Source: a bacterium (GTDB lineage Bacteria; Bacteroidota; Ignavibacteria; SZUA-365). From it: a DNA stretch of 64,000 nt. The DNA is taken from positions 350,882 to 414,881 of the forward strand of contig JAHLLD010000002.1 in the NCBI GenBank assembly GCA_020444325.1, written 5' to 3'. Of this stretch, positions 1-64,000 are shown piece after piece (within the stretch, counting starts at the first letter, position 1; every line of letters begins with the position of its first letter). The notes below the pieces were generated by a model that was not told where the DNA came from, did no database searches, and worked only from the letters and a program-made list of their open reading frames with translations. A program made the translations under genes and the position numbers.

Positions 1-2
1 TG

Positions 3-2987
3 GAGGATTATCCTGTCATTGATGCAGGGCCCGACAGGAATATCTGTCCCGGCAGCATCACCGTGCTCGAAGGCAGTGTCGTTGGGGACAATCCACCCTA
101 CAGTGTTGTCTGGTCGCCGATGACCGGACTGAGCAATCCCAATGTCGTCACTCCTGAAGCATCGCCCCCCGTGACGACGACATATGTGATGACGGTGACG
201 AGTCCCTCGGGCTGTGTCAGTACCGATACCGTCGTCGTTCGCGTTTCCGACGTCATCGTCCAGGCTTCGAAGGACACTACAATTTGCCGCAAACAGGTTG
301 TGGCGCTTGAAGCTGCTGCTGCCGGTGCGGTGCCGCCCTACACATACTCATGGAATTCCGCCTCATCTCTCAGTGATCCTTCGTCCCCGACGCCGCTCGC
401 GTTTCCTGAAGTCAGTACGACCTACATCGTCACCGTGCGATCCAGCAATGGTTGTCAGACCACGGACAGTGTGCGCGTCACCGTTGCAGACATCGCACTC
501 AATGCCGGGAATGATGTACGCATCTGTGAAGGGAAGGAGCACATGATCGGGGATACTGCATGGACGACGCATGCCCCCGTGCTGTACAGCTGGGAACCGG
601 TGGAGGGATTGGACAATCCGAATTCTCCGACACCGATTGCGCGTCCTGATGTTACCACCAGCTACGTGGTCACCGCGACGAATGCGTTTGGCTGCAGTGT
701 GAAAGACACGGTGCAGGTGATCGTGAATCAGCTGCGTATCGATGCCGGGACGTCCACCGCCATCTGTCCGGGAGACAGCGTGCAGCTCACGGGACAGGTG
801 TTCGTCGGTACCCCCGCGTACAATTATTACTGGAGTCCCGCCGAAGGACTGTCAGCCACCGACATCCCGAATCCCATGGCTTCTCCGGCAAAGAGCCAGT
901 GGTACGTACTCACCGTCGTCGACCGGGAAAGCTGTTTGCAGCGTGACTCGGTGCTCATCAGCGTATGGCCCGAAGTCGAACCGCGCATTGATGTGCTCGG
1001 TTCGCCGGTGTTTTGCATCGGCGACAGCGTGACGCTGGATGCCGGTGCGGGATATCTCTCGTACAATTGGTCGACTGGCGCAAGCTCGCGAACCATTACC
1101 GTGGGAGATGCAGGCAACTACTGGGTCGATGTGATTTCCGTCGACGGTTGTCCGGGGAGTTCGGATACGATCGAAGTCATCGTATCGGATAAACCCGCAC
1201 CACGCATCAGCGGCGATACGCTGCTCTGTGCCGGCGCGGAAACGGATTACGTCGTGCCTCATGTATCGGGATCGATCTACACCTGGGGCATCACGGGCGG
1301 AAGGGTCGTCGGTGCCGACGACAGCGCGCGGATACACGTGGTGTGGGAAACGCCCGGGGTGTTCACCGTGCGTATCGACCAGGTGTTCGGCAGTGCGTCC
1401 TGCCAGGGCGACACGACGATCACAGTGACAGTGCTTCCGAATCCTTCGCCTGAAATTTCCGCGGATGAACCGCTGGAGTTCTGCGAGGGAGGAGAGGTTA
1501 CGCTGCGTGCGCCTCCGGGTTTTGCCAGCTACCAGTGGTCGAATGGAGCGAGCGGGAGTGCCGTGACCGTCGATTCGGCGGGGCGGTACAGCGTGACGGT
1601 GACGACGATGGCAGGATGCAGCGGGACATCACCAGAGGTCGAGGTACGTGTGTATCCACTGCCGGAACCTGAGATCATCGCTTTGACCGAAATGCCGGTT
1701 TGCGAAGGGGGGACGGTCACGCTCGGACTCACAGGTACGTATGCGTCGTACCTCTGGTCAGATGGTTCAAATTTGTCGACAATGACTGTTGATGCAGCCG
1801 GGAGTTGGACGGTGCGTGTGACCACCATCGAAGGTTGTACCGCCGAATCAGCTCCATTCAGCGTCAGCTTCAACCCGTTGCCGGAGCCGGATATTGTCGC
1901 GGAAGGGCCCCTCGAATTCTGTGAGGGCGACAGCGTGCGCCTGCGTGCCGTCGGCAGCTTCGCACGCTACCTGTGGTCCACAGGCGAGGAAACATCCTCC
2001 ATCGTCGTTCGTGCGGGCGGCAGTTACGCGCTGCAGGTATGGACGGAATACGGCTGCGAGGGCAGTACGCGTGCACTCGACGTCACCGTACATCCATGGC
2101 CGGATAAACCCGTGATCTCGCGTCGCGGTGATACCCTGTATTCCACGACAGCGGATGTTTATGCATGGTATGAGGAGATTGACGGGGAGCAGGTGCCGGT
2201 CCTTCCCGGGGACGCTGCCAGCATCATCTCCGTCCCTGACCGGCGGTACTGGGTCGTCGTCAGCAGCAACTTTGGCTGCAGCAGGATTTCCGATCCCTAT
2301 GAATGGACACAGGGCTACCAGGCCCGTTCCACGGTTTCGCTTCCAAAGGTTGAAGCAAATCCCGGAGAAAAAGTGGCCGTCGATTTTTCCCTCGAGGAAC
2401 AGGAGTATCTCGAAGAAGTTCTTGCCTCGCGCTATACCGCGGAGCTTCGCTACAACGCATCGCTGCTGCTTCCGACGGGATCGACACCTATGGGACGCAT
2501 TGAAGGAAATGAGCGTGTAATTGACCTGACGGGAACATTCGGCGGCAGTACCGGCGTGCTCAGGCATCTCGAGTTCATTGCCACGCTGGGGAACGCGGAG
2601 TCGACGCCGCTCACGATTTCCACCTTCACCTGGGATCAACCCGACGTCGAGGTCACGCGTATTCATGGAGAGTTTCTGCTCGGCATCTGCCGCGAAGGCG
2701 GAGCACGTCTCTTTGATGCAACGGGACAGCTGGCGCTCGAACCGAATCATCCCAATCCCTTCAACAACATGACCGTGATAACGTATGAGCTTATCGAAGA
2801 AGGTCCGACGCATCTCTACGTGCTTGACATGCTCGGACGGCGTGTCGCGACGTTGCTCGACGGTTATGCCGAAAAGGGACGCTACCAGGTGGCGTTCGAG
2901 GCGGGAGAACTGCCATCAGGCATGTATATCACCGTGCTGCGCACTCCGTCGCAGCTGCGCATGCGCAGCATGAAACTTCTGAAGTAA
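3..2987 (+). CDS. Ig-like repeat protein with T9SS sorting domain (5' partial)
   Basis: The reading frame is open from the left edge, so the N-terminus and signal peptide are missing. About 980 residues are visible. Two kinds of roughly 80-90-residue Ig/PKD-like modules follow each other: first copies carrying a 'YSW...GL.NP....P.A.P..TT.Y.VT' pattern, then copies carrying 'C.GG.VTL....G..SY.WS.G'. Near residues 740-880 is a stretch resembling a cohesin-type beta domain. The last ~80 residues (PNHPNPFN ... LYVLDMLGRRV ... GMYI) are a type A T9SS sorting domain, so the protein is probably exported through the outer membrane and displayed or released. The cysteine pairs in each module suggest disulfides. 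The specific function is unknown. A strong terminator follows the stop. Confidence 0.85.
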   Translation, partial: EDYPVIDAGPDRNICPGSITVLEGSVVGDNPPYSVVWSPMTGLSNPNVVTPEASPPVTTTYVMTVTSPSGCVSTDTVVVRVSDVIVQASKDTTICRKQVVALEAAAAGAVPPYTYSWNSASSLSDPSSPTPLAFPEVSTTYIVTVRSSNGCQTTDSVRVTVADIALNAGNDVRICEGKEHMIGDTAWTTHAPVLYSWEPVEGLDNPNSPTPIARPDVTTSYVVTATNAFGCSVKDTVQVIVNQLRIDAGTSTAICPGDSVQLTGQVFVGTPAYNYYWSPAEGLSATDIPNPMASPAKSQWYVLTVVDRESCLQRDSVLISVWPEVEPRIDVLGSPVFCIGDSVTLDAGAGYLSYNWSTGASSRTITVGDAGNYWVDVISVDGCPGSSDTIEVIVSDKPAPRISGDTLLCAGAETDYVVPHVSGSIYTWGITGGRVVGADDSARIHVVWETPGVFTVRIDQVFGSASCQGDTTITVTVLPNPSPEISADEPLEFCEGGEVTLRAPPGFASYQWSNGASGSAVTVDSAGRYSVTVTTMAGCSGTSPEVEVRVYPLPEPEIIALTEMPVCEGGTVTLGLTGTYASYLWSDGSNLSTMTVDAAGSWTVRVTTIEGCTAESAPFSVSFNPLPEPDIVAEGPLEFCEGDSVRLRAVGSFARYLWSTGEETSSIVVRAGGSYALQVWTEYGCEGSTRALDVTVHPWPDKPVISRRGDTLYSTTADVYAWYEEIDGEQVPVLPGDAASIISVPDRRYWVVVSSNFGCSRISDPYEWTQGYQARSTVSLPKVEANPGEKVAVDFSLEEQEYLEEVLASRYTAELRYNASLLLPTGSTPMGRIEGNERVIDLTGTFGGSTGVLRHLEFIATLGNAESTPLTISTFTWDQPDVEVTRIHGEFLLGICREGGARLFDATGQLALEPNHPNPFNNMTVITYELIEEGPTHLYVLDMLGRRVATLLDGYAEKGRYQVAFEAGELPSGMYITVLRTPSQLRMRSMKLLK

Positions 2988-3009
2988 ATGCCGGGTGACT
3001 GAAAAGGGA

Positions 3010-3038
3010 AAGGCGGTCCATTTCGACCGCCTTTTTTC
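3010..3038. terminator. Intrinsic terminator between convergent genes
   Basis: A 9-bp perfect stem (AAGGCGGTC/GACCGCCTT) with a 6-nt loop is followed by a T run on the plus strand. It lies between the end of the Ig-repeat gene and the end of the convergent EVE gene. On the minus strand a weaker T-rich stretch also follows, so it may serve both genes. Confidence 0.85.
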
Positions 3039-3084
3039 GTAGAGTAAATCTCCGTGTTGTGTACGCTGCGAGCCGCGGCTTCGC

Positions 3085-3549
3085 TCAGCGTGCCTTTTTC
3101 AGAATGGCGTCCCACTCTTTTTTCTGCACCGGCTGAACCGAGAGGCGGCTTCCCTTGCGTAACAGTTCCATGTCTTTCAATGCAGCAATGCCGCGGAGCT
3201 CCTCGAGGGGAAGGGGGTCGTCGAATGCGCTGTCAAAAGTGATATCCACCATGAACCAGCGGGGATTGTCTTCCGATGCCTTCGGATCGAATTTTTTATG
3301 TCCCTGTTCAAACTGCGTATGGTCAGGGTAGCCGTCTCGCGTTACCGTGGCGGTGCCGACAACCGCAGGAGGATTACTGTTGCTGTGGTAGAAAAGGACG
3401 CGATCGCCCTTCTTGATCTCGTCGCGCAGCATATTTCGCGCCTGGTAATTCCGCACGCCGTCCCAGAATGTCGTCCCATCCTTTTTAAGATCGTCGATGC
3501 TGTAGGCGCCGGGTTCCGATTTGAACAGCCAGTAACGTGTTTTGGGCAT
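3085..3549 (-). CDS. EVE (PUA-like) domain protein
   Basis: The 154-residue protein consists of a single EVE domain. It opens with the typical 'YWLFKSEP..YSIDDL' strand, then 'WDGVRNYQARNMLRD..KKGDRVLFYHS' and 'VVGTATV', which together form the PUA-like pocket. EVE proteins (relatives of human THYN1) bind modified bases in DNA or RNA; the substrate here cannot be read from sequence. It is cytosolic and transcribed alone, converging on the Ig-repeat gene. Length is normal for the family. ATG at 3549 is the natural start since the domain begins at residue 5. Confidence 0.88.
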   Translation of the reverse strand: MPKTRYWLFKSEPGAYSIDDLKKDGTTFWDGVRNYQARNMLRDEIKKGDRVLFYHSNSNPPAVVGTATVTRDGYPDHTQFEQGHKKFDPKASEDNPRWFMVDITFDSAFDDPLPLEELRGIAALKDMELLRKGSRLSVQPVQKKEWDAILKKAR

Positions 3550-3834
3550 GTTTTTCCTCGATATGGATCGTTTGACTCAGGATGATAACATTTCTGCAGC
3601 GCGTATTGTTTCGCCCGCAAGGAACACGCGCCGAGACTGCGGCGTATGCAGGGAAGCGGGTCGCCGTTTCCCATTGAAAACAAAGAAGTTGTTTCCCCAG
3701 CACCGCTTCACTATTTTGCGATATTGACGTCTGCTACAGTTTCCGCACATGTCTGGATACACCTACATCGATTTCACTCTCTCAAAGCCCGCACTGCGGA
3801 AGGATTGGCTGACGTCACGTTCGGAGGGCAGTGC

Positions 3835-4458
3835 ATGATCAAGGCCATCATCAGCGACCTGGGGAATGTTCTGTTGCATTTCGATCACAGAATCATTGCC
3901 GCGAGGCTGCAGCATGACTTTCCATCGGCGCAGTGGGATGAGGAACAGGAGGCGCTGTTCTGGGCACTGGTTACATCGTTTGAACTCGGCGCTATTGACG
4001 AACGCGCATTTCTCACCTCCTGCGGTGAACTGCTCGAGGAGGGCAGTACGCTTGATGAAGAGCATTTCCGCCGGCTCTGGTGCGATATTTTCTGGCTCAA
4101 CGACGAATACCTCGACCTGCTGCGCAGTGTGCATGACCAGGTCACTCTTGTTCTGCTTTCCAACACCAATCCGCTGCATATTGCCTGGGCGGAAAAGCAG
4201 TTCCCGGAGGTGTTCGAACTGTTTTCACACAAGGTGTACTCCTACGATGTCGGGACGGCCAAACCTGACGAGCGCATTTTCCGCGTGGCGCTTCATGCCG
4301 CCGGCTGCGCCCCGGAGGAAACCCTGTTCTTTGATGACATTGCTGCTTACGCGGATGCCGCATCCGCGATGGGCATGAACGGGCATCAGTATGTGTCCGC
4401 CGCCGGTGCGCGTGACGTGCTGGCGATGCACGGACTCCCTGTGCCCCCACAACATTAG
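3835..4458 (+). CDS. HAD-superfamily hydrolase (YihX-like)
   Basis: I start the gene at ATG 3835, preceded by GGAGG, because the HAD fold begins at once (MIKAIISDLGNVL). Upstream in-frame codons give no recognisable protein. The 207-residue product has motif I DLGN (nucleophile Asp8), motif II 'LLSNTNPLH', a motif III lysine in 'GTAKPDERIF' and motif IV 'LFFDD'. An alpha-helical cap lies between motifs I and II. The DLGN form is typical of YihX-type sugar-phosphate phosphatases, but the substrate is not determined. It lies 33 bases upstream of the thioredoxin-like gene and could be co-transcribed with it. Confidence 0.85.
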   Translation: MIKAIISDLGNVLLHFDHRIIAARLQHDFPSAQWDEEQEALFWALVTSFELGAIDERAFLTSCGELLEEGSTLDEEHFRRLWCDIFWLNDEYLDLLRSVHDQVTLVLLSNTNPLHIAWAEKQFPEVFELFSHKVYSYDVGTAKPDERIFRVALHAAGCAPEETLFFDDIAAYADAASAMGMNGHQYVSAAGARDVLAMHGLPVPPQH

Positions 4459-4491
4459 CATTACATCTCTTACTCATAAGAGGATACTTAC

Positions 4492-5001
4492 ATGAAAAAG
4501 TTTGTCATACTGATTGCTGTATTCATCAGTATCGCCGGGCAGGCAGCTGCCCAGGATCTCACAAGTGTCGATCTCTACCTCCGTGACATTGACGGGGAAG
4601 AGCACTCCTTCCAGGATTACCTGGCCGACGTACGCGACACGGGCGACAAGGGGGCGGTTATCATCAGCTTCTGGGCCATGTGGTGTGAGCCCTGCAAGCA
4701 GGAGATGAAAGCGCTGCGGACCGTGTATGAAAAGTACAAGGACCAGAATCTGCATTACCTTGCGATCAACCTGGACAACCCCAGGAGCCTCGCGAAGGTC
4801 AAGGCGTATGTCAAGGCCCAGAAGCTGCCGTATGATTTCTGGCTCGATCCGAACAGCGAAGTGTTCAAGAAGCTGAACGGACAGAGCATGCCGTATTCCC
4901 TTATTGTGGATCAGGACGGGAAGCTGCATGCCAAGCGCACCGGCTATATCGCCGGAGACGAGAATGAAATCGCGGAAGACGTTAAAAAAATTCTGGAGTG
5001 A
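4492..5001 (+). CDS. TlpA/ResA-like periplasmic thioredoxin-fold protein
   Basis: The 169-residue protein begins with a cleavable signal peptide (MKKFVILIAVFISIAGQAAAQ). It then has a TlpA/AhpC-type thioredoxin fold with redox motif WCEPCK at about residues 64-69 and the usual cis-Pro loop region 'SMPYSLIVDQDGK'. Such proteins reduce or exchange disulfides in the periplasm, often for cytochrome maturation or outer membrane protein folding. AGAGGA lies upstream of the ATG. The stop overlaps the start region of the following outer membrane protein, so the two are probably translated together and may share substrate and oxidoreductase roles (inference). Confidence 0.88.
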   Translation: MKKFVILIAVFISIAGQAAAQDLTSVDLYLRDIDGEEHSFQDYLADVRDTGDKGAVIISFWAMWCEPCKQEMKALRTVYEKYKDQNLHYLAINLDNPRSLAKVKAYVKAQKLPYDFWLDPNSEVFKKLNGQSMPYSLIVDQDGKLHAKRTGYIAGDENEIAEDVKKILE

Positions 5002-5003
5002 CG

Positions 5004-6611
5004 ATGAAACGTATTGCTCTTCTCGCAGCAGCGCTTTTCCTGTGTTGCGGCGCGGACGCATGGGCGCAGGTGGAGTATTCGGTGGGGAATTTCATGCGCT
5101 ACGGCAACGGTGAACAGACTGTCGGCGGAAACCTTCGCAGCATAGAGTACATCGAGAATCAGACGAATGTACGTCTCTTCTGGGACAACCTGACCGTTGG
5201 CTTTGAATACCTGTATGACGATCCCCCCGAGTTCGGTCCAAAATACCAGGGCATACGCAAGCGCTACGTGGAGTTCAGCAAGGAAGGACTCGAGCTGCGT
5301 GCCGGTGACTATTACACATTGTTCGGCAAGGGACTCGCCATGAACCTGTTCGAGAACCGCGGGATCAACTACGACACGCGTCTCGATGGTTTGCGGGGGA
5401 CCTATCGTAATCGATGGATGAATGCCATTTTCGGTCTTGGGAAGATGCGTTACTACGACTTGCTCAACAACGATCGCATTGAGGAGTACACGGTGCGCGC
5501 TGGACACATGGAAGTGCGTCCCCTGCGTTTCATGCGTCTCGGCGGCAGTATGGTGAGCGCTGACGGTGAACTGCCCACGGCGTATGGAATGGATTTAGTC
5601 CATGCCGACATTCCGGAATTCATGCTTTCGCTCCGTGGCTACGGATTCGATTTCTTCGTGCAGCAGGCGTGGAAACGCTCGAGCGTTATGCGTCCCACCG
5701 CCGACGGCGGGTTCGAACACATGGAAAGCGACGGAAATGCACTGTACGGAAGTCTCGCCTATACCTCGGATATCGGTCTGGGTGTGACGTTCGAGTACAA
5801 GGATTACCGCTACGACATCGTGGGTGAGGAAGAGCGCGATCCCAACCGTCCCACCCGCATGCTTCCCATGCAGAATCCTCCCATTGTTCACAAGGAACAT
5901 TACTTCACGCTGCTGTCGCGCAATCCGCATGTCGTGGATTTCAATGATGAGATCGGCATGCAGCTGGACGTGTTTTATTCCGTCTCTCCGACGGTGACAA
6001 TCAATCTCAACGGTGCCGTCGCCAGCAGGCATGACGGCTATACTTCAAATAACGGTTTCCTCGTCACGTACGAGCGGGATGTGGATTTCATGCCCACACT
6101 CGACGAGAAGTTCAGTCCCTTCTGGGAATTGTACGGTGAGGTCGAATGGTATTTTGAAGGACAGTCGTACATCCGTGCCGCATTCAACCGGCGCTATGAC
6201 GCACCGTATGAAGCCAATCTCGCGCATGAGCAGTCGAGTACGACGATTCCGATTCGCATCGAATACATGTTGAATGAGGAATACAGCATCGGCGCGAGTT
6301 TTGAGCAACAGTTTTATCACGATTCATTCTCACGCGCGAATCCGGAGTATTTCAACGAGTACGTCTCGCTGACACTGGCACGCGCAGCGATGTGGTCGGC
6401 CACAGTCCGCTTGGAGTACACCACCGACGAAGCGGACCAGACAGGGAAGCAGTTCTGGAGTACCGCGGAACTGGCGTACCGCCTCGGCAACAGCCATATC
6501 GCAACCGTGAGTTATGGAACGGAGCGTGGTGGACTGGTATGCACGAGCGGTATCTGTCGCGAAGTGCTGCCATTCGACGGCGTACGAGTTTCCCTGCTAT
6601 CGCAGTTGTAA
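5004..6611 (+). CDS. DUF6029-like outer membrane protein
   Basis: I use ATG 5004, with GGAG five bases upstream, which gives the signal peptide MKRIALLAAALFLCCGADAWAQ. The mature ~515 residues are rich in alternating aromatic/polar strands (for example 'VRLFWDNLTVGFEYLYDD', 'LELRAGDYYTLFGKGLAMNLF') and look like a beta-barrel. The pattern resembles the DUF6029 family found beside TlpA-like thioredoxins in this phylum. The start overlaps the end of the thioredoxin-like gene, implying translational coupling. Function is unknown. Two inverted repeats follow the stop. Confidence 0.72.
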   Translation: MKRIALLAAALFLCCGADAWAQVEYSVGNFMRYGNGEQTVGGNLRSIEYIENQTNVRLFWDNLTVGFEYLYDDPPEFGPKYQGIRKRYVEFSKEGLELRAGDYYTLFGKGLAMNLFENRGINYDTRLDGLRGTYRNRWMNAIFGLGKMRYYDLLNNDRIEEYTVRAGHMEVRPLRFMRLGGSMVSADGELPTAYGMDLVHADIPEFMLSLRGYGFDFFVQQAWKRSSVMRPTADGGFEHMESDGNALYGSLAYTSDIGLGVTFEYKDYRYDIVGEEERDPNRPTRMLPMQNPPIVHKEHYFTLLSRNPHVVDFNDEIGMQLDVFYSVSPTVTINLNGAVASRHDGYTSNNGFLVTYERDVDFMPTLDEKFSPFWELYGEVEWYFEGQSYIRAAFNRRYDAPYEANLAHEQSSTTIPIRIEYMLNEEYSIGASFEQQFYHDSFSRANPEYFNEYVSLTLARAAMWSATVRLEYTTDEADQTGKQFWSTAELAYRLGNSHIATVSYGTERGGLVCTSGICREVLPFDGVRVSLLSQL

Positions 6612-6618
6612 CAAGAAC

Positions 6619-6632
6619 GCGGGAAGTCCCGC
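6619..6632 (+). terminator. Short hairpin after DUF6029-like gene
   Basis: GCGGGA/TCCCGC pairs directly around a tiny loop eight bases after the stop codon. Only a short T-containing stretch (AGTTTTGAC) follows, so termination may be weak. Confidence 0.4.
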
Positions 6633-6654
6633 ATGACAGTTTTGACGCGGCCGT

Positions 6655-6679
6655 GCCATATGCGAAACACGCATATGGC
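6655..6679 (+). promoter_or_regulatory. Perfect 10-bp hairpin in the leader of the RNase E/G gene
   Basis: The arms GCCATATGCG and CGCATATGGC are perfect complements around loop AAACA, 34 bases before the rng start. No T run follows, so it is not an obvious terminator. In known systems RNase E/G leaders carry hairpins used for autoregulation; that role here is inference. Confidence 0.5.
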
Positions 6680-6713
6680 CGAGCCGCTGTCTAGGGTTAG
6701 AATATAGAAGCCA

Positions 6714-8297
6714 ATGCAAAAAGAAATTATTATCAATGCCACGAACGACACGCAACGTATCGCGATTGTCGAAGAAGGCAAGCTCGCTGAGCTCTTTGTC
6801 GAGAGCGAGGAGAAAGAGCGCATGGTCGGTGACATATACTTCGGCACCGTTGCCAAGGTCATGGCCGGCATACAGGCATCATTTATCGATATCGGCCTCG
6901 AGCAGGACGCCTTCCTGCATTTCTCCGATGTTGGTGATGCGTTTCGCGAATACAGTGCAATCACGGGTGACGAGGACGGGGTTGACGATATCACCGACGA
7001 CGAAGAGGACGATAGCGGAAAGAAAAAAGACCAGCGACGCCGTCCCCGCCGCAGCAGGCGTCCTCCTTCCCAGGTGCAGCTGACACGGGGACAGGAGATT
7101 GTCGTTCAGATCTTCAAGGAGCCGGTGGGAAACAAGGGCGTCCGTGTCACGACGGAAGTGGCGCTTCCCGGACGCTTTATCGTTCTGATGCCCTTCGACA
7201 ATAAAATCGGTGTTTCACGCAAGATTCAGAACTTCAAGGAAAAGCGCCGACTTCGTCGACTCGTCCGGTCGATTCTCCCGAGCGGTTACGGTGTCATCAT
7301 TCGCACGGTGGCCGAAGGAAAGTCGGAGGACGTATTGCGTGCCGATCTGGAAGGTCTCATTCAGAGCTGGCGCGAGATCGAGCGCAACATCAAGAAATCT
7401 TCGCCTCCCACGCTGCTGTACAAGGATATGAATACGTCCAGCAGCACCATGCGGGATCTTTTTTCCGAAGACGTCACGCGGGTTGCGGTCGATTCCCGCA
7501 AGATGTACCGGGAGATTCGCGCGTACCTGAACCTGGTCGCGCCGCATAAAGTGGACGTGCTGGAGCTGCACAACGCCCGCGAGCCGATTTTCGACAAGTA
7601 CGAAATCGAGAAACAGATACAGCAGTCGATGAGCCGCAAGGTGTGGCTCAAGAGCGGAGGTTACCTGATCATTGAACATACCGAGGCGATGAAAGTCATT
7701 GATGTCAACTCGGGTCGCTACGCTGCGAAAAGGGAGCAGGAGCTCAACTCCATGCGCACGAATATCGAAGCGGCCCGCGAGATTGCGCGTCAGGTGCGGC
7801 TCCGTGATCTCGGCGGCATTCTCGTGATCGATTTCATCGATCTGCTGCAGGAAGAAAATCGTAAGAAACTCTATGATGAAATGCGCCGCGAAATGCGCCG
7901 CGACAGGGCGAAATTCACCATCCTCCCGATCACCGAATTCGGGCTCATGCAGATCACACGTCAGCGCGTGCGCGAGAGCGTGCAGATGTCCGTCAGCGAA
8001 ACCTGTCCCACTTGCTCAGGGACAGGCCGCGTACTCTCGAAAACCTCGCTCCTCACACAGATCGAACGCTGGATGCGCCGCTTCCGTGTCAAGAGCAAGG
8101 AACTGCGCTTGACGCTCGAAGTGCATCCGACGATGGCGTCTTTTCTCACCGATGGAGCATTTTCGCATATCTCCCGCCTGATGCTCAAGTATTTTGCGCG
8201 CATCAAAGTCGTCGGGGATCACACGCTGCCTGTGGATGAATTCCGCATGATATCGCGCCGCAAAAACCGCGATATCACCAAGGAATTCATGCTCTGA
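6714..8297 (+). CDS. rng: Ribonuclease E/G family protein
   Basis: This 527-residue endoribonuclease processes rRNA and initiates mRNA decay. The N-terminal RNase H-like start (KEIIINAT...RIAIVEEGKLAELFVE) is followed by an S1 domain (about 38-140), a 5'-sensor region, and the DNase I-like catalytic part with the metal-binding aspartates in 'VIDVNSG' and 'LVIDFIDL'. The CxxC zinc-link is 'CPTCSGTG'. The S1 domain carries an inserted stretch at about residues 83-120 that is acidic, then strongly basic (RRRPRRSRR), likely a flexible RNA-binding loop. There is no long E. coli RNase E-type C-terminal scaffold, so RNase G-type is the better label. A terminator follows. Confidence 0.93.
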   Translation: MQKEIIINATNDTQRIAIVEEGKLAELFVESEEKERMVGDIYFGTVAKVMAGIQASFIDIGLEQDAFLHFSDVGDAFREYSAITGDEDGVDDITDDEEDDSGKKKDQRRRPRRSRRPPSQVQLTRGQEIVVQIFKEPVGNKGVRVTTEVALPGRFIVLMPFDNKIGVSRKIQNFKEKRRLRRLVRSILPSGYGVIIRTVAEGKSEDVLRADLEGLIQSWREIERNIKKSSPPTLLYKDMNTSSSTMRDLFSEDVTRVAVDSRKMYREIRAYLNLVAPHKVDVLELHNAREPIFDKYEIEKQIQQSMSRKVWLKSGGYLIIEHTEAMKVIDVNSGRYAAKREQELNSMRTNIEAAREIARQVRLRDLGGILVIDFIDLLQEENRKKLYDEMRREMRRDRAKFTILPITEFGLMQITRQRVRESVQMSVSETCPTCSGTGRVLSKTSLLTQIERWMRRFRVKSKELRLTLEVHPTMASFLTDGAFSHISRLMLKYFARIKVVGDHTLPVDEFRMISRRKNRDITKEFML

Positions 8298-8368
8298 GAC
8301 GGCTCCCCCGGCCCCCGATGCTGAAGGTGGGGTAACTTGTTGTAATCAAACGCTTTCCAGCGAGAAAG

Positions 8369-8394
8369 ACCGGTGGATTCCCATCGGTTTTTTT
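8369..8394 (+). terminator. Intrinsic terminator of the RNase E/G gene
   Basis: ACCGGTGG pairs with CCATCGGT (one G-T pair) around ATTC and runs into seven T residues. It closes the rng unit before dnaN. Confidence 0.8.
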
Positions 8395-8396
8395 CG

Positions 8397-8404
8397 TATC
8401 TTTC
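8397..8404 (+). promoter_or_regulatory. Possible -7 promoter box upstream of dnaN
   Basis: TATCTTTC, in the context CGTATCTTTC, matches the Bacteroidota -7 consensus TAnnTTTG in seven of eight positions including the free ones. It lies directly after the rng terminator, about 115 bases upstream of dnaN. No convincing -33 TTG was seen, so this is tentative. Confidence 0.35.
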
Positions 8405-8520
8405 AACGATGAATACAACATCGCAGGGAAGGACGCATACGCCCCGGATCACGCGGCAGCTTCCTTCCGTGAGCGCGACATTAATCCCCGCTACATAAGA
8501 GCATACTTCCGGAGGACTTC

Positions 8521-9648
8521 ATGAAATTTTCCGCAGTGAGCAGCGATCTGCACAAGGCGCTTTCGAAAATCATCAGCGTCGTTCCGACGAAATCGACTCT
8601 GCCCATACTCGAAAACGTGCTGTTCGAACTGGCAGGAAATGAGCTGCGGCTCACCGCGAGTGATCTCGAAATTTCCATGACCGTCGCCCTGCAGGTCGGC
8701 GGAGAGGAAGATGGTAAAGTTGCCGTTCCCGCAAAGAAGCTGAACGAAACGCTGCGCGCGCTTTCGAGTACGGACATGATGTTCTCCGCCGACGAGACGA
8801 ATCACCGGATTTCACTGAAGACTGACCAGGGTGAATACAAGATGGCCGGTGAAGGCGCCACGAATTTCCCGGAAGCCGAGGGCATTCAGGAGGAATTTTC
8901 CCTGCAGCTGCAGACCGATCTGCTGCGCAGCATCATCGCGCGTACCGTGTACGCCGTTAGCACCGACGACCTTCGCCCCTCCATGATGGGTGTGCTCTTC
9001 CAGTGGAAAGGGGAAGAGTTTTACGCCGTGGCGACTGATGGCCATCGCCTCGTACGCATCAAGCATGCCGGTGTGATCGCCGAAGCCAATACCGAAGGCA
9101 ACCGCGACGTCATTATTCCCGCCAAAGCGCTGAACATTGTGTCGAAGTCCCTCGGTGACGGAGAGGTGAGCGTCGTTTTCGGACGCAGCAACGTGCGTTT
9201 TACCTTCGGAGAAATGACACTGATCAGCCGCATCATCGACGAGCGCTACCCGAATTACGAAAGCGTCATCCCACTTGAAAACGACAAGCAGCTTGCCGTC
9301 AATCGCAATGCCCTGATCGCCGCCGTGCAGCGCTGTTCAATTTTTTCCAATGCCATTACCAATCAGATTCGCTTCTCCGTTTCGAAAGAAGAGCTGCGTG
9401 TTTCCGCCGAGGATGTCGACTTCGGTGGTGAAGCGCGGGAGTCTGTCTCCGCTGCATTTTCGGTGGACGAGGAACTGGAGATCGGTTTCAATGCGCGGTA
9501 TATCACCGAAGCGCTGCAGCATCTCGGAACGGAGGAAGTGGACTTTTATTTCAGCGCGCCGACGCGTGCAGGACTGATCCAACCCAAAGAACAGCAGGAT
9601 GATATCGAGATACTGATGCTCGTCATGCCGCTGAGATTGAATGCCTGA
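8521..9648 (+). CDS. dnaN: DNA polymerase III sliding clamp (beta subunit)
   Basis: The 375-residue protein matches the clamp along its whole length: start 'MKFSAVSSDLHKALSKIISVVPTKSTLPILENVL', second-domain 'MMGVLF...FYAVATDGHRLV', and the C-terminal 'LMLVMPLRL' where families normally end. It forms the dimeric ring that tethers polymerases to DNA. A GGAGG lies a few bases before the ATG. recF follows after two bases, the standard pairing. dnaA is not upstream, unlike many bacteria, where dnaA-dnaN-recF mark the replication origin. Confidence 0.97.
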   Translation: MKFSAVSSDLHKALSKIISVVPTKSTLPILENVLFELAGNELRLTASDLEISMTVALQVGGEEDGKVAVPAKKLNETLRALSSTDMMFSADETNHRISLKTDQGEYKMAGEGATNFPEAEGIQEEFSLQLQTDLLRSIIARTVYAVSTDDLRPSMMGVLFQWKGEEFYAVATDGHRLVRIKHAGVIAEANTEGNRDVIIPAKALNIVSKSLGDGEVSVVFGRSNVRFTFGEMTLISRIIDERYPNYESVIPLENDKQLAVNRNALIAAVQRCSIFSNAITNQIRFSVSKEELRVSAEDVDFGGEARESVSAAFSVDEELEIGFNARYITEALQHLGTEEVDFYFSAPTRAGLIQPKEQQDDIEILMLVMPLRLNA

Positions 9649-9650
9649 AC

Positions 9651-10787
9651 ATGATTCTCAACCGTCTGCGTATAATTCAATTACGTAATCACGGGCATAC
9701 GGAAATCGATTGTCCCGAAGGGACACTACTCCTTCTCGGTGAAAACGGGGCGGGAAAGACGACGGTGCTCGAGGCGGTGTCGTTTCTCTGCTCATCACGC
9801 AGCTTCGTCTCGCATCAGGACAGGGGATTGGTGCAGAAGGACAGCGACTATTTTCGCCTTGAAGGCAGCTTCACGTCAGGGGGAGGCAGCCGTCGCGAGG
9901 TTTCCGTCACCTATACGACAGATCCCGGTCGCAAACAGATTGAGCTCGACAACACTGCACTGCCGTCTTCATCTGACCTGATCGGCCAATTCCCGATCGT
10001 GTCACTCTCACCGCAGCATCGTCCGATAACTTCCGGTGGTCCGGGCGAACGCCGCAGCTTCATCGATTTCATCATCTCGCAGGTGCAGCATCGCTACCTG
10101 ATGGATTTGCTTGCGTACAGGCGCACACTGCGTCAGCGCAACGCGTTGCTTTCCGACATGGAGCGGCGTCCCGCAGACATTCGCGCCACGCTCGAAGCCT
10201 GGGACGCATCCCTCGCCGAAGTCGCGGTGCGTATCATGCAGCGGCGGACGGCATTTATCGAAGAATTTATCCCCTACTTCCAGGCATCGATGCAGGGTGT
10301 GATCGGCGACCGGGAACAGGTGACGCTGCGTTATCGTGCGACGGCGGACCTCGACCTGCGTACGAGCGATGCCGTCGCGGCGTATCGCAGTTTGCTTGCG
10401 CGACGGTTTCAGACTGATCTGCGCCGGGGGAGTACGACCGTCGGGCCCCATCGCGACGACATGGATATTCTGCTCAACGGACTCGATGTGCGCGCACAGG
10501 CCTCGCAGGGACAGCACAAAACCGTGCTTATCGCACTCAAGCTGGCCGAGCACCGTTACCTCGACTCGCATCTCGATGAGGCACCAATCCTGCTGCTCGA
10601 CGATGTGTTCAGTGAACTGGATGATGACAGGCTGGCGCATGTGCTCGAGCTGGTCGAGGGAGTGGGACAGACCTTTATCACTTCCGCCAATGCGGGCACG
10701 CTGCAGCATTTCGCGGGTGCACACTCCAGGAATTTGACCCTGCGCATTGAAGCCGGCAAGGTGTCGAGACTGGCGGAAGTCGCATGA
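9651..10787 (+). CDS. recF: DNA replication and repair protein RecF
   Basis: This 378-residue SMC-like ATPase loads RecA at gaps. Walker A is 'GENGAGKTT' at about residues 30-38, the central coiled/helical arm follows, and the signature/Walker B region near the C-terminus reads 'LLLDDVFSELD'. The start ATG lies two bases after the dnaN stop and the stop overlaps the next gene in an ATGA, so dnaN-recF-DUF721-mnmE is one tightly coupled unit. Confidence 0.96.
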   Translation: MILNRLRIIQLRNHGHTEIDCPEGTLLLLGENGAGKTTVLEAVSFLCSSRSFVSHQDRGLVQKDSDYFRLEGSFTSGGGSRREVSVTYTTDPGRKQIELDNTALPSSSDLIGQFPIVSLSPQHRPITSGGPGERRSFIDFIISQVQHRYLMDLLAYRRTLRQRNALLSDMERRPADIRATLEAWDASLAEVAVRIMQRRTAFIEEFIPYFQASMQGVIGDREQVTLRYRATADLDLRTSDAVAAYRSLLARRFQTDLRRGSTTVGPHRDDMDILLNGLDVRAQASQGQHKTVLIALKLAEHRYLDSHLDEAPILLLDDVFSELDDDRLAHVLELVEGVGQTFITSANAGTLQHFAGAHSRNLTLRIEAGKVSRLAEVA

Positions 10788-11077
10788 GTACCCCCTGGAA
10801 GACATCGCCGCTCGGTGCTGCGCTGCAGCGCGTTCTCGAGCAGCAGGGCATGACGCGAAAAATCCGCGAACAGGAAGTACTGCTGCGCTGGGAAGAACTC
10901 GTCGGAACAGCCATCGCCAACCACGCGCAGGCCCAGCGACTGCACAAGGGTGTGCTGTGGGTTGAAGTTACCGATGCCGCCTGGCGACAGGAACTGCAGC
11001 TTATGCGTACGGAACTGATACGCCGCATCAATACGTCGCTTGGCGACGATATCGTCACGGAGCTGCGCCTGAGATGA
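10784..11077 (+). CDS. DUF721 (DciA-like) protein
   Basis: This 97-residue basic protein has the DUF721 pattern: a helix containing 'LLRWEELVGTAIANHAQAQRLHKGVLWVEVTDAAW' and 'QELQLMRTELIRRIN'. DUF721 proteins include DciA, the ancestral loader/activator of replicative helicase DnaB in bacteria without DnaC. Its position between recF and mnmE/gyrB fits. It overlaps both neighbours by four bases (ATGA), indicating translational coupling. No extended C-terminal tail is present, so it is a short form of the family. The exact role here is inferred from family and context. Confidence 0.85.
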   Translation: MSTPWKTSPLGAALQRVLEQQGMTRKIREQEVLLRWEELVGTAIANHAQAQRLHKGVLWVEVTDAAWRQELQLMRTELIRRINTSLGDDIVTELRLR

Positions 11078-12483
11078 CGAACACAGAGACGATGGCCACG
11101 ACGGGGCAGGATACGATTGCCGCGATTGCGACACCACCGGGGACGTCCGGCATCGCCGTCATCCGCATTTCGGGTGATGGCGCCGTGGACCTCGCTGCCC
11201 GGGTATTTGACGGCAGTGATCCCAGGTCTGCCGCATCGCATACGGTCCATCATGGCATGATACGCGACGCCGATGGCGAGGCACTTGATGAAGTGCTGCT
11301 GACCGTGTTCCGGGCGCCGCACTCTTATACCGGGGAAGACAGTGTTGAAATCAGCTGTCACGGCGGCAGTGTCGTTTCACGTGGTGTTCTGACGCTGTTG
11401 CTGGGCGCCGGTGCGCGAGCGGCTGAACCCGGTGAGTTCACACGACGGGCATTCCTGAACGGGAAAATGGATCTTTCGCAGGCGGAAGCCGTCGCCGACC
11501 TGATTCATGCCCGCTCCACAGAGGCGCACCGTGCTTCTCTGCGCCAGCTCGAAGGCAGGCTGTCCGGCTATGTCACCGATATCAGGGAGCAGCTGCTGCA
11601 TGCCGCGGGCATGCTGGAACTGAGCCTGGATTTCGTGGAGGAAGATGTTGAGTTCCTTTCTTCCGGGCAGCTCGGGGACATGCTCACGCAGGCTGAAGCC
11701 AGGCTGCAGACGGCCCTCGACAGTTTCAGCGGGGGACGCGTGATTCGTGAAGGAGCGCGCGTCGTATTGCTCGGAGCTCCGAATGTCGGCAAGTCGAGTC
11801 TGCTCAATGCACTGCTTGGCACAAGGAGAGCGATCGTTACCGAAATGCCCGGTACCACGCGCGACTACCTTGAGGAAGGACTGCTGCTGCATGGCGAGTA
11901 TTTGCGTCTCATCGATACTGCCGGCATGCGTGAGACGGAAGACCTTATAGAGCGGGAAGGCATCGCCTTCAGCATGGAGGCCGTGCGCAATGCGGAAATC
12001 GTCTGCCTGCTGTCAGACGCAAGAGATGGTGCCGTGCAGGCCATAGCGCTGCAGGCAAGTCTCCTGCAGGAACAGCTTCTGCGCGAGGACGCCGCCACGC
12101 CGGTTCTGCTGCTGTTCAACAAGTCTGATCTCGTTGACGCGGATGCAGCGGAAGAGCTTGCGGCACACGGACTGCCGATCTCGGCGCTGCACGGCGACGG
12201 TGTGGACGCGCTCGGAAAACATCTCGCGGCTGTCGCAAGGGAATTGCGCAGCGAAAGCGAAGAGGGCGAAGTGCTGGTCACTAACGCCCGTCATGCGGAT
12301 TGCCTGCGGCGTGGCCTCGAGGCGATTCGCACAGCTGCAACGGCGCAGCGTGAAGGCATGACTGAAGAAATTCTTGCGGCCGATGTGCGTCGTGCGATCG
12401 ATGCGCTTGGTGAAATCATCGGTGAGGTAACGACCGACGATATTCTCAACGGTGTATTCAGCCGCTTCTGTATTGGAAAATGA
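11074..12483 (+). CDS. mnmE: tRNA modification GTPase MnmE
   Basis: The 469-residue enzyme, with MnmG, makes the cmnm5/nm5 modification of U34 in certain tRNAs. The N-terminal formyl-THF-binding domain (IAAIATPPGTSGIAVIRISG) is followed by a helical domain and an inserted G domain: G1 'GAPNVGKSS', G2 'PGTTRD', G3 'DTAG', G4 'NKSDL'. The protein ends in the catalytic 'FCIGK' box, so it is intact. It overlaps the DUF721 gene by four bases. An internal ATG six codons in (at 11092) could also be the start. Confidence 0.97.
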   Translation: MTNTETMATTGQDTIAAIATPPGTSGIAVIRISGDGAVDLAARVFDGSDPRSAASHTVHHGMIRDADGEALDEVLLTVFRAPHSYTGEDSVEISCHGGSVVSRGVLTLLLGAGARAAEPGEFTRRAFLNGKMDLSQAEAVADLIHARSTEAHRASLRQLEGRLSGYVTDIREQLLHAAGMLELSLDFVEEDVEFLSSGQLGDMLTQAEARLQTALDSFSGGRVIREGARVVLLGAPNVGKSSLLNALLGTRRAIVTEMPGTTRDYLEEGLLLHGEYLRLIDTAGMRETEDLIEREGIAFSMEAVRNAEIVCLLSDARDGAVQAIALQASLLQEQLLREDAATPVLLLFNKSDLVDADAAEELAAHGLPISALHGDGVDALGKHLAAVARELRSESEEGEVLVTNARHADCLRRGLEAIRTAATAQREGMTEEILAADVRRAIDALGEIIGEVTTDDILNGVFSRFCIGK

Positions 12484-12502
12484 TTCATTCACATTTCAAT
12501 AG

Positions 12503-14488
<1,986 letters not shown>

Positions 14489-14505
14489 TAAGTGACAGGA
14501 CTGAC

Positions 14506-15846
14506 ATGTTTTTGACCCGGATGCATCTTCTCACCGTTGTTGTACTGAGTGCACTTGTATTCCCTCTGCAGGCTCAGCCACAGGACATCCCCGATATCCG
14601 CTATGGACACAAGCTGTATGCGGAGGTGGCTCAGCTGCCGTCCGATTCCGTTGGTGTGAATCGGGTTGACCTGTATCTGCGCATTTCCTACGACTTCATG
14701 GTGTTCACGAGGTCCGAGAAGGGAGCGGCGGATTCACTGTATCACGCAGGTGCGGAAATCAGTATGCATGCGCGGAAGGACGGGAAGACGGTCAAGACAT
14801 ACAACCATTTCGCCTCGCTCAACAGCGCCAGTTATGAGACCTCGGAGATGCGCGACGAATTCCTGCTCTTTCACCAGGTCTTTTATCTCGAGGAAGGGGA
14901 CTATGAGTTTCTCATCCACGTAACGGATCGTGGCTCTACCCGGGAGCGCAATATCGTGCGCACTCTGAAGGTGAAAAATGTGCGGGAAAAAGGGACGTTC
15001 GGTCAACCGGTCGCACTCTCAATGGAGGATGCGCCGGGAGGGAGTGTCTACAGTGTACTCGGGTATGACGGGACGCTGCCATTTGCATCTCCCGGACTCA
15101 TCGGTATTGCAGCCGCGCCGGACTGGCATGCGGACTGGAGCGTGAGGTTGTCGCGGCTGGATGAGGATGGGGAAGTGATCGACGACGATGATGCGCTGCC
15201 GCTGCAGACACTGCAGCCGACAACAATTCTGCGCGACATTCTCCCACAGAAGGGGAATGGCCGTGTACGCAGTTTTGACATCCAGACATCGTGCAAGACA
15301 CAGGCGACGCTCGTTGTCCTGAAATTACCGATCGAGAAACTCGATGTCGGCGCGTACCGTCTCACTGTTATCGCCAGGAGTGCCGAGGGTGTCGACTCCG
15401 TCGTTACGGATACACGTATCTACTGGCGTGACATGCCGTATTCACTGCGCGACATCGAGTTCGCCATTGATGTCATGCGTTATATCCTGACCGAAGATGA
15501 ATACGACAGGATGCGAAGCGGTGACCGGCGTGAGATGATGATGCACTTCAGGAAGTACTGGAGTGAGCTTGACAACACTCCGGAAACCGAGTACAACGAA
15601 ATGATGACTGAGTATTTTCGTCGCGTCGACGAGACCATCGACCGTTTCCAGACACTGTACGAGCGCAACGGCGCCCTGACTGACCGGGGAAAAGTGTATA
15701 TCCTTTTCGGTCCCCCCGAAGAGACGCAGCGTTTCCTCACGAGCGACGAACCCGCGGAGGAAATCTGGTATTACCCATCTCTCAGCAAGACGTTCCATTT
15801 CGTGGACACGAAAGGAGATGGGGATTTCCAACTTTATGAAGAATGA
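14506..15846 (+). CDS. GWxTD domain-containing secreted protein
   Basis: This 446-residue protein has a short N-terminal signal (LTVVVLSALVFPLQAQPQ) and beta-rich middle domains. The C-terminal part shows the GWxTD family pattern: 'LTDRGKVYILFGPPEET' and then 'EIWYYP'. The namesake Gly-Trp is replaced by Gly-Ala (NGALTDRG), so it is a slightly divergent member. The family is common in Bacteroidota and relatives and its function is not known. The stop overlaps the pdxA start region (ATGA), so the two are coupled, though no functional link is evident. Confidence 0.82.
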   Translation: MFLTRMHLLTVVVLSALVFPLQAQPQDIPDIRYGHKLYAEVAQLPSDSVGVNRVDLYLRISYDFMVFTRSEKGAADSLYHAGAEISMHARKDGKTVKTYNHFASLNSASYETSEMRDEFLLFHQVFYLEEGDYEFLIHVTDRGSTRERNIVRTLKVKNVREKGTFGQPVALSMEDAPGGSVYSVLGYDGTLPFASPGLIGIAAAPDWHADWSVRLSRLDEDGEVIDDDDALPLQTLQPTTILRDILPQKGNGRVRSFDIQTSCKTQATLVVLKLPIEKLDVGAYRLTVIARSAEGVDSVVTDTRIYWRDMPYSLRDIEFAIDVMRYILTEDEYDRMRSGDRREMMMHFRKYWSELDNTPETEYNEMMTEYFRRVDETIDRFQTLYERNGALTDRGKVYILFGPPEETQRFLTSDEPAEEIWYYPSLSKTFHFVDTKGDGDFQLYEE

Positions 15847-16841
15847 TCATGCTCCCTTTAATAGCCATTTCCATTGGTGATATAAACGGGATCGGACCGG
15901 AAATTGCGCTCAAGGCATTCCAGCGTTCCGATCTTCTCGACAGCTGCCGTCCGGTGCTCTTCGGTCCGGAAGACGTCATCCTGCATTACCATGAGCAGCT
16001 CGGTATTGATGTCCCTCTTCAAAAACTGCAGCGCATTTCTGAAGCCGCGGAAGGAAGCGTCGGATATATCGTCACTGACGGTGCATTCAATGAGGACGCT
16101 GTCGGGGGTCCCACCGCTGAATCGGGCCGCATCAGTCTCGCCGCGATCCAGGCGGCGTTCGATGCCGTGCGTTCCGGCGATGCGCAGGCACTCGTCACGG
16201 CACCGATATCCAAGGAGGCCATTGCCCTTGCGGGGAGTCCTTTTCATGGCCACACCGACCTGCTTGCCTCACTCTGCGAGAGCGGTGAAAACGTGCTGAT
16301 GATTTTGAGCAGCAATACGATGAATGTCGGACTGGTGACCATCCATGTTCCTCTGCGTGATGTGGCGGCGCTCATCACGCGCGAACGTGTCGAGCGAACG
16401 GTGCGGCTCGGCCATCGTGCAATGATTGATGATTTCGCCATCGATGCACCGCGCATTGCGGTGCTCGGTCTGAATCCTCATGCCGGTGACGGCGGTGTGC
16501 TCGGCGACGAGGAAGCGGATATCATTCAACCCGCTGTGCTTGCACTGCAGAATGAAGGCATTAACGTCGAGGGACCGTTTCCCGCAGATGGTTTCTTTTC
16601 CGCACATACACAGCAGATGTACGATCTGATCATCGCGATGTACCACGACCAGGGCCTGGTGCCTCTCAAACTCAGCGCGATGGGGAGGGGAGTGAATGTG
16701 ACATCGGGGCTTCCGATCGTGCGCACATCACCGGATCACGGGACGGCGTACAATATTGCCGGTCACGGTATCGCCAGTGCGGAGAGCATGAAAGAAGCCG
16801 TGTATTTTGCCCGTACCATTGCATTGAATAGATTGCAGTAA
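15843..16841 (+). CDS. pdxA: 4-hydroxythreonine-4-phosphate dehydrogenase PdxA
   Basis: The 332-residue enzyme oxidises and decarboxylates 4-phosphohydroxy-threonine in pyridoxal phosphate synthesis (DXP-dependent route). The N-terminal signature reads 'GDINGIGPEI' (usually GDPxGIGPE). The metal-binding histidines lie in 'FHGHTDLLA', 'MYHDQGLVPLK' and 'SPDHGTAYNIAGHG'. Length is normal. The start is either ATG 15843 (overlapping the upstream stop) or ATG 15849. It is translationally coupled to the GWxTD gene and followed 27 bases later by ftsE. Confidence 0.95.
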   Translation: MIMLPLIAISIGDINGIGPEIALKAFQRSDLLDSCRPVLFGPEDVILHYHEQLGIDVPLQKLQRISEAAEGSVGYIVTDGAFNEDAVGGPTAESGRISLAAIQAAFDAVRSGDAQALVTAPISKEAIALAGSPFHGHTDLLASLCESGENVLMILSSNTMNVGLVTIHVPLRDVAALITRERVERTVRLGHRAMIDDFAIDAPRIAVLGLNPHAGDGGVLGDEEADIIQPAVLALQNEGINVEGPFPADGFFSAHTQQMYDLIIAMYHDQGLVPLKLSAMGRGVNVTSGLPIVRTSPDHGTAYNIAGHGIASAESMKEAVYFARTIALNRLQ

Positions 16842-16868
16842 CCTCACTCTGCAAGGAGACGCAGCGCG

Positions 16869-17525
16869 ATGATCGAATTTCACAACGTCCGACTGACCTT
16901 TGGCAATCAGGACATCTTCGATCGCGCCAATCTCATGATCGCAGAAGGAGAATTCGTGTACGTCATCGGTGAGACGGGTATAGGGAAAAGTTCGTTTTTG
17001 AGATTGCTGTATATGGACACGCTGCCGACCATGGGACGTGTGCGCATTGGCGGTTATGACTCATCGAGCATCACGCGGCATCAGGTTCCCTTTTTGCGAA
17101 GGACCATCGGTATCGTGTTCCAGGACTACCGGCTGCTCGAAGACCGGAATGTGTTCGACAATGTGGCTTTCGCCCTGCATGTCACCGGGGCACGCCGGCA
17201 GGCGATTTCCTCCAAAGTGCATCGCCTGCTGGCCGAGGTCGGACTCTCCTCAAAAGAATTTGCCATGCCCGACGATCTCTCCGGCGGTGAAAAGCAGCGC
17301 GTCGCCATCGCGCGGGCGCTCGTCAACGACCCTGTCATCCTGCTTGCCGATGAGCCGACGGGCAATCTTGATCCCTCCGCATCGCGTGATATCCTCGCGA
17401 TTTTTGACAGGGTGAACAAACGCGGTACTGCCATTATCATGGCGACGCATGACTACAGCCTTCTCGCGCAGCGTCCCGGACGCGTCATCAAGATCCAGAA
17501 TCGAAATTTCTACGATGTCGTTTGA
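16869..17525 (+). CDS. ftsE: Cell-division ABC ATPase FtsE
   Basis: This 218-residue ABC ATPase has Walker A 'GETGIGKSS' (residues ~35-43), Q-loop 'IGIVFQDYRLLEDRNVFDNV', signature 'LSGGEKQR', Walker B 'ILLADEPTGNLD' and switch 'ATHD'. The 'RTIGIVFQDYRLL' and 'NVFDNVAFAL' blocks are characteristic of FtsE, which with FtsX controls septal peptidoglycan hydrolases. No FtsX gene is adjacent, and none was seen in the window, a separation seen in Bacteroidota. A related LolD/MacB-type ATPase is the main alternative. GGAG lies upstream of the ATG. Confidence 0.85.
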   Translation: MIEFHNVRLTFGNQDIFDRANLMIAEGEFVYVIGETGIGKSSFLRLLYMDTLPTMGRVRIGGYDSSSITRHQVPFLRRTIGIVFQDYRLLEDRNVFDNVAFALHVTGARRQAISSKVHRLLAEVGLSSKEFAMPDDLSGGEKQRVAIARALVNDPVILLADEPTGNLDPSASRDILAIFDRVNKRGTAIIMATHDYSLLAQRPGRVIKIQNRNFYDVV

Positions 17526-17560
17526 CACGACAGCCCAGTTTCACCATCTGATTTCTTTCC

Positions 17561-19294
17561 ATGCCGGAACATGACAGCACGTATCAGCTTCAGATTGCGG
17601 ATATGGAATTCGTCGTATGTGACGTCGAAACAACGGGGCTGAGTCCCGACCGCAACCGGATTACGGAGATCGCGCTCGTCCGATTACGGGGAAATCAGAT
17701 CGTCGACCGATACAGTTCTCTTATCAATCCGAAGCAGTTCATTCCCGAAGAAATTCAGCGTCTCACCGGTATAACCAACGCAATGGTATACGGCGCACCA
17801 CCGGCTGAAGACGTCATGTCCGAAGTGCGCAGGTTCATCGGCGATGCCATCTTCGTGGGACACAATGTGCGTTTCGATCGCTCATTTGTGGACGCGACGC
17901 TGCGCCGCTGCGGACTCGAACCCCTGCAGGTGCCGAATCTCTGTACCGCACGTCTTGCGCGGCGGCTGATCCCGAAGAAAAGCAAGAAAAACCTCGGCGC
18001 GCTCGCCGCCCATTTCAACATCCGCATTCGCAATCGTCACCGGGCGACCGGTGATGCAGAGGCAACGGCTGTCGTCTTACTCAATTTCATCCGGATCCTG
18101 GAAGAAGAGTTCGATACGCACGATGTCGGTGAGCTGCTCTCGTTTCAGAACAAGCAGATATACCGCATTACCGGTGCACCAAGGTATTTCACCCGGCTGC
18201 AGGACAATCTCTCCGAGCTGCCCCATGCACCCGGGGTGTACTTCTTCCACGACAGGCGCGGCGATGTGCTGTATATCGGCAAGGCCCGGGACCTGAAAGA
18301 ACGCGTCAGCTCGTACTTCTATCACAACATCGGGCATACGTCCAAGATCAGGCGGCTTGTGCGTGCCGTGCACGGCATCACCTGGAAGGAGATGGAGACG
18401 GAACTGTCGGCGCTGCTCAACGAGTCACGGCTGATCAAGCAGCATCAGCCCCCGTTCAATACGCAGCTGAAGCGCTACAGGAAGTATCCGTTCATCCGTA
18501 TCGATGTTGCCAACGACTGGCCCACCATTGGCTGGTGTTATGATATCGAGAATGATGGAGCGGATTATTTTGGACCGTTTCGTTCACGCTTTGCGGTGGA
18601 GGATGCGCTTGACAGCATCAACAAGCTCTTTATGCTTCGTGAGTGTGACGGCAATATCAAACCGGACGCCGACAATACCCCTTGCCTGTATCATGAGATC
18701 AAACGCTGTGGCGCGCCGTGCGCGGCAGTGACGGGAAAACCCGAGTATCAGCGGGAAGTCGATGACATCGTGCTGTTTCTGCAGGGAGAGCAGGACAGCG
18801 TTCTCGACCGCCTGCGTGGACGCATGGAAACGCGCGCGGAAGAACTCGATTTCGAAGGGGCAGCAGTGCTGCGTGATCGCATCGCCGCAGTTGAACGTAT
18901 TATCCGGCAGCAGCGCCTGATGGTGCAGTCCGTGCGCAAGCAGAACCTGGTGATCATCACCCTCGCGCGGCGCAGCAACGTTGACGTGCATCTCATCAAA
19001 TCGGGCATGCTCGCAGCGCAATTTCTCGTCGATCAGAAATCTCTCCCCGAAGTATTGCTGCATAACAAGATCGAAGATGTATTCTTCTCCCGGCAGGAAG
19101 AGCTGTTCCAGGGCCGCAAGGAAGATATCGATGAAATGCGCATCATCGCATCCTGGTGCCTGACGCGGCGGCATGAGTCCACCATCGTCGAAATCCTTCC
19201 TGAAGACACGATCGAAAGTGCATGCGAACGAAGTGCGGAAGCCATACGCAGCGCCGGTCAGTGCGATGCAGCCAAGCAGGCCGACAGCGCCTGA
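17561..19294 (+). CDS. DEDDh exonuclease / GIY-YIG (UvrC-type) nuclease fusion
   Basis: This 577-residue protein joins two nucleases. Residues ~12-175 form a DnaQ-like DEDDh 3'-5' exonuclease with Exo I 'DVETTG', Exo II 'GHNVRFDRSF' and Exo III 'HRATGDAEAT'. Residues ~215-300 are a GIY-YIG domain ('GVYFFHDRRGDVLYIGKA.DLKERV'), as in UvrC/Cho. A UVR-like helical pair ('RAEELDFEGAAVLRDRI') lies near residue 430. UvrC's C-terminal RNase H-like and HhH domains are absent, so it should make only a Cho-type incision plus exonucleolytic trimming. The architecture is known in several phyla and is associated with DNA repair. Final residues are Ala/Asp-rich and unremarkable. Confidence 0.9.
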   Translation: MPEHDSTYQLQIADMEFVVCDVETTGLSPDRNRITEIALVRLRGNQIVDRYSSLINPKQFIPEEIQRLTGITNAMVYGAPPAEDVMSEVRRFIGDAIFVGHNVRFDRSFVDATLRRCGLEPLQVPNLCTARLARRLIPKKSKKNLGALAAHFNIRIRNRHRATGDAEATAVVLLNFIRILEEEFDTHDVGELLSFQNKQIYRITGAPRYFTRLQDNLSELPHAPGVYFFHDRRGDVLYIGKARDLKERVSSYFYHNIGHTSKIRRLVRAVHGITWKEMETELSALLNESRLIKQHQPPFNTQLKRYRKYPFIRIDVANDWPTIGWCYDIENDGADYFGPFRSRFAVEDALDSINKLFMLRECDGNIKPDADNTPCLYHEIKRCGAPCAAVTGKPEYQREVDDIVLFLQGEQDSVLDRLRGRMETRAEELDFEGAAVLRDRIAAVERIIRQQRLMVQSVRKQNLVIITLARRSNVDVHLIKSGMLAAQFLVDQKSLPEVLLHNKIEDVFFSRQEELFQGRKEDIDEMRIIASWCLTRRHESTIVEILPEDTIESACERSAEAIRSAGQCDAAKQADSA

Positions 19295-19342
19295 GCTTCC
19301 TCCCACGTCAATTTTATACCGTTTTACTGCTTCTCCAGGTCT

Positions 19343-19441
19343 GAATTATGCAGAAAGTGCATAATTCCGCCGCGTGAATTATGCAGAAAGTGCATAATCC
19401 TGACGGGCAGGATATGCAGAAACTGCATATTTGCATTGCCG
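19343..19441. repeat. Three palindromic units at 33-bp period
   Basis: Three inverted repeats are centred at 19355, 19388 and 19421, exactly 33 bases apart. Unit 1 has 10-bp arms GAATTATGCA/TGCATAATTC around GAAAG. Unit 2 has 8-bp arms around the same loop. Unit 3 has 8-bp arms ATATGCAG/CTGCATAT around AAA. Linkers between the palindromes differ. The array lies between a plus-strand gene and the terminator of a minus-strand gene. A fourth copy matching unit 3 occurs inside the M4 peptidase gene at 50030-50050. Confidence 0.8.
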
Positions 19442-19447
19442 GGATGC

Positions 19448-19476
19448 AAAAAAAACCGTCCCGCAATGCGGGACGG
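19448..19476 (-). terminator. Intrinsic terminator for the minus-strand barrel gene
   Basis: Read on the minus strand, CCGTCCCGC pairs perfectly with GCGGGACGG around a 3-nt loop and runs into eight T residues. It lies just downstream of the 19508-21133 gene. Confidence 0.9.
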
Positions 19477-19507
19477 CTTGTATGGAAGGGGATTTTGATC
19501 TTTCAGG

Positions 19508-21133
19508 TCAGAACGGACGCGTGAAGCGCAGGACGAAGTTGGGCGATTCGTCCCTGTCGAGCCGCCAGGAAGCACCGATGCGAAAATCGCCGGAGGCGCT
19601 TCCAAGGGCAACGCCGATATCGGATTTCCAGTTGTTGAGCACGAAGTCGTCAGTCATGTTGACGTCGTACGCTCCGCGTGTTACGTCCGTGAGCTCGCCG
19701 AGCAGCGGGGAGGCATTGTTCGTTGAACCGGCATTACCGAAGAAAATAATATTGGTGTTCTTCAGAATGTTCTTTGCCCAGCCGCGGGCGTTGCCCACGA
19801 TGCTGCTGCGGACGATGAACTCCGCACTGAGGAGCATGACATGACTGCCGGCGAACTCCTTGAAGCGATAACCCGGGAGTGTACCGGGTCCGCCGAGTTC
19901 GAAGGCGCGCTGCTGCGGTACCATGCCGTCGCTCACTCCTGCACGGGCGCGCAGGTTGAGATTCAGATGCTCACCGAGGGGCTGATAACGGCGCACGGAA
20001 GCCGTGATCTGCGAAAACTCGAAATCACCGGCGGCGAATCCGCCCGCCATCTCGTACTGTAGCTGTGCATCCCAGCCGTGTCCGCGATCGTCAAGGCTGG
20101 CAAGTGTATTGAAGCCTGCGGAAAACACCATGCTGTTGACGTTGCCATCGTTGATGGCCGGGTTGTAACGAAACTGCTTGTCTCCTCCGAAGATCGACCA
20201 GTTGGTCTCCCGGTTCATGTTCCCGTAGGTATCATGCACATACCCCGCACTTGCGCGCACATTGATGCCCGCTTCATTGCGGTAGTACCATGCAGCGGAA
20301 ACCGTGAAGCCTCTGCGCTCGAAGTAATCGAGATAATCCTCGCGTGCGATCAATGCCGTCGCCGTATTTTCATCACGGTCGAACGCCCACTGGTCTTTCG
20401 AGTCCGTCAGGCTGTATCCCTTTCCGCCGATCTCGATGATCTGATCGTCAAGATAGATGGGGAAATACATCCCGAGGCTGTAGCGCCAGGTATGATTGGC
20501 GAATCCGTAGCCGAGGGAAGCCGTGCTCACGAGCCAGGGTTTGCTGTGCCAGTACAGGCGCTTGGGCTGCGCGAGTCCGAGATACAGTCCCTCAACCCTG
20601 TTGTAACGGAGGAAGCTCTCATGAAGACGTGACATCATGGGGAACATCCACGGGAAGTCTCCGGGATATTTTTTGAAGAAGGTGTCCTCAAGATCAAACT
20701 CGTCACCATCTTCATCGTCTTTCCACCACGACCATTCGCTGTCTTCTTCATCCCATGAGCTGTCGTCTTCCCAGGAGCTGTCATCCTCCCAGGAACCGTC
20801 ATCTTCCCATTCATCCTCATCCCAGCTATCGTCAGATGTGTCGTCGATGCTGCGCTCGAGTGCTTCGAGGCGGTTCTCGATGTTGCTGATCTGCTGTTCG
20901 AGGGTGGCGATGCGTTCGTCGCGTTCCGCACTCTCGGGCTGTGACTCGATGCGTTCCAGTTCTGCATTGAGTCCGTCGAGTTCCTGGGTCAGCTTCTTCT
21001 GTTTGAGCTGAACTTCCTGCACTGCACGCAGACTGTCTTCCGCCGCAGGATCCACCTGCGCGAGCGCCGGTGTTGCCACGGCAAGCAGCAGGAAGAGCAG
21101 CAGCAGGGAAGGGATCGGTACAAAATGTTTCAT
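19508..21133 (-). CDS. Coiled-coil / acidic-repeat / Omp85-like barrel protein
   Basis: The 541-residue protein has a signal peptide (about 1-26, ending ATPALAQ), a predicted coiled coil (about 32-96, heptads such as 'LEQQISNIENRLEALERSI'), an extremely acidic Trp-rich stretch (about 97-150) with repeated hexads DDSSWE, and a C-terminal beta-barrel. The barrel includes 'FELGGPGTLPGYRFKEFAG', the pattern of Omp85/BamA and two-partner transporters, and ends in Phe. No POTRA domains are evident. It is probably an outer membrane protein with a periplasmic coiled-coil arm. Function is unknown. It is the last gene of a minus-strand group. Confidence 0.75.
   Translation of the reverse strand: MKHFVPIPSLLLLFLLLAVATPALAQVDPAAEDSLRAVQEVQLKQKKLTQELDGLNAELERIESQPESAERDERIATLEQQISNIENRLEALERSIDDTSDDSWDEDEWEDDGSWEDDSSWEDDSSWDEEDSEWSWWKDDEDGDEFDLEDTFFKKYPGDFPWMFPMMSRLHESFLRYNRVEGLYLGLAQPKRLYWHSKPWLVSTASLGYGFANHTWRYSLGMYFPIYLDDQIIEIGGKGYSLTDSKDQWAFDRDENTATALIAREDYLDYFERRGFTVSAAWYYRNEAGINVRASAGYVHDTYGNMNRETNWSIFGGDKQFRYNPAINDGNVNSMVFSAGFNTLASLDDRGHGWDAQLQYEMAGGFAAGDFEFSQITASVRRYQPLGEHLNLNLRARAGVSDGMVPQQRAFELGGPGTLPGYRFKEFAGSHVMLLSAEFIVRSSIVGNARGWAKNILKNTNIIFFGNAGSTNNASPLLGELTDVTRGAYDVNMTDDFVLNNWKSDIGVALGSASGDFRIGASWRLDRDESPNFVLRFTRPF
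20744..20815 (-). repeat. 18-bp tandem repeats encoding acidic DSSWED hexads
   Basis: About four imperfect 18-bp units (plus-strand units such as GTCATCCTCCCAGGAACC) sit inside the barrel gene and encode Asp/Glu/Ser/Trp hexads. The recurrence at DNA level suggests slippage-type expansion. Confidence 0.7.
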
Positions 21134-21232
21134 TGGTCACACCAATGCTGATGAATGATGCAATTTCACGCGTATACGCATGAGAGGGTAAAAAGTTCTC
21201 ACCATTTTCCCGGTCAGGGATGCGGTTCCGAA

Positions 21233-22045
21233 TCAGGGGGAGACGAGTTCGATTTTCATGGACTGGGTGGATGTAATCGGAATACGCATGTTGTTCGCGG
21301 TAACCATCAGCGTCTGATCCAGATTCAACTCAGCGTCGATTTTCGTGACCAGCCCTTCATCTGCCGAGTAGTAATATTTGCCCTTTCCTTCGCGCTTCCC
21401 GCTGACCATGATCTCCGCGTTCTGCACGATTTTCCCGTCGATGTCCTGTGCGGTTTCCACGATGATTTCGAGACTGTTGTGCCCATTGATGTCTTTCTCG
21501 GCCTTGACCGTGTACGTCTTTTCCGTTTCGGTGATGATCTCGGTTCCTTCTTCCGAACTGGTTGTATCCGATTCGTTACGTTCCCATTCTCCGCCAGCGT
21601 GCAGCTGCTCGGGATCGAGGCGGGCGAAGATATTCAGCTGCAGCATCAGCAGAGTCTGCGTTTTCGGGGCCAGCGCTCTGATGCTTGTGTCGACATCACT
21701 GACGTGTCCATCGGCGTCGAGGGTGAAGGTCACAGATTTCCCGGCTGATTCCGTTCCACTCGTCTCGGTTGTTTCCGGACCCTCGCTGATGGCGAGAGCG
21801 CTCTCGATGAGCATATTCAGACGGAGATCGCCACCATCCAGCTTTTCGACGACGGTCAGTATGGAGCTGATCGTGGTTTCATTTGTGCCGGTAATGGAGC
21901 GACCCTGGACTTCCTGGATGGTGAGGCCGGACTGCTCGATAAGGTACTTGTACTCCACGCCCTCTTCATAACGGAATATGGCATCCTGCGCGCGCACAGG
22001 CAGCGCCAGGACGAGAAGCACGAAGAGGTAGATAAGATTGCGCAT
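21233..22045 (-). CDS. Secreted protein of unknown function (paralogue B)
   Basis: This 270-residue protein has a signal peptide (MRNLIYLFVLLVLALPVRAQ) followed by one mixed beta-rich domain. I do not recognise a family with certainty; the general form (a quantified 'KYLIEQSG', 'TETEKTYTVKAEK', 'GLVTKIDAELNLDQT') resembles DUF6263-type periplasmic proteins. It shares layout and scattered residues with the gene just upstream, from which it is separated by only 18 bases, so the two are likely a duplicated co-transcribed pair. No catalytic motif is visible. Confidence 0.7.
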   Translation of the reverse strand: MRNLIYLFVLLVLALPVRAQDAIFRYEEGVEYKYLIEQSGLTIQEVQGRSITGTNETTISSILTVVEKLDGGDLRLNMLIESALAISEGPETTETSGTESAGKSVTFTLDADGHVSDVDTSIRALAPKTQTLLMLQLNIFARLDPEQLHAGGEWERNESDTTSSEEGTEIITETEKTYTVKAEKDINGHNSLEIIVETAQDIDGKIVQNAEIMVSGKREGKGKYYYSADEGLVTKIDAELNLDQTLMVTANNMRIPITSTQSMKIELVSP

Positions 22046-22063
22046 AAAAACTCCGGGGTATCA

Positions 22064-22945
22064 TTAATGAGATATGAGGTCAAGAACGGTATGGGTATTG
22101 ATGGAGGTCGGGATGACGCTTGATTCACCGCCGAAAAAGGCACGTGTTGCTTCCTTGTCGGCGTAGACGTCGACGTGACGGGGGAGGCCGCTGTCGATTT
22201 CCACGAGCATCTCACCGCTGCTTTTTGTCGTTTCCTCATTGTATTCTTCAAGCCTGCTGAAGATCAGCTTTTCCTCCATGCTGCTCAGGCCTTTCCAGCT
22301 GATTTTGACGCAGCGCTTCCCGGCAACCTCCTGCAGCTCCTCGACCACGTACTCGGTACTGCTCTGCAGGTAGCGGACGCCATTCCCGGTACCGTATTGA
22401 GGAATTGTTTTGCTGGGATTGAGCGTGTCCGCATGTGTTTCCGTCCATCGCATCCCGACTTCGAGGGGACGGGTGGGAAGGATGGGAAGAATCACCGCCC
22501 GCGGGGTGAACATGGCGTCATTTGCCGAGGGCCCGAGCATTCGCGACGCATTCAGCGGCTGCAGCGCACGGTTTTCCATGGTGAGTCCGGAAGGGGACTG
22601 CCGCACCAGGACAGGCTTGCCTGTGAGGATATTCTGCACGATCAGGTTCTGCTGCTGAATGCGCGGATCCGTGGTGCTTTCTTCGACAATGGCGGTATCC
22701 TGCACGGATCGGTAACTGATGCCGTTGGCTCCGACGGATTCGATCTCCACCGTCACGTAGCGTGTGGTTTTCCGGTTGATCTCCGTCGTCCGACCGTCAT
22801 TGGTCTGTCCGAGTGCATTGGTCTCTTCCAGCTGTTTGAACTTGTAGGTGTCCTTTGCAAGACGGTACGAAAGCTCGAACTGCTGGGCACCCGCGGAAAC
22901 AGTACAGAATGCCGCAAGGAAAAGGATCGGAAAAAGCTTCTTCAT
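22064..22945 (-). CDS. Secreted protein of unknown function (paralogue A)
   Basis: I start at ATG 22945 because it begins a clean signal peptide (MKKLFPILFLAAFCTVSAGAQQ); the longer frame adds 15 residues without a signal. The ~293-residue product starts its mature part with 'FELSYRLAKDTYKFKQLEE', comparable to 'FRYEEGVEYKYLIEQSG' in the downstream paralogue. It ends with a 'GLPRHVDVYADKEATRAF' segment matching the neighbour's end. Function is unknown; both may be periplasmic. A promoter-like box lies upstream on the minus strand. Confidence 0.7.
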   Translation of the reverse strand: MKKLFPILFLAAFCTVSAGAQQFELSYRLAKDTYKFKQLEETNALGQTNDGRTTEINRKTTRYVTVEIESVGANGISYRSVQDTAIVEESTTDPRIQQQNLIVQNILTGKPVLVRQSPSGLTMENRALQPLNASRMLGPSANDAMFTPRAVILPILPTRPLEVGMRWTETHADTLNPSKTIPQYGTGNGVRYLQSSTEYVVEELQEVAGKRCVKISWKGLSSMEEKLIFSRLEEYNEETTKSSGEMLVEIDSGLPRHVDVYADKEATRAFFGGESSVIPTSINTHTVLDLISH

Positions 22946-22985
22946 CGTGGGAAAAACGCATGAGGTGGTTGAAAAAACACGCATC

Positions 22986-22993
22986 TGCAAAGA
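22986..22993 (-). promoter_or_regulatory. Possible -7 promoter box for the paralogue pair
   Basis: On the minus strand CGTATCTTTG contains TATCTTTG, an exact fit to the Bacteroidota -7 consensus TAnnTTTG, about 40 bases before the chosen ATG at 22945. A TTTG lies upstream but at shorter than usual spacing. Confidence 0.45.
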
Positions 22994-23019
22994 TACGAAA
23001 GAACAGCGTCCAAATGATA

Positions 23020-23042
23020 CCCTCTCCGGGGAAAGGAGAGGG
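23020..23042 (-). terminator. Possible hairpin between amidohydrolase and paralogue pair
   Basis: CCCTCTCC and GGAGAGGG form an 8-bp stem with a 7-nt loop, downstream of the amidohydrolase on the minus strand. No strong T run follows, so termination is uncertain. Confidence 0.4.
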
Positions 23043-23100
23043 TGGTCAGCTGTTTGTACCCCGAAAATGGCAGGAATGTTTCACAGGAGGAAGAAAAGCG

Positions 23101-24822
23101 TTATTTCGCACTGTACACTTCGGTGCCCCGTACCCAGGTGGAAAGGACGCGGGTCGAAAGGAAATTCTCGCGCGGAATTTCAAGGATATTTGCGGACAGC
23201 ACAACGAAATCCGCCCATTTCCCGGGTTCGAGCGACCCGAGGTCGTCACCGAGTCCCGCCGCTTCTGCCGCCCAGGTGGTGAACGCCCGCACTGCCTGTT
23301 CGCGCGTCATGCGTTCGGCGGCATACCAACCGTTTTCCCACCTCTGTGTGCTGTTTTCATCGCTTCCGTCTGTGGTGAACGCAGCGGTGATATCCTGTGG
23401 TGTGGAAGGACGTCCTTCCGCATCCATACGGAATGCCGCGGCATACATACCGGCGAGTGGATCCGGGCGTTCCACCGGGAAATCACTGCCGCCGGGTACG
23501 ATGGTTCCGCTGCGGATGAGGGATTGCCATGCATACGCGCCCGCGATGCGAGCCGCACCGAGACGCGCCTCGGCCCAGTACATGTCGCTGGTGCAATGCG
23601 TCGGCTGCATCGAAGGCAGAACCCCGAGCGCCGCAAAGCGCGGAATATCGGCCGGCGAAATGACCTGGGCATGTTCCACCCGCAGGGGATAACGGGCCTC
23701 GCCAGCCTCTTCCAGTGCCATGGCATAAGCGTCGAGCACGGTGCGCACCGCGGCATCGCCGATGGCGTGCACGCAGACCTGCATCCCGGCCCGAATTGCA
23801 CGCGTGGACTCGTAAGCAATGGTGTCTCGGTCTATGATGGGGATGCCACGATTGCCTGCATCATCACGATACGGTTCCAGCAGCCACGCCCCCCGTGAGC
23901 CGAGTGCACCATCAGCGTACAGCTTGAGGCCTGCAATGGTAAGTTGTTGCGCACCAATACTTTGACGTCCCCGCTTAAGGTTCGACTCCCATGTATCCCC
24001 GCGTCCGTCGACGTACCCCACCATATGAAACGGGAAAGCGTCATCTTCAATCAATCCGCGCAACGCCTCGATATCCTCGCCGTCGAGTCCCATATCGTGC
24101 ATGCCCGTCATGCCCGTCGCGAGACAGCGGCGTATGGCTGCCGCATAGGCGCTGCGTCGCTGCTCCATATCCGGGGGAGGGATATGGCTGCGTACGAGTT
24201 CCATTGCATTGTCGAGGAGGATTCCCGTTGGATTGCCGTTCACATCGCGCAGTATGCGTCCTCCTTCCGGGTCGGGCGTGTCCCGCGTAATATTGCAGCG
24301 CTCAAGTGCAGCCGAATTGACCCAGCCGGCATGGCCGTCAACGCGGCTGAGGAAGACCGGGTGCGCGGTGGTAACCGCATCCAGATCCCGCATCGAAGGG
24401 AATTCCTGCTTTTCCCAGTCATTTTGATCCCATCCTCTGCCGCGAATCCAGTCGCCTTCGGTGTAATTCCGGAGCTGATCCCGTAAGAGCGATTGTATTT
24501 CAGCGACGCTGCCGGTGCCGAGCAACTGCACAGTTACTTCCTCCTCCCCGAGTCCGTAAAGATGCGCATGCGCATCGATGAAGCCCGGGAATACCTGTGC
24601 ACCAGCGAGGTCAACCTCCCTGCGTGGATGCCATTTCCCGCTCAATTCCTCATATGAGCCGGTGGCGGCGATGCGTCCGTCACGCACTACGAAAGCCCCG
24701 GTGGTGCTGAGCTGGTCGTCCATCGTGTGGACTTCGGCATTATGGAACAGGGTATCACAGTCAGGAGAAGAGCAGGCAGTCATGAATAGTCCGATCGCAA
24801 GTACAATGATGAAGCGTTTCAT
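23101..24822 (-). CDS. Amidohydrolase lipoprotein (YtcJ-like, amidohydrolase 3)
   Basis: I use ATG 24822, which gives a lipoprotein signal with lipobox 'FMTAC' ([20 protein letters not shown]); the longer frame lacks one. The ~573-residue product has the 'GFIDAHAHL' metal site near residue 75, '[19 protein letters not shown]', 'RVEHAQVIS' and 'GGSDFPVE', the pattern of the metal-dependent amidohydrolase 3 family that includes YtcJ. It should hydrolyse an amide or similar bond at the cell envelope; the substrate cannot be deduced. It is divergent from the metallopeptidase-barrel gene. Confidence 0.9.
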
Positions 24823-25033
24823 GGGGAATGCGTGGAAATTGAATGGTCGGCGTAACCCAATATACGAAATCGGTGTCAAAGGGATGTCCGGTTCGCCGCT
24901 CAGTACAATTCCGTGTATTTCAGCGGAGATGGCTAAACGCTTGCGCATAAATGGCTTGACTGATCTGCGTTCGCTGGCTATTATGTTGCATTGATGATTT
25001 TTCCATGTATTGGTTCATTTCGAGGCAGATTAC
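24823..25033. promoter_or_regulatory. Divergent promoter region, amidohydrolase / peptidase-barrel gene
   Basis: This 211-base gap separates two divergent starts. On the minus strand, CGTATATTGG at 24857-24866 resembles a -7 box (TAnnTTTG, one mismatch) for the amidohydrolase. No operator, riboswitch or RNA gene was recognised. Confidence 0.35.
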
Positions 25034-28000
25034 ATGATGCCTAAGCGCATTATTACCACCGTTCTCATCCTGATGATACTGCCGTTCTTTGCTGAGCAGG
25101 GAAGTGCGCAGTATTTCGGGAAGAACAAGGTGCAGTACACGGATTTCGACTGGTATTACATTCAGTCGGAACATTTTGATGTGTATTACGCGAACGACGG
25201 GTATGAGCTCGCCGCCTTCACCGCGCGCGCTGCGGAAGTGGCGCTTGAAAGTGTGCAGAAGACCCTCGGATACCGCATTACACAGCGCATCCCCTTCATT
25301 GTCTACAACTCCCACAACGACTTTCAGCAGACGAATGTCGTCGGCAGTTACCTCGAAGAGGGCATCGGCGGTGTGACGGAGCTGTTCAAAAACCGCGTCG
25401 TGATTCCCTTTGAGGGCTCATATTCGCAGTTCCGGCATGTGATTCACCACGAGTTGGTGCATGCCGTGATCAACGAGATGTTCTACGGCGGGTCTTTCCA
25501 GGCAGCGGTGTCGAACCGTATCCAGCTCGTGCTGCCGCTGTGGATGAATGAAGGACTGGCGGAGTATGAAGCGCTCGGTGGCTGGGATACGAATTCCGAC
25601 ATGTTCATTCGCGATGCGTCGACGAGCAATTACCTGCCGCCGATTCAGTATCTGGGCGGATATTTTGCCTATCGCGGGGGACAGTCGGTCTGGTGGTATA
25701 TCAGCGAAAAATACGGGGAGCAGAAAATCGCCGAAGTACTCAACAGCATCCGTTCCCGGCGTAGTGTCGATCGCGGGTTGAAAGAGTCTATCGGACTCGA
25801 TCTCAAGGAACTGTCAGAGCGCTGGATGAATGAGCAGAAGAAACTGTACTACCCGGATGTCGCCATCCGGGAGTCTCCGCGCGACTACGCGAAACGGCTC
25901 ACGGATCACAACAAGGCGGGTGCGTTTTATAATACGAGTCCGGCCATTTCCCCGTCGGGTGATCGCATCGCCTTTATTTCCAACCGTGACGACTATTTCG
26001 GCGTGTACATGATGTCTGCCATTGACGGCAGCAACGTGCGTAAAATCCTTGACGGAAATAACACGAACGATTTTGAAGAACTGCATCTGCTGACGCCCGG
26101 CCTCACCTGGTCGCCGGACGGCAAGTTCCTGGCTCTGGCATCCAAAGCGGGAGCGAACGACGCCATCAGCATCGTGGATGCGGAAAGCGGTGATTACGAG
26201 GCTCTTCCGGTCAGCAAGGACGGCATCTTCTCCGTGCAGTGGTCCCCTGACGGCGGTCGCATTGCCTATGTCGGGAATTCCACCATACAGAGCGATATCT
26301 GGGTGTATGACCTGAAGGAAAAACGCACGCGAAAACTGATGGATGACGTGTTCAATGATGCGGAGCCGTCATGGTCGCCGGATGGAAAGTACATTTACTT
26401 CTCAAGTGACCGGCAGCAGTATCTCGAGCCATCGGCGCTGCCGGAAGATTTCAACATCTTTGAACATGATTACAACCAAATGGACCTGTATCGCGTCGAG
26501 GTGGAAAACGGTCGCATCGAGCGACTCACGAGTACGCCGAATGCCGACGAAAGCTATCCCATCGTGAGTCCCGAAGGCGACAAACTGCTGTTCATCGCCG
26601 ACAGGAACGGTATCAAGAACCTGTACATCCATGAATTCGAGAGTGGGAGAGAGTATCCCATCACCAATTCCCTGAGCGGCGTGTATCAGATGTCGATCTC
26701 AGAGGACGGAAAAAAACTGGCGTTCTCGTCCATGTTTGAAGCTGGCTTCGACATTTTCCTGCTCAAGTCTCCCTTCGAGCGGGAAGCCGTAGACGAGCTT
26801 CCGCCGACGGTATATCTCGAGCGGCGTATCCAGGAAAAGGATATGGAGAGTACCGGGGCATCGCTGGCGAGTGCGACAGCAGTTCCCGACGACACTGCTT
26901 CCGAGGAGGAAAACGTTGCCGTCGGCAATGATGTCGTTATTCAGCTTGGCCAGCAGCAGGATGCGGACGACACGCTTACGACCACGAAAGCGGGAAAGGA
27001 CCGTATCCTCTTCGGCGGAGATCTGGGGGGACGCGATCCGGAGGCACAACGCGCCGCGTTCGCGCTGCAGAACTACAAGAAGGAGAACGGCGAGTTTGTC
27101 ATCAACAAATACAAGCTCAGCTTTTCTGCTGACCTCGTGTATGGCAATGCCGGCTTCAGTACGTTCTACGGCGTTCTGGGAACGACGCAGATGGCGTTCA
27201 GCGACATGCTCGGCAATCATCAGATCATGTTCCTCACGAATCTGATCGGTGATCTGAAAAACAGCGATTACGCGCTGGGCTATTACTATCTGCCGGGACG
27301 CATTGACTGGGGCGTGCAGGGATTCCACAGCGCGCGCTTTCTGCTCAGCTACACCGGTGGTGACTATGAAGATCTCGTACGCTACCGGCAATATGGATTC
27401 GGTCTCAGCGCATCGTATCCCTTCAACAAATTCAATCGTCTCGAAGGATCCGTGACCTGGATGAATCTTTCCCAGGAAAACCTTGACCGCGTCGATTTGC
27501 CCATCAGTGAACGTTCCGTCATCGTCCCCAATATCGGCTTCGTGCATGACAACAGCCTCTGGGGTGGCTGGTCCCCTGTACGCGGTTCACGCTACGAAGT
27601 GCGCGCGTTCGGAAGTCCGGGCCTCGGCAGTTCCTCGTTGACATTCCTTTCCGCCACGTTCGACTATCGAAAGTACTGGCGTTTCTGGAGTGATTTCTCC
27701 TTCGTGCTGCGCGGATCGGGCGGCGGCAGTTTCGGACGCAATCCCCAGCGCTTTTTCCTCGGAGGAACGGACAACTGGATCAACCGCACGTTTGAGAATG
27801 GACGCATCCCCATCAACAGTGAAGAAGATTTTGCCTTCCTCACCGCAGCCCTGCCCATGCGCGGTTACAACTACAATGCGCGCATCGTGACGCGGTATGG
27901 ACTGGGAAATGCAGAACTGCGATTCCCGCTGGTGAAGTACTTCCTCGGTGGTGTGCTGCCGTATATCCTCCAGACTGTCAACGGCGCGATTTTCCTCGAC

Positions 28001-28213
28001 GTTGGTGCAGCGGTCGATACCTTCGACAATTTCAAGGCCTTTGAACGCGATGCGAACGGCAACCTCATCAACGGAGACCTGCTGATCGGTACCGGCGTCG
28101 GAGCGCGCATGTGGTTCCTCGGTTTCCCGTTGAAATTCGATATCGCCTGGGCACATCATGGCGGTGGCTTCTCCAGTCCGAAATACTATTTCTCCCTCGG
28201 TGCGGATTTCTGA
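25034..28213 (+). CDS. Metallopeptidase MA-like / TolB propeller / Omp85-like barrel fusion
   Basis: I start at ATG 25034 (25037 also possible), giving a signal peptide that ends GSAQ. The ~1059-residue protein has a peptidase MA-like zinc protease domain with HExxH 'HHELVHA' (about 139-143) and the glu-zincin helix 'WMNEGLAEYEAL'. About residues 280-590 are PD40/TolB-type propeller repeats ('AISPSGDRIAFISNRD', 'WSPDGKFLALAS', 'WSPDGKYIYFSSDRQ'). The last ~360 residues form an Omp85-like barrel ('RFFLGGTDNWINRTF', final Phe). It is likely an outer membrane-anchored protease or chaperone-like factor; substrate unknown. A strong terminator follows. Confidence 0.85.
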   Translation: MMPKRIITTVLILMILPFFAEQGSAQYFGKNKVQYTDFDWYYIQSEHFDVYYANDGYELAAFTARAAEVALESVQKTLGYRITQRIPFIVYNSHNDFQQTNVVGSYLEEGIGGVTELFKNRVVIPFEGSYSQFRHVIHHELVHAVINEMFYGGSFQAAVSNRIQLVLPLWMNEGLAEYEALGGWDTNSDMFIRDASTSNYLPPIQYLGGYFAYRGGQSVWWYISEKYGEQKIAEVLNSIRSRRSVDRGLKESIGLDLKELSERWMNEQKKLYYPDVAIRESPRDYAKRLTDHNKAGAFYNTSPAISPSGDRIAFISNRDDYFGVYMMSAIDGSNVRKILDGNNTNDFEELHLLTPGLTWSPDGKFLALASKAGANDAISIVDAESGDYEALPVSKDGIFSVQWSPDGGRIAYVGNSTIQSDIWVYDLKEKRTRKLMDDVFNDAEPSWSPDGKYIYFSSDRQQYLEPSALPEDFNIFEHDYNQMDLYRVEVENGRIERLTSTPNADESYPIVSPEGDKLLFIADRNGIKNLYIHEFESGREYPITNSLSGVYQMSISEDGKKLAFSSMFEAGFDIFLLKSPFEREAVDELPPTVYLERRIQEKDMESTGASLASATAVPDDTASEEENVAVGNDVVIQLGQQQDADDTLTTTKAGKDRILFGGDLGGRDPEAQRAAFALQNYKKENGEFVINKYKLSFSADLVYGNAGFSTFYGVLGTTQMAFSDMLGNHQIMFLTNLIGDLKNSDYALGYYYLPGRIDWGVQGFHSARFLLSYTGGDYEDLVRYRQYGFGLSASYPFNKFNRLEGSVTWMNLSQENLDRVDLPISERSVIVPNIGFVHDNSLWGGWSPVRGSRYEVRAFGSPGLGSSSLTFLSATFDYRKYWRFWSDFSFVLRGSGGGSFGRNPQRFFLGGTDNWINRTFENGRIPINSEEDFAFLTAALPMRGYNYNARIVTRYGLGNAELRFPLVKYFLGGVLPYILQTVNGAIFLDVGAAVDTFDNFKAFERDANGNLINGDLLIGTGVGARMWFLGFPLKFDIAWAHHGGGFSSPKYYFSLGADF

Positions 28214-28235
28214 TCCCGCCGTGTCTTGTCATTCA

Positions 28236-28271
28236 CCGCCCTGTTTGCGATGTTGACAGGGCGGTTTTTTT
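28236..28271 (+). terminator. Intrinsic terminator of the peptidase-barrel gene
   Basis: CCGCCCTGT pairs perfectly with ACAGGGCGG around an 11-nt loop and is followed by seven T residues. It lies just upstream of asd. Confidence 0.92.
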
Positions 28272-28287
28272 ATTGAGTATATACGCC

Positions 28288-29298
28288 ATGATTGATTATG
28301 TGATTGCTGTCGTGGGGGCGACAGGGCTCGTGGGACGCACGATGCTGCAGGTCCTCGAGGAACACAGTTTCCCGGTACGCGAACTGCGTCCCCTGGCCTC
28401 GGAGCGCAGCGCAGGATCCGTCATCCAGTTTCGCGGTCGTGATATCCCCGTGCACCCTGTCAGCGCAGATGCGTTCGATGGTGTCGATATCGCCCTGTTC
28501 TCCGCCGGTGGCGCAGCAAGCCGCGAATGGGCGCCTGTCGCTGTTGAGCGAGGTGCTGTTGTCATCGACAACAGCAGCGCCTGGCGTATGCACGCGGACG
28601 TTCCGCTTATCGTACCCGAGGTCAATCCTTCCGCGCTTCCCGATACCCGGGCGCGTATCATCGCGAATCCCAACTGCTCGACGATACAGATGGTCGTTGC
28701 GCTCAAGCCGCTGCACGATGCCTACACACTTCAGCGGGTGATTGTTTCGACGTATCAGGCGGTGAGCGGTGCAGGCTCGAAGGGACTCCGTCAGCTCGAA
28801 CAGGAACGCCTGGGAAACAGCAGCGTGGAAAATACTTTTCCGCATGCCATCGACGGCAACGCGCTTCCGCAGATCGCAGCCTTTGCTGACGACGGCTTCA
28901 CGCTGGAAGAACACAAAATGATTGATGAGACGCGAAAAATCCTTGCCCTGCCACAACTGGCGGTTTCCCCGACCTGTGTGCGCGTGCCGGTGGCGGACAG
29001 TCACAGTGAAGCAGTCAGTGCTGAGTTTGCGCGCGATTTCAGTATCGATGAGGTTCGGTCCCTCCTCGGAGCGTTTCCAGGTGTGATCGTGCAGGATGAT
29101 CCTGACGCTGCGGAATATCCGCTTGCCGCTGCGGCAAGGGGACGGGACGAAGTGTTTGTCGGCCGGCTGCGAAGGGACCCAGGAGTCGACAGGGGACTGA
29201 TGATGTGGGTGGTGTCTGACAACCTGCGCAAGGGTGCGGCGACAAATGCCGTACAGATTGCCGAGCTGTGGCGTAAAATGAAAGAGGAGACGCGCTGA
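28288..29298 (+). CDS. asd: Aspartate-semialdehyde dehydrogenase
   Basis: ATG 28288 starts the nucleotide-binding motif directly (IAVVGATGLVGRTMLQVL); the longer upstream frame runs through the terminator and is not coding. The 336-residue enzyme reduces aspartyl phosphate to aspartate semialdehyde for lysine, methionine, threonine and diaminopimelate. The catalytic cysteine lies in 'IIANPNCSTIQMV', and the substrate-binding arginine/histidine region is 'VRVPVADSHSEAV'. It is a single-gene unit converging on folE. Confidence 0.95.
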   Translation: MIDYVIAVVGATGLVGRTMLQVLEEHSFPVRELRPLASERSAGSVIQFRGRDIPVHPVSADAFDGVDIALFSAGGAASREWAPVAVERGAVVIDNSSAWRMHADVPLIVPEVNPSALPDTRARIIANPNCSTIQMVVALKPLHDAYTLQRVIVSTYQAVSGAGSKGLRQLEQERLGNSSVENTFPHAIDGNALPQIAAFADDGFTLEEHKMIDETRKILALPQLAVSPTCVRVPVADSHSEAVSAEFARDFSIDEVRSLLGAFPGVIVQDDPDAAEYPLAAAARGRDEVFVGRLRRDPGVDRGLMMWVVSDNLRKGAATNAVQIAELWRKMKEETR

Positions 29299-29308
29299 CG
29301 TCTCCTCT
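29283..29308. terminator. Hairpin between convergent asd and folE
   Basis: AGAGGAGACG pairs perfectly with CGTCTCCTCT around six bases, overlapping the asd stop codon. The minus-strand side continues into a T-rich stretch (TTTCATTTT), so it most likely terminates folE; no T run follows on the plus strand. Confidence 0.6.
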
Positions 29309-29342
29309 GATTACGTAAAACCAGGTAGCGTGAAACGGGAAA

Positions 29343-30155
29343 TCACTGGGCGGAGTTCATGCGCACGTACTGCAGAAATTCCTGGCGTGTCTCGGCATCC
29401 CGGAATGTGCCGCTGAATTCTGATGTCACCGTGCTGCTGTGCGTGTCCTGTATGCCGCGCGCGGCGACGCAGAAATGTTTCGCATCAATCACCACAGCAA
29501 CATCCTCGGTATTAAGCACACGTTTGAGTTCCTCGGCGACCTGCCTTGTGAGGCGTTCCTGCACCTGGGGACGGCGTGCGTAATAATCGACAATGCGGTT
29601 GATCTTCGAGAGTCCGATAACCGTTCCGGTGGAGACGTAAGCAACATGCGCGCGTCCGACAATGGGGAGCAGGTGGTGTTCGCAGGTCGTATGCAGGCTG
29701 ATATCTTTTTCCACCAGCATTTCACCGTACTGAAAACTGTTTTTGAATACCTTCGCCTCGGGACGATTCTCTTCTTTCAATCCCTGGAAAATTTCCTTGA
29801 CGTACATTTTCGCCACGCGATGCGGCGTACCGCTCAGACTGTCGTCGGTCAGATCAAGTCCGAGAGTGTGAAGGATTTCTGTCATATTGCGCTCAATGAT
29901 CTGCATTTTCTCGTCGTCACTGAGAACGAAAGCATCATCGCGCAGGGGCGTGTCAACTGAGGAGGCGGCGTGATAATCGCCCTGTAAATCCACATCCTGC
30001 ATGTCGGCGTACTCAGCAAGTATATGGGCCCCATTGCTTTTCCCGAGTGTGCCATTGCCATTCGGGTGCATCCCATTCCCGTTCACATGCGTGCCATTGC
30101 CATTCGCATGCCTGCCATTCCCGTTCGTATGTCCGTTCAATCCGTTTGTATTCAT
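29343..30155 (-). CDS. folE: GTP cyclohydrolase I with His/Asn/Gly repeat extension
   Basis: The 270-residue protein ends in a normal type IA GTP cyclohydrolase I domain (about 80-270), which opens GTP to dihydroneopterin triphosphate for folate or pterin synthesis. Zinc ligands sit in 'TTCEHHLLP' and 'HFCVAARG'; the 'TSEFSG' end is canonical. Ahead of it is an unusual low-complexity N-terminus with four heptads of the form H-x-N-G-N-G-x (residues 9-36). The extension is not needed for catalysis in the family. The regular histidines suggest metal binding, but a flexible linker is equally possible. Divergent neighbours look zinc-related. A start at one of the internal methionines would drop the repeat. 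Confidence 0.92.
   Translation of the reverse strand: MNTNGLNGHTNGNGRHANGNGTHVNGNGMHPNGNGTLGKSNGAHILAEYADMQDVDLQGDYHAASSVDTPLRDDAFVLSDDEKMQIIERNMTEILHTLGLDLTDDSLSGTPHRVAKMYVKEIFQGLKEENRPEAKVFKNSFQYGEMLVEKDISLHTTCEHHLLPIVGRAHVAYVSTGTVIGLSKINRIVDYYARRPQVQERLTRQVAEELKRVLNTEDVAVVIDAKHFCVAARGIQDTHSSTVTSEFSGTFRDAETRQEFLQYVRMNSAQ
30048..30131 (-). repeat. Four 21-bp repeats encoding HxNGNGx heptads
   Basis: Four adjacent 21-base units at the 5' end of folE encode His-x-Asn-Gly-Asn-Gly-x. Units differ at synonymous and variable positions, as expected of a minisatellite that has been maintained under coding constraint or has aged. Confidence 0.85.
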
Positions 30156-30350
30156 GTTGATCTTTCAGACCTGTTTGTGTCCCGTTTCCGGTTGATATTT
30201 TGAACTTGAACATCTTCACAACGACTGCCAGGTGAGTCAAGTTCCCTGCAAGCGAGGATTTCATTTTTCCGTATCTTACAGGGTGGAGCGGAACGCGATG
30301 CCCTGCATCGGTGTTTGAATCTGCGGCACGACACTGGCATGCTTGATAAA
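30156..30350. promoter_or_regulatory. Divergent region folE / metal-uptake genes
   Basis: This ~195-base gap holds the promoters for folE (minus) and the His-rich membrane protein (plus). A -7-like box CGTATCTTAC lies at 30270-30279 on the plus strand. No clear Zur-type palindrome or riboswitch was seen. Confidence 0.35.
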
Positions 30351-30692
30351 ATGCGTCATATGAACTCACGGAGCTCTGCTCCGTCACTCATCCTTGCGGG
30401 TGCGTACCTGGCACTCAGCCTGGTGGTCGCATTTCACTACCATGCCATCCATCTGCACGGGAGCAATGCCGTCACTTCGGTGCCGGACACTCATCACTCC
30501 GAGTCGCTGCACAACGCGTCCAACTGTCACATTGCCTGGTATGCCAACAGTGCATTTCTGGGTATTCCGCACCGCACACAGTGGTCGTCCGTTCCTCGGT
30601 TCCTCCAGCTTCTTCCGCAGATTCCGCACTGCAGACTCGTCAGTCTGCACCTGAGTGGATACCCCGTCCGCGGTCCCCCTTTCCTTGCATGA
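30351..30692 (+). CDS. Small His-rich membrane-associated protein, unknown
   Basis: The start is uncertain (ATG 30339, 30351 or 30360). The ~113-residue product has one hydrophobic segment (SLILAGAYLALSLVVAF) followed at once by a histidine-rich stretch 'HYHAIHLHG' and later 'THHSESLHN' and 'NCHIAW'. I do not recognise a family, although small His-rich membrane proteins often sit beside metal-uptake receptors. It precedes the His-rich lipoprotein and ZnuD-like receptor and is probably co-transcribed with them. Function is inferred only as metal-related. Confidence 0.6.
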   Translation: MRHMNSRSSAPSLILAGAYLALSLVVAFHYHAIHLHGSNAVTSVPDTHHSESLHNASNCHIAWYANSAFLGIPHRTQWSSVPRFLQLLPQIPHCRLVSLHLSGYPVRGPPFLA

Positions 30693-30779
30693 TATAATCA
30701 ACGGCATTGTCCGCATTCTCCTTGTCTGCGGATGTATTCATATGCAGTTACAAGTATTCAATCATCGCAAGGAAGTACC

Positions 30780-31226
30780 ATGCGCAAAGCATTTCTCATA
30801 CTCGCACTCACATCTCTTCCATTTTTATCCGCCTGCGACGAAGACGACCCCGTAACGCCGCAGGAAGAACATGTCGAGGCAGTCGGTATCGTTCTGTATC
30901 AGGCTGGAAACCCTGTTGCCCAGGTTCTTCGCGGGGAAAGCACCGATACGTTGTTCGCAACTGCAGACAATACGAGCGACATGTTCGAAGCCCGCTTTTT
31001 CGATGAGCACGACGACATCTTCGAGGCCGATGCCGAACATCACATGCTGGACTGGGAAATTGCCGACACCACGGTAGCATCGGTTGTGCAGGACAGTGGA
31101 AGTGAAGGGAGTTTCAGCTTCCGTCTCCGGGGGAAAACGCAGGGAGCCACAAGCATAGAATTCTTCATCCTCCATGAAGGACATGCAGACTTCCGTTCCG
31201 GCAGCCTGCCGCTGGTCGTGCAATGA
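30780..31226 (+). CDS. His/Asp-rich lipoprotein linked to TonB receptor
   Basis: ATG 30780, preceded by AAGGA, starts a lipoprotein signal with lipobox 'FLSAC' (MRKAFLILALTSLPFLSACDEDD). The ~130-residue mature domain contains clustered potential metal ligands: 'DEHDD', 'DAEHHMLDW' and 'HEGHADF'. The rest is beta-rich and Ig-like in pattern. The stop overlaps the receptor start (ATGA), so both are made together. I infer a periplasmic or surface metal-binding partner of the receptor; no family name can be given with confidence. Confidence 0.78.
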   Translation: MRKAFLILALTSLPFLSACDEDDPVTPQEEHVEAVGIVLYQAGNPVAQVLRGESTDTLFATADNTSDMFEARFFDEHDDIFEADAEHHMLDWEIADTTVASVVQDSGSEGSFSFRLRGKTQGATSIEFFILHEGHADFRSGSLPLVVQ

Positions 31227-33499
31227 TGTGCGAAGCAAAGCAGCCCCGAAATTCCCATACGACACGGTCATGGCTGCTACGGGCAGCCATGACCGGTATG
31301 GTGCTTCTTTTGACCGGCGGATCGCTGTTGGCGCAGCAGGCAGGACTCCGTGGTATCGTACTGGACGCGGAAAGTGGAGCATCGATTGAAAATGCATACC
31401 TGTTCATTTACCCGCAGTCCGATCCTGGCGCAGCACGTGAACAGACGACGCAGGAAGAGGGGAGTTTCTTTTTTGAAAAGCTGAAGCCGGGGCCGTATTC
31501 CCTTCGCATCAATCGGGCCGGGTATCACGAACAGAGTATGAATGTCGACGTTCCTGCCCACGAAGAACGGGACATGATCATCTATCTCCGCGAGCGCAAT
31601 TACCGAACCGAACCCGTGGTCGTCACCGGCACGCACATGCACTCCCGCGTGGAAGATCCATCCGAAGTCGCCACGGTGTTGCGCGGAAAAGACCTCGACA
31701 GGGAGCTCGGTCTGACACTTGCCGCCACGTTGAAGAATGAAACGGGCATCGCCATGCGCGCCATGGGACCCGCGCCGGCGCGCCCCGTGATACGTGGACT
31801 CGGGGGCGATCGCGTCCTCATCACCGAGGACGGGAACAAGACCACAGACCTTTCTGCAACCTCCCCCGATCATGCGGTGACCATTGAACCGTTCGCTGCC
31901 GAGCGCATCGAAGTTCTGCGCGGTCCCCGCGTGCTCACGCAGTCTCCGGTCACACTCGGCGGAGTCGTCAACGTCATCCGGCATGACATTGCAATGGACA
32001 GGCATGAGCACGTGCTCGGCTCCGTCGGTGTATACGGTGAGTCCGCCAACCGCGGATACCTGGCGTCCGCGCATGCCAGCGTCCCGCTCGCGTCCTTTAT
32101 TTTACGTGGCGACGTAAGCCGACGTGAGGCAGGAGATCTCGATACGCCTGAAGGACGACTGCACAATTCCTCCGCTGCTTCAACCGACATGGGATTTGGT
32201 GGCAGTTACATTGACGGGGGCAGCTACGGCGGCGCCTCATATCGAGGCTACGACCTTGCGTATGGCGTTCCGGGAGGTTTCGTGGGTGCGCATCCGAATG
32301 GAGTGGATATCGAACTGGAGCGCCGCCAGATCAATGCGCGCGCTTCCTACGCGGTCGACGGAAGCTTTCTTCACGATGTATCGGTGCAGGCAAGCCGCGC
32401 GTATTACCGGCACAAGGAGTTTGAAGCCAGTGGACTCATCGGATCGGAATTTCGCATCGTCAATTATCCGGGACGCATATGGATGACGCATCACAGTGTC
32501 GGACCGATTGACGAGGGAAATATCGGTCTCAATTATGAGTACCGCGACTTCAGCGTGGGCGGCTTCGTATTTACCTCACCAAGTACGTCCATGAATCTAG
32601 CACCGTATCTTTTTGAGCGATGGACGATGGGCCCCGTGGAGATGGAAGCTGCCGTCCGCTACAACTACGACCGCATTACTCCTCTGCATGATGACCCGAA
32701 CGCGCGTATCGGGCACATCCGTGAGCGCGAATTTCATACCTGGTCCGCCTCCGCCACCGCGCTGATCGATGTGACCGACATCGTGCATGTGGGAATGAAC
32801 GTCAGCCGCAGCAGCAGGGTACCGACTATTGAGGAGCTGTTTTCGGAAGGACCACATCTCGCGGCCTACTCCTATGAGGTGGGCAACCCCAACCTTCCCG
32901 AAGAACACGGTATCGGGACGGAGCTTTTTCTCTATCACCGTTGGGATGCCCTGTATTTCAATATAAACCTGTTCCGTAATGCCCTGCAGTCTTTCATCAC
33001 ACCACGCAATACGGGTGAGATCAACTACGCGACATTTCTGCCGGTATACGCGACCAGCAGTGTGGAGGCCCTGCTGTACGGGGCTGAGGCACAGATCGGC
33101 TGGCATATCCTGCCAGAGCTGCAGGTTGATGCCTCCGTGAGCTACACACACGGTTCCTTCGCGGAAACCGGGGATCCGCTGCCACAGATTCCCCCGGTCA
33201 AAGGACGAGTAGGAGTGACATGGAAACGGGAAACTCTGCAGCTCGGCATGCACAGCACGTTTGCGGGACGGCAGTCCCGTGTGGATGCATTCGAAGAGGA
33301 GACGGCGGGATATGCTATTCTGGGTGGGTTCGCGCAGTATTCGTTCAGCACAGGAGCACAGGTACACAACCTCTCACTTTCCGCGGAGAATGTGCTCGAC
33401 CAGGTGTACCGGAATCATCTTTCCCGCGTCAAGGCCGTCCTTCCTGAGGCAGGTGTCAATCTCAGGTTGACATACAAGCTGCATTTCGAATTGCACTGA
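31223..33499 (+). CDS. TonB-dependent receptor, ZnuD-like
   Basis: The 758-residue outer membrane receptor has a signal region (to about 38), a carboxypeptidase-regulatory-like domain ('GLRGIVLDAESGASIENAYLF', about 41-125), a TonB-box-like 'EPVVVTG', a plug and a 22-strand-type barrel. The plug contains 'RPVIRGLGGDRVLITEDG', then 'SPDHAVTIEPFAAERIEVLRGP', the pattern seen in the zinc receptor ZnuD. It therefore probably imports zinc or another metal. The gene overlaps the His-rich lipoprotein by four bases. It ends 13 bases from the convergent kinase-like/barrel gene, and no terminator is seen there. Confidence 0.85.
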   Translation: MMCEAKQPRNSHTTRSWLLRAAMTGMVLLLTGGSLLAQQAGLRGIVLDAESGASIENAYLFIYPQSDPGAAREQTTQEEGSFFFEKLKPGPYSLRINRAGYHEQSMNVDVPAHEERDMIIYLRERNYRTEPVVVTGTHMHSRVEDPSEVATVLRGKDLDRELGLTLAATLKNETGIAMRAMGPAPARPVIRGLGGDRVLITEDGNKTTDLSATSPDHAVTIEPFAAERIEVLRGPRVLTQSPVTLGGVVNVIRHDIAMDRHEHVLGSVGVYGESANRGYLASAHASVPLASFILRGDVSRREAGDLDTPEGRLHNSSAASTDMGFGGSYIDGGSYGGASYRGYDLAYGVPGGFVGAHPNGVDIELERRQINARASYAVDGSFLHDVSVQASRAYYRHKEFEASGLIGSEFRIVNYPGRIWMTHHSVGPIDEGNIGLNYEYRDFSVGGFVFTSPSTSMNLAPYLFERWTMGPVEMEAAVRYNYDRITPLHDDPNARIGHIREREFHTWSASATALIDVTDIVHVGMNVSRSSRVPTIEELFSEGPHLAAYSYEVGNPNLPEEHGIGTELFLYHRWDALYFNINLFRNALQSFITPRNTGEINYATFLPVYATSSVEALLYGAEAQIGWHILPELQVDASVSYTHGSFAETGDPLPQIPPVKGRVGVTWKRETLQLGMHSTFAGRQSRVDAFEEETAGYAILGGFAQYSFSTGAQVHNLSLSAENVLDQVYRNHLSRVKAVLPEAGVNLRLTYKLHFELH

Positions 33500-33512
33500 C
33501 GCCGAACGCGCA

Positions 33513-36122
33513 TCAGAACGCGAAGCCGGCTGCGACATCGAGACGCGTGGTCTCATGGGAGAGTCCTATCGAGGCACTGAAGGTGTATGCGCGATGGACA
33601 GGTGCGAACCACAATCCGCCGCCCCAGGAGGGATGCCAGATATCGTGGTTCTGCTCCTCTTCGAGGAATACGCGTCCTGTCTCCACGAATAGCAGTGCGC
33701 CTATATCCGTTGGGACGATGAAAGAGCTGTTTCCGAGAAGACCCCGCCATTCGACGCCACCGTACATCGCAGCATCGCCCGCGAAGCGATTGAGCTCATA
33801 CCCGCGAGCTGAAGAGAGTCCACCGAGAAACGCAGACTCGAAGAACGGATGTTTCCCGTGATTATACTGTCCGCCCGCACGGAAGGCCAGCGTCCACTCG
33901 GTGATGAAATCCACCGGCAGATAGGCACGCAGGTCAGCATTCACCGTTTCAAAGCGTGAGACCAGGTCGAGCATCGCAGGGTAGTAGCGCACACGTACAT
34001 CGGAGAAAACGCCGGATGAAGGCCAGGCTTCACTGTCCCTGCTGTCGTAGCACAGGCCGGCTTCCACGTGAGCCAGGGATGTGTTTTCCGTTCCCAACGG
34101 TTCGACGAGAGACAGATAGAGGGTTTCGTCATCCCGGTCGTTGGTGACATAGCGGAAGCCAAAGCCCGCCGAAAGTGTTACATACTTGCTGAGGAAAAAA
34201 TGCACAGCGGGACTGAAATGCAGCTGTGTCTGCTTGACCGCGTAACTGTATTCAGCACCCCGATCCACTTTCGTTCTGTTTCCGAGACCGAAGAAATTCA
34301 AAACTTCGTAGCCGGAGTATCCGGCGGAAAGCGTGAAACTGTGTCCTGCAATCACACGGCGGAAATCGGCGGTGAGCTCTGCCTTGCCCAGCATTTCAAG
34401 CGGGGCGAAGCCTGCAAGCAGACTCAGCCGGTAGTCGTAGGGATCGCTGCGGAATCCGTAGCGTGTGAACACTGGTCCGCCCCCGATCAGGATGCCAAGA
34501 TCGTCGTTGTAGCCAGCCATGACACCGGGAAGTAATTCCCAACCCCAGTCGCGTTGTGGGGGTTCGTAGCGTTCCTCTTTCGTTTTCGCCTCCCTGACAT
34601 GCGTGCGGTCAATGAGGGTTCCGGAACCATAGGTAAAGGACGAATTGTCGCCATGGTCATAGAAACAGGTCTGGCTGCGGAACAAGGGGAGCGCTCCCAC
34701 GCGTGAACTGTCGATGAAAGTGTCGCGTCCGTGTCCTCCGATTACGCGCACAATAATGCCGCGCGGTGCGTGTCCCCGAACAATGGCCACATCGTCGCCG
34801 CCTTCGAGATAAATGCGCAGTTCCGAGGTCTCATCGGGGAAGAACGAGCGGTGGAAGAACGGGGGGCGCTCGAGTTTATTCCTGCTGCGGCCAATGACTT
34901 CAACGCTGCCGTCTGCATGACGCGTGACCTCGAGCATCTCATCTTCATCGCTCCCGTAGATATCGACGTCCAGTGCCAGTACCTCGTAATAATCCCGTAT
35001 CGCATCGCGAAGCTGCGCCCGGCGTGACTGCAGGCGATGATACAGCACATTGCCACCTTCTTCCGGCAGGCCTTTTGGAAATGCATCGATGGACTCCTGC
35101 AGCACCTCGTCACTGAGCAGCGGGAGGAGGTACGTGACAAGCGAATCGTAGGCAGACCAGGGGACGCCGCTCAGGAAGCGCCGGTCGAGATGCCTGCCGC
35201 TGTATGTGAGATACTGCATGCCCGGATAATCTTCGTCACAGGATTCAAGCTGCGGGATGAGAACGGTTGCGAGCCACGGGATGAGTCCGTCGTACTGACA
35301 GAACGCCTGATCCCTGTCTCGCGGAATGGGGTACCACCAGTCGAGTTCTCCTTCTTCGTATCGCGCCCAGCGCCACTGATCGGTATGCCGGTCCCAGTCA
35401 CCCATGAAAATATCGATGATGCGCGCCTTGAGGAATTCAACGCTTTGCACGCGGTCTTCGGTATCGTGCTGCACTTTGTCGAGCAGGGAAAACGTACCCA
35501 CGACTTTGTCTGATCCGGCGAAGCCGCGCTCTTTGTCGATTTCGTCCGGATGCAGTTCGATCATCCCGGGCATGCCACCGAATTCTTTTCTGAACTCACC
35601 GAGTGCAGGACTGTCAGGCATGATGCAGAGTGTCGGTGGTGCATGCAGCGTACCGGTAGATTTCAGGATCGGTGAAGCCGCAAGTGCTCCGTAGGGATGC
35701 GCCGTGCTGATGAGGTCCTGCAGGATGTCGTCGACGAAGGTGTCACGCAGCTTTTCCTCGAGCGTTTTCGAAGGATCCTTGTTGAGCGACCTGAATTTGT
35801 ATTCGCGTCCGTCGCCGCCCTTCAGCCGCAGTGAAGCTGTCTGCATCCCTCCGCCGCGATGGAGGGGAGTGAGCCCACCACCATACGATGCCAGGTCGAG
35901 GTATGGCATGCGCACAGGCGCCGTCCATGCATCGCGCCAGAGATCACCGAAAAAGAAACGATGTAAGCTACCGGCTGCGTACTCGGGTCCCGCCACGACA
36001 GTGTCGGAAGCTGCCACACCCGTGTTGGCGCCGGGGGACTGCGCAAGTGATGGAACGGCAGAATACAGCAGGGATGCAAGAGTAAATAGGACGATACCTG
36101 CGGGGATGCTGACTCGTCTCAT
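33513..36122 (-). CDS. Kinase-like N-domain fused to Omp85-like outer membrane barrel
   Basis: I start at ATG 36122, with AGGAG seven bases upstream and a signal peptide ending PSLAQ; the product is 869 residues. Residues ~75-330 do not look like POTRA domains. They contain a Gly-rich turn then 'YKFRSL' (Lys109), later 'FMGDWDRHTDQW' (Asp244-Arg-His) and 'PIPRDRDQAF' (Asp269-x-Asp271). This order resembles the ATP lysine, catalytic DRH and metal-binding acidic residues of HipA/CotH/Fam20-type atypical kinases. The C-terminal ~350 residues form an Omp85-like barrel ('FLGGLSSARGYELNRFAG', terminal Phe). The barrel is well supported; kinase activity is inference. Confidence 0.75.
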   Translation of the reverse strand: MRRVSIPAGIVLFTLASLLYSAVPSLAQSPGANTGVAASDTVVAGPEYAAGSLHRFFFGDLWRDAWTAPVRMPYLDLASYGGGLTPLHRGGGMQTASLRLKGGDGREYKFRSLNKDPSKTLEEKLRDTFVDDILQDLISTAHPYGALAASPILKSTGTLHAPPTLCIMPDSPALGEFRKEFGGMPGMIELHPDEIDKERGFAGSDKVVGTFSLLDKVQHDTEDRVQSVEFLKARIIDIFMGDWDRHTDQWRWARYEEGELDWWYPIPRDRDQAFCQYDGLIPWLATVLIPQLESCDEDYPGMQYLTYSGRHLDRRFLSGVPWSAYDSLVTYLLPLLSDEVLQESIDAFPKGLPEEGGNVLYHRLQSRRAQLRDAIRDYYEVLALDVDIYGSDEDEMLEVTRHADGSVEVIGRSRNKLERPPFFHRSFFPDETSELRIYLEGGDDVAIVRGHAPRGIIVRVIGGHGRDTFIDSSRVGALPLFRSQTCFYDHGDNSSFTYGSGTLIDRTHVREAKTKEERYEPPQRDWGWELLPGVMAGYNDDLGILIGGGPVFTRYGFRSDPYDYRLSLLAGFAPLEMLGKAELTADFRRVIAGHSFTLSAGYSGYEVLNFFGLGNRTKVDRGAEYSYAVKQTQLHFSPAVHFFLSKYVTLSAGFGFRYVTNDRDDETLYLSLVEPLGTENTSLAHVEAGLCYDSRDSEAWPSSGVFSDVRVRYYPAMLDLVSRFETVNADLRAYLPVDFITEWTLAFRAGGQYNHGKHPFFESAFLGGLSSARGYELNRFAGDAAMYGGVEWRGLLGNSSFIVPTDIGALLFVETGRVFLEEEQNHDIWHPSWGGGLWFAPVHRAYTFSASIGLSHETTRLDVAAGFAF

Positions 36123-36302
36123 GTCCGAACTCCTGGGTTCGTGGTCTATGCGGCTCATGAAGTGTTGCCCGGGTAAAATACATGACAGGAAGGACAGATG
36201 CACGATTTTACGCTGAATGAAGCGATTTTTCGTTTTTGTTTTTCAGATCTCTCCGCAAAGGTCTATTTTGCCATATAGCATTTATCAATAGCACGTTTCC
36301 GT

Positions 36303-37187
36303 ATGCGTTCTCGTTTCCGTACGCGTTCCTGCCACATCGTTTGTCGCATCGGTCTGTTGACGGTCTTGCTGCTGTCCGGGATGTCTTCCGCAGATGCGCA
36401 GCATGCACCGTCCACTTCATTCTCAGACAGTTCGCAAATCTCTGAGAAAGGGATGATTGATGTGTTCACTGACGACCTGCGCATTCTTGGGCAGGACGGT
36501 CTCGCCTACATCCTGGCACCGCTGTCGTTTGATTCACACGACTGGATTTACGCCGGGGGCGTTCTGGGAGTAACCGGCGGATTGATGCTCGGTGATGAGA
36601 CCTGGCAGGAAATCCCCAGAAGCAATCAGAACACAGCGACACTGGATGTCGCGAGAACCTTTGATCGTGGCGGACATCTGCCGACCATGGAAATTGCAGC
36701 GGGTGCGACATATCTCACAGGGTGGCTTGGTGGGTGGGAAGAAGTGCGCGTGACGGGGCGACTTCTCCTCCAGTCGTTGATCTACAGTGGCATTACCTGG
36801 TATGTTGTCGCGGTCAGTGCAGGACGCAGCCGTCCCTCCGGTCACCTCGGTGCGTATGAATTCAATCCCGGTCAGACCGACAGCAACCAGCAGTCCATTC
36901 CTTCGGGACATACCAATGTGGCATTTTCCATCGCGACCGTGCTCGCTTCCCGTATCGATCACTGGGCGGCGTCGGTACTTCTTTACGGTGCCGCGGCGGG
37001 TGTCGGACTGGGACGATGGTACCAGGATCATCACTGGGCATCGGATGTCTTTCTCGGGGCCGTTATCGGTTACACCGCGGCGAAATTCGCCGTGCACCGC
37101 GAGGAAGAGAGAATGAAGAAGAAGGGAAGACCAGACTGGAATCTCGGCCTCTCCCCTCAGGGCGTATCAGTGCAAGTTTACTTTTAA
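36303..37187 (+). CDS. PAP2-family phosphatase
   Basis: The 294-residue protein has an N-terminal signal or anchor and several hydrophobic helices. It carries the acid phosphatase signature in order: 'AGRSRP' (C1), 'PSGHT' (C2) and 'GRWYQDHHWASD' (C3). Such enzymes dephosphorylate lipids (phosphatidate, undecaprenyl diphosphate) or other phosphate esters at the outer face of the inner membrane. It is the first gene of a plus-strand run leading to polyphosphate kinase, 14 bases before the SixA-like gene. The basic C-terminal helix is cytosol-like. The exact substrate is not evident. Confidence 0.88.
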   Translation: MRSRFRTRSCHIVCRIGLLTVLLLSGMSSADAQHAPSTSFSDSSQISEKGMIDVFTDDLRILGQDGLAYILAPLSFDSHDWIYAGGVLGVTGGLMLGDETWQEIPRSNQNTATLDVARTFDRGGHLPTMEIAAGATYLTGWLGGWEEVRVTGRLLLQSLIYSGITWYVVAVSAGRSRPSGHLGAYEFNPGQTDSNQQSIPSGHTNVAFSIATVLASRIDHWAASVLLYGAAAGVGLGRWYQDHHWASDVFLGAVIGYTAAKFAVHREEERMKKKGRPDWNLGLSPQGVSVQVYF

Positions 37188-37200
37188 TCCTGGAGCGACA

Positions 37201-37695
37201 GTGAAAACGTTGTTTATCGTACGACATGCAAAATCCAGCTGGAAGCAGGAGTTTCTGACCGACTTCGAGCGGCCGCTCAACAAGCGCGGTCACCGGGATG
37301 CCCCGGTGATGGCTGCCGTTCTCAAGGAGCGTGGTGTGAAACCGGATTACATCCGCTGCAGTCCCGCAAACCGTGCGCTCACCACCGCACGCCTGTTGGC
37401 GGAAGGACTCGGCTACGATCTCGATCATATCGAGACAGACGAGCACATGTATGGCGCAGGCGACCGCCAGTTGAAAACCATCGTTCAACAGCTCCCCGAC
37501 TCTGCGGAGACAGCCATGATTGTCGGACACAATCCCGGCATGATGATGCTTGCGAACCGGCTGGCAGGGTTTGAAGAAGACAATCTCCCCACCTGCGGTA
37601 TCGTCTGCGTGCGATTCGAGGCGGAAACGTGGAGTGCGGTCGATGACCGTGAAGGCACGATTGAATATTTTGAGTATCCGAAAAAACATACCTGA
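37201..37695 (+). CDS. SixA-like histidine phosphatase
   Basis: This 164-residue protein of the histidine phosphatase (phosphoglycerate mutase-like) superfamily starts at GTG 37201, with GGAG upstream. The phosphate pocket is 'IVRHAKSSW' (His9 nucleophile), with the second histidine in 'IVGHNPGMM'. SixA members remove phosphate from phosphohistidine, for example on phosphotransfer proteins. Its position between a PAP2 phosphatase and ppk1 suggests phosphate metabolism; this is inference. Confidence 0.87.
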   Translation: MKTLFIVRHAKSSWKQEFLTDFERPLNKRGHRDAPVMAAVLKERGVKPDYIRCSPANRALTTARLLAEGLGYDLDHIETDEHMYGAGDRQLKTIVQQLPDSAETAMIVGHNPGMMMLANRLAGFEEDNLPTCGIVCVRFEAETWSAVDDREGTIEYFEYPKKHT

Positions 37696-37716
37696 TCATC
37701 ATCCAAGACAGGAACC

Positions 37717-39798
37717 ATGAAAGAATATCCCCTTTACGACAGGGAGCTCAGCTGGGTAGCCTTCAATGGCAGGGTCCTTCAGGAAGCCGCCGATGATCGC
37801 GTCCCTCTTTACGAGCGTTTGAAATTCCTCGCCATTTATTCATCCAATCTCGATGAATTTTTCCGCGTGCGTATCGCGGGTATCCGTAGCCTGATGTCGC
37901 TCGCGAAAAAGAAACGCGAAGAGCTCGAGCTCGATCCTGCGGCGCTGCTCGGAGAGCTGTATACCCGTATCGACCATCAGCAGGAAGAGTTCGGACGCAT
38001 TTTCCAGGAGCTGCTCGGCCACCTGCGCTCGCGCGGCGTGCAGCTGCTGACCGAAGAGGAAGTCGGCGAGCAGCAGCTGCTGACCATTCGCAGTTATTTC
38101 CGGGAAAATGTCAGGCCCTTTCTCGATGCGCACATACTGGGTATGCGCAGGAAAGATGATTTCCTCCGCAACCGCGCGCTGTACATGCTGGTGTCTCTCA
38201 AGCCGTTGAGTGGCGAGGACGCCGAGGTAACGGGCTGTGTGACAATTCCCACCGACACCCTGCCGCGGTTCGTGCCGCTTCCGACCGAGGACGGGACGCA
38301 TGCATACATGTTCCTCGATGATGTCATCAGGATGAATCTTCCGGTGGTATTTGAAGACTGGGAAGTGGACGGTGCGTGGTCGGTGAAGCTGAACAGGGAT
38401 GCGGATCTGCGCATCGAAGACGAGTTCTCGGGCGATATCGTCAAGAAAATTCAGCATGCACTTTCCAAACGCGAGACTGGCGTTCCCGCGCGCTTCCTGT
38501 ACGATCCCGGCATGCCCGATGCCCTGCTGCGCAGGGTACGCAAGCATTATGGACTGAAAAAGGAAGATCTGTTTCCCGGTGGACGGTATCACAATTTCCA
38601 CGACTTCTTTTCCTTCCCGAACCCTCTCGGTGCGGAGGTGAAGGACGAGGAGCTGCCCGCACTCGAATACCTGCCCTTCGCGCAGGCCACATCGCTCTTC
38701 GATGCCGTGCGGGAGCGCGACCATTTGCTGCATTTTCCCTACATGCAGTTCGATCCCGTAGTGCGCTTTCTCGAAGAAGCTGCGCGGGATGAAGCGGTGG
38801 AGCAGATCTCCATCACCCTCTATCGCATCGCCTCGCATTCCGCTATTGGAAATGCGCTGATGGATGCCGCACGTCAGGGCAAGCGGGTCAACGTATTCAT
38901 GGAAATCAAGGCCCGTTTCGACGAGGAAGCGAACATTTTCTGGTCGGAGCGGCTCAAGGAAGCCGGTGCCAACGTCATGTACAGCATCCCGGGATTGAAA
39001 GTCCATGCCAAGATGTACCATATCGTGCGGCGGGAAGGGAAGAAGAAACGCCATTACGTGTATCTCGGCACGGGAAATTTCAACGAGAAGACGGCAGGAC
39101 TTTACTGCGACCACGGCTACTTCACCGCGGACAAGGAAACGGGAAAGGAAGCCGCCGCCGTATTCGATATTCTCTCCAAACGGCGCGTAGGATATGAGTT
39201 CTCTCACCTGCTTGTTGCCCAGTTCAATCTCCGCAAAGAGATCAACCGGCGCATCGAACGCGAAATCGCACACGCGAAAGAAGGGCGTCCCGCGTCCATT
39301 CTGATGAAGATGAACAGCCTGGAGGATCCGAAAATCATCCGCCGGCTCTACCGGGCATCGCGCGCCGGTGTGCAGGTCACGCTGATTGTTCGCGGTATCT
39401 GCTGCCTCGTCCCGTCGATGGACGGCGTGAGCGAGAACATCGTCGCCCGCAGTATCGTCGATCGTTATCTGGAGCATGCCCGGGTGTACCAGTTCCACAA
39501 TGACGGGGAGGAGGAAGTGTTTCTCGCCTCCGCCGACATGATGCGGCGCAATCTCAACCGGCGCATCGAAGTCGCCTTCCCGGTAAAGGATCCGGCCCTG
39601 ATGGCGGACCTGCATGCGATGCTGGATGCGCAGCTCAGCGACGACACCAAGGCGCGTCTCATCGATCCGGAACAGCAGAACAGTTACTTCTTCGCCGATG
39701 CGCATGCGGAGACTGCTCGTGCGCAGACGGCATTTTACGCATACCTGAAGGATCGTGATTATACGCGATTGCCTGGAGATGATGGACCGCAGGATTGA
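37717..39798 (+). CDS. ppk1: Polyphosphate kinase 1
   Basis: The 693-residue enzyme polymerises phosphate from ATP into polyphosphate reversibly. The N-terminal domain starts with the canonical 'LYDRELSWVAFNGRVLQEA' and 'SNLDEFFRVRIAG'. The two phospholipase D-like catalytic domains carry the autophosphorylated histidine in 'GLKVHAKMY' (His430) with 'YLGTGNFNEKTA', and the second active-site histidine in 'VYQFHND' (about 594). It is complete. It follows the SixA-like gene by 21 bases and precedes the HD-DUF5706 gene; Ppx/GppA or PhoU genes, common partners, are not present nearby. Confidence 0.96.
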   Translation: MKEYPLYDRELSWVAFNGRVLQEAADDRVPLYERLKFLAIYSSNLDEFFRVRIAGIRSLMSLAKKKREELELDPAALLGELYTRIDHQQEEFGRIFQELLGHLRSRGVQLLTEEEVGEQQLLTIRSYFRENVRPFLDAHILGMRRKDDFLRNRALYMLVSLKPLSGEDAEVTGCVTIPTDTLPRFVPLPTEDGTHAYMFLDDVIRMNLPVVFEDWEVDGAWSVKLNRDADLRIEDEFSGDIVKKIQHALSKRETGVPARFLYDPGMPDALLRRVRKHYGLKKEDLFPGGRYHNFHDFFSFPNPLGAEVKDEELPALEYLPFAQATSLFDAVRERDHLLHFPYMQFDPVVRFLEEAARDEAVEQISITLYRIASHSAIGNALMDAARQGKRVNVFMEIKARFDEEANIFWSERLKEAGANVMYSIPGLKVHAKMYHIVRREGKKKRHYVYLGTGNFNEKTAGLYCDHGYFTADKETGKEAAAVFDILSKRRVGYEFSHLLVAQFNLRKEINRRIEREIAHAKEGRPASILMKMNSLEDPKIIRRLYRASRAGVQVTLIVRGICCLVPSMDGVSENIVARSIVDRYLEHARVYQFHNDGEEEVFLASADMMRRNLNRRIEVAFPVKDPALMADLHAMLDAQLSDDTKARLIDPEQQNSYFFADAHAETARAQTAFYAYLKDRDYTRLPGDDGPQD

Positions 39799-39859
39799 AT
39801 TGCATGCAGGCAAGGACTATTTTCCAATCATAGCAACCCGCGACAACGGAGCGTCTCCC

Positions 39860-41137
39860 ATGGCCGAAGAACATGTCTCTCTGACGGAACAGGCTTCTTC
39901 CCACGTGTTCAAGCATTTCACGAAACACCTCGGGAAGGATTACAGCTTTCACAACTTTGCGCACACCGCTGAGGTGGTCGAGGCCGTGGTGGAAATCGGT
40001 GAGGCGAGCGGGCTGCAGGGCCAGGATCTGGAAGTCGTCGTCCTCGCCGCCTGGTTTCACGACACGGGCATCACCGAGGTGTACACGCATCACGAACAGG
40101 CAAGTGCAGATTTCGCTGAACGCTTTCTAAAGAAGCGGCAGTATGATCGTGATGCGATCGCGGCTGTTCGAAACTGCATCCTCGTCACTGAACTCGACGT
40201 CGCTCCCACGACGCTTCAGGAAAAAGTGATCTGTGACGCGGATCTCCTGCACATCGGGAGGAAACGATTCTGGAGCCGTGCACAGCTGCTGCGACAGGAA
40301 CTGGCCGCCGTCGCAAAACAGGAATTCAGCGAAGAGGAATGGCTGCGGAAGCAGGTCACATTTCTTGAAGGACGCACGTTTTATACTGACTACGCCAGAG
40401 CCGAATACCAGGACCGACTGGATAAAAACCTGGCTACGGTGAAAACAGGCCTGGCTGCAGTGGAGCGTGGGGAAGACGTTGATTTTGCTTCTCTGGCTCC
40501 GAAAGGAAAAAAGAAAAAGAAGGACAAACAGTCCGGAAGCAACCAGGCAGCAGGGGTGAAGGAAATACTCGGGAAAGGTGATCGCGGCGTGGAGACGATG
40601 TTCCGCATCACCTCACGCAATCACGTTAGCTTCAGCTCCATGGTCGACAGCAAGGCCAACATTATGATCAGTATCAATGCGTTGGTCATCTCGGTCATCA
40701 TCAGCGTGCTGTTCCGGAAACTCGATACCAATCCCTACATGGCCGTCCCCACATTCCTTTTCCTGGCCGTCTGCCTGACAACCATTGTCTATGCGGTGCT
40801 GGCCTCGCGCCCCAAGGTCACCAGCGGCATGTTTACGCGGGAGGATATCGAACAGAAGCGGGCGAACCTGCTGTTTTTCGGAAATTTCTACAATGTGCCC
40901 GTTGATGATTTTGAATGGGGCATGCGTGAAATGCTGAAGGACAAAGATTACCTCTACGGGAGCATGATCCGGGATTTCTATTACCTCGGACAGGTGCTGG
41001 GACGTAAATACCACCATCTGCGTGTATCCTACAACGTATTCATGTACGGCTTCGTCGTATCCATCCTTCTGTACGTGGTCATGTTCCTGCTCTTCGCCGA
41101 TCAGCCCATTGATCTGCTGCCGCTCGGGACTGGCTGA
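39860..41137 (+). CDS. HD-domain phosphohydrolase fused to DUF5706 (PycTM-like) membrane module
   Basis: I use ATG 39860 (GGAG nearby); an earlier in-frame start at 39755 would overlap ppk1. The 425-residue protein has an HD domain (about 1-200) with His31/His35, 'FHD' (His67-Asp68), 'HHEQ' (77-78) and Asp127. A Lys-rich linker (GKKKKKDK, about 216-223) leads to a region with 'SSMVDSKANIMISINALVIS' and three hydrophobic helices (about 267-286, 293-315, 392-412), the DUF5706 pattern renamed Pycsar effector (PycTM). HD enzymes hydrolyse phosphate esters, including nucleotide second messengers. No nucleotide cyclase is adjacent, so a Pycsar defence role is not supported; linkage to ppk1 points to phosphate or nucleotide signalling. 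Confidence 0.82.
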   Translation: MAEEHVSLTEQASSHVFKHFTKHLGKDYSFHNFAHTAEVVEAVVEIGEASGLQGQDLEVVVLAAWFHDTGITEVYTHHEQASADFAERFLKKRQYDRDAIAAVRNCILVTELDVAPTTLQEKVICDADLLHIGRKRFWSRAQLLRQELAAVAKQEFSEEEWLRKQVTFLEGRTFYTDYARAEYQDRLDKNLATVKTGLAAVERGEDVDFASLAPKGKKKKKDKQSGSNQAAGVKEILGKGDRGVETMFRITSRNHVSFSSMVDSKANIMISINALVISVIISVLFRKLDTNPYMAVPTFLFLAVCLTTIVYAVLASRPKVTSGMFTREDIEQKRANLLFFGNFYNVPVDDFEWGMREMLKDKDYLYGSMIRDFYYLGQVLGRKYHHLRVSYNVFMYGFVVSILLYVVMFLLFADQPIDLLPLGTG

Positions 41138-41163
41138 GCGATACTACAGGAGTCATAAAATGA

Positions 41164-41200
41164 AACGTGCCGCCGCGGACTGACCGCAGCGGCACGTTTT
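41164..41200. terminator. Bidirectional terminator between HD-DUF5706 and propeller genes
   Basis: AACGTGCCGC pairs perfectly with GCGGCACGTT around a 15-nt loop. T residues follow on the plus strand and on the minus strand (CGTTTCATTTT), between two convergent genes. Confidence 0.85.
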
Positions 41201-41224
41201 GCAATTCAGGGAAGGGTATAGACG

Positions 41225-42304
41225 TTACTCGAGATCGGTGGAAAGTACGAAGCGGAGAATGCGGTCGTTGCCCGTATCCGCGATATACAATGTCCGATCA
41301 AAATGCGCCACGCCCTCAGGATGCGAGAACTGTTCCGCGCCGCCGAATGCCTGCGTGATGAAACCGGAGGGATTGAAGCGGAAAAGGGAATCGAGTCCGG
41401 CATCGATAATGTACATATTGCCCGCATCGTCAACCGTCACATCTTCGGGACGGGAGAAGAGACTCACCCGCAGGAAGTCAATTTCACCATCACGCGCTGG
41501 CGTATAATACGATTCCCACTGTGTGACATCGCCTGTCGTGCGCTGTGTGATCCACTGCGTGCGGAACAGCGATTGCTCACCCATCTGTGTGAAGATGAAA
41601 TCCGTAGTAATACGTGGGAACGTTGAAATGGAGGTCGGGACGGTAAGTGTCGCGAGTCCTGTCCCATCGACCGAGAGTCCGGGCCATTCGACGCGTGGCC
41701 GCAGATTGTCGTTTTTGTCAAACAGCATCACCGCGTCGTCAGGATCGACGAGGCTGGTGTTGTTCGGCCCGGTGCGCGTCACGTAATAGCTGTTATCAAC
41801 GAGTACGGCGACGCCGGTAAAGCGCCTGTCAGGATTGAGCGGATCGAAGTACACTCGCTCAACACGTGCCTGCGGGATGTTATGTCCGGCATCAACGAGT
41901 TTGATGCGGTAAATGGCACCAAAGGTTGCAGAAGTGCCGCCAATCGTGGTGTCGAATTCGCCGCACACCAGCAGGTCGAGCCGGTAGTCCTGCGCCAGGG
42001 CTGTGGGACGCTGAATGAAAGCGGAACTCCCGATCGTGCTGCCGGAGAGATCCATCATGGTGATTTGTCCTGCACCGCGCTCGGCGACATAAATGAAGGG
42101 CTCGCGTCCGAGAAGCACGTCGACAGGTTCGTCGAAGCCCGTCCATATCGGCTGCTGCAGCACGTAGCTGGTGTCGCCGTATGTTTCCTGCGGGGCTGTC
42201 GCGCCGAGGTCGGCGGAATCGAACGTATCACCGCATGCGCTGAGTAGCAGGGTCGCTGCCACACATGCGGTCAAAGTCTGTATGGATTTGCGTAGGCTGA
42301 TCAT
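41225..42304 (-). CDS. NHL-type beta-propeller lipoprotein
   Basis: The 359-residue protein has lipobox 'LLSAC' and six or so propeller strands, including NHL-type repeats near the C-terminus ('RPEDVTVDDAGNMYIIDAGLDSLFRF', 'HPEGVAHFDRTLYIADTGNDRILRF'). It is probably attached to the outer membrane and binds a partner rather than catalysing a reaction. Its start lies three bases after the stop of the PorV-like gene. It is therefore the last gene of a four-gene operon with a TonB receptor. Confidence 0.83.
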   Translation of the reverse strand: MISLRKSIQTLTACVAATLLLSACGDTFDSADLGATAPQETYGDTSYVLQQPIWTGFDEPVDVLLGREPFIYVAERGAGQITMMDLSGSTIGSSAFIQRPTALAQDYRLDLLVCGEFDTTIGGTSATFGAIYRIKLVDAGHNIPQARVERVYFDPLNPDRRFTGVAVLVDNSYYVTRTGPNNTSLVDPDDAVMLFDKNDNLRPRVEWPGLSVDGTGLATLTVPTSISTFPRITTDFIFTQMGEQSLFRTQWITQRTTGDVTQWESYYTPARDGEIDFLRVSLFSRPEDVTVDDAGNMYIIDAGLDSLFRFNPSGFITQAFGGAEQFSHPEGVAHFDRTLYIADTGNDRILRFVLSTDLE

Positions 42305-42306
42305 GG

Positions 42307-43311
42307 TCAGAATCCCAGTCGTACAGTGATGCGATGCACGCCGCCAAGACGGCCGAAGTCCGCGTAGGCGTAATCCACTCCGCCCCGGCCGAAACCGATG
42401 GGAGCGTTGATGCCCGCGCCTGCGGTGAGTCCCTCTTCGTCAACATTGAGCTTGTAGCCGGCACGGACGAAGAACAGTTCGTTCCAGGCGTACTCGAACC
42501 CGAGCGCAAGGTTCTCGCTGTTATCGTTCGGATGGTTGAGCTGTGCCGAAGCCGTCAGACGGTTTACGTCGTCTTCGACGGGCTCGAAGGCAAAACCGAT
42601 GCGGAACATCGTAGGGGGTGAGAATTCCTGGAATGAGGAGACCTCTTCGCCATGCGGGAGATCCACCGTTCCCTCCGGCGCAACGTTGTTCCCGAAGTTG
42701 GAAACGGCAACAGAGAATCGCGTGCTGCCGAGTCCCGTCCAGTAATACGTTCCGAGATCGATCATCACGGCACGCGTCTTGAGGACGTCGATGGTTTCCT
42801 CGACGTAGCGGACAGTGGCGCCGAACGAGAACTGTGAGGTGAGCTGCCGGGCGTAGGAGAGCCCGATCGCAATGTCACCGTAAGTGAAGTACCGTCCTGT
42901 ACCGAAGGGCTGCGTTTCCGTACGCACTTCCATGTCTTCGGTATGCAGGGAAGTGAAGGAAACACCAACAGCATCTCCCGGCGAGAGCCGGTAGATACCT
43001 GCGACGAATTCGTGCTGCAAATCCACCACCCAGGAGGTGTGCGAGAACATCAGTTCATGTCCTTCACACTGCACCATGCCCGCGGGATTGTAATGGAGGG
43101 ACGATGCGTCGTCCGCAACGGCGATGAACGATTCCGCCATGCCCACCGCACGGGCGCCGGTACCGATTTTCAGGAATTGCAGCGAGGATATGCCCGCACG
43201 CTGTCCGCCGAGCAGCGGAATCAGCTGGGCCTGCGCGCTGCCCGTTATCACTGCGGTAAGCAGCAGGACGAGCAGAAGCGTTCTCAGCGTGATATGTTTT
43301 GTGCCTGTCAT
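42307..43311 (-). CDS. PorV/PorQ-family outer membrane protein
   Basis: This 334-residue protein has a signal peptide (ending GSAQAQ) and a FadL-like barrel. It opens with the family motif 'FLKIGTGARAVGMAESFIAVADDASSLHYNPAG', which defines PorV/PorQ (UPF0164-like) proteins. PorV shuttles T9SS cargo from the translocon to the attachment complex; many paralogues of unknown role exist in this group. The C-terminal 'HRITVRLGF' fits barrel assembly. Its ATG overlaps the stop of the TonB receptor gene. The link to a receptor operon rather than to por genes suggests a specialised paralogue. Confidence 0.87.
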   Translation of the reverse strand: MTGTKHITLRTLLLVLLLTAVITGSAQAQLIPLLGGQRAGISSLQFLKIGTGARAVGMAESFIAVADDASSLHYNPAGMVQCEGHELMFSHTSWVVDLQHEFVAGIYRLSPGDAVGVSFTSLHTEDMEVRTETQPFGTGRYFTYGDIAIGLSYARQLTSQFSFGATVRYVEETIDVLKTRAVMIDLGTYYWTGLGSTRFSVAVSNFGNNVAPEGTVDLPHGEEVSSFQEFSPPTMFRIGFAFEPVEDDVNRLTASAQLNHPNDNSENLALGFEYAWNELFFVRAGYKLNVDEEGLTAGAGINAPIGFGRGGVDYAYADFGRLGGVHRITVRLGF

Positions 43312-46154
43312 AGCTTGATGGAAATTCCTGCGCGAATATTGCGCGGAGCAAGATACCGCGCGGGATTGTAAGGATACGGATTGAGCGGGGCCTGCAGATC
43401 CGGGTAAAGCGGATCGTTATAACCGCCAGGGGTGGGATCGCCGTACTCGTACGCGCGTCCCGTCACAGGATTGATGATGGTGGAATTCTCATTCCCGAGT
43501 ATGTTCGTGATTTCCACAAGGATGCCGAGGTCGAGTCCTGCCAGCATGATATGCTTCTCGATGTTCACATCGAGATAGAACCAGTTTTCACCGACATCTC
43601 CGTACAGGTTCGTGCGATCACGCTCATACACGGGACGACCGGTATTGGGATCATAGCCAATGAGAAGTTCCGGCGTGTAGCGTTTGCCGCTCTGGAAGAA
43701 AGCACGGAAGTAGAAATTCAGATCCTCGAGCAGTCCGATTCCAAGAGGATCATTGCCGGGGGGAATGTAGAAACTTGCGCTCACGGAAGCCTGCAGGGGA
43801 CGATCCCAGATCAGGTAGTTTTCCTTGATCGATTCCTCGAGATCACCGCGCTGCACGAGTGCGCCTTCGTCGGGAGAAGAACTCTTGCCGGTTGCGATGC
43901 TGTAGGCGAAGCTGGCCGTGCCGCGGAACCAGCGTCCAATGCGTTTCTTGTACTCCACCTCCACACCGCGCGTGCGGGCGTAATCCTGGTTGATATACGT
44001 GATGAAAGAACCGCCGGAAAAGCGCGAACTCGGGATCTTCGCCGACTTCGTGCTGACGTAATCGAAGATGTCCTTGTAATACGCCGTCAGTGTGAGCACG
44101 TCGTCTTCGGTGAACTGGTTGCGCAGGCCGAGCTCGTACGCGACAGTGGTTTCCGGATCCAGGTCGGGATTGCCGAATTTCTGGAAGGTGGATTTCGCAC
44201 TGACGGGGTTCAGCTTGGCGTAAACGAACTGGGGACGGGGACGCTTGGTGAAGTGGCCGTAGGAAAAGAACAGTGTCTGATTGTCGGAGATGGGATGCGA
44301 TATGCCGAGACGGGGACTGATACGCGCCTTGAAACGGCGACCGAACAATCCGAAGGTGTTTTCCATATACGATGCGCGTACGTCATCAGGGATGGTGATG
44401 ACCTCGGGATTGGCCACCGCGTCATCGACGAATTTACCGGGCATCCACCAGTCCAGCCGCAGACCGAAATTCAGGATCATACCGCTGAAGTTGACGTTGT
44501 CCTGCGCGTACATCGCACCGTAGGCCGGATGAACATTGTAGATGTCATTGTTGAGTCCGAGATCGCCGAGCCAGGGCTTGTAAATATCCACCACCTGCAT
44601 TTCACCCCAGGTAACGTCGAGTCCTGCCTTGAACTTGTTCTGCTCCGACAGGTTGCTGGTGAAATCGGCTTTTACCGTGTAATTGGCGACGTAATGATCG
44701 TGCCAGGTGAAGCCGTTTCCCGTATCCCAGAATCCGTCACCTGGGATCACACCGACATAATCCGTGTCCTTATTGTAGTACTCGACCGGGAAGGTGATCA
44801 GGTCTTTCGGTTCCTCGTACTGCGTCCAGTCTTTCCCGTTCGCATCCGCACGCAGGTTCGTATAGAAACGGCTGAGTTTCAGTTCGTAGAAGGACTGGCT
44901 GTTCAGCGTATGCGTCCAGCTCAGCGTGTGGAAAACCGTGTTGTGCGTGTAGGTGTTCGCGCCGTCGAGGATGTTCTGGAATTCATACTGATAGCCCGGA
45001 CTCGGTTCGACGTACTCGAGGTTGGTCTGCAGGGACTGGGAATTCTGATTGATGCTGACGGACTGGTTATACGAATACCGCAGCTTCATGGTGGGGGAGA
45101 AGGCCCAGGTGATTTTGCCGAGCCAGAACCAGTTGTTGTCCTGCCGCGGAGCGAAGCGCGTGCCGCCGAACGTGCTCGAATACAGCTGCCCCGCAGTAAT
45201 TTCCCTGTAGTCGCCAGTGGGCTGACCGCCGCGAATGATGGGAGTGAGCCGGGTAAAGTTGTCGGAGAATCCGGCGTACATGTTCCCGAAGAGGGAAATG
45301 GTGCCGGGGAGGTCAATGCCCATCGAAGGGAGGAGAAAGGACGTCAGCGGTTCGGGTCCGCCGAGCGACAGTTCGCTGATGTCGGTGTTCCAGTTCGAAC
45401 GGCTGTCGCTGTTGAAACCCAGGTTGTCGCGCTTGTGCGAGAGATAAAACGTGTAGCGGTCGGTCGCATCCTTTGTGGTGACATTGACCACGCCGGACGT
45501 GGCCTGCCCGTACTCCGCATTGAACCCGCCTGTGATCACTTCCAGTTCCTGGATGGAAGCGGCGCTGAGCTGCAGGCCAAAGCCGGTTCCTGCAAGGGGA
45601 TCCTGTACGGAAATGCCGTCGAGGAGGAAGGCGTTCTCATACGCGCGTCCACCGCGGATGTGAATTCCCTCATCGGATTTCACCACGCCGGTCTGCTGTG
45701 CCACGACGTCCGTCACATTTTCAATCACGGCGACTTCGATATCCTCGGCGGTCACCGTCCGCGAACTGGCCGTTTCCTCAATGTCCATCAGCGGTTTCTC
45801 ACCGATGATCACCACGGCTTCATCCATCGTGAGGATGGTTTCCTCCATTTCAAAATCCAGCGTCTTCGTCTGTCCCTCTGCAACATCGACACCTGTCTGC
45901 TGAATTTTCTTGTAGCCGATCAGCGAGATGACGAGGGTGTACTCTCCGGGATTCATGTCGCGTATGACATACTTCCCGTTGACGTCCGTCGCCGCACCGT
46001 AGTACGTACCCTTGACGAGCACGTTGACACCGATAAGCGTTTCACCGGTGCGGGAGTCCTTGATCGTTCCCTTGATGGTCGCCTTCTGCGCCTGCGCCAG
46101 CGACGTCGAAAACAGCAGCAGCAGGAGAAGCGGTACTATCATTCTGGTTGTCAT
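43308..46154 (-). CDS. TonB-dependent receptor with carboxypeptidase-like N-domain
   Basis: This 948-residue outer membrane protein has a signal peptide, a carboxypeptidase-regulatory-like domain (about 24-110, 'ATIKGTIKDSRTGETLIGVNVLVKGT'), a plug (about 130-240, 'IHIRGGRAYENAFLLDGISVQDPL', 'VITGGFNAEYGQATSGVVNVTTK') and a long barrel. It resembles receptors that lie beside PorV-like genes in Ignavibacteria and relatives. No SusD partner is present; lipoproteins on both sides may play that role. The substrate is unknown. The start is adjacent to the upstream lipoprotein's stop and the end overlaps the PorV-like gene by four bases. Confidence 0.88.
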   Translation of the reverse strand: MTTRMIVPLLLLLLFSTSLAQAQKATIKGTIKDSRTGETLIGVNVLVKGTYYGAATDVNGKYVIRDMNPGEYTLVISLIGYKKIQQTGVDVAEGQTKTLDFEMEETILTMDEAVVIIGEKPLMDIEETASSRTVTAEDIEVAVIENVTDVVAQQTGVVKSDEGIHIRGGRAYENAFLLDGISVQDPLAGTGFGLQLSAASIQELEVITGGFNAEYGQATSGVVNVTTKDATDRYTFYLSHKRDNLGFNSDSRSNWNTDISELSLGGPEPLTSFLLPSMGIDLPGTISLFGNMYAGFSDNFTRLTPIIRGGQPTGDYREITAGQLYSSTFGGTRFAPRQDNNWFWLGKITWAFSPTMKLRYSYNQSVSINQNSQSLQTNLEYVEPSPGYQYEFQNILDGANTYTHNTVFHTLSWTHTLNSQSFYELKLSRFYTNLRADANGKDWTQYEEPKDLITFPVEYYNKDTDYVGVIPGDGFWDTGNGFTWHDHYVANYTVKADFTSNLSEQNKFKAGLDVTWGEMQVVDIYKPWLGDLGLNNDIYNVHPAYGAMYAQDNVNFSGMILNFGLRLDWWMPGKFVDDAVANPEVITIPDDVRASYMENTFGLFGRRFKARISPRLGISHPISDNQTLFFSYGHFTKRPRPQFVYAKLNPVSAKSTFQKFGNPDLDPETTVAYELGLRNQFTEDDVLTLTAYYKDIFDYVSTKSAKIPSSRFSGGSFITYINQDYARTRGVEVEYKKRIGRWFRGTASFAYSIATGKSSSPDEGALVQRGDLEESIKENYLIWDRPLQASVSASFYIPPGNDPLGIGLLEDLNFYFRAFFQSGKRYTPELLIGYDPNTGRPVYERDRTNLYGDVGENWFYLDVNIEKHIMLAGLDLGILVEITNILGNENSTIINPVTGRAYEYGDPTPGGYNDPLYPDLQAPLNPYPYNPARYLAPRNIRAGISIKL

Positions 46155-47624
46155 TTACTGCAACCCAAATTCGTTTCTGAATATCAGGTAGATGAGAGAG
46201 CCGACAGATCCTTCCCCGTCGAAACGGTGAAGCGGAATGCCGAAGAGCATGAACCGGCTGTCTCCGCTGCGTACGGCCACAACTGGCTGGCCTTCCCAGC
46301 GTGAACTCTCCTCGAAGCGGTAGAAATTGCGCGCGTTGATCTTGCGGTACAGTTCGCGAATGAAAGCGACGGGTACGCCGCCCTCGTCACGGACGAGAGC
46401 TGGATAGCCGGGAGATTCACTGTCGGGCAACACACGGACACCTTTCGCGATAAAAGAAATGGCCAGCGGACTGATGCTGTCAACCGGAGCGAAGTCGGTT
46501 ATGCCACCGCGCGGATCGATTGCGGCTTCAGGAAAGGCGGAAGTGAAGATGACGTTGCCGCCGCTGTTCTGGTATTCCGGGAGCGCCACCTGCGCCACGT
46601 CGAGCGTCGGGGTGTTGTCACCGTACCAGATCACATAGCGGAAAAGTTTCAGCGTTTCGATGAAGGTCGGATTGATATAGGGAGGCAGGAAAATCCCTCT
46701 GGTTGTCGTGTTCGCCCCCGCCTTGATGTCCAGTACATCCGCGTTACGAAAGCGTCCGCCGAACAGCGTATCGGTCAGCGAAGCATAGAAACCAGCCGCA
46801 TTGTCCGTGGGCTTGTAGTCGTCCACAATCAGCAAGTCGGTGCGCGGTTTCTTGACATACCAGCTTCGCGATGTATCCGGCATGCGGATGATCCGGCTCT
46901 CCGTACCTGCGATGTCCACTGCCTTGAGATAGAACACATTATCTCCCTCGACGAGACCGTCTTTCTCGAAAAGGGTGAGAAAGGTCGTGCTGCGGGGCAG
47001 CATGCGCCATGAGGCCGGGTCGAGCGTATCGTTCAGGGCATACATGTACGCCTGTATCGTTTCATCCCCGTCCAGATCCGTTCCCAGCCAGGCGAAGGTC
47101 GCGACCGTGAAAGTGGTGTCGGGCACGTCGGAACCCTGCCGGAATTCCACTACCGGCGGAGAGTTCTGTATCGGGTAGTCGAGGTCGGCGGGAGTCGGAT
47201 CGACCAGCCCGAGATCGATAAACGCTTCCCCGTCATCCCATACCCCGTTCCCGTTTTCGTCGGTGAAGGGCTCGGGACCGTAAGGCCCGTCGGCATCGTA
47301 ACGCGCATTCCCCTGATCGTCAACGGCCCGCACGTAGAAGCTGTACGTGGTGTCGCTTCCGGACAGCGAGAGGGCGAAGACGCTGTCATTGCGTGTGGTG
47401 AAGGACCATTCGACATTGTCGAAGCTGATGAAATAGCCGGCGACGAAGCCATCGGGATCGTCGCCCCACCAGTGGATATGCTGCCTGCTGGTGGTTGTAC
47501 GGAGTTCGCCATCCGGCTGCAGGGAGAGATATGTTTCCGGCGGCTTGTTGCCGACCGGATCGTTCGGGGTATCCGAGCAGCCGCTGATCAGGAGCAGGCC
47601 AAGAAGAATGTAGCGTAGGCGCAT
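46155..47624 (-). CDS. Large lipoprotein of the TonB receptor operon
   Basis: This 489-residue lipoprotein has lipobox 'LISGC'. The first ~230 residues contain fibronectin/Ig-like strands ('GYFISFDNVEWSF', 'TTYSFYVRAVDDQGNA'). A C-terminal part from about residue 270 ('DLLIVDDYKP', 'FRYVIWYGDN', 'YQNSGGNVIFTSAFPEA') looks like an alpha/beta ThuA/GATase-like fold. Active-site residues of that superfamily are not obvious. It directly abuts the TonB receptor. I infer a surface or periplasmic binding partner; no specific name is justified. Confidence 0.72.
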   Translation of the reverse strand: MRLRYILLGLLLISGCSDTPNDPVGNKPPETYLSLQPDGELRTTTSRQHIHWWGDDPDGFVAGYFISFDNVEWSFTTRNDSVFALSLSGSDTTYSFYVRAVDDQGNARYDADGPYGPEPFTDENGNGVWDDGEAFIDLGLVDPTPADLDYPIQNSPPVVEFRQGSDVPDTTFTVATFAWLGTDLDGDETIQAYMYALNDTLDPASWRMLPRSTTFLTLFEKDGLVEGDNVFYLKAVDIAGTESRIIRMPDTSRSWYVKKPRTDLLIVDDYKPTDNAAGFYASLTDTLFGGRFRNADVLDIKAGANTTTRGIFLPPYINPTFIETLKLFRYVIWYGDNTPTLDVAQVALPEYQNSGGNVIFTSAFPEAAIDPRGGITDFAPVDSISPLAISFIAKGVRVLPDSESPGYPALVRDEGGVPVAFIRELYRKINARNFYRFEESSRWEGQPVVAVRSGDSRFMLFGIPLHRFDGEGSVGSLIYLIFRNEFGLQ

Positions 47625-47633
47625 ATTGTCGCT

Positions 47634-50600
47634 TTACTTGAGATACAGCATCTGTTTGGTTGTCGTTGTTTCGCCGGCACTGAGACGTACGAAGTACACG
47701 CCGCCGGGCAGCGTCATCCCTGCATTATCCCGGCCGTTCCAGCGCAGTACATGTGTTCCTGCCGGGAACACTTCGTCGGCAAGGATGCGAACTTCACGTC
47801 CCAGCATATCGTGCACGCTGACGCGCGCATGCATGCTGCGTGCAAGCTGCAGGGGAATGCTTGTCGAGGGATTGAATGGATTCGGGTAATTCTGTCCCAG
47901 CACAGGCCGGTCGGGCAGAGCGGCCCGTGTGGCTTCGACGGCAACGGGACGCTGACCGGTGCGGAACCAGACCGGTGCCGTACCGGCGAGGACGAAGCCC
48001 TGCGGGTCGCCCGCAGGCGTGATACCGTCTACTTCCATCGCCACGTTGTAAATCACGTTGATGTCCTGAGACAGACCGACGAAGGAAATCATGCTGTCAT
48101 CACCGTTATAGGTCGGATACCCGTTGGTGCCGAAGGACGCCTGTGCGACAGTGACGGGCTTGCCTTCGAGGAGATCCATCGCGACGACGTACGCTTCGGA
48201 TTCGCCGGGGTACTGCACGTCGAATGCGATGACTGTTGGCTTCGTGCGCGAGTAAATGGCGTTGCCGATGTTGACATCGGGATCCTGCGGGAAGATGCGG
48301 TCTATGCGTCCCGTCCCGAAATTATCCGCTTCCATGTCCCACACATCCATGACGTTGATATCCCAGAAGCCGAGAGCCTGACCGTTGTACTCGATCTCAT
48401 TGTAGGTATCGAAGAGGAGGGTACGGCTGTCGAGACTGAAGTCGAGCGCGTCGGGGAATTTTGCGACGTTGGGGACGGATTCGCCGCTGTAGTTCGGGGT
48501 GTACACGTCGAAGGATTGTGCGACAGGGGTTGCGCCGGAAATGTCGAGGATGTAAACCTCGGGATTCAGAAGCACTGTGGTCACGGCCAGAAGATTCTCA
48601 TCCTTGCTTATCGCAATACTGTTCCACACTTCGGAGTTGTCGATGACCTGCTCGTTCGGCGGACCGTCGAGCGCAATGGCACGAACGTTGTAATCGGTGT
48701 CCACGAACACGGCCACCGTGCCATCGTCGGTGATGCTCGGACGGCTCCACACTTCTGTAAAGGAAACAGAGGAAAAATCATTCGGTCCGCCCGGCGGTGT
48801 CACGATCCAGAGCGGTGCCGGGAGGAAAGGATCGGTGTTGACAAAGAGCATGCGATCGATACCATCAACGGGAGGATAGTCCGTCGGATCACCGGTGGGA
48901 TTCCCATCGGTGATGCCCACCTGGTCGCAGGCGCTCGCGCAGGCGTCCGCTTCCGTCTGCGTGTACAACTCCTGCGCGGAGCGGATGATGGAGAGGCGGA
49001 AGTCGATGAATTGCGATTGCCTGGTCAGCTTTGTGGAGAGCGCATCGTAAAAAATGTGTTCCGCCTTGTCGCGGCCGATCGCTTCGCTGAGCAGATAGGC
49101 TGCGTGATTGATGATGCCGCTGTTGATATGTACACCGCCGTTGTCCACATTTTCCGGGAGTGTGACGAACTCATTCATATGCTTTGGCTGCCATGCAGCG
49201 ATGCCCTGCGTTCCGCCATTATGCGGATCCTGCATATCGCGCAGCGCACCATTGGGAAACTGCGAACTCGTGCGTGTGACTTCCTCGCCGATCAGCCAGT
49301 CGTCACGATCGACCATGGCCGCAAAGATATCGCTGATCGCTTCGTTGAGTGCGCCGGACTGATTGAGATACTCGAGTCCCGCCGTGTGCTCGGTGACGCC
49401 ATGCGTCAGCTCATGCGCGGTGACGTCGAGTGCGCGGGCGATGGGATCGAACACCGTGCCCCCGTTACCAAAGGCCATGAACTGTCCGTTCCAGTATGCG
49501 TTCTCCATCGACTGACCGCCGTCGGTGACATTGACGATGGCGTAGATCGTCCCGCCCTTGCCGTCGATGGAGTTACGGCTGTGGGTGGAGAGGTAGTATT
49601 CGTAGACAACGCCAAGGTTGGAATGCGCGGAGACACTCGAAGCGTCGCCCCAGCTATTATTGCTCGACTGGAACTGCGTAATGTTGACGAGGTCGCTGTT
49701 ATTGGCGTTGAGCGTGACAATGGCGCCAGCCGGAGAATTCGGAAATACAGACGCACCGGCATTGAACATCGTACGCGACGCATCGATCATGTAATAATTT
49801 CCCTGGTGCAGGTACGTGTCGATGGTTACGTCATTCCCCGCCAGGTCTTTTGCCGTCGCCTTCTCGGGACCGTCTGCGCAGGTGTAGTTGTACCCGCGTA
49901 CGACGCTGCCGTCGCGCGCGTCGACGAAAATGCGCCAGCGTGCAAGCGCATCCGTACGCATTTCCACGACCCAGACGGGACGCAGCGTTTCGGCTTCCAT
50001 GAGGTAATTTCGGGTGGTGGTCGGACCAGAATATGCAGAAACTGCATATTTCCCCGCCTCAAGCTCATCATGCACTCCGCGAGCCGCGAGCCAGCTGCGG
50101 GCGGATTGCAGTGCGTTGTCGCTGCCCTGGAGAAACGCTTCTTCGGTATGCAGGGAGGACGGCGCGTAGCGCCCCGTGAAATAATCGAGGTCACCCAGAG
50201 GAGTAAATCCGCAGACCACCTCGCCGCCCCAGACGGGGATGCCCTCAATTTCCTGACGGTAGCGCAGGTGGGTGCGTCCGTTTTCTGTGTGCAGGACGGA
50301 GCTGAGGACAAATCCTGCAGCCTCCGGTTCCAGTTTCAGAAGCGAAGCAAATTTTTGGAAGAATATCTGTGCGGTTCTGTCATGCAGTGCGGCATCGGCG
50401 TTGAAAGTCCCCATGGAGTGCTGCAGCACGGAGCCGCTCATGGCGAGGGGGATGCCATAGCGATCATCCCATGAAACGCGGAAACCGGGAACGATGCCGC
50501 GATGCTCTCCATAGGCGAGTATCTGGTCGATATCGAGCCCTGCGACATTCCACAGCTCAGGCGCCGTGCGCAGGACGCGGTTCGATTCTTTCCAGTCGCC

Positions 50601-50759
50601 ATAGCGCGCACCGAGCGCGGACACGCGATCAATGGTGACATTACCTGCGCTGCTGTGCACCGCCACGGTTTCAGCTTTCCGATGCTGCGCATGCAGTGTT
50701 GAGGACAGCATCGCAGTTGAGATGAGAACGAGAATCAAGAGTGTCGAAAAGCGTGCCAT
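47634..50759 (-). CDS. M4 (thermolysin-type) metallopeptidase with T9SS sorting domain
   Basis: I use ATG 50759, preceded by AAGGAG, with a signal peptide ending TLHAQ. The ~1041-residue preproprotein has an FTP-like propeptide, then an M4 catalytic domain with zinc motif 'HELTH' (about 449-453), third ligand Glu in 'NEAISD' (about 473) and the usual 'HINSGIINHAAY' histidine. After it come propeller-like PD40-type repeats. The last ~85 residues ('GQNYPNPFNPSTSI ... GGVYFVRL') are a T9SS type A sorting domain. It is a secreted endopeptidase. A copy of the dispersed palindrome lies inside the propeptide coding region. Confidence 0.92.
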   Translation of the reverse strand: MARFSTLLILVLISTAMLSSTLHAQHRKAETVAVHSSAGNVTIDRVSALGARYGDWKESNRVLRTAPELWNVAGLDIDQILAYGEHRGIVPGFRVSWDDRYGIPLAMSGSVLQHSMGTFNADAALHDRTAQIFFQKFASLLKLEPEAAGFVLSSVLHTENGRTHLRYRQEIEGIPVWGGEVVCGFTPLGDLDYFTGRYAPSSLHTEEAFLQGSDNALQSARSWLAARGVHDELEAGKYAVSAYSGPTTTRNYLMEAETLRPVWVVEMRTDALARWRIFVDARDGSVVRGYNYTCADGPEKATAKDLAGNDVTIDTYLHQGNYYMIDASRTMFNAGASVFPNSPAGAIVTLNANNSDLVNITQFQSSNNSWGDASSVSAHSNLGVVYEYYLSTHSRNSIDGKGGTIYAIVNVTDGGQSMENAYWNGQFMAFGNGGTVFDPIARALDVTAHELTHGVTEHTAGLEYLNQSGALNEAISDIFAAMVDRDDWLIGEEVTRTSSQFPNGALRDMQDPHNGGTQGIAAWQPKHMNEFVTLPENVDNGGVHINSGIINHAAYLLSEAIGRDKAEHIFYDALSTKLTRQSQFIDFRLSIIRSAQELYTQTEADACASACDQVGITDGNPTGDPTDYPPVDGIDRMLFVNTDPFLPAPLWIVTPPGGPNDFSSVSFTEVWSRPSITDDGTVAVFVDTDYNVRAIALDGPPNEQVIDNSEVWNSIAISKDENLLAVTTVLLNPEVYILDISGATPVAQSFDVYTPNYSGESVPNVAKFPDALDFSLDSRTLLFDTYNEIEYNGQALGFWDINVMDVWDMEADNFGTGRIDRIFPQDPDVNIGNAIYSRTKPTVIAFDVQYPGESEAYVVAMDLLEGKPVTVAQASFGTNGYPTYNGDDSMISFVGLSQDINVIYNVAMEVDGITPAGDPQGFVLAGTAPVWFRTGQRPVAVEATRAALPDRPVLGQNYPNPFNPSTSIPLQLARSMHARVSVHDMLGREVRILADEVFPAGTHVLRWNGRDNAGMTLPGGVYFVRLSAGETTTTKQMLYLK
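50030..50050. repeat. Dispersed palindrome inside the M4 peptidase gene
   Basis: AATATGCAG and CTGCATATT form a perfect 9-bp inverted repeat around AAA. Twenty bases are identical to the third unit of the 33-bp-period array near 19.4 kb. On the coding strand it encodes Y-A-V-S-A-Y (residues 238-243 of the peptidase). Confidence 0.75.
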
Positions 50760-50785
50760 GGCGTCTCCTTTTCCTGAAGGCAGAG

Positions 50786-51307
50786 TTATTCGGTGCCGGG
50801 GTTCGCCGGGGTAATCGATTGCAGGGCATTCCATACGATGTCGCGAAGTTTGCGCGCGGCAAAAGGAACGGCTTCCTCGTTGCTGCGCTGTCCGGACCAG
50901 GTAATGGTCCAGACCTCGTCACCGGATGTGATGATCAGCGCTGTCGTCATGTTCCCGGTCTCCTGCAGCCGAATGCCCGCAGGGTCCTGTGCATACACAT
51001 CGTCGAGCAGCTGTGCGTGCTGTTTACCGTCCATGTGTGCGAGCGTGTCGAGATTCTCACGCGTTCCGGGACGTCCATGCCAGCTGATCACGAAGCCATC
51101 GGGGGTGATGGCCTCGCCGGATACGTAGCCGCTGAATCCGCCACCGGAACTGAGGGCGATTTCGGTCGGAGGATGGGACAGCGGTATGGTGGGAGCCGCG
51201 CTGTCTGCGTGAGCGTTCTCGGCCGATGAGGTTCTGTCGCAGGGACAGCAACCGGAGCTGATCAGCAGTACAACGGCTGCTGCGAGATATGGGAGGAATT
51301 TGATCAT
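50786..51307 (-). CDS. Small Cys-rich lipoprotein, unknown
   Basis: ATG 51307 begins a lipoprotein signal (MIKFLPYLAAAVVLLISSGCCPC). The ~173-residue product has no family I recognise. Its middle ('ALSSGGGFSGYVSGEAITPDGFVISWHG') looks like a short beta fold, followed by 'TTALIITSGDEVWTITWSG', reminiscent of small secreted proteins that bind or inhibit proteases, though that is only a resemblance. The gene lies between a terminator and the M4 peptidase gene 27 bases downstream, so a link to the peptidase is possible. Confidence 0.7.
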   Translation of the reverse strand: MIKFLPYLAAAVVLLISSGCCPCDRTSSAENAHADSAAPTIPLSHPPTEIALSSGGGFSGYVSGEAITPDGFVISWHGRPGTRENLDTLAHMDGKQHAQLLDDVYAQDPAGIRLQETGNMTTALIITSGDEVWTITWSGQRSNEEAVPFAARKLRDIVWNALQSITPANPGTE

Positions 51308-51310
51308 ATG

Positions 51311-51347
51311 CAATAAAAAATGGGCAGGCGGGCGAACCCGCCTGCCC
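51311..51347 (-). terminator. Intrinsic terminator of the repeat-containing T9SS gene
   Basis: GGGCAGGCGGG pairs perfectly with CCCGCCTGCCC around CGAA; on the minus strand it continues into a T-rich tract. It ends the 51356-54487 gene just before the Cys-rich lipoprotein. Confidence 0.92.
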
Positions 51348-51355
51348 GGTTGGGT

Positions 51356-54300
51356 TTAACGGGTGACAATCATGCGTTCGGTGCGGCTGATGCCGTTGAC
51401 CGTCAGGCGATAGAGGTACATGCCCGGGGTCATGTTCTCTGCCGCGAAGCGGGCGGTATAGCTGCCGGCTTCGAGGCTGCCGTCCACCACGGTTGCGACC
51501 AGGCGGCCTGCGAGGTCATAGACCTTGAGGCTGGCCTGTCCTGCCTGCGGAATGTCGAAGCGGATGGTGGTACCAGCCGCTGCGCTGAACGGATTGGGGT
51601 AGTTGGCCTGCAGCGTGATTGCATTCGGCATGGTCGGGATGTGCTCGAGCGACGTGATGACGTCGACGAAATCATCTTCGCTGCGCGGTTCGAGTTTGAA
51701 GTTGTCAAACGCGAAATACATCAGTCCGGTAAGACCGGTGATGTAGGTGCCGGGCTTGAGATAGATGAGTCCGGTGTCGGTGGAATCGGTGGTGTACACG
51801 TCATCCCACGTCCCGAGATCGTCAACGCGCATTTCGCCGCTGCCGTCGTCGACCAGGAATTCACCGTAGTTGCCATTGGGGGCATCGGCGTTGTCGGAGG
51901 TCACGGTCAAATCTTCAAAGCCGACGAGCATGCCTTCGTACGGTTCGGCATCCATGTCGCCATCCGGCGTAACTGCGGTTTCAAACATGCCAGTCGACAG
52001 CATGATCGGATCGGGCAGTGCCACGTTTCCGTGGTTTTCGTCGATGGTCACATCGCTGAGCTGCACGACACCGTAACGCACGCCGACCTTACCGGTGACA
52101 GTGATGTCGTCGCCAAGTGCGAGTCCTTCATCCTTCAGCGTACTGGAATAGATCTGAATTCCGCTCCATTCGCTTTCCGCACCCTGGAGGAAGTAGTTGC
52201 CAATGTTGGGACCGGCGACGAGCGTACCACGGGTGGTGATATTCTCGAAGCCTGTGCAGCCCGGTACACCGTCCTCATACGGCGTGTAGCGGATGTCCCA
52301 GATGCGGATGTTGCCGTCGCGCACGATGAAGAAGGGAAGGGTGCCGGTAACGACCTCAGGATAGGTGGCCATCTCGCTGTCGTTGTCGGTGGCTTCGATA
52401 TAGTACCACACCACGTCGCCGTCAGCCATTGCGGGAATGCTGCCGGTCGCAATCGTTGTGCTTTCGTCGTAGCTCAGCTCGACGCGACCGCTCTCGGTTT
52501 CGGCCATGCCGTAAACAACTTCCACCTTGCTGATGGTACCGCCGGCATTGCTGTCTTCGACCTTGCATGTCACGGTGACGGCATCGGAGGAGGTCGGAAT
52601 GGCGACGTTGCGCTTGAGATCCGTGATGACAGGGGGATGTTCGGCAGTGCCGATACCCTCGACATCATCCTCGCCACGCGGCTCCAGCTTGTAGTTGCCG
52701 AAGGAATAGTAGCTCACGCCGGTGAGGGAGGCGATGGTTTTTCCGGGACCGAGATAGGTCTTGCCGGTTTCCGTCGAATCGTTGGTGTAGGTGTCGCTCC
52801 AGGTGCCGATGTCATCGGCGCGCATGTCGCCGGTACCATCATTGACGAGGATTTCACCGTAGTTGCCGGCGGGATCGTCAGCATTGTCGCTCGTCACTTC
52901 AAGATTCTTGAAGACCGTGAGCATGCCTTCCCACTGCTCGGCGTCTGTATTGCCATTGGTGACGACATCACTTTCAAAGGTGCCTGTTTCGAGTTCAATC
53001 GCATCGGGAACGGTCGCCGTTCCGTGATCGGTGGTCAGCGAAGCGTCCACCACCGCGGTAACGTCGTAGTACTCGTCGACGGTACCTGTGACGGTCACAT
53101 CCTGTCCGGTCACGAGATTGCGCACGCTTTCGTCGCCGCGCACCATCAGTCCGCTCCACGGAGCGCTGTCGTCCTGGATGAAGACCATGCCGAGATCATC
53201 AGCACCGCCAACCACGGTTCCACGAATGCTCACTTCGCCTGCAATGGCACCCGAGCGTCCGTCTGCGTACGGGGTGTACTGAATGTCGCGAATGCGAAGG
53301 TCGCCGTCGCGCACGATGTAGAAGGGACGTCCGTTGATGATGTCGCCGGGGAAGACCACGGTTTCGTTATCGTTGTCCGTCGCTTCGATGTAATACCAGA
53401 CGATCGCGCCGTCGGCCTGTGCCGGGATGCTCGCGGTGGCCATCATCGTGCCGTCATCGTAGCTCATGGTCAGGCGGTCGACTTCCACATTGTCGTCATT
53501 CTCGTAGAGGCCGTACACGAGGGTGACATCGGTGATGGAGCCGTCTTCATTGCTGTCTTCAACCATGCAGCTGATTTCCACGGCGTCGGAGGTCGTCGGA
53601 ATGGCGATATCCCGCGTGAGATCGCTGACGATCGGCGGGAAGGAACCGAGCTGCATGTCGCCGGGATAAATCGGGGCGATGACGATGCCCTGGCTCGAAC
53701 TCGAGATGACACCGCGAATCGAGCTGATGGTCGTACCCGGTGCGGGGGGAGCCCAGTTCGGATCGAAGCCCTGGGAGCCGCCACGGAAATACACACTCTG
53801 ATCGTAAACGCCAATGCTGTTGCCAGCGCCATCGAGAATGGTCCAGGTGTAACGTCCCGTCGAGGTGTTCTGATTCACGGAACCGACTTTGACATTGTTG
53901 ATATTGACGTAGGCGCCTTCCCACTGCTGTCCGAGGGGAATGTCGTCCTGGGGACCGCCGTCGACGAGATCACCGAGCGTGATCGTGGTGGGATCGGGAC
54001 GGTGTCCCATATCGTCGAGGATTTCAAGGGAAACGTCAGCGTTCCAGTCGCTGCCGACGCCGACTTCGAACTGCGTGGTCGTGTAATACTGCGTCACAAC
54101 ACCGGTGAAGCGCACGACGAAGCCCGTATCGGCGACGGTGAAGAGAATGGCATCCGCGGCCAGGGAATCGGAGGCGCGGACGTTGAGCCCACTCCAGGGA
54201 CCGCCGTTGGGATCCATGATGTACATGGTGAACGCATTGCCGAGCGCGAAGGTCGGGGGACCACCCTGACTGATGCGCGGTGCGGCGATGACCACACCCT

Positions 54301-54487
54301 CGACGGTGACGGTGTCGCCCACGTGGGGAGAGTCGGTGATGCCGGCGTTCAGGGAGTCTTCAGGCTGCTGCTGAATCTGCTGAATGGTCAGCGTATCTGA
54401 CGTGATCTGCGCCTGGGCGGTCATCGCGAAGATGACGAGCAGTGCAGAAAGAAACATGAACGGTCTTAGCATTCTCATACGAGACAC
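51356..54487 (-). CDS. T9SS cargo with internally repeated OB-fold-like domains
   Basis: This 1043-residue protein has a signal peptide and a T9SS type A tail ('LQANYPNPFSAAAG', 'KVYDLAGRLVATV', 'GMYLYRLTV'). The body is built of units of about 330 residues repeated roughly twice, with a partial N-terminal copy. Each holds an OB-fold-like element ('RGTVVGGADDLGMVFIQDD...V.V.GTV.EYY'), an Ig-like 'AIPT..DAV...C.VEDSN..G' segment and 'VRDG..RI.DI.YTPY.DG'. OB-fold modules of this kind occur in secreted nuclease-associated (DUF5689-like) proteins, but no nuclease catalytic motif was found. It is probably surface-exposed or released. Confidence 0.8.
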   Translation of the reverse strand: MSRMRMLRPFMFLSALLVIFAMTAQAQITSDTLTIQQIQQQPEDSLNAGITDSPHVGDTVTVEGVVIAAPRISQGGPPTFALGNAFTMYIMDPNGGPWSGLNVRASDSLAADAILFTVADTGFVVRFTGVVTQYYTTTQFEVGVGSDWNADVSLEILDDMGHRPDPTTITLGDLVDGGPQDDIPLGQQWEGAYVNINNVKVGSVNQNTSTGRYTWTILDGAGNSIGVYDQSVYFRGGSQGFDPNWAPPAPGTTISSIRGVISSSSQGIVIAPIYPGDMQLGSFPPIVSDLTRDIAIPTTSDAVEISCMVEDSNEDGSITDVTLVYGLYENDDNVEVDRLTMSYDDGTMMATASIPAQADGAIVWYYIEATDNDNETVVFPGDIINGRPFYIVRDGDLRIRDIQYTPYADGRSGAIAGEVSIRGTVVGGADDLGMVFIQDDSAPWSGLMVRGDESVRNLVTGQDVTVTGTVDEYYDVTAVVDASLTTDHGTATVPDAIELETGTFESDVVTNGNTDAEQWEGMLTVFKNLEVTSDNADDPAGNYGEILVNDGTGDMRADDIGTWSDTYTNDSTETGKTYLGPGKTIASLTGVSYYSFGNYKLEPRGEDDVEGIGTAEHPPVITDLKRNVAIPTSSDAVTVTCKVEDSNAGGTISKVEVVYGMAETESGRVELSYDESTTIATGSIPAMADGDVVWYYIEATDNDSEMATYPEVVTGTLPFFIVRDGNIRIWDIRYTPYEDGVPGCTGFENITTRGTLVAGPNIGNYFLQGAESEWSGIQIYSSTLKDEGLALGDDITVTGKVGVRYGVVQLSDVTIDENHGNVALPDPIMLSTGMFETAVTPDGDMDAEPYEGMLVGFEDLTVTSDNADAPNGNYGEFLVDDGSGEMRVDDLGTWDDVYTTDSTDTGLIYLKPGTYITGLTGLMYFAFDNFKLEPRSEDDFVDVITSLEHIPTMPNAITLQANYPNPFSAAAGTTIRFDIPQAGQASLKVYDLAGRLVATVVDGSLEAGSYTARFAAENMTPGMYLYRLTVNGISRTERMIVTR

Positions 54488-54498
54488 TCCTGTGCTGG

Positions 54499-56580
54499 TT
54501 ACTTGATGATGACGAATTTTCCTCGTTTGATTTCTCCACTATCGATGTTTTCCACGGTATACAGGTACAGTCCCGTCGCCGTCGCCTGGTCATTGTCCGT
54601 GATCAGGTCCCAGGCGTGTTCGCCTCCTGCGAACTGCTGCGTGCCATCCGAATACTGTGAAAACCAGTCGATATCCGATCCATTGGATGTAGCGGCTTCG
54701 TGCCGCATGGTCTTGACAAGATCCCCCGCCATGGTATAGATGCGTATTTCCGCACGAGTGGGAAGATTCGCGAAATACAGCTTGCGCTCGCGCTCGCCGT
54801 CACCGTCCCACAGCGCATTGGCGTAGTAGGGATTCGGGTACACGAACGGCTCCCTGTCGATGGCGTCCTCCGGCGTCGTTCCGGGAATCACACGCGTGGC
54901 ATTCTGCAGGCGGCTGCTTTCCAGGCTCTGGACATTATTGATCGGGTCTCCGCTGTCGAAAGCCGTGACCGTGTAAACATACTGCCAGCCATTGAGCTGA
55001 TTCGGCACTTCCAGTCCATACACGTACTCGGTCGGATCTCCCGCGAACTTGATGGGGGAGGGGAGCCGCACCGCCTGGAAGCCGGTGTTGTAAAACAGCT
55101 CGTTGTCTTTCCTGTCATATTCGCCGGCGAGGACGAAGGAATTGGACAGGACTTTCGTGACGTCCAGATCACTGCCCGCATTCGTGCGGTAGACGCGGTA
55201 TCCTTCAAAATCTTCCGCACCGGAAATCGGGTCGACCGAGGATTCAGAGCGATCATCCCAGAAGAGATTGACGGACTGGTTTCCAGGGATCACCTTGACG
55301 CGCGGTGCAGTGGGCGGAGCGGGCAGTACATAGCGCGTCAGCTGACCGTCACCGTTGAGATCTTCCCCGAAATCGAGCTGATTGTTCCGGTTTTTATCCT
55401 CACCGTCATAGGCCTGCTGCGCGAACTGCCAGCCGCGGAAGAGATTGTTCTTCGCCAGATAGGTGTCGTCGGGTGTCGGATCGTTGCCATATTTCTTGGC
55501 GGTGATGATGCCGAATACCACGTTGACACTTTGCCCGGGCTCGAGGCGTGTGAAAGGACCGGTGCTCATCAGCACCGAGCGGTTACTTGGGGATTTGAGG
55601 TTGCTGTACTCAGTGCGGGGGAGTCCGCTGGCCAGCTTTTCGAAACGCTGCCGGTCGTTTTCCGGACTGAAGTAAATCGGATCCGTCGTATTGCGGAACT
55701 GCCATGAATTGAACACAACGCGCGCACCAAGCGAATCGCTGCCGTCAGGTTTGGTCCCGAATCGCTGAATTGGCGTCGTACCCAGGACGGATAGCCCGAA
55801 GTAACTGTCTGTAAAGCCCGGATCACCGTCCACATCGAATTCATAGCAGAGACGCAGGGAATCCATATACCCGTTCCCGCCACGGCTATAGAAAGAGGAG
55901 CCTCGTGGTGGAGACAGATTTGTGTTCCGCACCACGGGATCCACCCACATGCCCACGTAGAGACTGTCGAACGCCTGGTCGCTTTCGTTGGTGATCGTGT
56001 AATTGAGGATGACGAAGTTTTCGGCGAAAGAGAAGTTCCACGCGTACGTCTCCATGTGCACGGCAGCTTTCAGCGGATAGTCGTGCTGGGGAATGGTGGT
56101 GTTGGTGCCGGGAATGACGCGGTTGGAATCAGTGAAATCGGCAACGAAGTCCTGATGACTGATGGCATCGGGACTGAAAAACCGGGAATCCGCAAGTGTC
56201 GAACGCTCCTCGGTACGTGTGCCAACGGCATTCGTAAATTCGAAGCCGGCTGCCACGTCGCGCACGGAACTGACGTCCACCGCACCGGTGGAGACATATG
56301 GTCCCGCACCACCCTTGAAGGCGCCGATCCAGAGTCCACCCTCAAAGATGTGCTCGATGCCGGACCCGGCCGGGTATTCACAGTTGGGTTGGAATGGCCA
56401 TTTATTGAAGCCATGTCCGATAGTACCGAAGTTGGAAATGGTCAGACGAATGCTGCCCACATTGGTGAACTTGCTTTCATCATCATCCAGACTTTTGCGC
56501 AGAGCCGAAGGTCCCGCGCCTTGATGCTGGGCAAAAGCTACCTGCCCGGCGATCAGCAGAAGAACGGTAAGAATTCTCAA
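54499..56580 (-). CDS. Secreted protein with FlgD/T9SS-like C-terminal domain
   Basis: The start is unclear. A TTG at 56580 gives a neat signal peptide (RILTVLLLIAGQVAFAQ); an upstream GTG at 56721 gives a longer N-terminus. The ~694-residue product has beta-rich Ig-like and fibronectin-like domains. Its C-terminus reads 'EPFVYPNPYYANALWDGDGERERKLYFANLPTRAEIRIYTMAGDLVKT' and ends 'GLYLYTVENI..GEIKRGKFVIIK', a FlgD/T9SS-type sorting variant. No catalytic motif was recognised. It precedes the OB-fold repeat gene by 11 bases, so they are probably co-expressed. Confidence 0.78.
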   Translation of the reverse strand: MRILTVLLLIAGQVAFAQHQGAGPSALRKSLDDDESKFTNVGSIRLTISNFGTIGHGFNKWPFQPNCEYPAGSGIEHIFEGGLWIGAFKGGAGPYVSTGAVDVSSVRDVAAGFEFTNAVGTRTEERSTLADSRFFSPDAISHQDFVADFTDSNRVIPGTNTTIPQHDYPLKAAVHMETYAWNFSFAENFVILNYTITNESDQAFDSLYVGMWVDPVVRNTNLSPPRGSSFYSRGGNGYMDSLRLCYEFDVDGDPGFTDSYFGLSVLGTTPIQRFGTKPDGSDSLGARVVFNSWQFRNTTDPIYFSPENDRQRFEKLASGLPRTEYSNLKSPSNRSVLMSTGPFTRLEPGQSVNVVFGIITAKKYGNDPTPDDTYLAKNNLFRGWQFAQQAYDGEDKNRNNQLDFGEDLNGDGQLTRYVLPAPPTAPRVKVIPGNQSVNLFWDDRSESSVDPISGAEDFEGYRVYRTNAGSDLDVTKVLSNSFVLAGEYDRKDNELFYNTGFQAVRLPSPIKFAGDPTEYVYGLEVPNQLNGWQYVYTVTAFDSGDPINNVQSLESSRLQNATRVIPGTTPEDAIDREPFVYPNPYYANALWDGDGERERKLYFANLPTRAEIRIYTMAGDLVKTMRHEAATSNGSDIDWFSQYSDGTQQFAGGEHAWDLITDNDQATATGLYLYTVENIDSGEIKRGKFVIIK

Positions 56581-56809
56581 GTCAACTGATGTCGCTGTGA
56601 GTGGAGAAATATGTTTCGTTGAATGGGTGGGGGTGCCACATTCACTGTTCCAGTCAACGATAGAGTGAGGATGAAAAGTAGAAAGGGCCTCCGTGAAAAG
56701 CAAGATTGTAACATGAAGCACACAAACGGCATTAAGGCGTTCGTATGAAACAACTTACCTGCTTTTTCCTGAAGCACTCTCCACTTGCTTCCTCGATTTT
56801 TTTTTTTGT

Positions 56810-59800
56810 TTAGCGCGCCTCGTTCGGCGGTACCGGAGGTGCGGGACGCTCGGGCGTATTGCTTTCGAGTTCGCGCTGAAGTTCTTCGACGGCCTTTTCC
56901 AGCGAGGGATCGTGACCCTTTGCCACGGCGTCGGGACGATCGATTACTTCGATATCCGGCGAGACGCCCTCGTTTTCGATGGCCCAGTTGCCCTCGGTGT
57001 CGTAAAAACGGAAGGACGGAATGCTGAGCGATCCGCCGTCGACGAAGGAGGGCTGACCGGAGAGTCCGATCAGTCCGCCCCAGGTCCGTGTGCCGATGAG
57101 TTTGCCGAGTCCGCGTTTCCGGAAATAGTACGGGAAAGCGTCGCCGCCTGAAGAACTGTAGCCGTTGATCAGGCAGGCTTTCGGCCCCTCGTGAAACACG
57201 TCCGGGGCGCTGAAGGGTTCGATGCCGCGCCGGGCCCAGTAGTTCAGCGGCTCACGATCGAGCAGCTCAATCATATTGTAGGGAATGAAGCCCCCGCCGT
57301 TATACCTGTCATCGAGAATGAGTGCCTTCTTGTTCGCCTGGGGATAGAACCAGCGGAAAAGCTCACGATTTCCTTCCACGGCGGTATTGGGAATCCAGAT
57401 ATACCCGATACGGCCATTGGAGGCGCTGTCGACGATATGTCGCCTGCGTGTGATCCAGTCGAGAAAACGCAGGGAGGTTTCACTGTTGACTGGATTGACC
57501 ATGATGTCACGTGCCCCGGATTTCGATGCACGATCGTTCACGGTGAGCGTCACGGTTTTCCCCGCGGTGTTTTCGAGGTAGCGGTAGGGATTGCTGCCGG
57601 TGCGGACTTCCACGCCATTGACCGCGATCAGATAATCACCGGCCTTCACACCCGTGCCGTGCTCGGAAAGTGGAGAGCGAAAGGCGTCATGCCAGTTTTC
57701 TCCTTCGAAAATTTTGCCGATGCGGAAAAATGCGCTGCCGTCGTTCTCGAATTCGCAGCCGAGCAGTCCACCATCCACGCGGGGCACCCGCGGCTCGTCA
57801 CCCGCATTCACATAGGTGTGTCCGGCATTCAGTTCACTCACCATTTCGCCGAGAATGAAATCCAGATCGCTGCGGCGCTCAACGAAGGGCAGGAGCTGCC
57901 CGTATTTTTCGCGCATGCCCGGCCAGTTGACGCCGTGCATGTTCGGATCGTAGAACCAGTCGCGCATCAGCCGCCAGCCGTCGGCGAAAATCTGCCTCCA
58001 TTCCGCCTTCCGATCGATTTTCATTTCCACACCCGACAGGTCGAGCACGCCGCTTTCCTTGCTCTGGCCCGCCTGTGCCGGCAGCATGCCCCAGTCTTTC
58101 CCGTATCTGTACAGCAGGGTGGAGCCGTCGCCGGAAAGTTCGTACGAGGTAATTCCCGAAAGCAACTCCTCGGCCTTCTGTTTGCTGAAGTCGTAGCGCA
58201 TCAGGGTTGCAGGACCCCGTCCGTCACGCTGCAGATAATACACTGCGTCCTTTGCTGCCGTCAGAGCAAAGTACGTACCCGGCGCTCCGGGGAGAGCGGT
58301 GATGCGGTCCGGGAAACCGGCAGCTTCGATGCGTACCGGCGCGGGCGATGTTTCCGCGCCTGTCGATGAGGCGTCTTTGTCGGCGGCATCACCGGCACCC
58401 TTTTCTTCGTCACTGCGGATGGGTTTGAACGGCGGCGCATCCTCGGTCAGGGCCGCGGCATAGACGCGTGTGGCCCTGTCGTAGACGTAGCGGAATTCAT
58501 GACTGCTGAAGGTCAGGTTGAAATCGCGGTTCGAGCAGAACAGCATGTAGCGTCCATCCGCGGAAAACACCGGATCACTATCGTTTGAGAAGCCCGAGCT
58601 GAGCAGCGTGTTTTCCCCGTTGTCGCGGTTGAACACCCAGATGCCCATCAAATCAGAAGGAGCGGCCATGGTATACACCACCCAGCGACTGTCGGGGGAC
58701 CAGCGGTAATGGGTGATCGCGCGACGCCGTCCCTTTGCAACGTCCGTCACGGTGCCGGAGGAAATATCGATGATATGCAGTCCGTTCGCCTGGTCGGCGT
58801 ACGCGAGAGCGGAGCCGTCGGGAGACCAGACCGGGGGATACAGCCAGCTGCTGCTTCCCGTGGTGAGCTGCCGTGGCAGCGCTTCATCCGCGGCGCCTTC
58901 GCTGCCGGCCGCACGCAGCCAGATTTCGTATTCACCGGTCACATCGCTCAGGTAGGCGATCTGCGTGCCGTCGGGCGACCAGGAAGATGCGTGTTCGCGA
59001 ACGCCCTGCGTGCGTGTAAGATTGCGGGTCGGACCATGCTTGACAGGCACGGTGAACAGATCACCGCGCGCCGCGAGCAGGGCGCGTTTGCCACTGGGGG
59101 AAATGGCGGCGTCGGAAATGTTGTCACTCACGTTTTTGAAGACGGGGAGGGACTGCCGTCCGTCACTCTGCACGTTGATATCCAGCCTGCGGCTTTCACC
59201 GCTTGCGAGATCAAGCTGCCAGATCCACCCGCCACACTGGTAGACAATGGATTTCCGGTCGCCGGTCGAGGGCCAGAGCACATCGTAGTCGTCATGGCGC
59301 GTAACCTGGCGGATGCTCTTCGTCGCCAGATCCATCGCATAGATGTTCAGGGTGAAATTCCTGACGGACGTGAAGTACACCGTGTTGCCAATCCACATCG
59401 GCTGGTTGTCGGTCATCACATTGTCCGTCAGACGCTCGGCGGAAAGATTCTCGAGATCGAAGGTCCAGATATCCTGTGCGCGTCCCCCGCGGGTGCGCTT
59501 CCACGTGCGCCACTCACGCGAGATCGGCGTGTATACCATGGTCTTCCCGTCAGGCGAAAACATTCCCGTCCCGCCTTCAGGGATGGCGAGTGGTGTCTCG
59601 AGTCCGCCATTGAAGTCTATCGTATAAAAACGTCCCATACGCACACCCCAGGGCAGACGGTTGGCGCGGAAGAGAATGCGGCTGCCGTCCGGCGTCCATC
59701 CCAGCACCTGGTGATCGAAGCCGCCGCGCGGCGGCATGATGCCGACATCATTATAGTACGTCAGCTGACGTGGTTCGCCGCCTTCCGCGGGCATCACGTA

Positions 59801-60064
59801 CACCTGCCGGCTTCCGCTGTACTCTGCCGAAAACGCAATCCACTTTCCGTCAGGGGAAAATTTGGGAAACAGCTCCTGTCCCTCATGCGCGGTGAGCTGC
59901 CGCGCGCTGCCTCCGCCGGTGGAGGCGAGATAAATGTCGCCGGCGTACACGAAGGCGACGCGGTCGCCGTGCACATCAGGGAAACGGAGCAGCCGGGTGG
60001 ACTGCGCATCGACAATGTGTGTGGAAAGGAGAGTGAACAGAAGGACGGCAATGAACGGACGCAT
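56810..60064 (-). CDS. Tricorn-type S41 peptidase
   Basis: I start at ATG 60064, giving a signal peptide (ending THIVDAQ). The ~1084-residue protein matches tricorn protease. Two propellers of PD40 repeats ('FSPDGKWIAFSAE', 'WTPDGSRILFRAN', 'WSPDGTQIAYLSD') take up the first ~650 residues. A C1/PDZ region follows ('GVKAGDYLIAVNGVEV'), then the S41 catalytic domain with the nucleophile in 'GYSSSGGDAF' (about 970). It degrades peptides, probably in the periplasm. It is the upstream gene of the minus-strand envelope cluster. Confidence 0.92.
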   Translation of the reverse strand: MRPFIAVLLFTLLSTHIVDAQSTRLLRFPDVHGDRVAFVYAGDIYLASTGGGSARQLTAHEGQELFPKFSPDGKWIAFSAEYSGSRQVYVMPAEGGEPRQLTYYNDVGIMPPRGGFDHQVLGWTPDGSRILFRANRLPWGVRMGRFYTIDFNGGLETPLAIPEGGTGMFSPDGKTMVYTPISREWRTWKRTRGGRAQDIWTFDLENLSAERLTDNVMTDNQPMWIGNTVYFTSVRNFTLNIYAMDLATKSIRQVTRHDDYDVLWPSTGDRKSIVYQCGGWIWQLDLASGESRRLDINVQSDGRQSLPVFKNVSDNISDAAISPSGKRALLAARGDLFTVPVKHGPTRNLTRTQGVREHASSWSPDGTQIAYLSDVTGEYEIWLRAAGSEGAADEALPRQLTTGSSSWLYPPVWSPDGSALAYADQANGLHIIDISSGTVTDVAKGRRRAITHYRWSPDSRWVVYTMAAPSDLMGIWVFNRDNGENTLLSSGFSNDSDPVFSADGRYMLFCSNRDFNLTFSSHEFRYVYDRATRVYAAALTEDAPPFKPIRSDEEKGAGDAADKDASSTGAETSPAPVRIEAAGFPDRITALPGAPGTYFALTAAKDAVYYLQRDGRGPATLMRYDFSKQKAEELLSGITSYELSGDGSTLLYRYGKDWGMLPAQAGQSKESGVLDLSGVEMKIDRKAEWRQIFADGWRLMRDWFYDPNMHGVNWPGMREKYGQLLPFVERRSDLDFILGEMVSELNAGHTYVNAGDEPRVPRVDGGLLGCEFENDGSAFFRIGKIFEGENWHDAFRSPLSEHGTGVKAGDYLIAVNGVEVRTGSNPYRYLENTAGKTVTLTVNDRASKSGARDIMVNPVNSETSLRFLDWITRRRHIVDSASNGRIGYIWIPNTAVEGNRELFRWFYPQANKKALILDDRYNGGGFIPYNMIELLDREPLNYWARRGIEPFSAPDVFHEGPKACLINGYSSSGGDAFPYYFRKRGLGKLIGTRTWGGLIGLSGQPSFVDGGSLSIPSFRFYDTEGNWAIENEGVSPDIEVIDRPDAVAKGHDPSLEKAVEELQRELESNTPERPAPPVPPNEAR

Positions 60065-60234
60065 GTGGGATTTCTCTGTCTGACGATAATCGTATGAACC
60101 CTCAATATATCCTGCAAAGGACACATCGTTCAACTACGGTAAAGCCGAGGGACTTGTTGCATACCCCGGCATGATTGCAGTGTGCGCGGGTTTGAGTATA
60201 TTTCAGACGCTGTTGTATTATCCGCGGATATTCC
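60065..60234. promoter_or_regulatory. Divergent promoter region, tricorn / small membrane protein
   Basis: This 170-base gap holds a TATATTTC box at 60197-60204 on the plus strand, a near match to the -7 consensus TAnnTTTG. Nothing else, including RNA genes, was recognised. Confidence 0.35.
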
Positions 60235-60639
60235 ATGCAGACATTTGAACTTCTCACCCTGGTCGCCTTCCTGATCATGTATCTCGGCAGCGCCCTCCGG
60301 GCCATCCTCACACCCGAGAGCTATCGCGAGGCGGAAATCACATTTTACAAGTCAGGGAAACCCGGCGCCTTCGAACTTATCAGCTTCGCCTTTACCTCGC
60401 TTGCCTTCATCCTGCTGATTGTACATTTCGTGATGGAGACGGCGCAGGTGGGACAGATACTGCTCTACGCCATGGTGATTCTTTTCGAGATCATCCTGCC
60501 GTTTCATTTCATGCCGTTTTACCGCGACCGCATGGTCAGCACGCTGAACAAAAAGACGCCGGCGGAGTACCGCAGTTCGGGCATGAAACGACTGGCCATC
60601 GGAGCCATCATCATTCTGCTGCCAATGATTTACGGGTGA
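60235..60639 (+). CDS. Four-helix integral membrane protein, unknown
   Basis: The 134-residue protein has about four hydrophobic helices (beginning 'FELLTLVAFLIMYLGSA', 'LISFAFTSLAFILLIVHF', 'ILLYAMVILFEIILPFHF', 'RLAIGAIIILLPMIYG'). I cannot assign a family. It is transcribed toward the znu-type operon and ends one base before the znuB-like gene, which converges on it. No terminator lies between them. Confidence 0.6.
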   Translation: MQTFELLTLVAFLIMYLGSALRAILTPESYREAEITFYKSGKPGAFELISFAFTSLAFILLIVHFVMETAQVGQILLYAMVILFEIILPFHFMPFYRDRMVSTLNKKTPAEYRSSGMKRLAIGAIIILLPMIYG

Positions 60640-61479
60640 TCAGCGGGAGAGGGAGGAAGCGGCAGTGTTGCGTCCCGCGCCCCGGCGGCGGGGCGAAAAT
60701 CCCCATGCGAGGAAAAAGACAAGGGTTGCGGTGAGCACGATGCCCGCGCCGGAGGGAATATCCACGTACCAGGAAAGGAGGAGTCCGGCGACGGAGGAAG
60801 TCACGCCGAAAAGAAGGGAAAGCAGCATCATGCGGCGGAAGCTCACGGTGAGCTGCCAGGCAGCTGCCGCGGGGGTGACGATGAGGGCGGAGACAAGAAC
60901 CACACCCACCGATTTCACACTCAGCACAACGGTAACCGCGATGAGCACCAGCAGCAGGTAATGCAGGCGCCGGACGGGGAGTCCCATTACCGCAGCAACT
61001 TCTGCATCGAAACTCAGCGCGAGAAATTCCTTGTACAACGCGAACACGGCTCCGCCGGTGATGAGCGCCATGATGGAACTCATCCAGAGATCCGCCGACG
61101 TCAGCGCGAGGATGTTGCCGAACAGGTAGCCCAGCACATCCACATAGCGATCGCGCATCAATCCAATCAGCAGCACCCCGAGCGCCATGGTCGCGGCGAA
61201 GAAAATCCCTACAGCCGTATCATGGCGCAGCCTGCTCTTCTCACTGACCGCGCCGATGCTGAGCGCCACGAGGACGGCGAAGATGAGTGCGGTCATCACC
61301 GGTTCGATGCCGAGAAGCAGTCCGATTCCCACACCGGCGAAAGTGGAATGGGAAATCCCGGCGCCGATGAAGGATAGTCCGTTGAGTACCACGTACACGC
61401 CGATCACGGCACAGATGCCGCCGACGAGAACCGCCTCGATCAGCGCGCGCTGCATGAAGGTATGTTGGAGGAAATCCAT
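60640..61479 (-). CDS. znuB: Metal ABC transporter permease (ZnuB-like)
   Basis: The 279-residue ABC-3 family permease has eight or so membrane helices and the family pattern 'FMQRALIEAVLVGGICAVIGVYVVLNGLSFIGAGISHSTFAGVGIGLLLG', followed by 'SVKSVGVVLVSALIVTPAAAAWQLT'. It transports zinc or manganese with the adjacent ATPase and binding protein. The ATPase stop is two bases upstream, and the binding protein leads the operon, so znuA-znuC-znuB is one transcript. Zinc rather than manganese is favoured by the His-rich loop of the binding protein. The gene name is by analogy. Confidence 0.88.
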   Translation of the reverse strand: MDFLQHTFMQRALIEAVLVGGICAVIGVYVVLNGLSFIGAGISHSTFAGVGIGLLLGIEPVMTALIFAVLVALSIGAVSEKSRLRHDTAVGIFFAATMALGVLLIGLMRDRYVDVLGYLFGNILALTSADLWMSSIMALITGGAVFALYKEFLALSFDAEVAAVMGLPVRRLHYLLLVLIAVTVVLSVKSVGVVLVSALIVTPAAAAWQLTVSFRRMMLLSLLFGVTSSVAGLLLSWYVDIPSGAGIVLTATLVFFLAWGFSPRRRGAGRNTAASSLSR

Positions 61480-61480
61480 T

Positions 61481-62299
61481 CTAGTGATTGTGTCCTTCGC
61501 TGCTGCGCCGTTCTTCCTGTTCTTTCGTGTGGACTACCATGTGCGGCACTTCGCCGTGGCCGAACAGCATTGCGCCGCAGCCGTACATTTCTTCAAGACT
61601 GTCACCACTGAGCACATCCTTCGGGAGTCCATGCGCAACAAGCGTGCGGTTCAGACAGGCAATACTGTCGACATACTGGCTGACCACACCGATGTCATGG
61701 GTGACGAGAATGATGGTCATGCCGGATTCGCCGTGCAGGCGGTTCACCCAGTCATAAAGTCCTTCCGCCGCCCCGTGATCCAGCGCAGCCGTCGGTTCAT
61801 CGAGAATGAGCAGGGAGGGATCGACCACGAGAGCACGCGCGATGAGCACGCGCTGCCGTTGTCCCCCCGAAAGCGCACTGATCTGCCGGTGCGCGAATTC
61901 CTCCATTTGCACGCGCTCGAGCGCCTGCATGGCGCGCTGCCTGTGCTCACGCTTCAGCCGGCGGAAGAGGCCGATTTCACCGTAGAGTCCCATGGCCACT
62001 ACGTCGATCACCTGCAGAGGGAAGGAAAAGTCCAGTTCCGCGTACTGCGGCACATAGCCGATGCGTGCGCGCAGCGCGCCGAGTGCGGCTGGCGTATGAC
62101 CGAGCGTGCGTACTTCTCCTTCATACGGGGTGAGGAGTCCGAGCGCCGTTTTGACAAACGTGCTTTTCCCCGAGCCGTTGGGACCAATGATGCCCCAGAA
62201 GCTGCCCTCGGGAATTTCCACGCTCACGTTTTCGAGAGCGGGGAGGTGGTCATAGCGAACGGAGACGCCGCGGAACGATATGGCTGATGAAGTGGACAT
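61481..62299 (-). CDS. znuC: Metal ABC transporter ATPase (ZnuC-like)
   Basis: This 272-residue ABC ATPase has Walker A 'GPNGSGKST', Q-loop 'IGYVPQ', signature 'LSGGQRQRV', Walker B 'LLILDEPTAALD' and switch 'LVTHD'. The sequence 'IGYVPQYAELDFSFPLQVIDVVAMGLYG' is typical of the zinc/manganese import ATPases. The C-terminal tail is His-rich (ending 'SSEGHNH'), in keeping with metal handling. Confidence 0.9.
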   Translation of the reverse strand: MSTSSAISFRGVSVRYDHLPALENVSVEIPEGSFWGIIGPNGSGKSTFVKTALGLLTPYEGEVRTLGHTPAALGALRARIGYVPQYAELDFSFPLQVIDVVAMGLYGEIGLFRRLKREHRQRAMQALERVQMEEFAHRQISALSGGQRQRVLIARALVVDPSLLILDEPTAALDHGAAEGLYDWVNRLHGESGMTIILVTHDIGVVSQYVDSIACLNRTLVAHGLPKDVLSGDSLEEMYGCGAMLFGHGEVPHMVVHTKEQEERRSSEGHNH

Positions 62300-62327
62300 G
62301 TGTATGGTGATGCTGCCGGTTTGCGTG

Positions 62328-63230
62328 TTACTTCAGCACGCGTGTTATCTCGGCCACATTATAGTGCATAAGTTCGAGATAGTGAAGTGCACTCGCATCA
62401 CTGCCAATCGGATCGAGAAGGGCAACGCGCGCGTCGGTAGACTCGGCAAGTACTTCTACGGCATGGGTGGATTTTCGCACGTCGGTGAAAATGGCGTGGA
62501 TATCATCGGCGCGCATAAGGTCGATGAGCGCGCCCATTTCCTTCGCACTGATTTCGCGTCCCGGTGTGGCTTCAAGCACGCCGCGCTGCTCGAGTCCGTA
62601 CCGCGCTGCGAAATACAGCCACGAACTGTGGTCCGCCACGAAACTGTGCCGCGTCCATCGTGTGCGTGTTTCGCGGATAGACGCATCGAGGGCGGTAAGG
62701 GAATCTTCCCATGCCTGCGCGCGGTTGCGGATTCCCTCCGCTTTCTCCGGCAGAAGGGAAACGAGAGCATCGGCGATGCGGCCGGTGGATTCCTTCGCAA
62801 AAACGGGATCCAGCCAGAGATGCGGATTTCCCTCCGCATGATGATGTCCGTGCGCATCATCATCGTGTGCGCTCTGCAGCAGGTGCTGTCCCTCTGATAG
62901 CGTCAGCACACGCAGTTCGGCATCGGCGTTTGCGAGGAGTTTGTCGGACCAGAATTCGAGTCCCGCCCCCATGAACACAGCCAGGGAGGCATCGGCCGCC
63001 TGGCGGAGCTGCGTGGGACGCAGTTCAAACGTGTGGGGATCGGCACTGCGGGGAAGCAGCACCGCCACGCGTACGTCGTCACCACCGACGGCGCGAACCC
63101 AGTCCCCCAGCGGCGCGATACTGGTGATCACCAGGGGACGCGCATCCTTCTCCTGCCTTTCGCCGCAGGCGGAAAACAGCAGGAGAGCGAGAATGAAAGC
63201 GGGAAATCTGTTCGGGAAATATCTGCGCAT
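62328..63230 (-). CDS. znuA: Zinc ABC transporter binding lipoprotein (ZnuA-like)
   Basis: The 300-residue cluster A-I binding protein has lipobox 'LFSAC'. Metal ligands lie in 'SADPHTFELRP', 'GNPHLWLDP' and 'ADHSSWLYFA'. Between them is the flexible His-rich loop (HDDDAHGHHHAEGNPH) that marks zinc-type members (ZnuA). It captures metal in the periplasm for the adjacent permease. The start is 28 bases upstream of the znuC-like start. Its promoter is divergent from the BNR-repeat gene. Confidence 0.9.
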   Translation of the reverse strand: MRRYFPNRFPAFILALLLFSACGERQEKDARPLVITSIAPLGDWVRAVGGDDVRVAVLLPRSADPHTFELRPTQLRQAADASLAVFMGAGLEFWSDKLLANADAELRVLTLSEGQHLLQSAHDDDAHGHHHAEGNPHLWLDPVFAKESTGRIADALVSLLPEKAEGIRNRAQAWEDSLTALDASIRETRTRWTRHSFVADHSSWLYFAARYGLEQRGVLEATPGREISAKEMGALIDLMRADDIHAIFTDVRKSTHAVEVLAESTDARVALLDPIGSDASALHYLELMHYNVAEITRVLK

Positions 63231-63406
63231 TGAAGGTTAAGCCGTGCATCAATGAATATCCCCCAAAATACGCGGGGGGATCAAGAATGCGAAATCACAC
63301 GCTTCTTACCGTTCTTTCATGTCTGAACCCTTTCATTTTCCGGTCATGGGGTGTATTTTTTACCCTGTTCTGATCCTATCGCCCAATCAAACCAGAGGAC
63401 CTGATC
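63231..63406. promoter_or_regulatory. Divergent region znuA-like / BNR-repeat gene
   Basis: This 176-base gap contains a 7-bp inverted repeat ATCCCCC/GGGGGAT around a 10-nt loop (63258-63281). No classical Zur box was recognised. AGAGGA lies seven bases before the plus-strand ATG. Confidence 0.4.
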
Positions 63407-64000
63407 ATGAGAGATCGTCTAGTTCCCTCCACGGCCCGCAAAAGCATGCTGATGGCACTTGCGCTGTTGCTCACCGCCGCGTTCACCATGCAGGCGCAGA
63501 CGTGGACATGGAAAAATCCCCTTCCCCACGGTGTGACCAACAACAGTATTCAGCGTCCCGAAGCGGATCACATCATCATCGTAGGGGACCAGGGGAGAAT
63601 CATCCGTTCGACCGATGACGGAGAAACCTGGGATCTGACGGAAAGCAATACGACGATTTCTTTCCATGATCAGAGCTTCATCGACAGCGAATACGGCTGG
63701 GCCTGTGGTGAGGACGGCATCATTTCCCGCAGTACCGATGGCGGACGCACATGGCATCGCCAGAACACCGGCACCACCAAGCGCGTGTACGCCATCAATT
63801 TCTTCAGCCGGCAGACCGGCTGGGCCTGCGGCGTGGGCGGACTCATTCTCTACACCTCTGACGGTGGAGACACCTGGATCAACAAGTCCTACGAAGAGCC
63901 ATTCTTCCTGCGCTCGATTTACTTCGACGACGACCGTCGCGGCTGGGCCATGGGGTGGAACGGACTCATCCTCGAAACCACCAACGGTGGTACGTCCTGG
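63407..64000 (+). CDS. BNR/Ycf48-like repeat protein (3' partial)
   Basis: ATG 63407 follows AGAGGA and starts a signal peptide (ending FTMQAQ). The 198 visible residues are beta-propeller repeats of about 42 residues with 'GRIIRSTDDGETWD', 'GIISRSTDGGRTWH', 'GLILYTSDGGDTWI' and 'GLILETTNGGTSW' alternating with 'GWACG/GWAMG'. This is the BNR/Ycf48 (HCF136-like) pattern common in secreted proteins of this group. The frame remains open at the window end, so the length and any T9SS tail are unknown. Confidence 0.88.
   Translation, partial: MRDRLVPSTARKSMLMALALLLTAAFTMQAQTWTWKNPLPHGVTNNSIQRPEADHIIIVGDQGRIIRSTDDGETWDLTESNTTISFHDQSFIDSEYGWACGEDGIISRSTDGGRTWHRQNTGTTKRVYAINFFSRQTGWACGVGGLILYTSDGGDTWINKSYEEPFFLRSIYFDDDRRGWAMGWNGLILETTNGGTSW

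Follow-up and report, generated by a model that had tools for sequence, protein, structure and literature searches.

Arrays of a strict palindrome at three-helical-turn pitch across a bacterial chromosome: candidate stations of a dimeric, possibly Lrp/AsnC-type, protein

Results

The array and its surroundings

The window, the whole 64 kb stretch of DNA that was analysed (G000:C2:350882-414881), belongs to a genome of 4.65 Mb in 25 contigs (G000) and carries a 99 bp array of three palindromes placed where two convergent genes face each other with their 3' ends (Table 1). The palindrome cores occupy positions 19348-19362, 19381-19395 and 19414-19428, with start-to-start distances of 33 and 33 bp, which reproduces the exact period and the centres (19355, 19388 and 19421) of the first-pass annotation of this DNA. 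The middle bases are GAAAG in units 1 and 2 and GAAAC in unit 3, and the upstream flanking gene, a DnaQ/UvrC-like fusion, stops 53 bp before the first core. A fourth copy had been assigned to a peptidase gene, in which Peptidase_M4 and M4_C domains were indeed identified; the stretch that it has in common with unit 3 amounts to 21 bases (50031-50051), close to the 20 reported. The window contains four exact cores; when up to two mismatches are allowed there are five, compared with 0.21 expected, and none of 100 shuffles reached five.

Table 1. Coordinates of the array, its neighbours and related features (window positions, unless a contig is given)
Feature	Position	Strand	Remarks
DnaQ-like exonuclease fused to UvrC-like GIY-YIG and UVR part (flanking gene)	17561-19294	+	domain matches
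Unit 1, 17 bp palindrome TATGCA-GAAAG-TGCATA	19347-19363	+	symmetry extends over 19343-19367
Linker 1, 16 bp	19364-19379		no kinship with linker 2
Unit 2, TATGCA-GAAAG-TGCATA	19380-19396	+	
Linker 2, 16 bp	19397-19412		
Unit 3, TATGCA-GAAAC-TGCATA	19413-19429	+	
Terminator-like inverted repeat adjoining the array, separate element	19453-19479		13 bp arms, 92% complementary
Omp85/DUF5686-like outer membrane protein (flanking gene)	19508-21133	-	3' end toward array
M4 peptidase gene holding the fourth copy	47634-50759	-	Peptidase_M4 and M4_C domains
Solitary copy within the M4 peptidase gene	50032-50048 (core 50033-50047)	+	minus-strand reading in frame, KYAVSAY
AsnC-family gene of G000	G000:C13:43804-44013		PF01037 match

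Genome-wide occurrence and anatomy of the sites

The exact core ATGCAGAAASTGCAT occurs 209 times in G000 and pairs of TGCAN5TGCA (any five-base centre, at most one mismatch) exactly 33 bp apart number 88; the reversed-pattern controls gave zero in both cases, and the genome-wide count, which had been put forward as a check against random expectation, is clearly not random. Among the matches listed, all 50 of the 33 bp pairs are free of mismatches, and 79 pairs in the genome combine full TATGCA arms with a gap of 13 to 17. The arms are all-or-none and almost invariant: 90 sites with perfect arms and six with one mismatch were found in 654 kb, compared with zero and one, respectively, in the reversed sequence. 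The consensus derived from 110 oriented sites, AWTATGCAGAAASTGCATAWT, has sharp edges, background being reached within about two bases, and its centre is mostly GAAAC, GAAAG, GAATC or GAATG, with the central three bases all A/T in 104 of these sites.

Neighbouring sites less than 200 bp apart are spaced by exactly 33 bp in 42 of 50 cases. The 12 other spacings of up to 130 bp fall preferentially near multiples of 10.5 bp (P = 0.001), a phasing that weakens to P = 0.016 when the spacings of 142 and 176 bp are included (14 spacings); a spacing of 66 bp was left out of this test because it spans an intermediate unit. The proposal that a protein may bind such sites cooperatively on one face of the DNA is therefore well supported at the level of sequence. 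The linkers differ, as had been noted for the window, and are unrelated both within and between arrays: the mean similarity of adjacent linkers is 0.298, compared with 0.271 for unrelated ones, and only two of 73 values lie at or above 0.58. Tandem duplication of a 33 bp unit was rejected on this ground, except for one array (L353) with two linkers that are 83% alike. Arrays consist of one to four units, which are oriented alike in 30 instances and oppositely in 14, a distribution that a symmetric dimer does not explain. The genome-wide array system is real and striking, most likely protein-bound, and apparently undescribed, no account of such arrays having come up in searches of open-licence papers on palindromes at regular spacing, on REPs of Bacteroidetes, on uptake sequences and on palindromic sites three turns apart.

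Placement on the chromosome

Gene context was taken from simple gene calls (89% coding) in stretches chosen for containing sites, not for their gene context, and sites were located with the loose pattern ATGCAN5TGCAT, some of whose solitary matches inside genes may be due to chance. Of the 59 arrays or singles defined in this way, 34 are intergenic and 25 lie inside genes, where readable frames yield peptides such as NMQKLHN and YAETAY. The intergenic arrays comprise 11 in convergent, 17 in co-directional and six in divergent gaps, which make up 10%, 59% and 32% of the intergenic bases, respectively; convergent 3' ends hold more arrays than their share of the intergenic DNA, and divergent starts fewer. 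Their clusters are also spread more evenly than random, with a coefficient of variation of 0.70 versus 0.95 (sd 0.11; P = 0.002) in a test that took 100 of the 209 sites (contigs C1-C4) and one variant array. The density is about one cluster per 30 kb and, estimated from 27 clusters on 712 kb, the chromosome would hold roughly 150 stations; no large-scale bias was seen between contigs C1-C4 and the remaining contigs.

Other repeats were encountered on contig C1. Two parS-like TGTTTCACGTGAAACA sites lie 45 bp apart (L344:8616-8676, G000:C1:648616-648676) and are followed, in the same long gap, by three solitary palindromes (C1:648763, 648905 and 649081). Hairpin arrays of the opposite design, with variable GC-rich stems and a constant GGTGTT (or AAGAAC, AACCAC) linker, are located at L335:1-60 and 1920-1990, L337:19010-19150 and L339:8410-8670.

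Relatives and origin of the sites

The core was found in only three of 40 relatives, namely G004 (six cores), G001 (two) and G010 (one), and G004 is the only one of four congeners with clear copies. The G001 copies and several of those in G004 lie in genes and are devoid of the outer T/A pair; three G004 loci resemble true sites or small arrays. In the small arrays of G004 (L453:7100-7210, L454:1280-1360 and L456:5830-5910), palindromes about 50 bp apart have a half-site, TTATGCAAAA, between them. As to conservation in close relatives, the 33 bp spacing is not kept at the same loci, since most relatives are without sites; two Rhodothermales species that share a 31 bp version do keep the spacing.

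When five in-gene singles with GAAAS-type centres were aligned to orthologues, four showed no length change and one a difference of two residues (L021:688, with a centre of another type, the multi-unit in-gene arrays and the poorly aligned L304 and L311 were left out of this comparison); at one such site, LAYAESAYAL in G000 corresponds to REYAGSAYAV in the relative G002. At the three-unit array L351, in a convergent gap, about 100 bp between the stop codon and the terminator are absent from the sister species. The length evidence on insertion versus substitution is mixed: most of the in-gene singles compared keep their length, and the L351 array adds about 100 bp. Whatever mutation is available therefore seems to give rise to sites, inside genes mainly substitution, rather than the insertion of one element.

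The sister species G001, in which neither an AsnC protein nor arrays of the G000 palindrome were found, carries a different palindrome, ATGTCACCRGGTGGTGACAT. Its roughly 20 copies form about ten clusters with spacings of 24 to 51 bp, some of them located at gene ends and behind stop codons, and the clusters are helically phased (15 spacings, P = 0.003). No comparable phased palindromes turned up in the parts sampled from two other genera, G005 (259 kb) and G008 (460 kb). Further repeats were observed in the genus. An AT-rich palindrome, TTTTAGG-N4-GTTAAAA, occurs genus-wide at a pitch of 22-23 or 32 bp, for example at L340:2077 (G000) and at L321:6958-7040, L322:14757 and L330:15493 (G001), lies 32 bp from an ATGTCAC palindrome in G001:C12 and G004:C165, and is probably an ordinary promoter operator. 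The repeated G001 hairpins CCCCACGCTCACGCGTGGGG and CCACACGCTTACGCGTGTGG (L325:14697 and L323:17791-17960) have a REP-like look, and a related repeat, CCACGCAGAGCGTGGGGACGATG, is present in G000 near C1:206800.

Outside the phylum, XRE-HTH plus MNT-type nucleotidyltransferase genes of Clostridia and Erysipelotrichia are closely preceded by a TGCAN5TGCA pair with a spacing of 33 bp, or in one case 31 bp (loci L059, L062, L063, L079, L100 and L105), probably as autoregulatory operators. A phage origin was rejected, the exact 17 bp palindrome being found once each in nearly all of the 90 viral stretches holding it and as a pair in three; ATGTCACCNGGTNGTGACAT was found in no viral sequence.

The 31 bp version in Rhodothermales

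A scan of 395 phylum genomes revealed pairs only in G000 and in four genomes of one Rhodothermales genus. The Rhodothermales units display the same arms and A/T-rich centres (central three bases all A/T in 49 of 52 sites), and form pairs exactly 31 bp apart that lie 31 to 83 bp from each other, at near-multiples of the helical repeat; the off-standard spacings are phased (six spacings, P = 0.0003). The sequence shared across lineages does not establish common descent, since the search pattern itself selected it.

Between orthologous arrays of two Rhodothermales species, the arms differ at 14 of 252 bases, the loops at 11 of 105, the linkers at 86 of 306 and the flanks at 179 of 1367 (P = 0.0004 for arms compared with flanks), and there is one gap in the linkers and 73 in the flanks. 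These alignments demonstrate selection on arms and spacing in this genus. Arm changes are one-sided in 38 cases (20 breaking the pairing and 18 giving G-U) and two-sided in one, with no sign of a selected hairpin. Arms and spacing that are kept while linkers diverge, together with one-sided arm changes, point to a double-stranded protein site. The Rhodothermales arrays lie mostly between co-directional genes (16 of 24), a placement that is no help in deciding between architecture and promoter control.

Discussion

A strict palindrome of 17-21 bp, with half-sites one turn apart and a three-turn repeat, fits a dimeric helix-turn-helix protein with dimer-dimer contacts, and the Lrp/AsnC family is the best fit among those known. 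Lrp-type sites are described as 5 bp half-sites flanking an A/T triplet; they follow one another at two or three helical turns, all on the same face of the DNA, and about 100 bp are wrapped around three dimers (PMC4046817, PMC2995911). According to the same sources, Ss-LrpB recognizes a 15 bp palindrome, TTGCAAAATTTGCAA, and three of its dimers bind three sites cooperatively, with wrapping (PMC4046817, PMC2995911). The arrays likewise have a 13-15 bp palindrome of the format TGCAR-W3-YTGCA, with 5 bp half-sites around an A/T centre, and several sites at a pitch of three helical turns; an AsnC protein is encoded in the genome. The Ss-LrpB consensus agrees with Rhodothermales units at 10-13 of its 15 bases and with G000 units at only 9-11. 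Exactly one protein with an AsnC_trans_reg domain (PF01037) is encoded in G000, and one in each of five Rhodothermales genomes.

We therefore read the palindromes, with about as much belief as doubt, as architectural stations: double-stranded sites for one dimeric protein of the helix-turn-helix kind, for which the single Lrp/AsnC protein of G000 is the likeliest candidate. Each site of 17-21 bp would take one dimer, the half-sites TGCAG and CTGCA (5 bp) flanking a 3 bp A/T centre; neighbouring dimers, three helical turns apart and on the same face, would touch each other, and each row of three dimers may wrap or bend about 100 bp of DNA. Standing mostly outside promoters, such stations would play an architectural, boundary or transcription-roadblock role rather than act as classical operators. 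The convergent bias, the divergent depletion and the even spread point away from promoter control and toward architecture, insulation or roadblock, and a DNA-wrapping, architectural role is the more likely of the two. The first-pass annotation had spoken of a possible regulator or nucleoid/segregation site; of these, the nucleoid side is favoured.

The identity of the binder is the part of this reading against which some observations count. An AsnC protein is also found in six of eight examined genomes without clear arrays, including the congener G003, so that encoding one is no predictor of arrays. The AsnC gene has no perfect site closer than 50 kb in either of the two Rhodothermales genomes with perfect sites fully listed, which argues against an autoregulatory operator of the perfect-site kind there. 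The same palindrome pair, 33 bp apart, precedes XRE-family genes in some Clostridia, which indicates that other HTH families use the TGCAN5TGCA motif. Two other candidate binders were rejected: PadR, with no PF03551 match in five genomes of the genus, and the clostridial XRE and nucleotidyltransferase protein, for which eight genomes gave only weak partial matches.

The arrays might form an ordinary but very large promoter regulon, in which a transcription factor (LysR, XRE, Lrp or another) would use them as operators to control adjacent genes. LysR operators have a T-N11-A format, which TGCAN5TGCA fits, and LysR tetramers occupy a pair of sites separated by some three turns. One 31 bp pair lies 44 bp from the start of a LysR gene in each of the two Rhodothermales species compared; no relative of this LysR was found in the G000 stretches examined. 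The clostridial XRE genes with a pair in their own promoters and the co-directional position of most Rhodothermales arrays would also suit such a regulon. We nevertheless consider it unlikely, as G000 arrays favour convergent and avoid divergent gaps, 25 of 59 arrays or singles are inside genes and no common theme was apparent by eye among the flanking genes. RNA hairpins at gene ends, terminating transcription or stabilizing mRNA, are a most improbable explanation: every unit can fold and many arrays lie at 3' ends, but arm changes break pairing as often as they give G-U, with a single two-sided change in 39, the sites are helically phased, some arrays stand between divergent genes, the window array has a separate terminator-like repeat beside it and positions 18800-20000 contain no Rfam family above the gathering score.

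Decidedly unlikely, too, is a selfish or REP-like palindromic repeat without host function that spreads by transposition or templated copying, much as the small mobile palindromic repeat entertained in the first-pass annotation. It would account for more than 200 near-identical copies in one species only and for a convergent and co-directional bias such as that published for REPs; the array that fills about 100 bp between a stop codon and a terminator, in DNA absent from the sister species, also runs counter to a non-mobile reading. Against mobility stand the unrelated linkers and flanks, which are not carried along with the sites, and the four of five comparable in-gene singles that show no length change; no conserved GTAG or CGTC tag accompanies the 110 sites, and the sole Y1 transposase match (PF01797, taken as a test for RAYT) has no copy within 1.5 kb. 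Copying of units would not give an exact 33 bp spacing without homologous linkers, and helical phasing and conserved spacing likewise speak against it. Uptake signals of DNA import are known from Neisseria and Pasteurellaceae, and a signal of that type, enriched by biased import, would suit the near-perfect copies, the even spread, the in-gene gain by substitution and the different motif of the sister species; it is very unlikely, since known uptake signals are far denser than about one cluster per 30 kb and exact three-turn arrays would be left unexplained.

The reading of the palindromes as sites of a Lrp/AsnC-type protein may be extended, though this is doubtful, to some 150 evenly spread stations for DNA wrapping, each with one to four palindromes at exactly three helical turns, through which one Lrp-type protein would partition or insulate the chromosome. 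Related species would use other palindromes (ATGTCACCRGGTGGTGACAT) or another pitch (31 bp), sites and protein would change together and the set would be rebuilt largely by substitution in place. If true, all sites of a DNA-wrapping protein could be located exactly and counted on a bacterial chromosome, the role of a Lrp-type protein as a site-specific chromosome organizer would become testable site by site, and a whole set of binding sites would have been replaced between sister species in nature.

Comparison with known systems

The G000 arrays share with CRISPR-type repeats palindromic repeats of constant pitch and unique spacers. Unlike the clustered identical repeats with spacers of about 20-60 bp that define CRISPR, they are dispersed arrays of one to four units with 16 bp linkers and mixed unit orientation. 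With REP and BIME elements they have in common more than 100 palindromic copies, restriction to a species and a location in convergent and co-directional gaps; unlike these elements, they display neither a GTAG/CGTC tag nor a flanking RAYT, and have unrelated linkers at an exact pitch, helical phasing and frequent in-gene copies. Simple insertion and membership of the CRISPR and REP classes are not supported.

The sites of Noc, SlmA, MatP and parS are strict palindromes scattered over the chromosome inside and outside genes, as are those of G000, which differ in sequence and in forming multi-site three-turn arrays. Phage stoperators, such as those of mycobacteriophage L5, are repressor sites that lie scattered over intergenic gaps and stop transcription; the G000 sites are similarly dispersed in intergenic gaps, but lie on a bacterial chromosome, are symmetric and form phased arrays.

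The three-box operator of Ss-LrpB from Sulfolobus resembles the G000 arrays in its TGCA half-site, A/T centre, regular multiple sites and location away from promoters, most Ss-LrpB ChIP peaks in vivo being distant from promoters. The G000 system differs from it in being bacterial, in having 209 exact cores compared with 37 ChIP peaks, and in its near-invariant arms, one exact spacing and TGCAG half-site; and whereas the natural Lrp sites described are usually degenerate, those of G000 are not.

Follow-up and report, generated by a model that had tools for sequence, protein, structure and literature searches.

What could be the function of a protein that joins an exported domain with kinase-like motifs to a barrel of the outer membrane? 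This question is raised by a gene on the minus strand of the window, by which we mean the whole 64,000-nucleotide stretch of DNA analyzed here. We consider it probable, at roughly 60%, that the product is an enzyme with an atypical kinase fold, which is anchored in the outer membrane, faces the periplasm, and takes part in an envelope phosphate module.

Domain layout and orientation

The open reading frame at 33513-36122 that was reported in the initial annotation is real, and the plus strand of the same interval is full of stops. The nearest relatives are recorded as Ignavibacteria and Bacteroidetes. The features of the gene, with the evidence in brackets, are as follows.

33513-36122, minus strand: whole gene, 869 aa (open reading frame and translation; full-length homologues in relatives)
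36039-36122, minus strand: Sec-type signal peptide MRRVSIPAGIVLFTLASLLYSAVPSLAQ, residues 1-28 (translation, by inspection)
34863-36008, minus strand: predicted kinase-fold domain, residues 39-420 (AlphaFold2 model, fold matches, CotH profile match)
35838-35855, minus strand: Gly-rich stretch GGGMQT, residues 90-95 (homologue conservation)
35796-35798, minus strand: K109, unconserved (homologue counts)
35778-35792, minus strand: R111 to K115, with the candidates for the basic residue that contacts ATP (homologue conservation)
35370-35399, minus strand: putative catalytic-loop motif DWDRHTDQWR, residues 242-251, with D244, H246, and Q249 (conservation; CotH/HipA alignment)
35301-35330, minus strand: acidic motif PIPRDRDQAF, residues 265-274, with D269 and D271 (conservation; CotH alignment)
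33516-34505, minus strand: Omp85-type barrel, residues ~540 to 869 (PF01103, 16 model strands, BamA-family folds)

The signal peptide is followed in the protein by the kinase-fold domain, a beta-rich linker, and the Omp85 barrel. The motifs annotated initially are all present, with some positions to be corrected: in the translation, YKFRSL occupies residues 108-113 and GDWDRHTDQW residues 241-250, which places DWDRHTDQW at 242-250 instead of 244-250, and RDRDQAF is found at 268-274. In the linker (residues ~423-497; 34632-34856, minus strand), GGDD and GGHGRD motifs resemble calcium-binding RTX-like turns.

Regarding the C-terminal part, an Omp85 barrel with the motif GGLSSARGYE had been proposed, and this was borne out by a match to PF01103 (E 5e-18, residues 622-825, 66.1 bits vs. 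a cut-off of 24), by the 16 barrel strands of the full-length predicted model, and by the best fold matches of the barrel model, which were BamA/TamA barrels. The absence of POTRA repeats also held in Pfam and NCBIfam scans of the protein, which gave no POTRA family and recognized nothing in residues 29-600; the place of these repeats is taken by the kinase-fold domain and the beta linker. Typical members of the Omp85 superfamily carry one or more N-terminal POTRA domains, and members without POTRA repeats have been described (PMC4104836). Considering that the barrel is a genuine one with a conserved loop motif, the protein might function in protein assembly or translocation, with the N-terminal domain merely substituting for POTRA. 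We regard this as very unlikely because the domain also occurs without a barrel, as apparent lipoproteins encoded beside a phosphoesterase, and carries a conserved active-site-like set of residues, and because PlpD demonstrates that an Omp85 barrel is able to carry a periplasmic enzyme domain (PMC11116518).

The domain had also been called secreted, which is correct in the sense that the signal peptide is expected to export it and in no further sense. The N-terminal domains of Omp85 proteins normally face the periplasm. Since the enzyme domain of PlpD, which was long held to be surface-exposed, was moreover shown to be periplasmic (PMC11116518), we infer by analogy that the periplasmic side is the most likely location of the kinase-fold domain.

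Predicted fold and active-site residues

A HipA/CotH/Fam20-type kinase had been postulated for the N-terminal domain, and the structure prediction and fold search that were named beforehand as the refuting test returned atypical kinases. Residues 39-420 were modeled with AlphaFold2, template-free, from an alignment of nine natural homologues, and the predicted model, which is of moderate confidence (pLDDT 74, pTM 0.74, with values below 50 for domain-model residues 238-269), has a two-lobed kinase fold of the HipA/CotH/Fam20/PI4KII class. The best Foldseek matches in the PDB were CtkA (E 2e-5), Fam20C (E 6e-4; 4kqa), and PI4KII (E 3e-3). In VIA-align, in which models without a clear match usually reach a best Z of 7-8, Z was 13.7 over 260 residues for PI4KII, 12.9 for CtkA, 12.5 over 240 residues for CotH (5jd9), and approximately 10 for VPS34/PI3K and HipA.

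A profile of 68 homologous domains matched a CotH profile from related genomes (P 1.4e-4 local, 5.8e-6 global), and P values ranged from 0.06 to 0.86 for the controls, which were reversed profiles and profiles of seven unrelated families. This alignment placed GDWDRHTDQW on the GSWDDY region of CotH and PIPRDRDQAF on its FIPYDYDNTF. In the comparison with a HipA profile, GDWDRH coincided with GNADAH, but the match did not reach significance (P 0.06). PF08757 (CotH) gave no match for the window protein at E up to 1 or, with the limit raised to E 10, for nine domain sequences, and neither the protein nor these nine sequences matched PF07804 (HipA) or any other kinase family in Pfam. Searches of solved kinases by sequence alone (phmmer, nine-row profile) returned nothing significant, with CtkA at E 0.89 only. 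Three separate CotH matches are present elsewhere in the genome of the window.

Conservation was assessed in 104 non-redundant homologous domains, after an earlier round with 79. The proposal that a catalytic DRH and metal-binding Asp residues follow each other in kinase order gained support: D244, H246, D269, and D271 align with the CotH motifs and, because they are kept in 95, 93, 100, and 98 homologues, respectively, are conserved beyond chance. Similar counts were obtained for Q249 (98) and for the Gly-rich stretch (G90, 99; G91, 100; G92, 89; Q94, 95). In 90 of the 104 homologues, D244, H246, D269, and D271 occur together, and R111, K115, D136, D237, D242, R245, W250, and R270 are invariant in these 90.

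While the 90 intact sites support the proposed catalytic and metal-binding residues, they do not support Lys109, the proposed ATP lysine, which is Lys in only 29 of them. The kinase interpretation therefore withstood the refuting test named beforehand as regards the fold and four of the five residues, and failed it as regards Lys109. Among all 104 homologues, this position is occupied by Lys in 31, Val in 31, Arg in 11, and Ala in 11; K109 is thus ruled out by conservation as the ATP-binding residue, varying freely even when the site is otherwise intact. The beta-3 motif of HipA relatives is YILKP, and a hand alignment puts R111 of YKFRS at the HipA lysine, each being located three residues after the beta-3 Tyr. 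Judging from these sequences, the invariant R111 or the invariant K115 is more likely than K109 to be the basic residue that contacts ATP; the global CotH alignment favors neither of the two.

The remaining 14 of the 104 domains, about a tenth, are degenerate. Since these homologues are full-length despite lacking the catalytic residues, and since the periplasm has no known ATP supply, the protein might be a pseudokinase, the domain of which would bind a nucleotide or a phosphorylated ligand and, with no catalysis, would act on the barrel or a phosphatase partner as a gate or regulator. This appears quite unlikely to us because the complete DRH and RDRD set is retained in 90 of the 104 homologues, and binding by itself would not normally require such conservation. 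Degenerate copies occur in kinase families generally. One of the 14 is a degenerate paralogue with GDWDRDAEQW in the genome of the window itself (L041, contig C4, 3021-7280, plus strand), which has DRD for DRH and EDRD for RDRD and is likely a pseudo-enzyme. The paralogue has an N-terminal extension of 500 residues (L039); we rejected this as a fused domain because it is most likely an open frame upstream of a later start.

Fused and neighboring genes

Of 395 genomes searched in the phylum of the window, 143 had a domain match, as did 60 of 200 genomes of a second phylum, that of a Longimicrobiaceae MAG (L005). These matches point to a large family, without a Pfam model, in about a third of the sampled genomes of the two groups. 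Among the sampled architectures, 25 consisted of the kinase-fold domain and barrel, 18 of a phosphoesterase, kinase-fold domain, and barrel, and five of the kinase-fold domain alone, several of which had apparent lipoprotein signals. In two genomes (G035 and G291), the phosphoesterase, kinase-fold domain, and barrel are encoded by consecutive separate genes, two with apparent lipoprotein signals, and these trios adjoin genes that resembled ABC-2 transporters when functions were read by eye. The phosphoesterase (PF00149) carries the motifs GDxG, GDNxY, GNHD, xHHP, and GHxH, a combination that we take to be characteristic of purple acid (tartrate-resistant) phosphatases. Since kinase fold, phosphoesterase, and barrel are fused in some genomes and adjacent in others, we argue that they serve one process. 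A search of the genome of the window, which had no positive control, found no phosphoesterase partner.

Two barrel-less kinase-fold genes lie head to head at L093 and L094, one intact and one degenerate with the DRH site lost, and a separate phosphoesterase gene is located approximately 6 kb away, which suggests a pair of enzyme and pseudo-enzyme. At L092 and L100, a degenerate kinase-fold domain is combined with the loss of several phosphoesterase motifs, as if both activities had disappeared together (two cases only). At L084, the phosphoesterase motifs are absent though the kinase site is intact.

Four genes on the opposite strand follow the gene in the window.

36303-37187, plus strand: PAP2-family phosphatase, the divergent neighbor (PF01569, E 1e-17; kept in close relatives)
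37201-37695, plus strand: SixA-like histidine phosphatase (PF00300; conserved neighbor)
37717-39798, plus strand: polyphosphate kinase PPK1 (PF13089, PF02503, PF17941, PF13090)
39755-41137, plus strand: membrane protein with HD domain and PycTM (PF01966, PF18967; single copy in the genome)

This divergent order beside the gene is maintained in close relatives. Across 44 loci (39 from the search of the phylum of the window together with L002, L003, L005, L006, and L007), the neighborhood of the kinase-fold gene contained an HD/PycTM gene in 27 cases and PPK1 in 13. In a second group of 19 loci, which comprises L005 and genomes from its phylum (L005 being counted in both samples), PPK1 was found in eight, a separate phosphoesterase in seven, and both in four; in L005, the open frames of the phosphoesterase, kinase-barrel protein, and PPK1 directly follow each other in this order on a single strand and overlap. 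Against a crude chance rate of approximately 1% per locus, this clustering is far from random, with P values being only indicative because the loci share ancestry and are mostly high-scoring matches.

Other neighbors were also observed. A small secreted protein or lipoprotein without a Pfam match (30732-31226) overlaps the start of a TonB-dependent receptor in the window (30732-33499 together, plus strand), and L002 and L003 have the pair beside their kinase-barrel genes as well. A GTP-cyclohydrolase-I-like open reading frame (29343-30155, minus strand) has an N-terminal segment with many Asn, Gly, and His residues (NGHTNGNGRHANGNGTHVNGNG...), which may result from the way the start was chosen or may represent a metal-binding tail. 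On Hymenobacter plasmids (L156 and L157), family members have RND efflux genes as neighbors, together with the lipid-phosphate phosphatases UppP or PAP2, a possible envelope-stress setting.

In our preferred reading of an anchored enzyme in an envelope phosphate module, the signal peptide would export the protein, the C-terminal 16-strand barrel would serve as the membrane anchor (or conduit), and the kinase-fold domain in the place of POTRA, most likely on the periplasmic side, would probably transfer phosphate to an envelope molecule, namely, a protein, glycan, or lipid. D244 is the putative catalytic residue and D269 and D271 the putative metal ligands, and R111 and K115 may hold the donor phosphates. 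The domain would work with the purple-acid-phosphatase-like phosphoesterase that is fused or adjacent in many relatives; none was found close to the present gene, which has the PAP2 phosphatase as its neighbor instead. PPK1 may provide a link to polyphosphate metabolism, and its clustering suggests polyphosphate as a donor, substrate, or regulator. ATP is normally unavailable in the periplasm, which counts against a kinase. In a more specific scheme, which we hold to be speculative and rather improbable, a self-contained extracytoplasmic phosphate cycle would operate at the outer membrane, in which the domain draws on polyphosphate made by the clustered PPK1, or on a different exported donor, instead of ATP, the phosphoesterase undoes the reaction or trims polyphosphate, and the barrel is the anchor or conduit.

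The kinase-fold enzyme may also perform another chemistry on an envelope substrate as a lipid kinase, a nucleotidylyltransferase (as SelO), or similar, which we judge to be unlikely overall. Lipid phosphorylation is nevertheless a serious alternative because the lipid kinase PI4KII ties as the best fold match and lipid-phosphate phosphatases are nearby in some genomes, such as the PAP2 that adjoins the present gene and the UppP or PAP2 that accompanies RND efflux genes near the Hymenobacter plasmid copies; the apparent replacement of the beta-3 Lys by Arg is also consistent with a different chemistry. However, the Z values of PI4KII, CtkA, and CotH are nearly tied, so the fold cannot choose between a lipid and a protein kinase, and lipid phosphatases are less widespread as clustered neighbors than PPK1 and HD/PycTM.

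Returning to the anchored enzyme, the family appears to comprise exported kinase-fold domains that have a tether in the outer membrane and a phosphatase as a fusion partner or clustered gene. Provided that these domains are active, they would constitute a system that phosphorylates proteins, glycans, or lipids in the envelope of Gram-negative bacteria, and the clustering with PPK1 makes the extracytoplasmic phosphoryl donor a directly testable question.

Comparison with known systems

The architecture is partly known already because a survey of the Omp85 superfamily recorded proteins with PF00149 and an Omp85 barrel (Heinz and Lithgow, 2014; PMC4104836). Its 'Metallo' subfamily, in which barrels carry an N-terminal PF00149 enzyme domain, resembles the present protein as an enzyme-barrel fusion and differs from it in that Pfam found no PF00149 domain in the window protein. 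The survey names only PF00149 in this group, and the word 'kinase' is absent from its text (PMC4104836). PlpD, an Omp85 barrel with an N-terminal patatin enzyme domain, is likewise an enzyme-barrel fusion. In the literature within our search, which had most subscription journals outside its range, we found no description of the kinase-fold part, an Omp85-linked kinase, or the PPK1/SixA cluster.

Among kinases, HipA, CtkA, and PI4KII are cytosolic or host-cell enzymes. They resemble the domain in fold, and the GNADAH of HipA is similar to GDWDRH, whereas their beta-3 Lys apparently corresponds to an Arg here. Fam20C (Foldseek E 6e-4) is, similarly, a kinase of the secretory pathway, but is eukaryotic, has no barrel, and aligns only loosely with the model (rmsd 18-20). 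CotH of B. subtilis phosphorylates spore-coat proteins and is inactivated by substitutions of Asp228 and Asp251 (CotH numbering; PMC7821199). The likeness to CotH extends from the fold (Z 12.5) to the profile match (P 1.4e-4) and the aligned acidic motifs, whereas the present domain falls outside PF08757, has DRH in place of the DDY of CotH, and is fused to an outer-membrane barrel.
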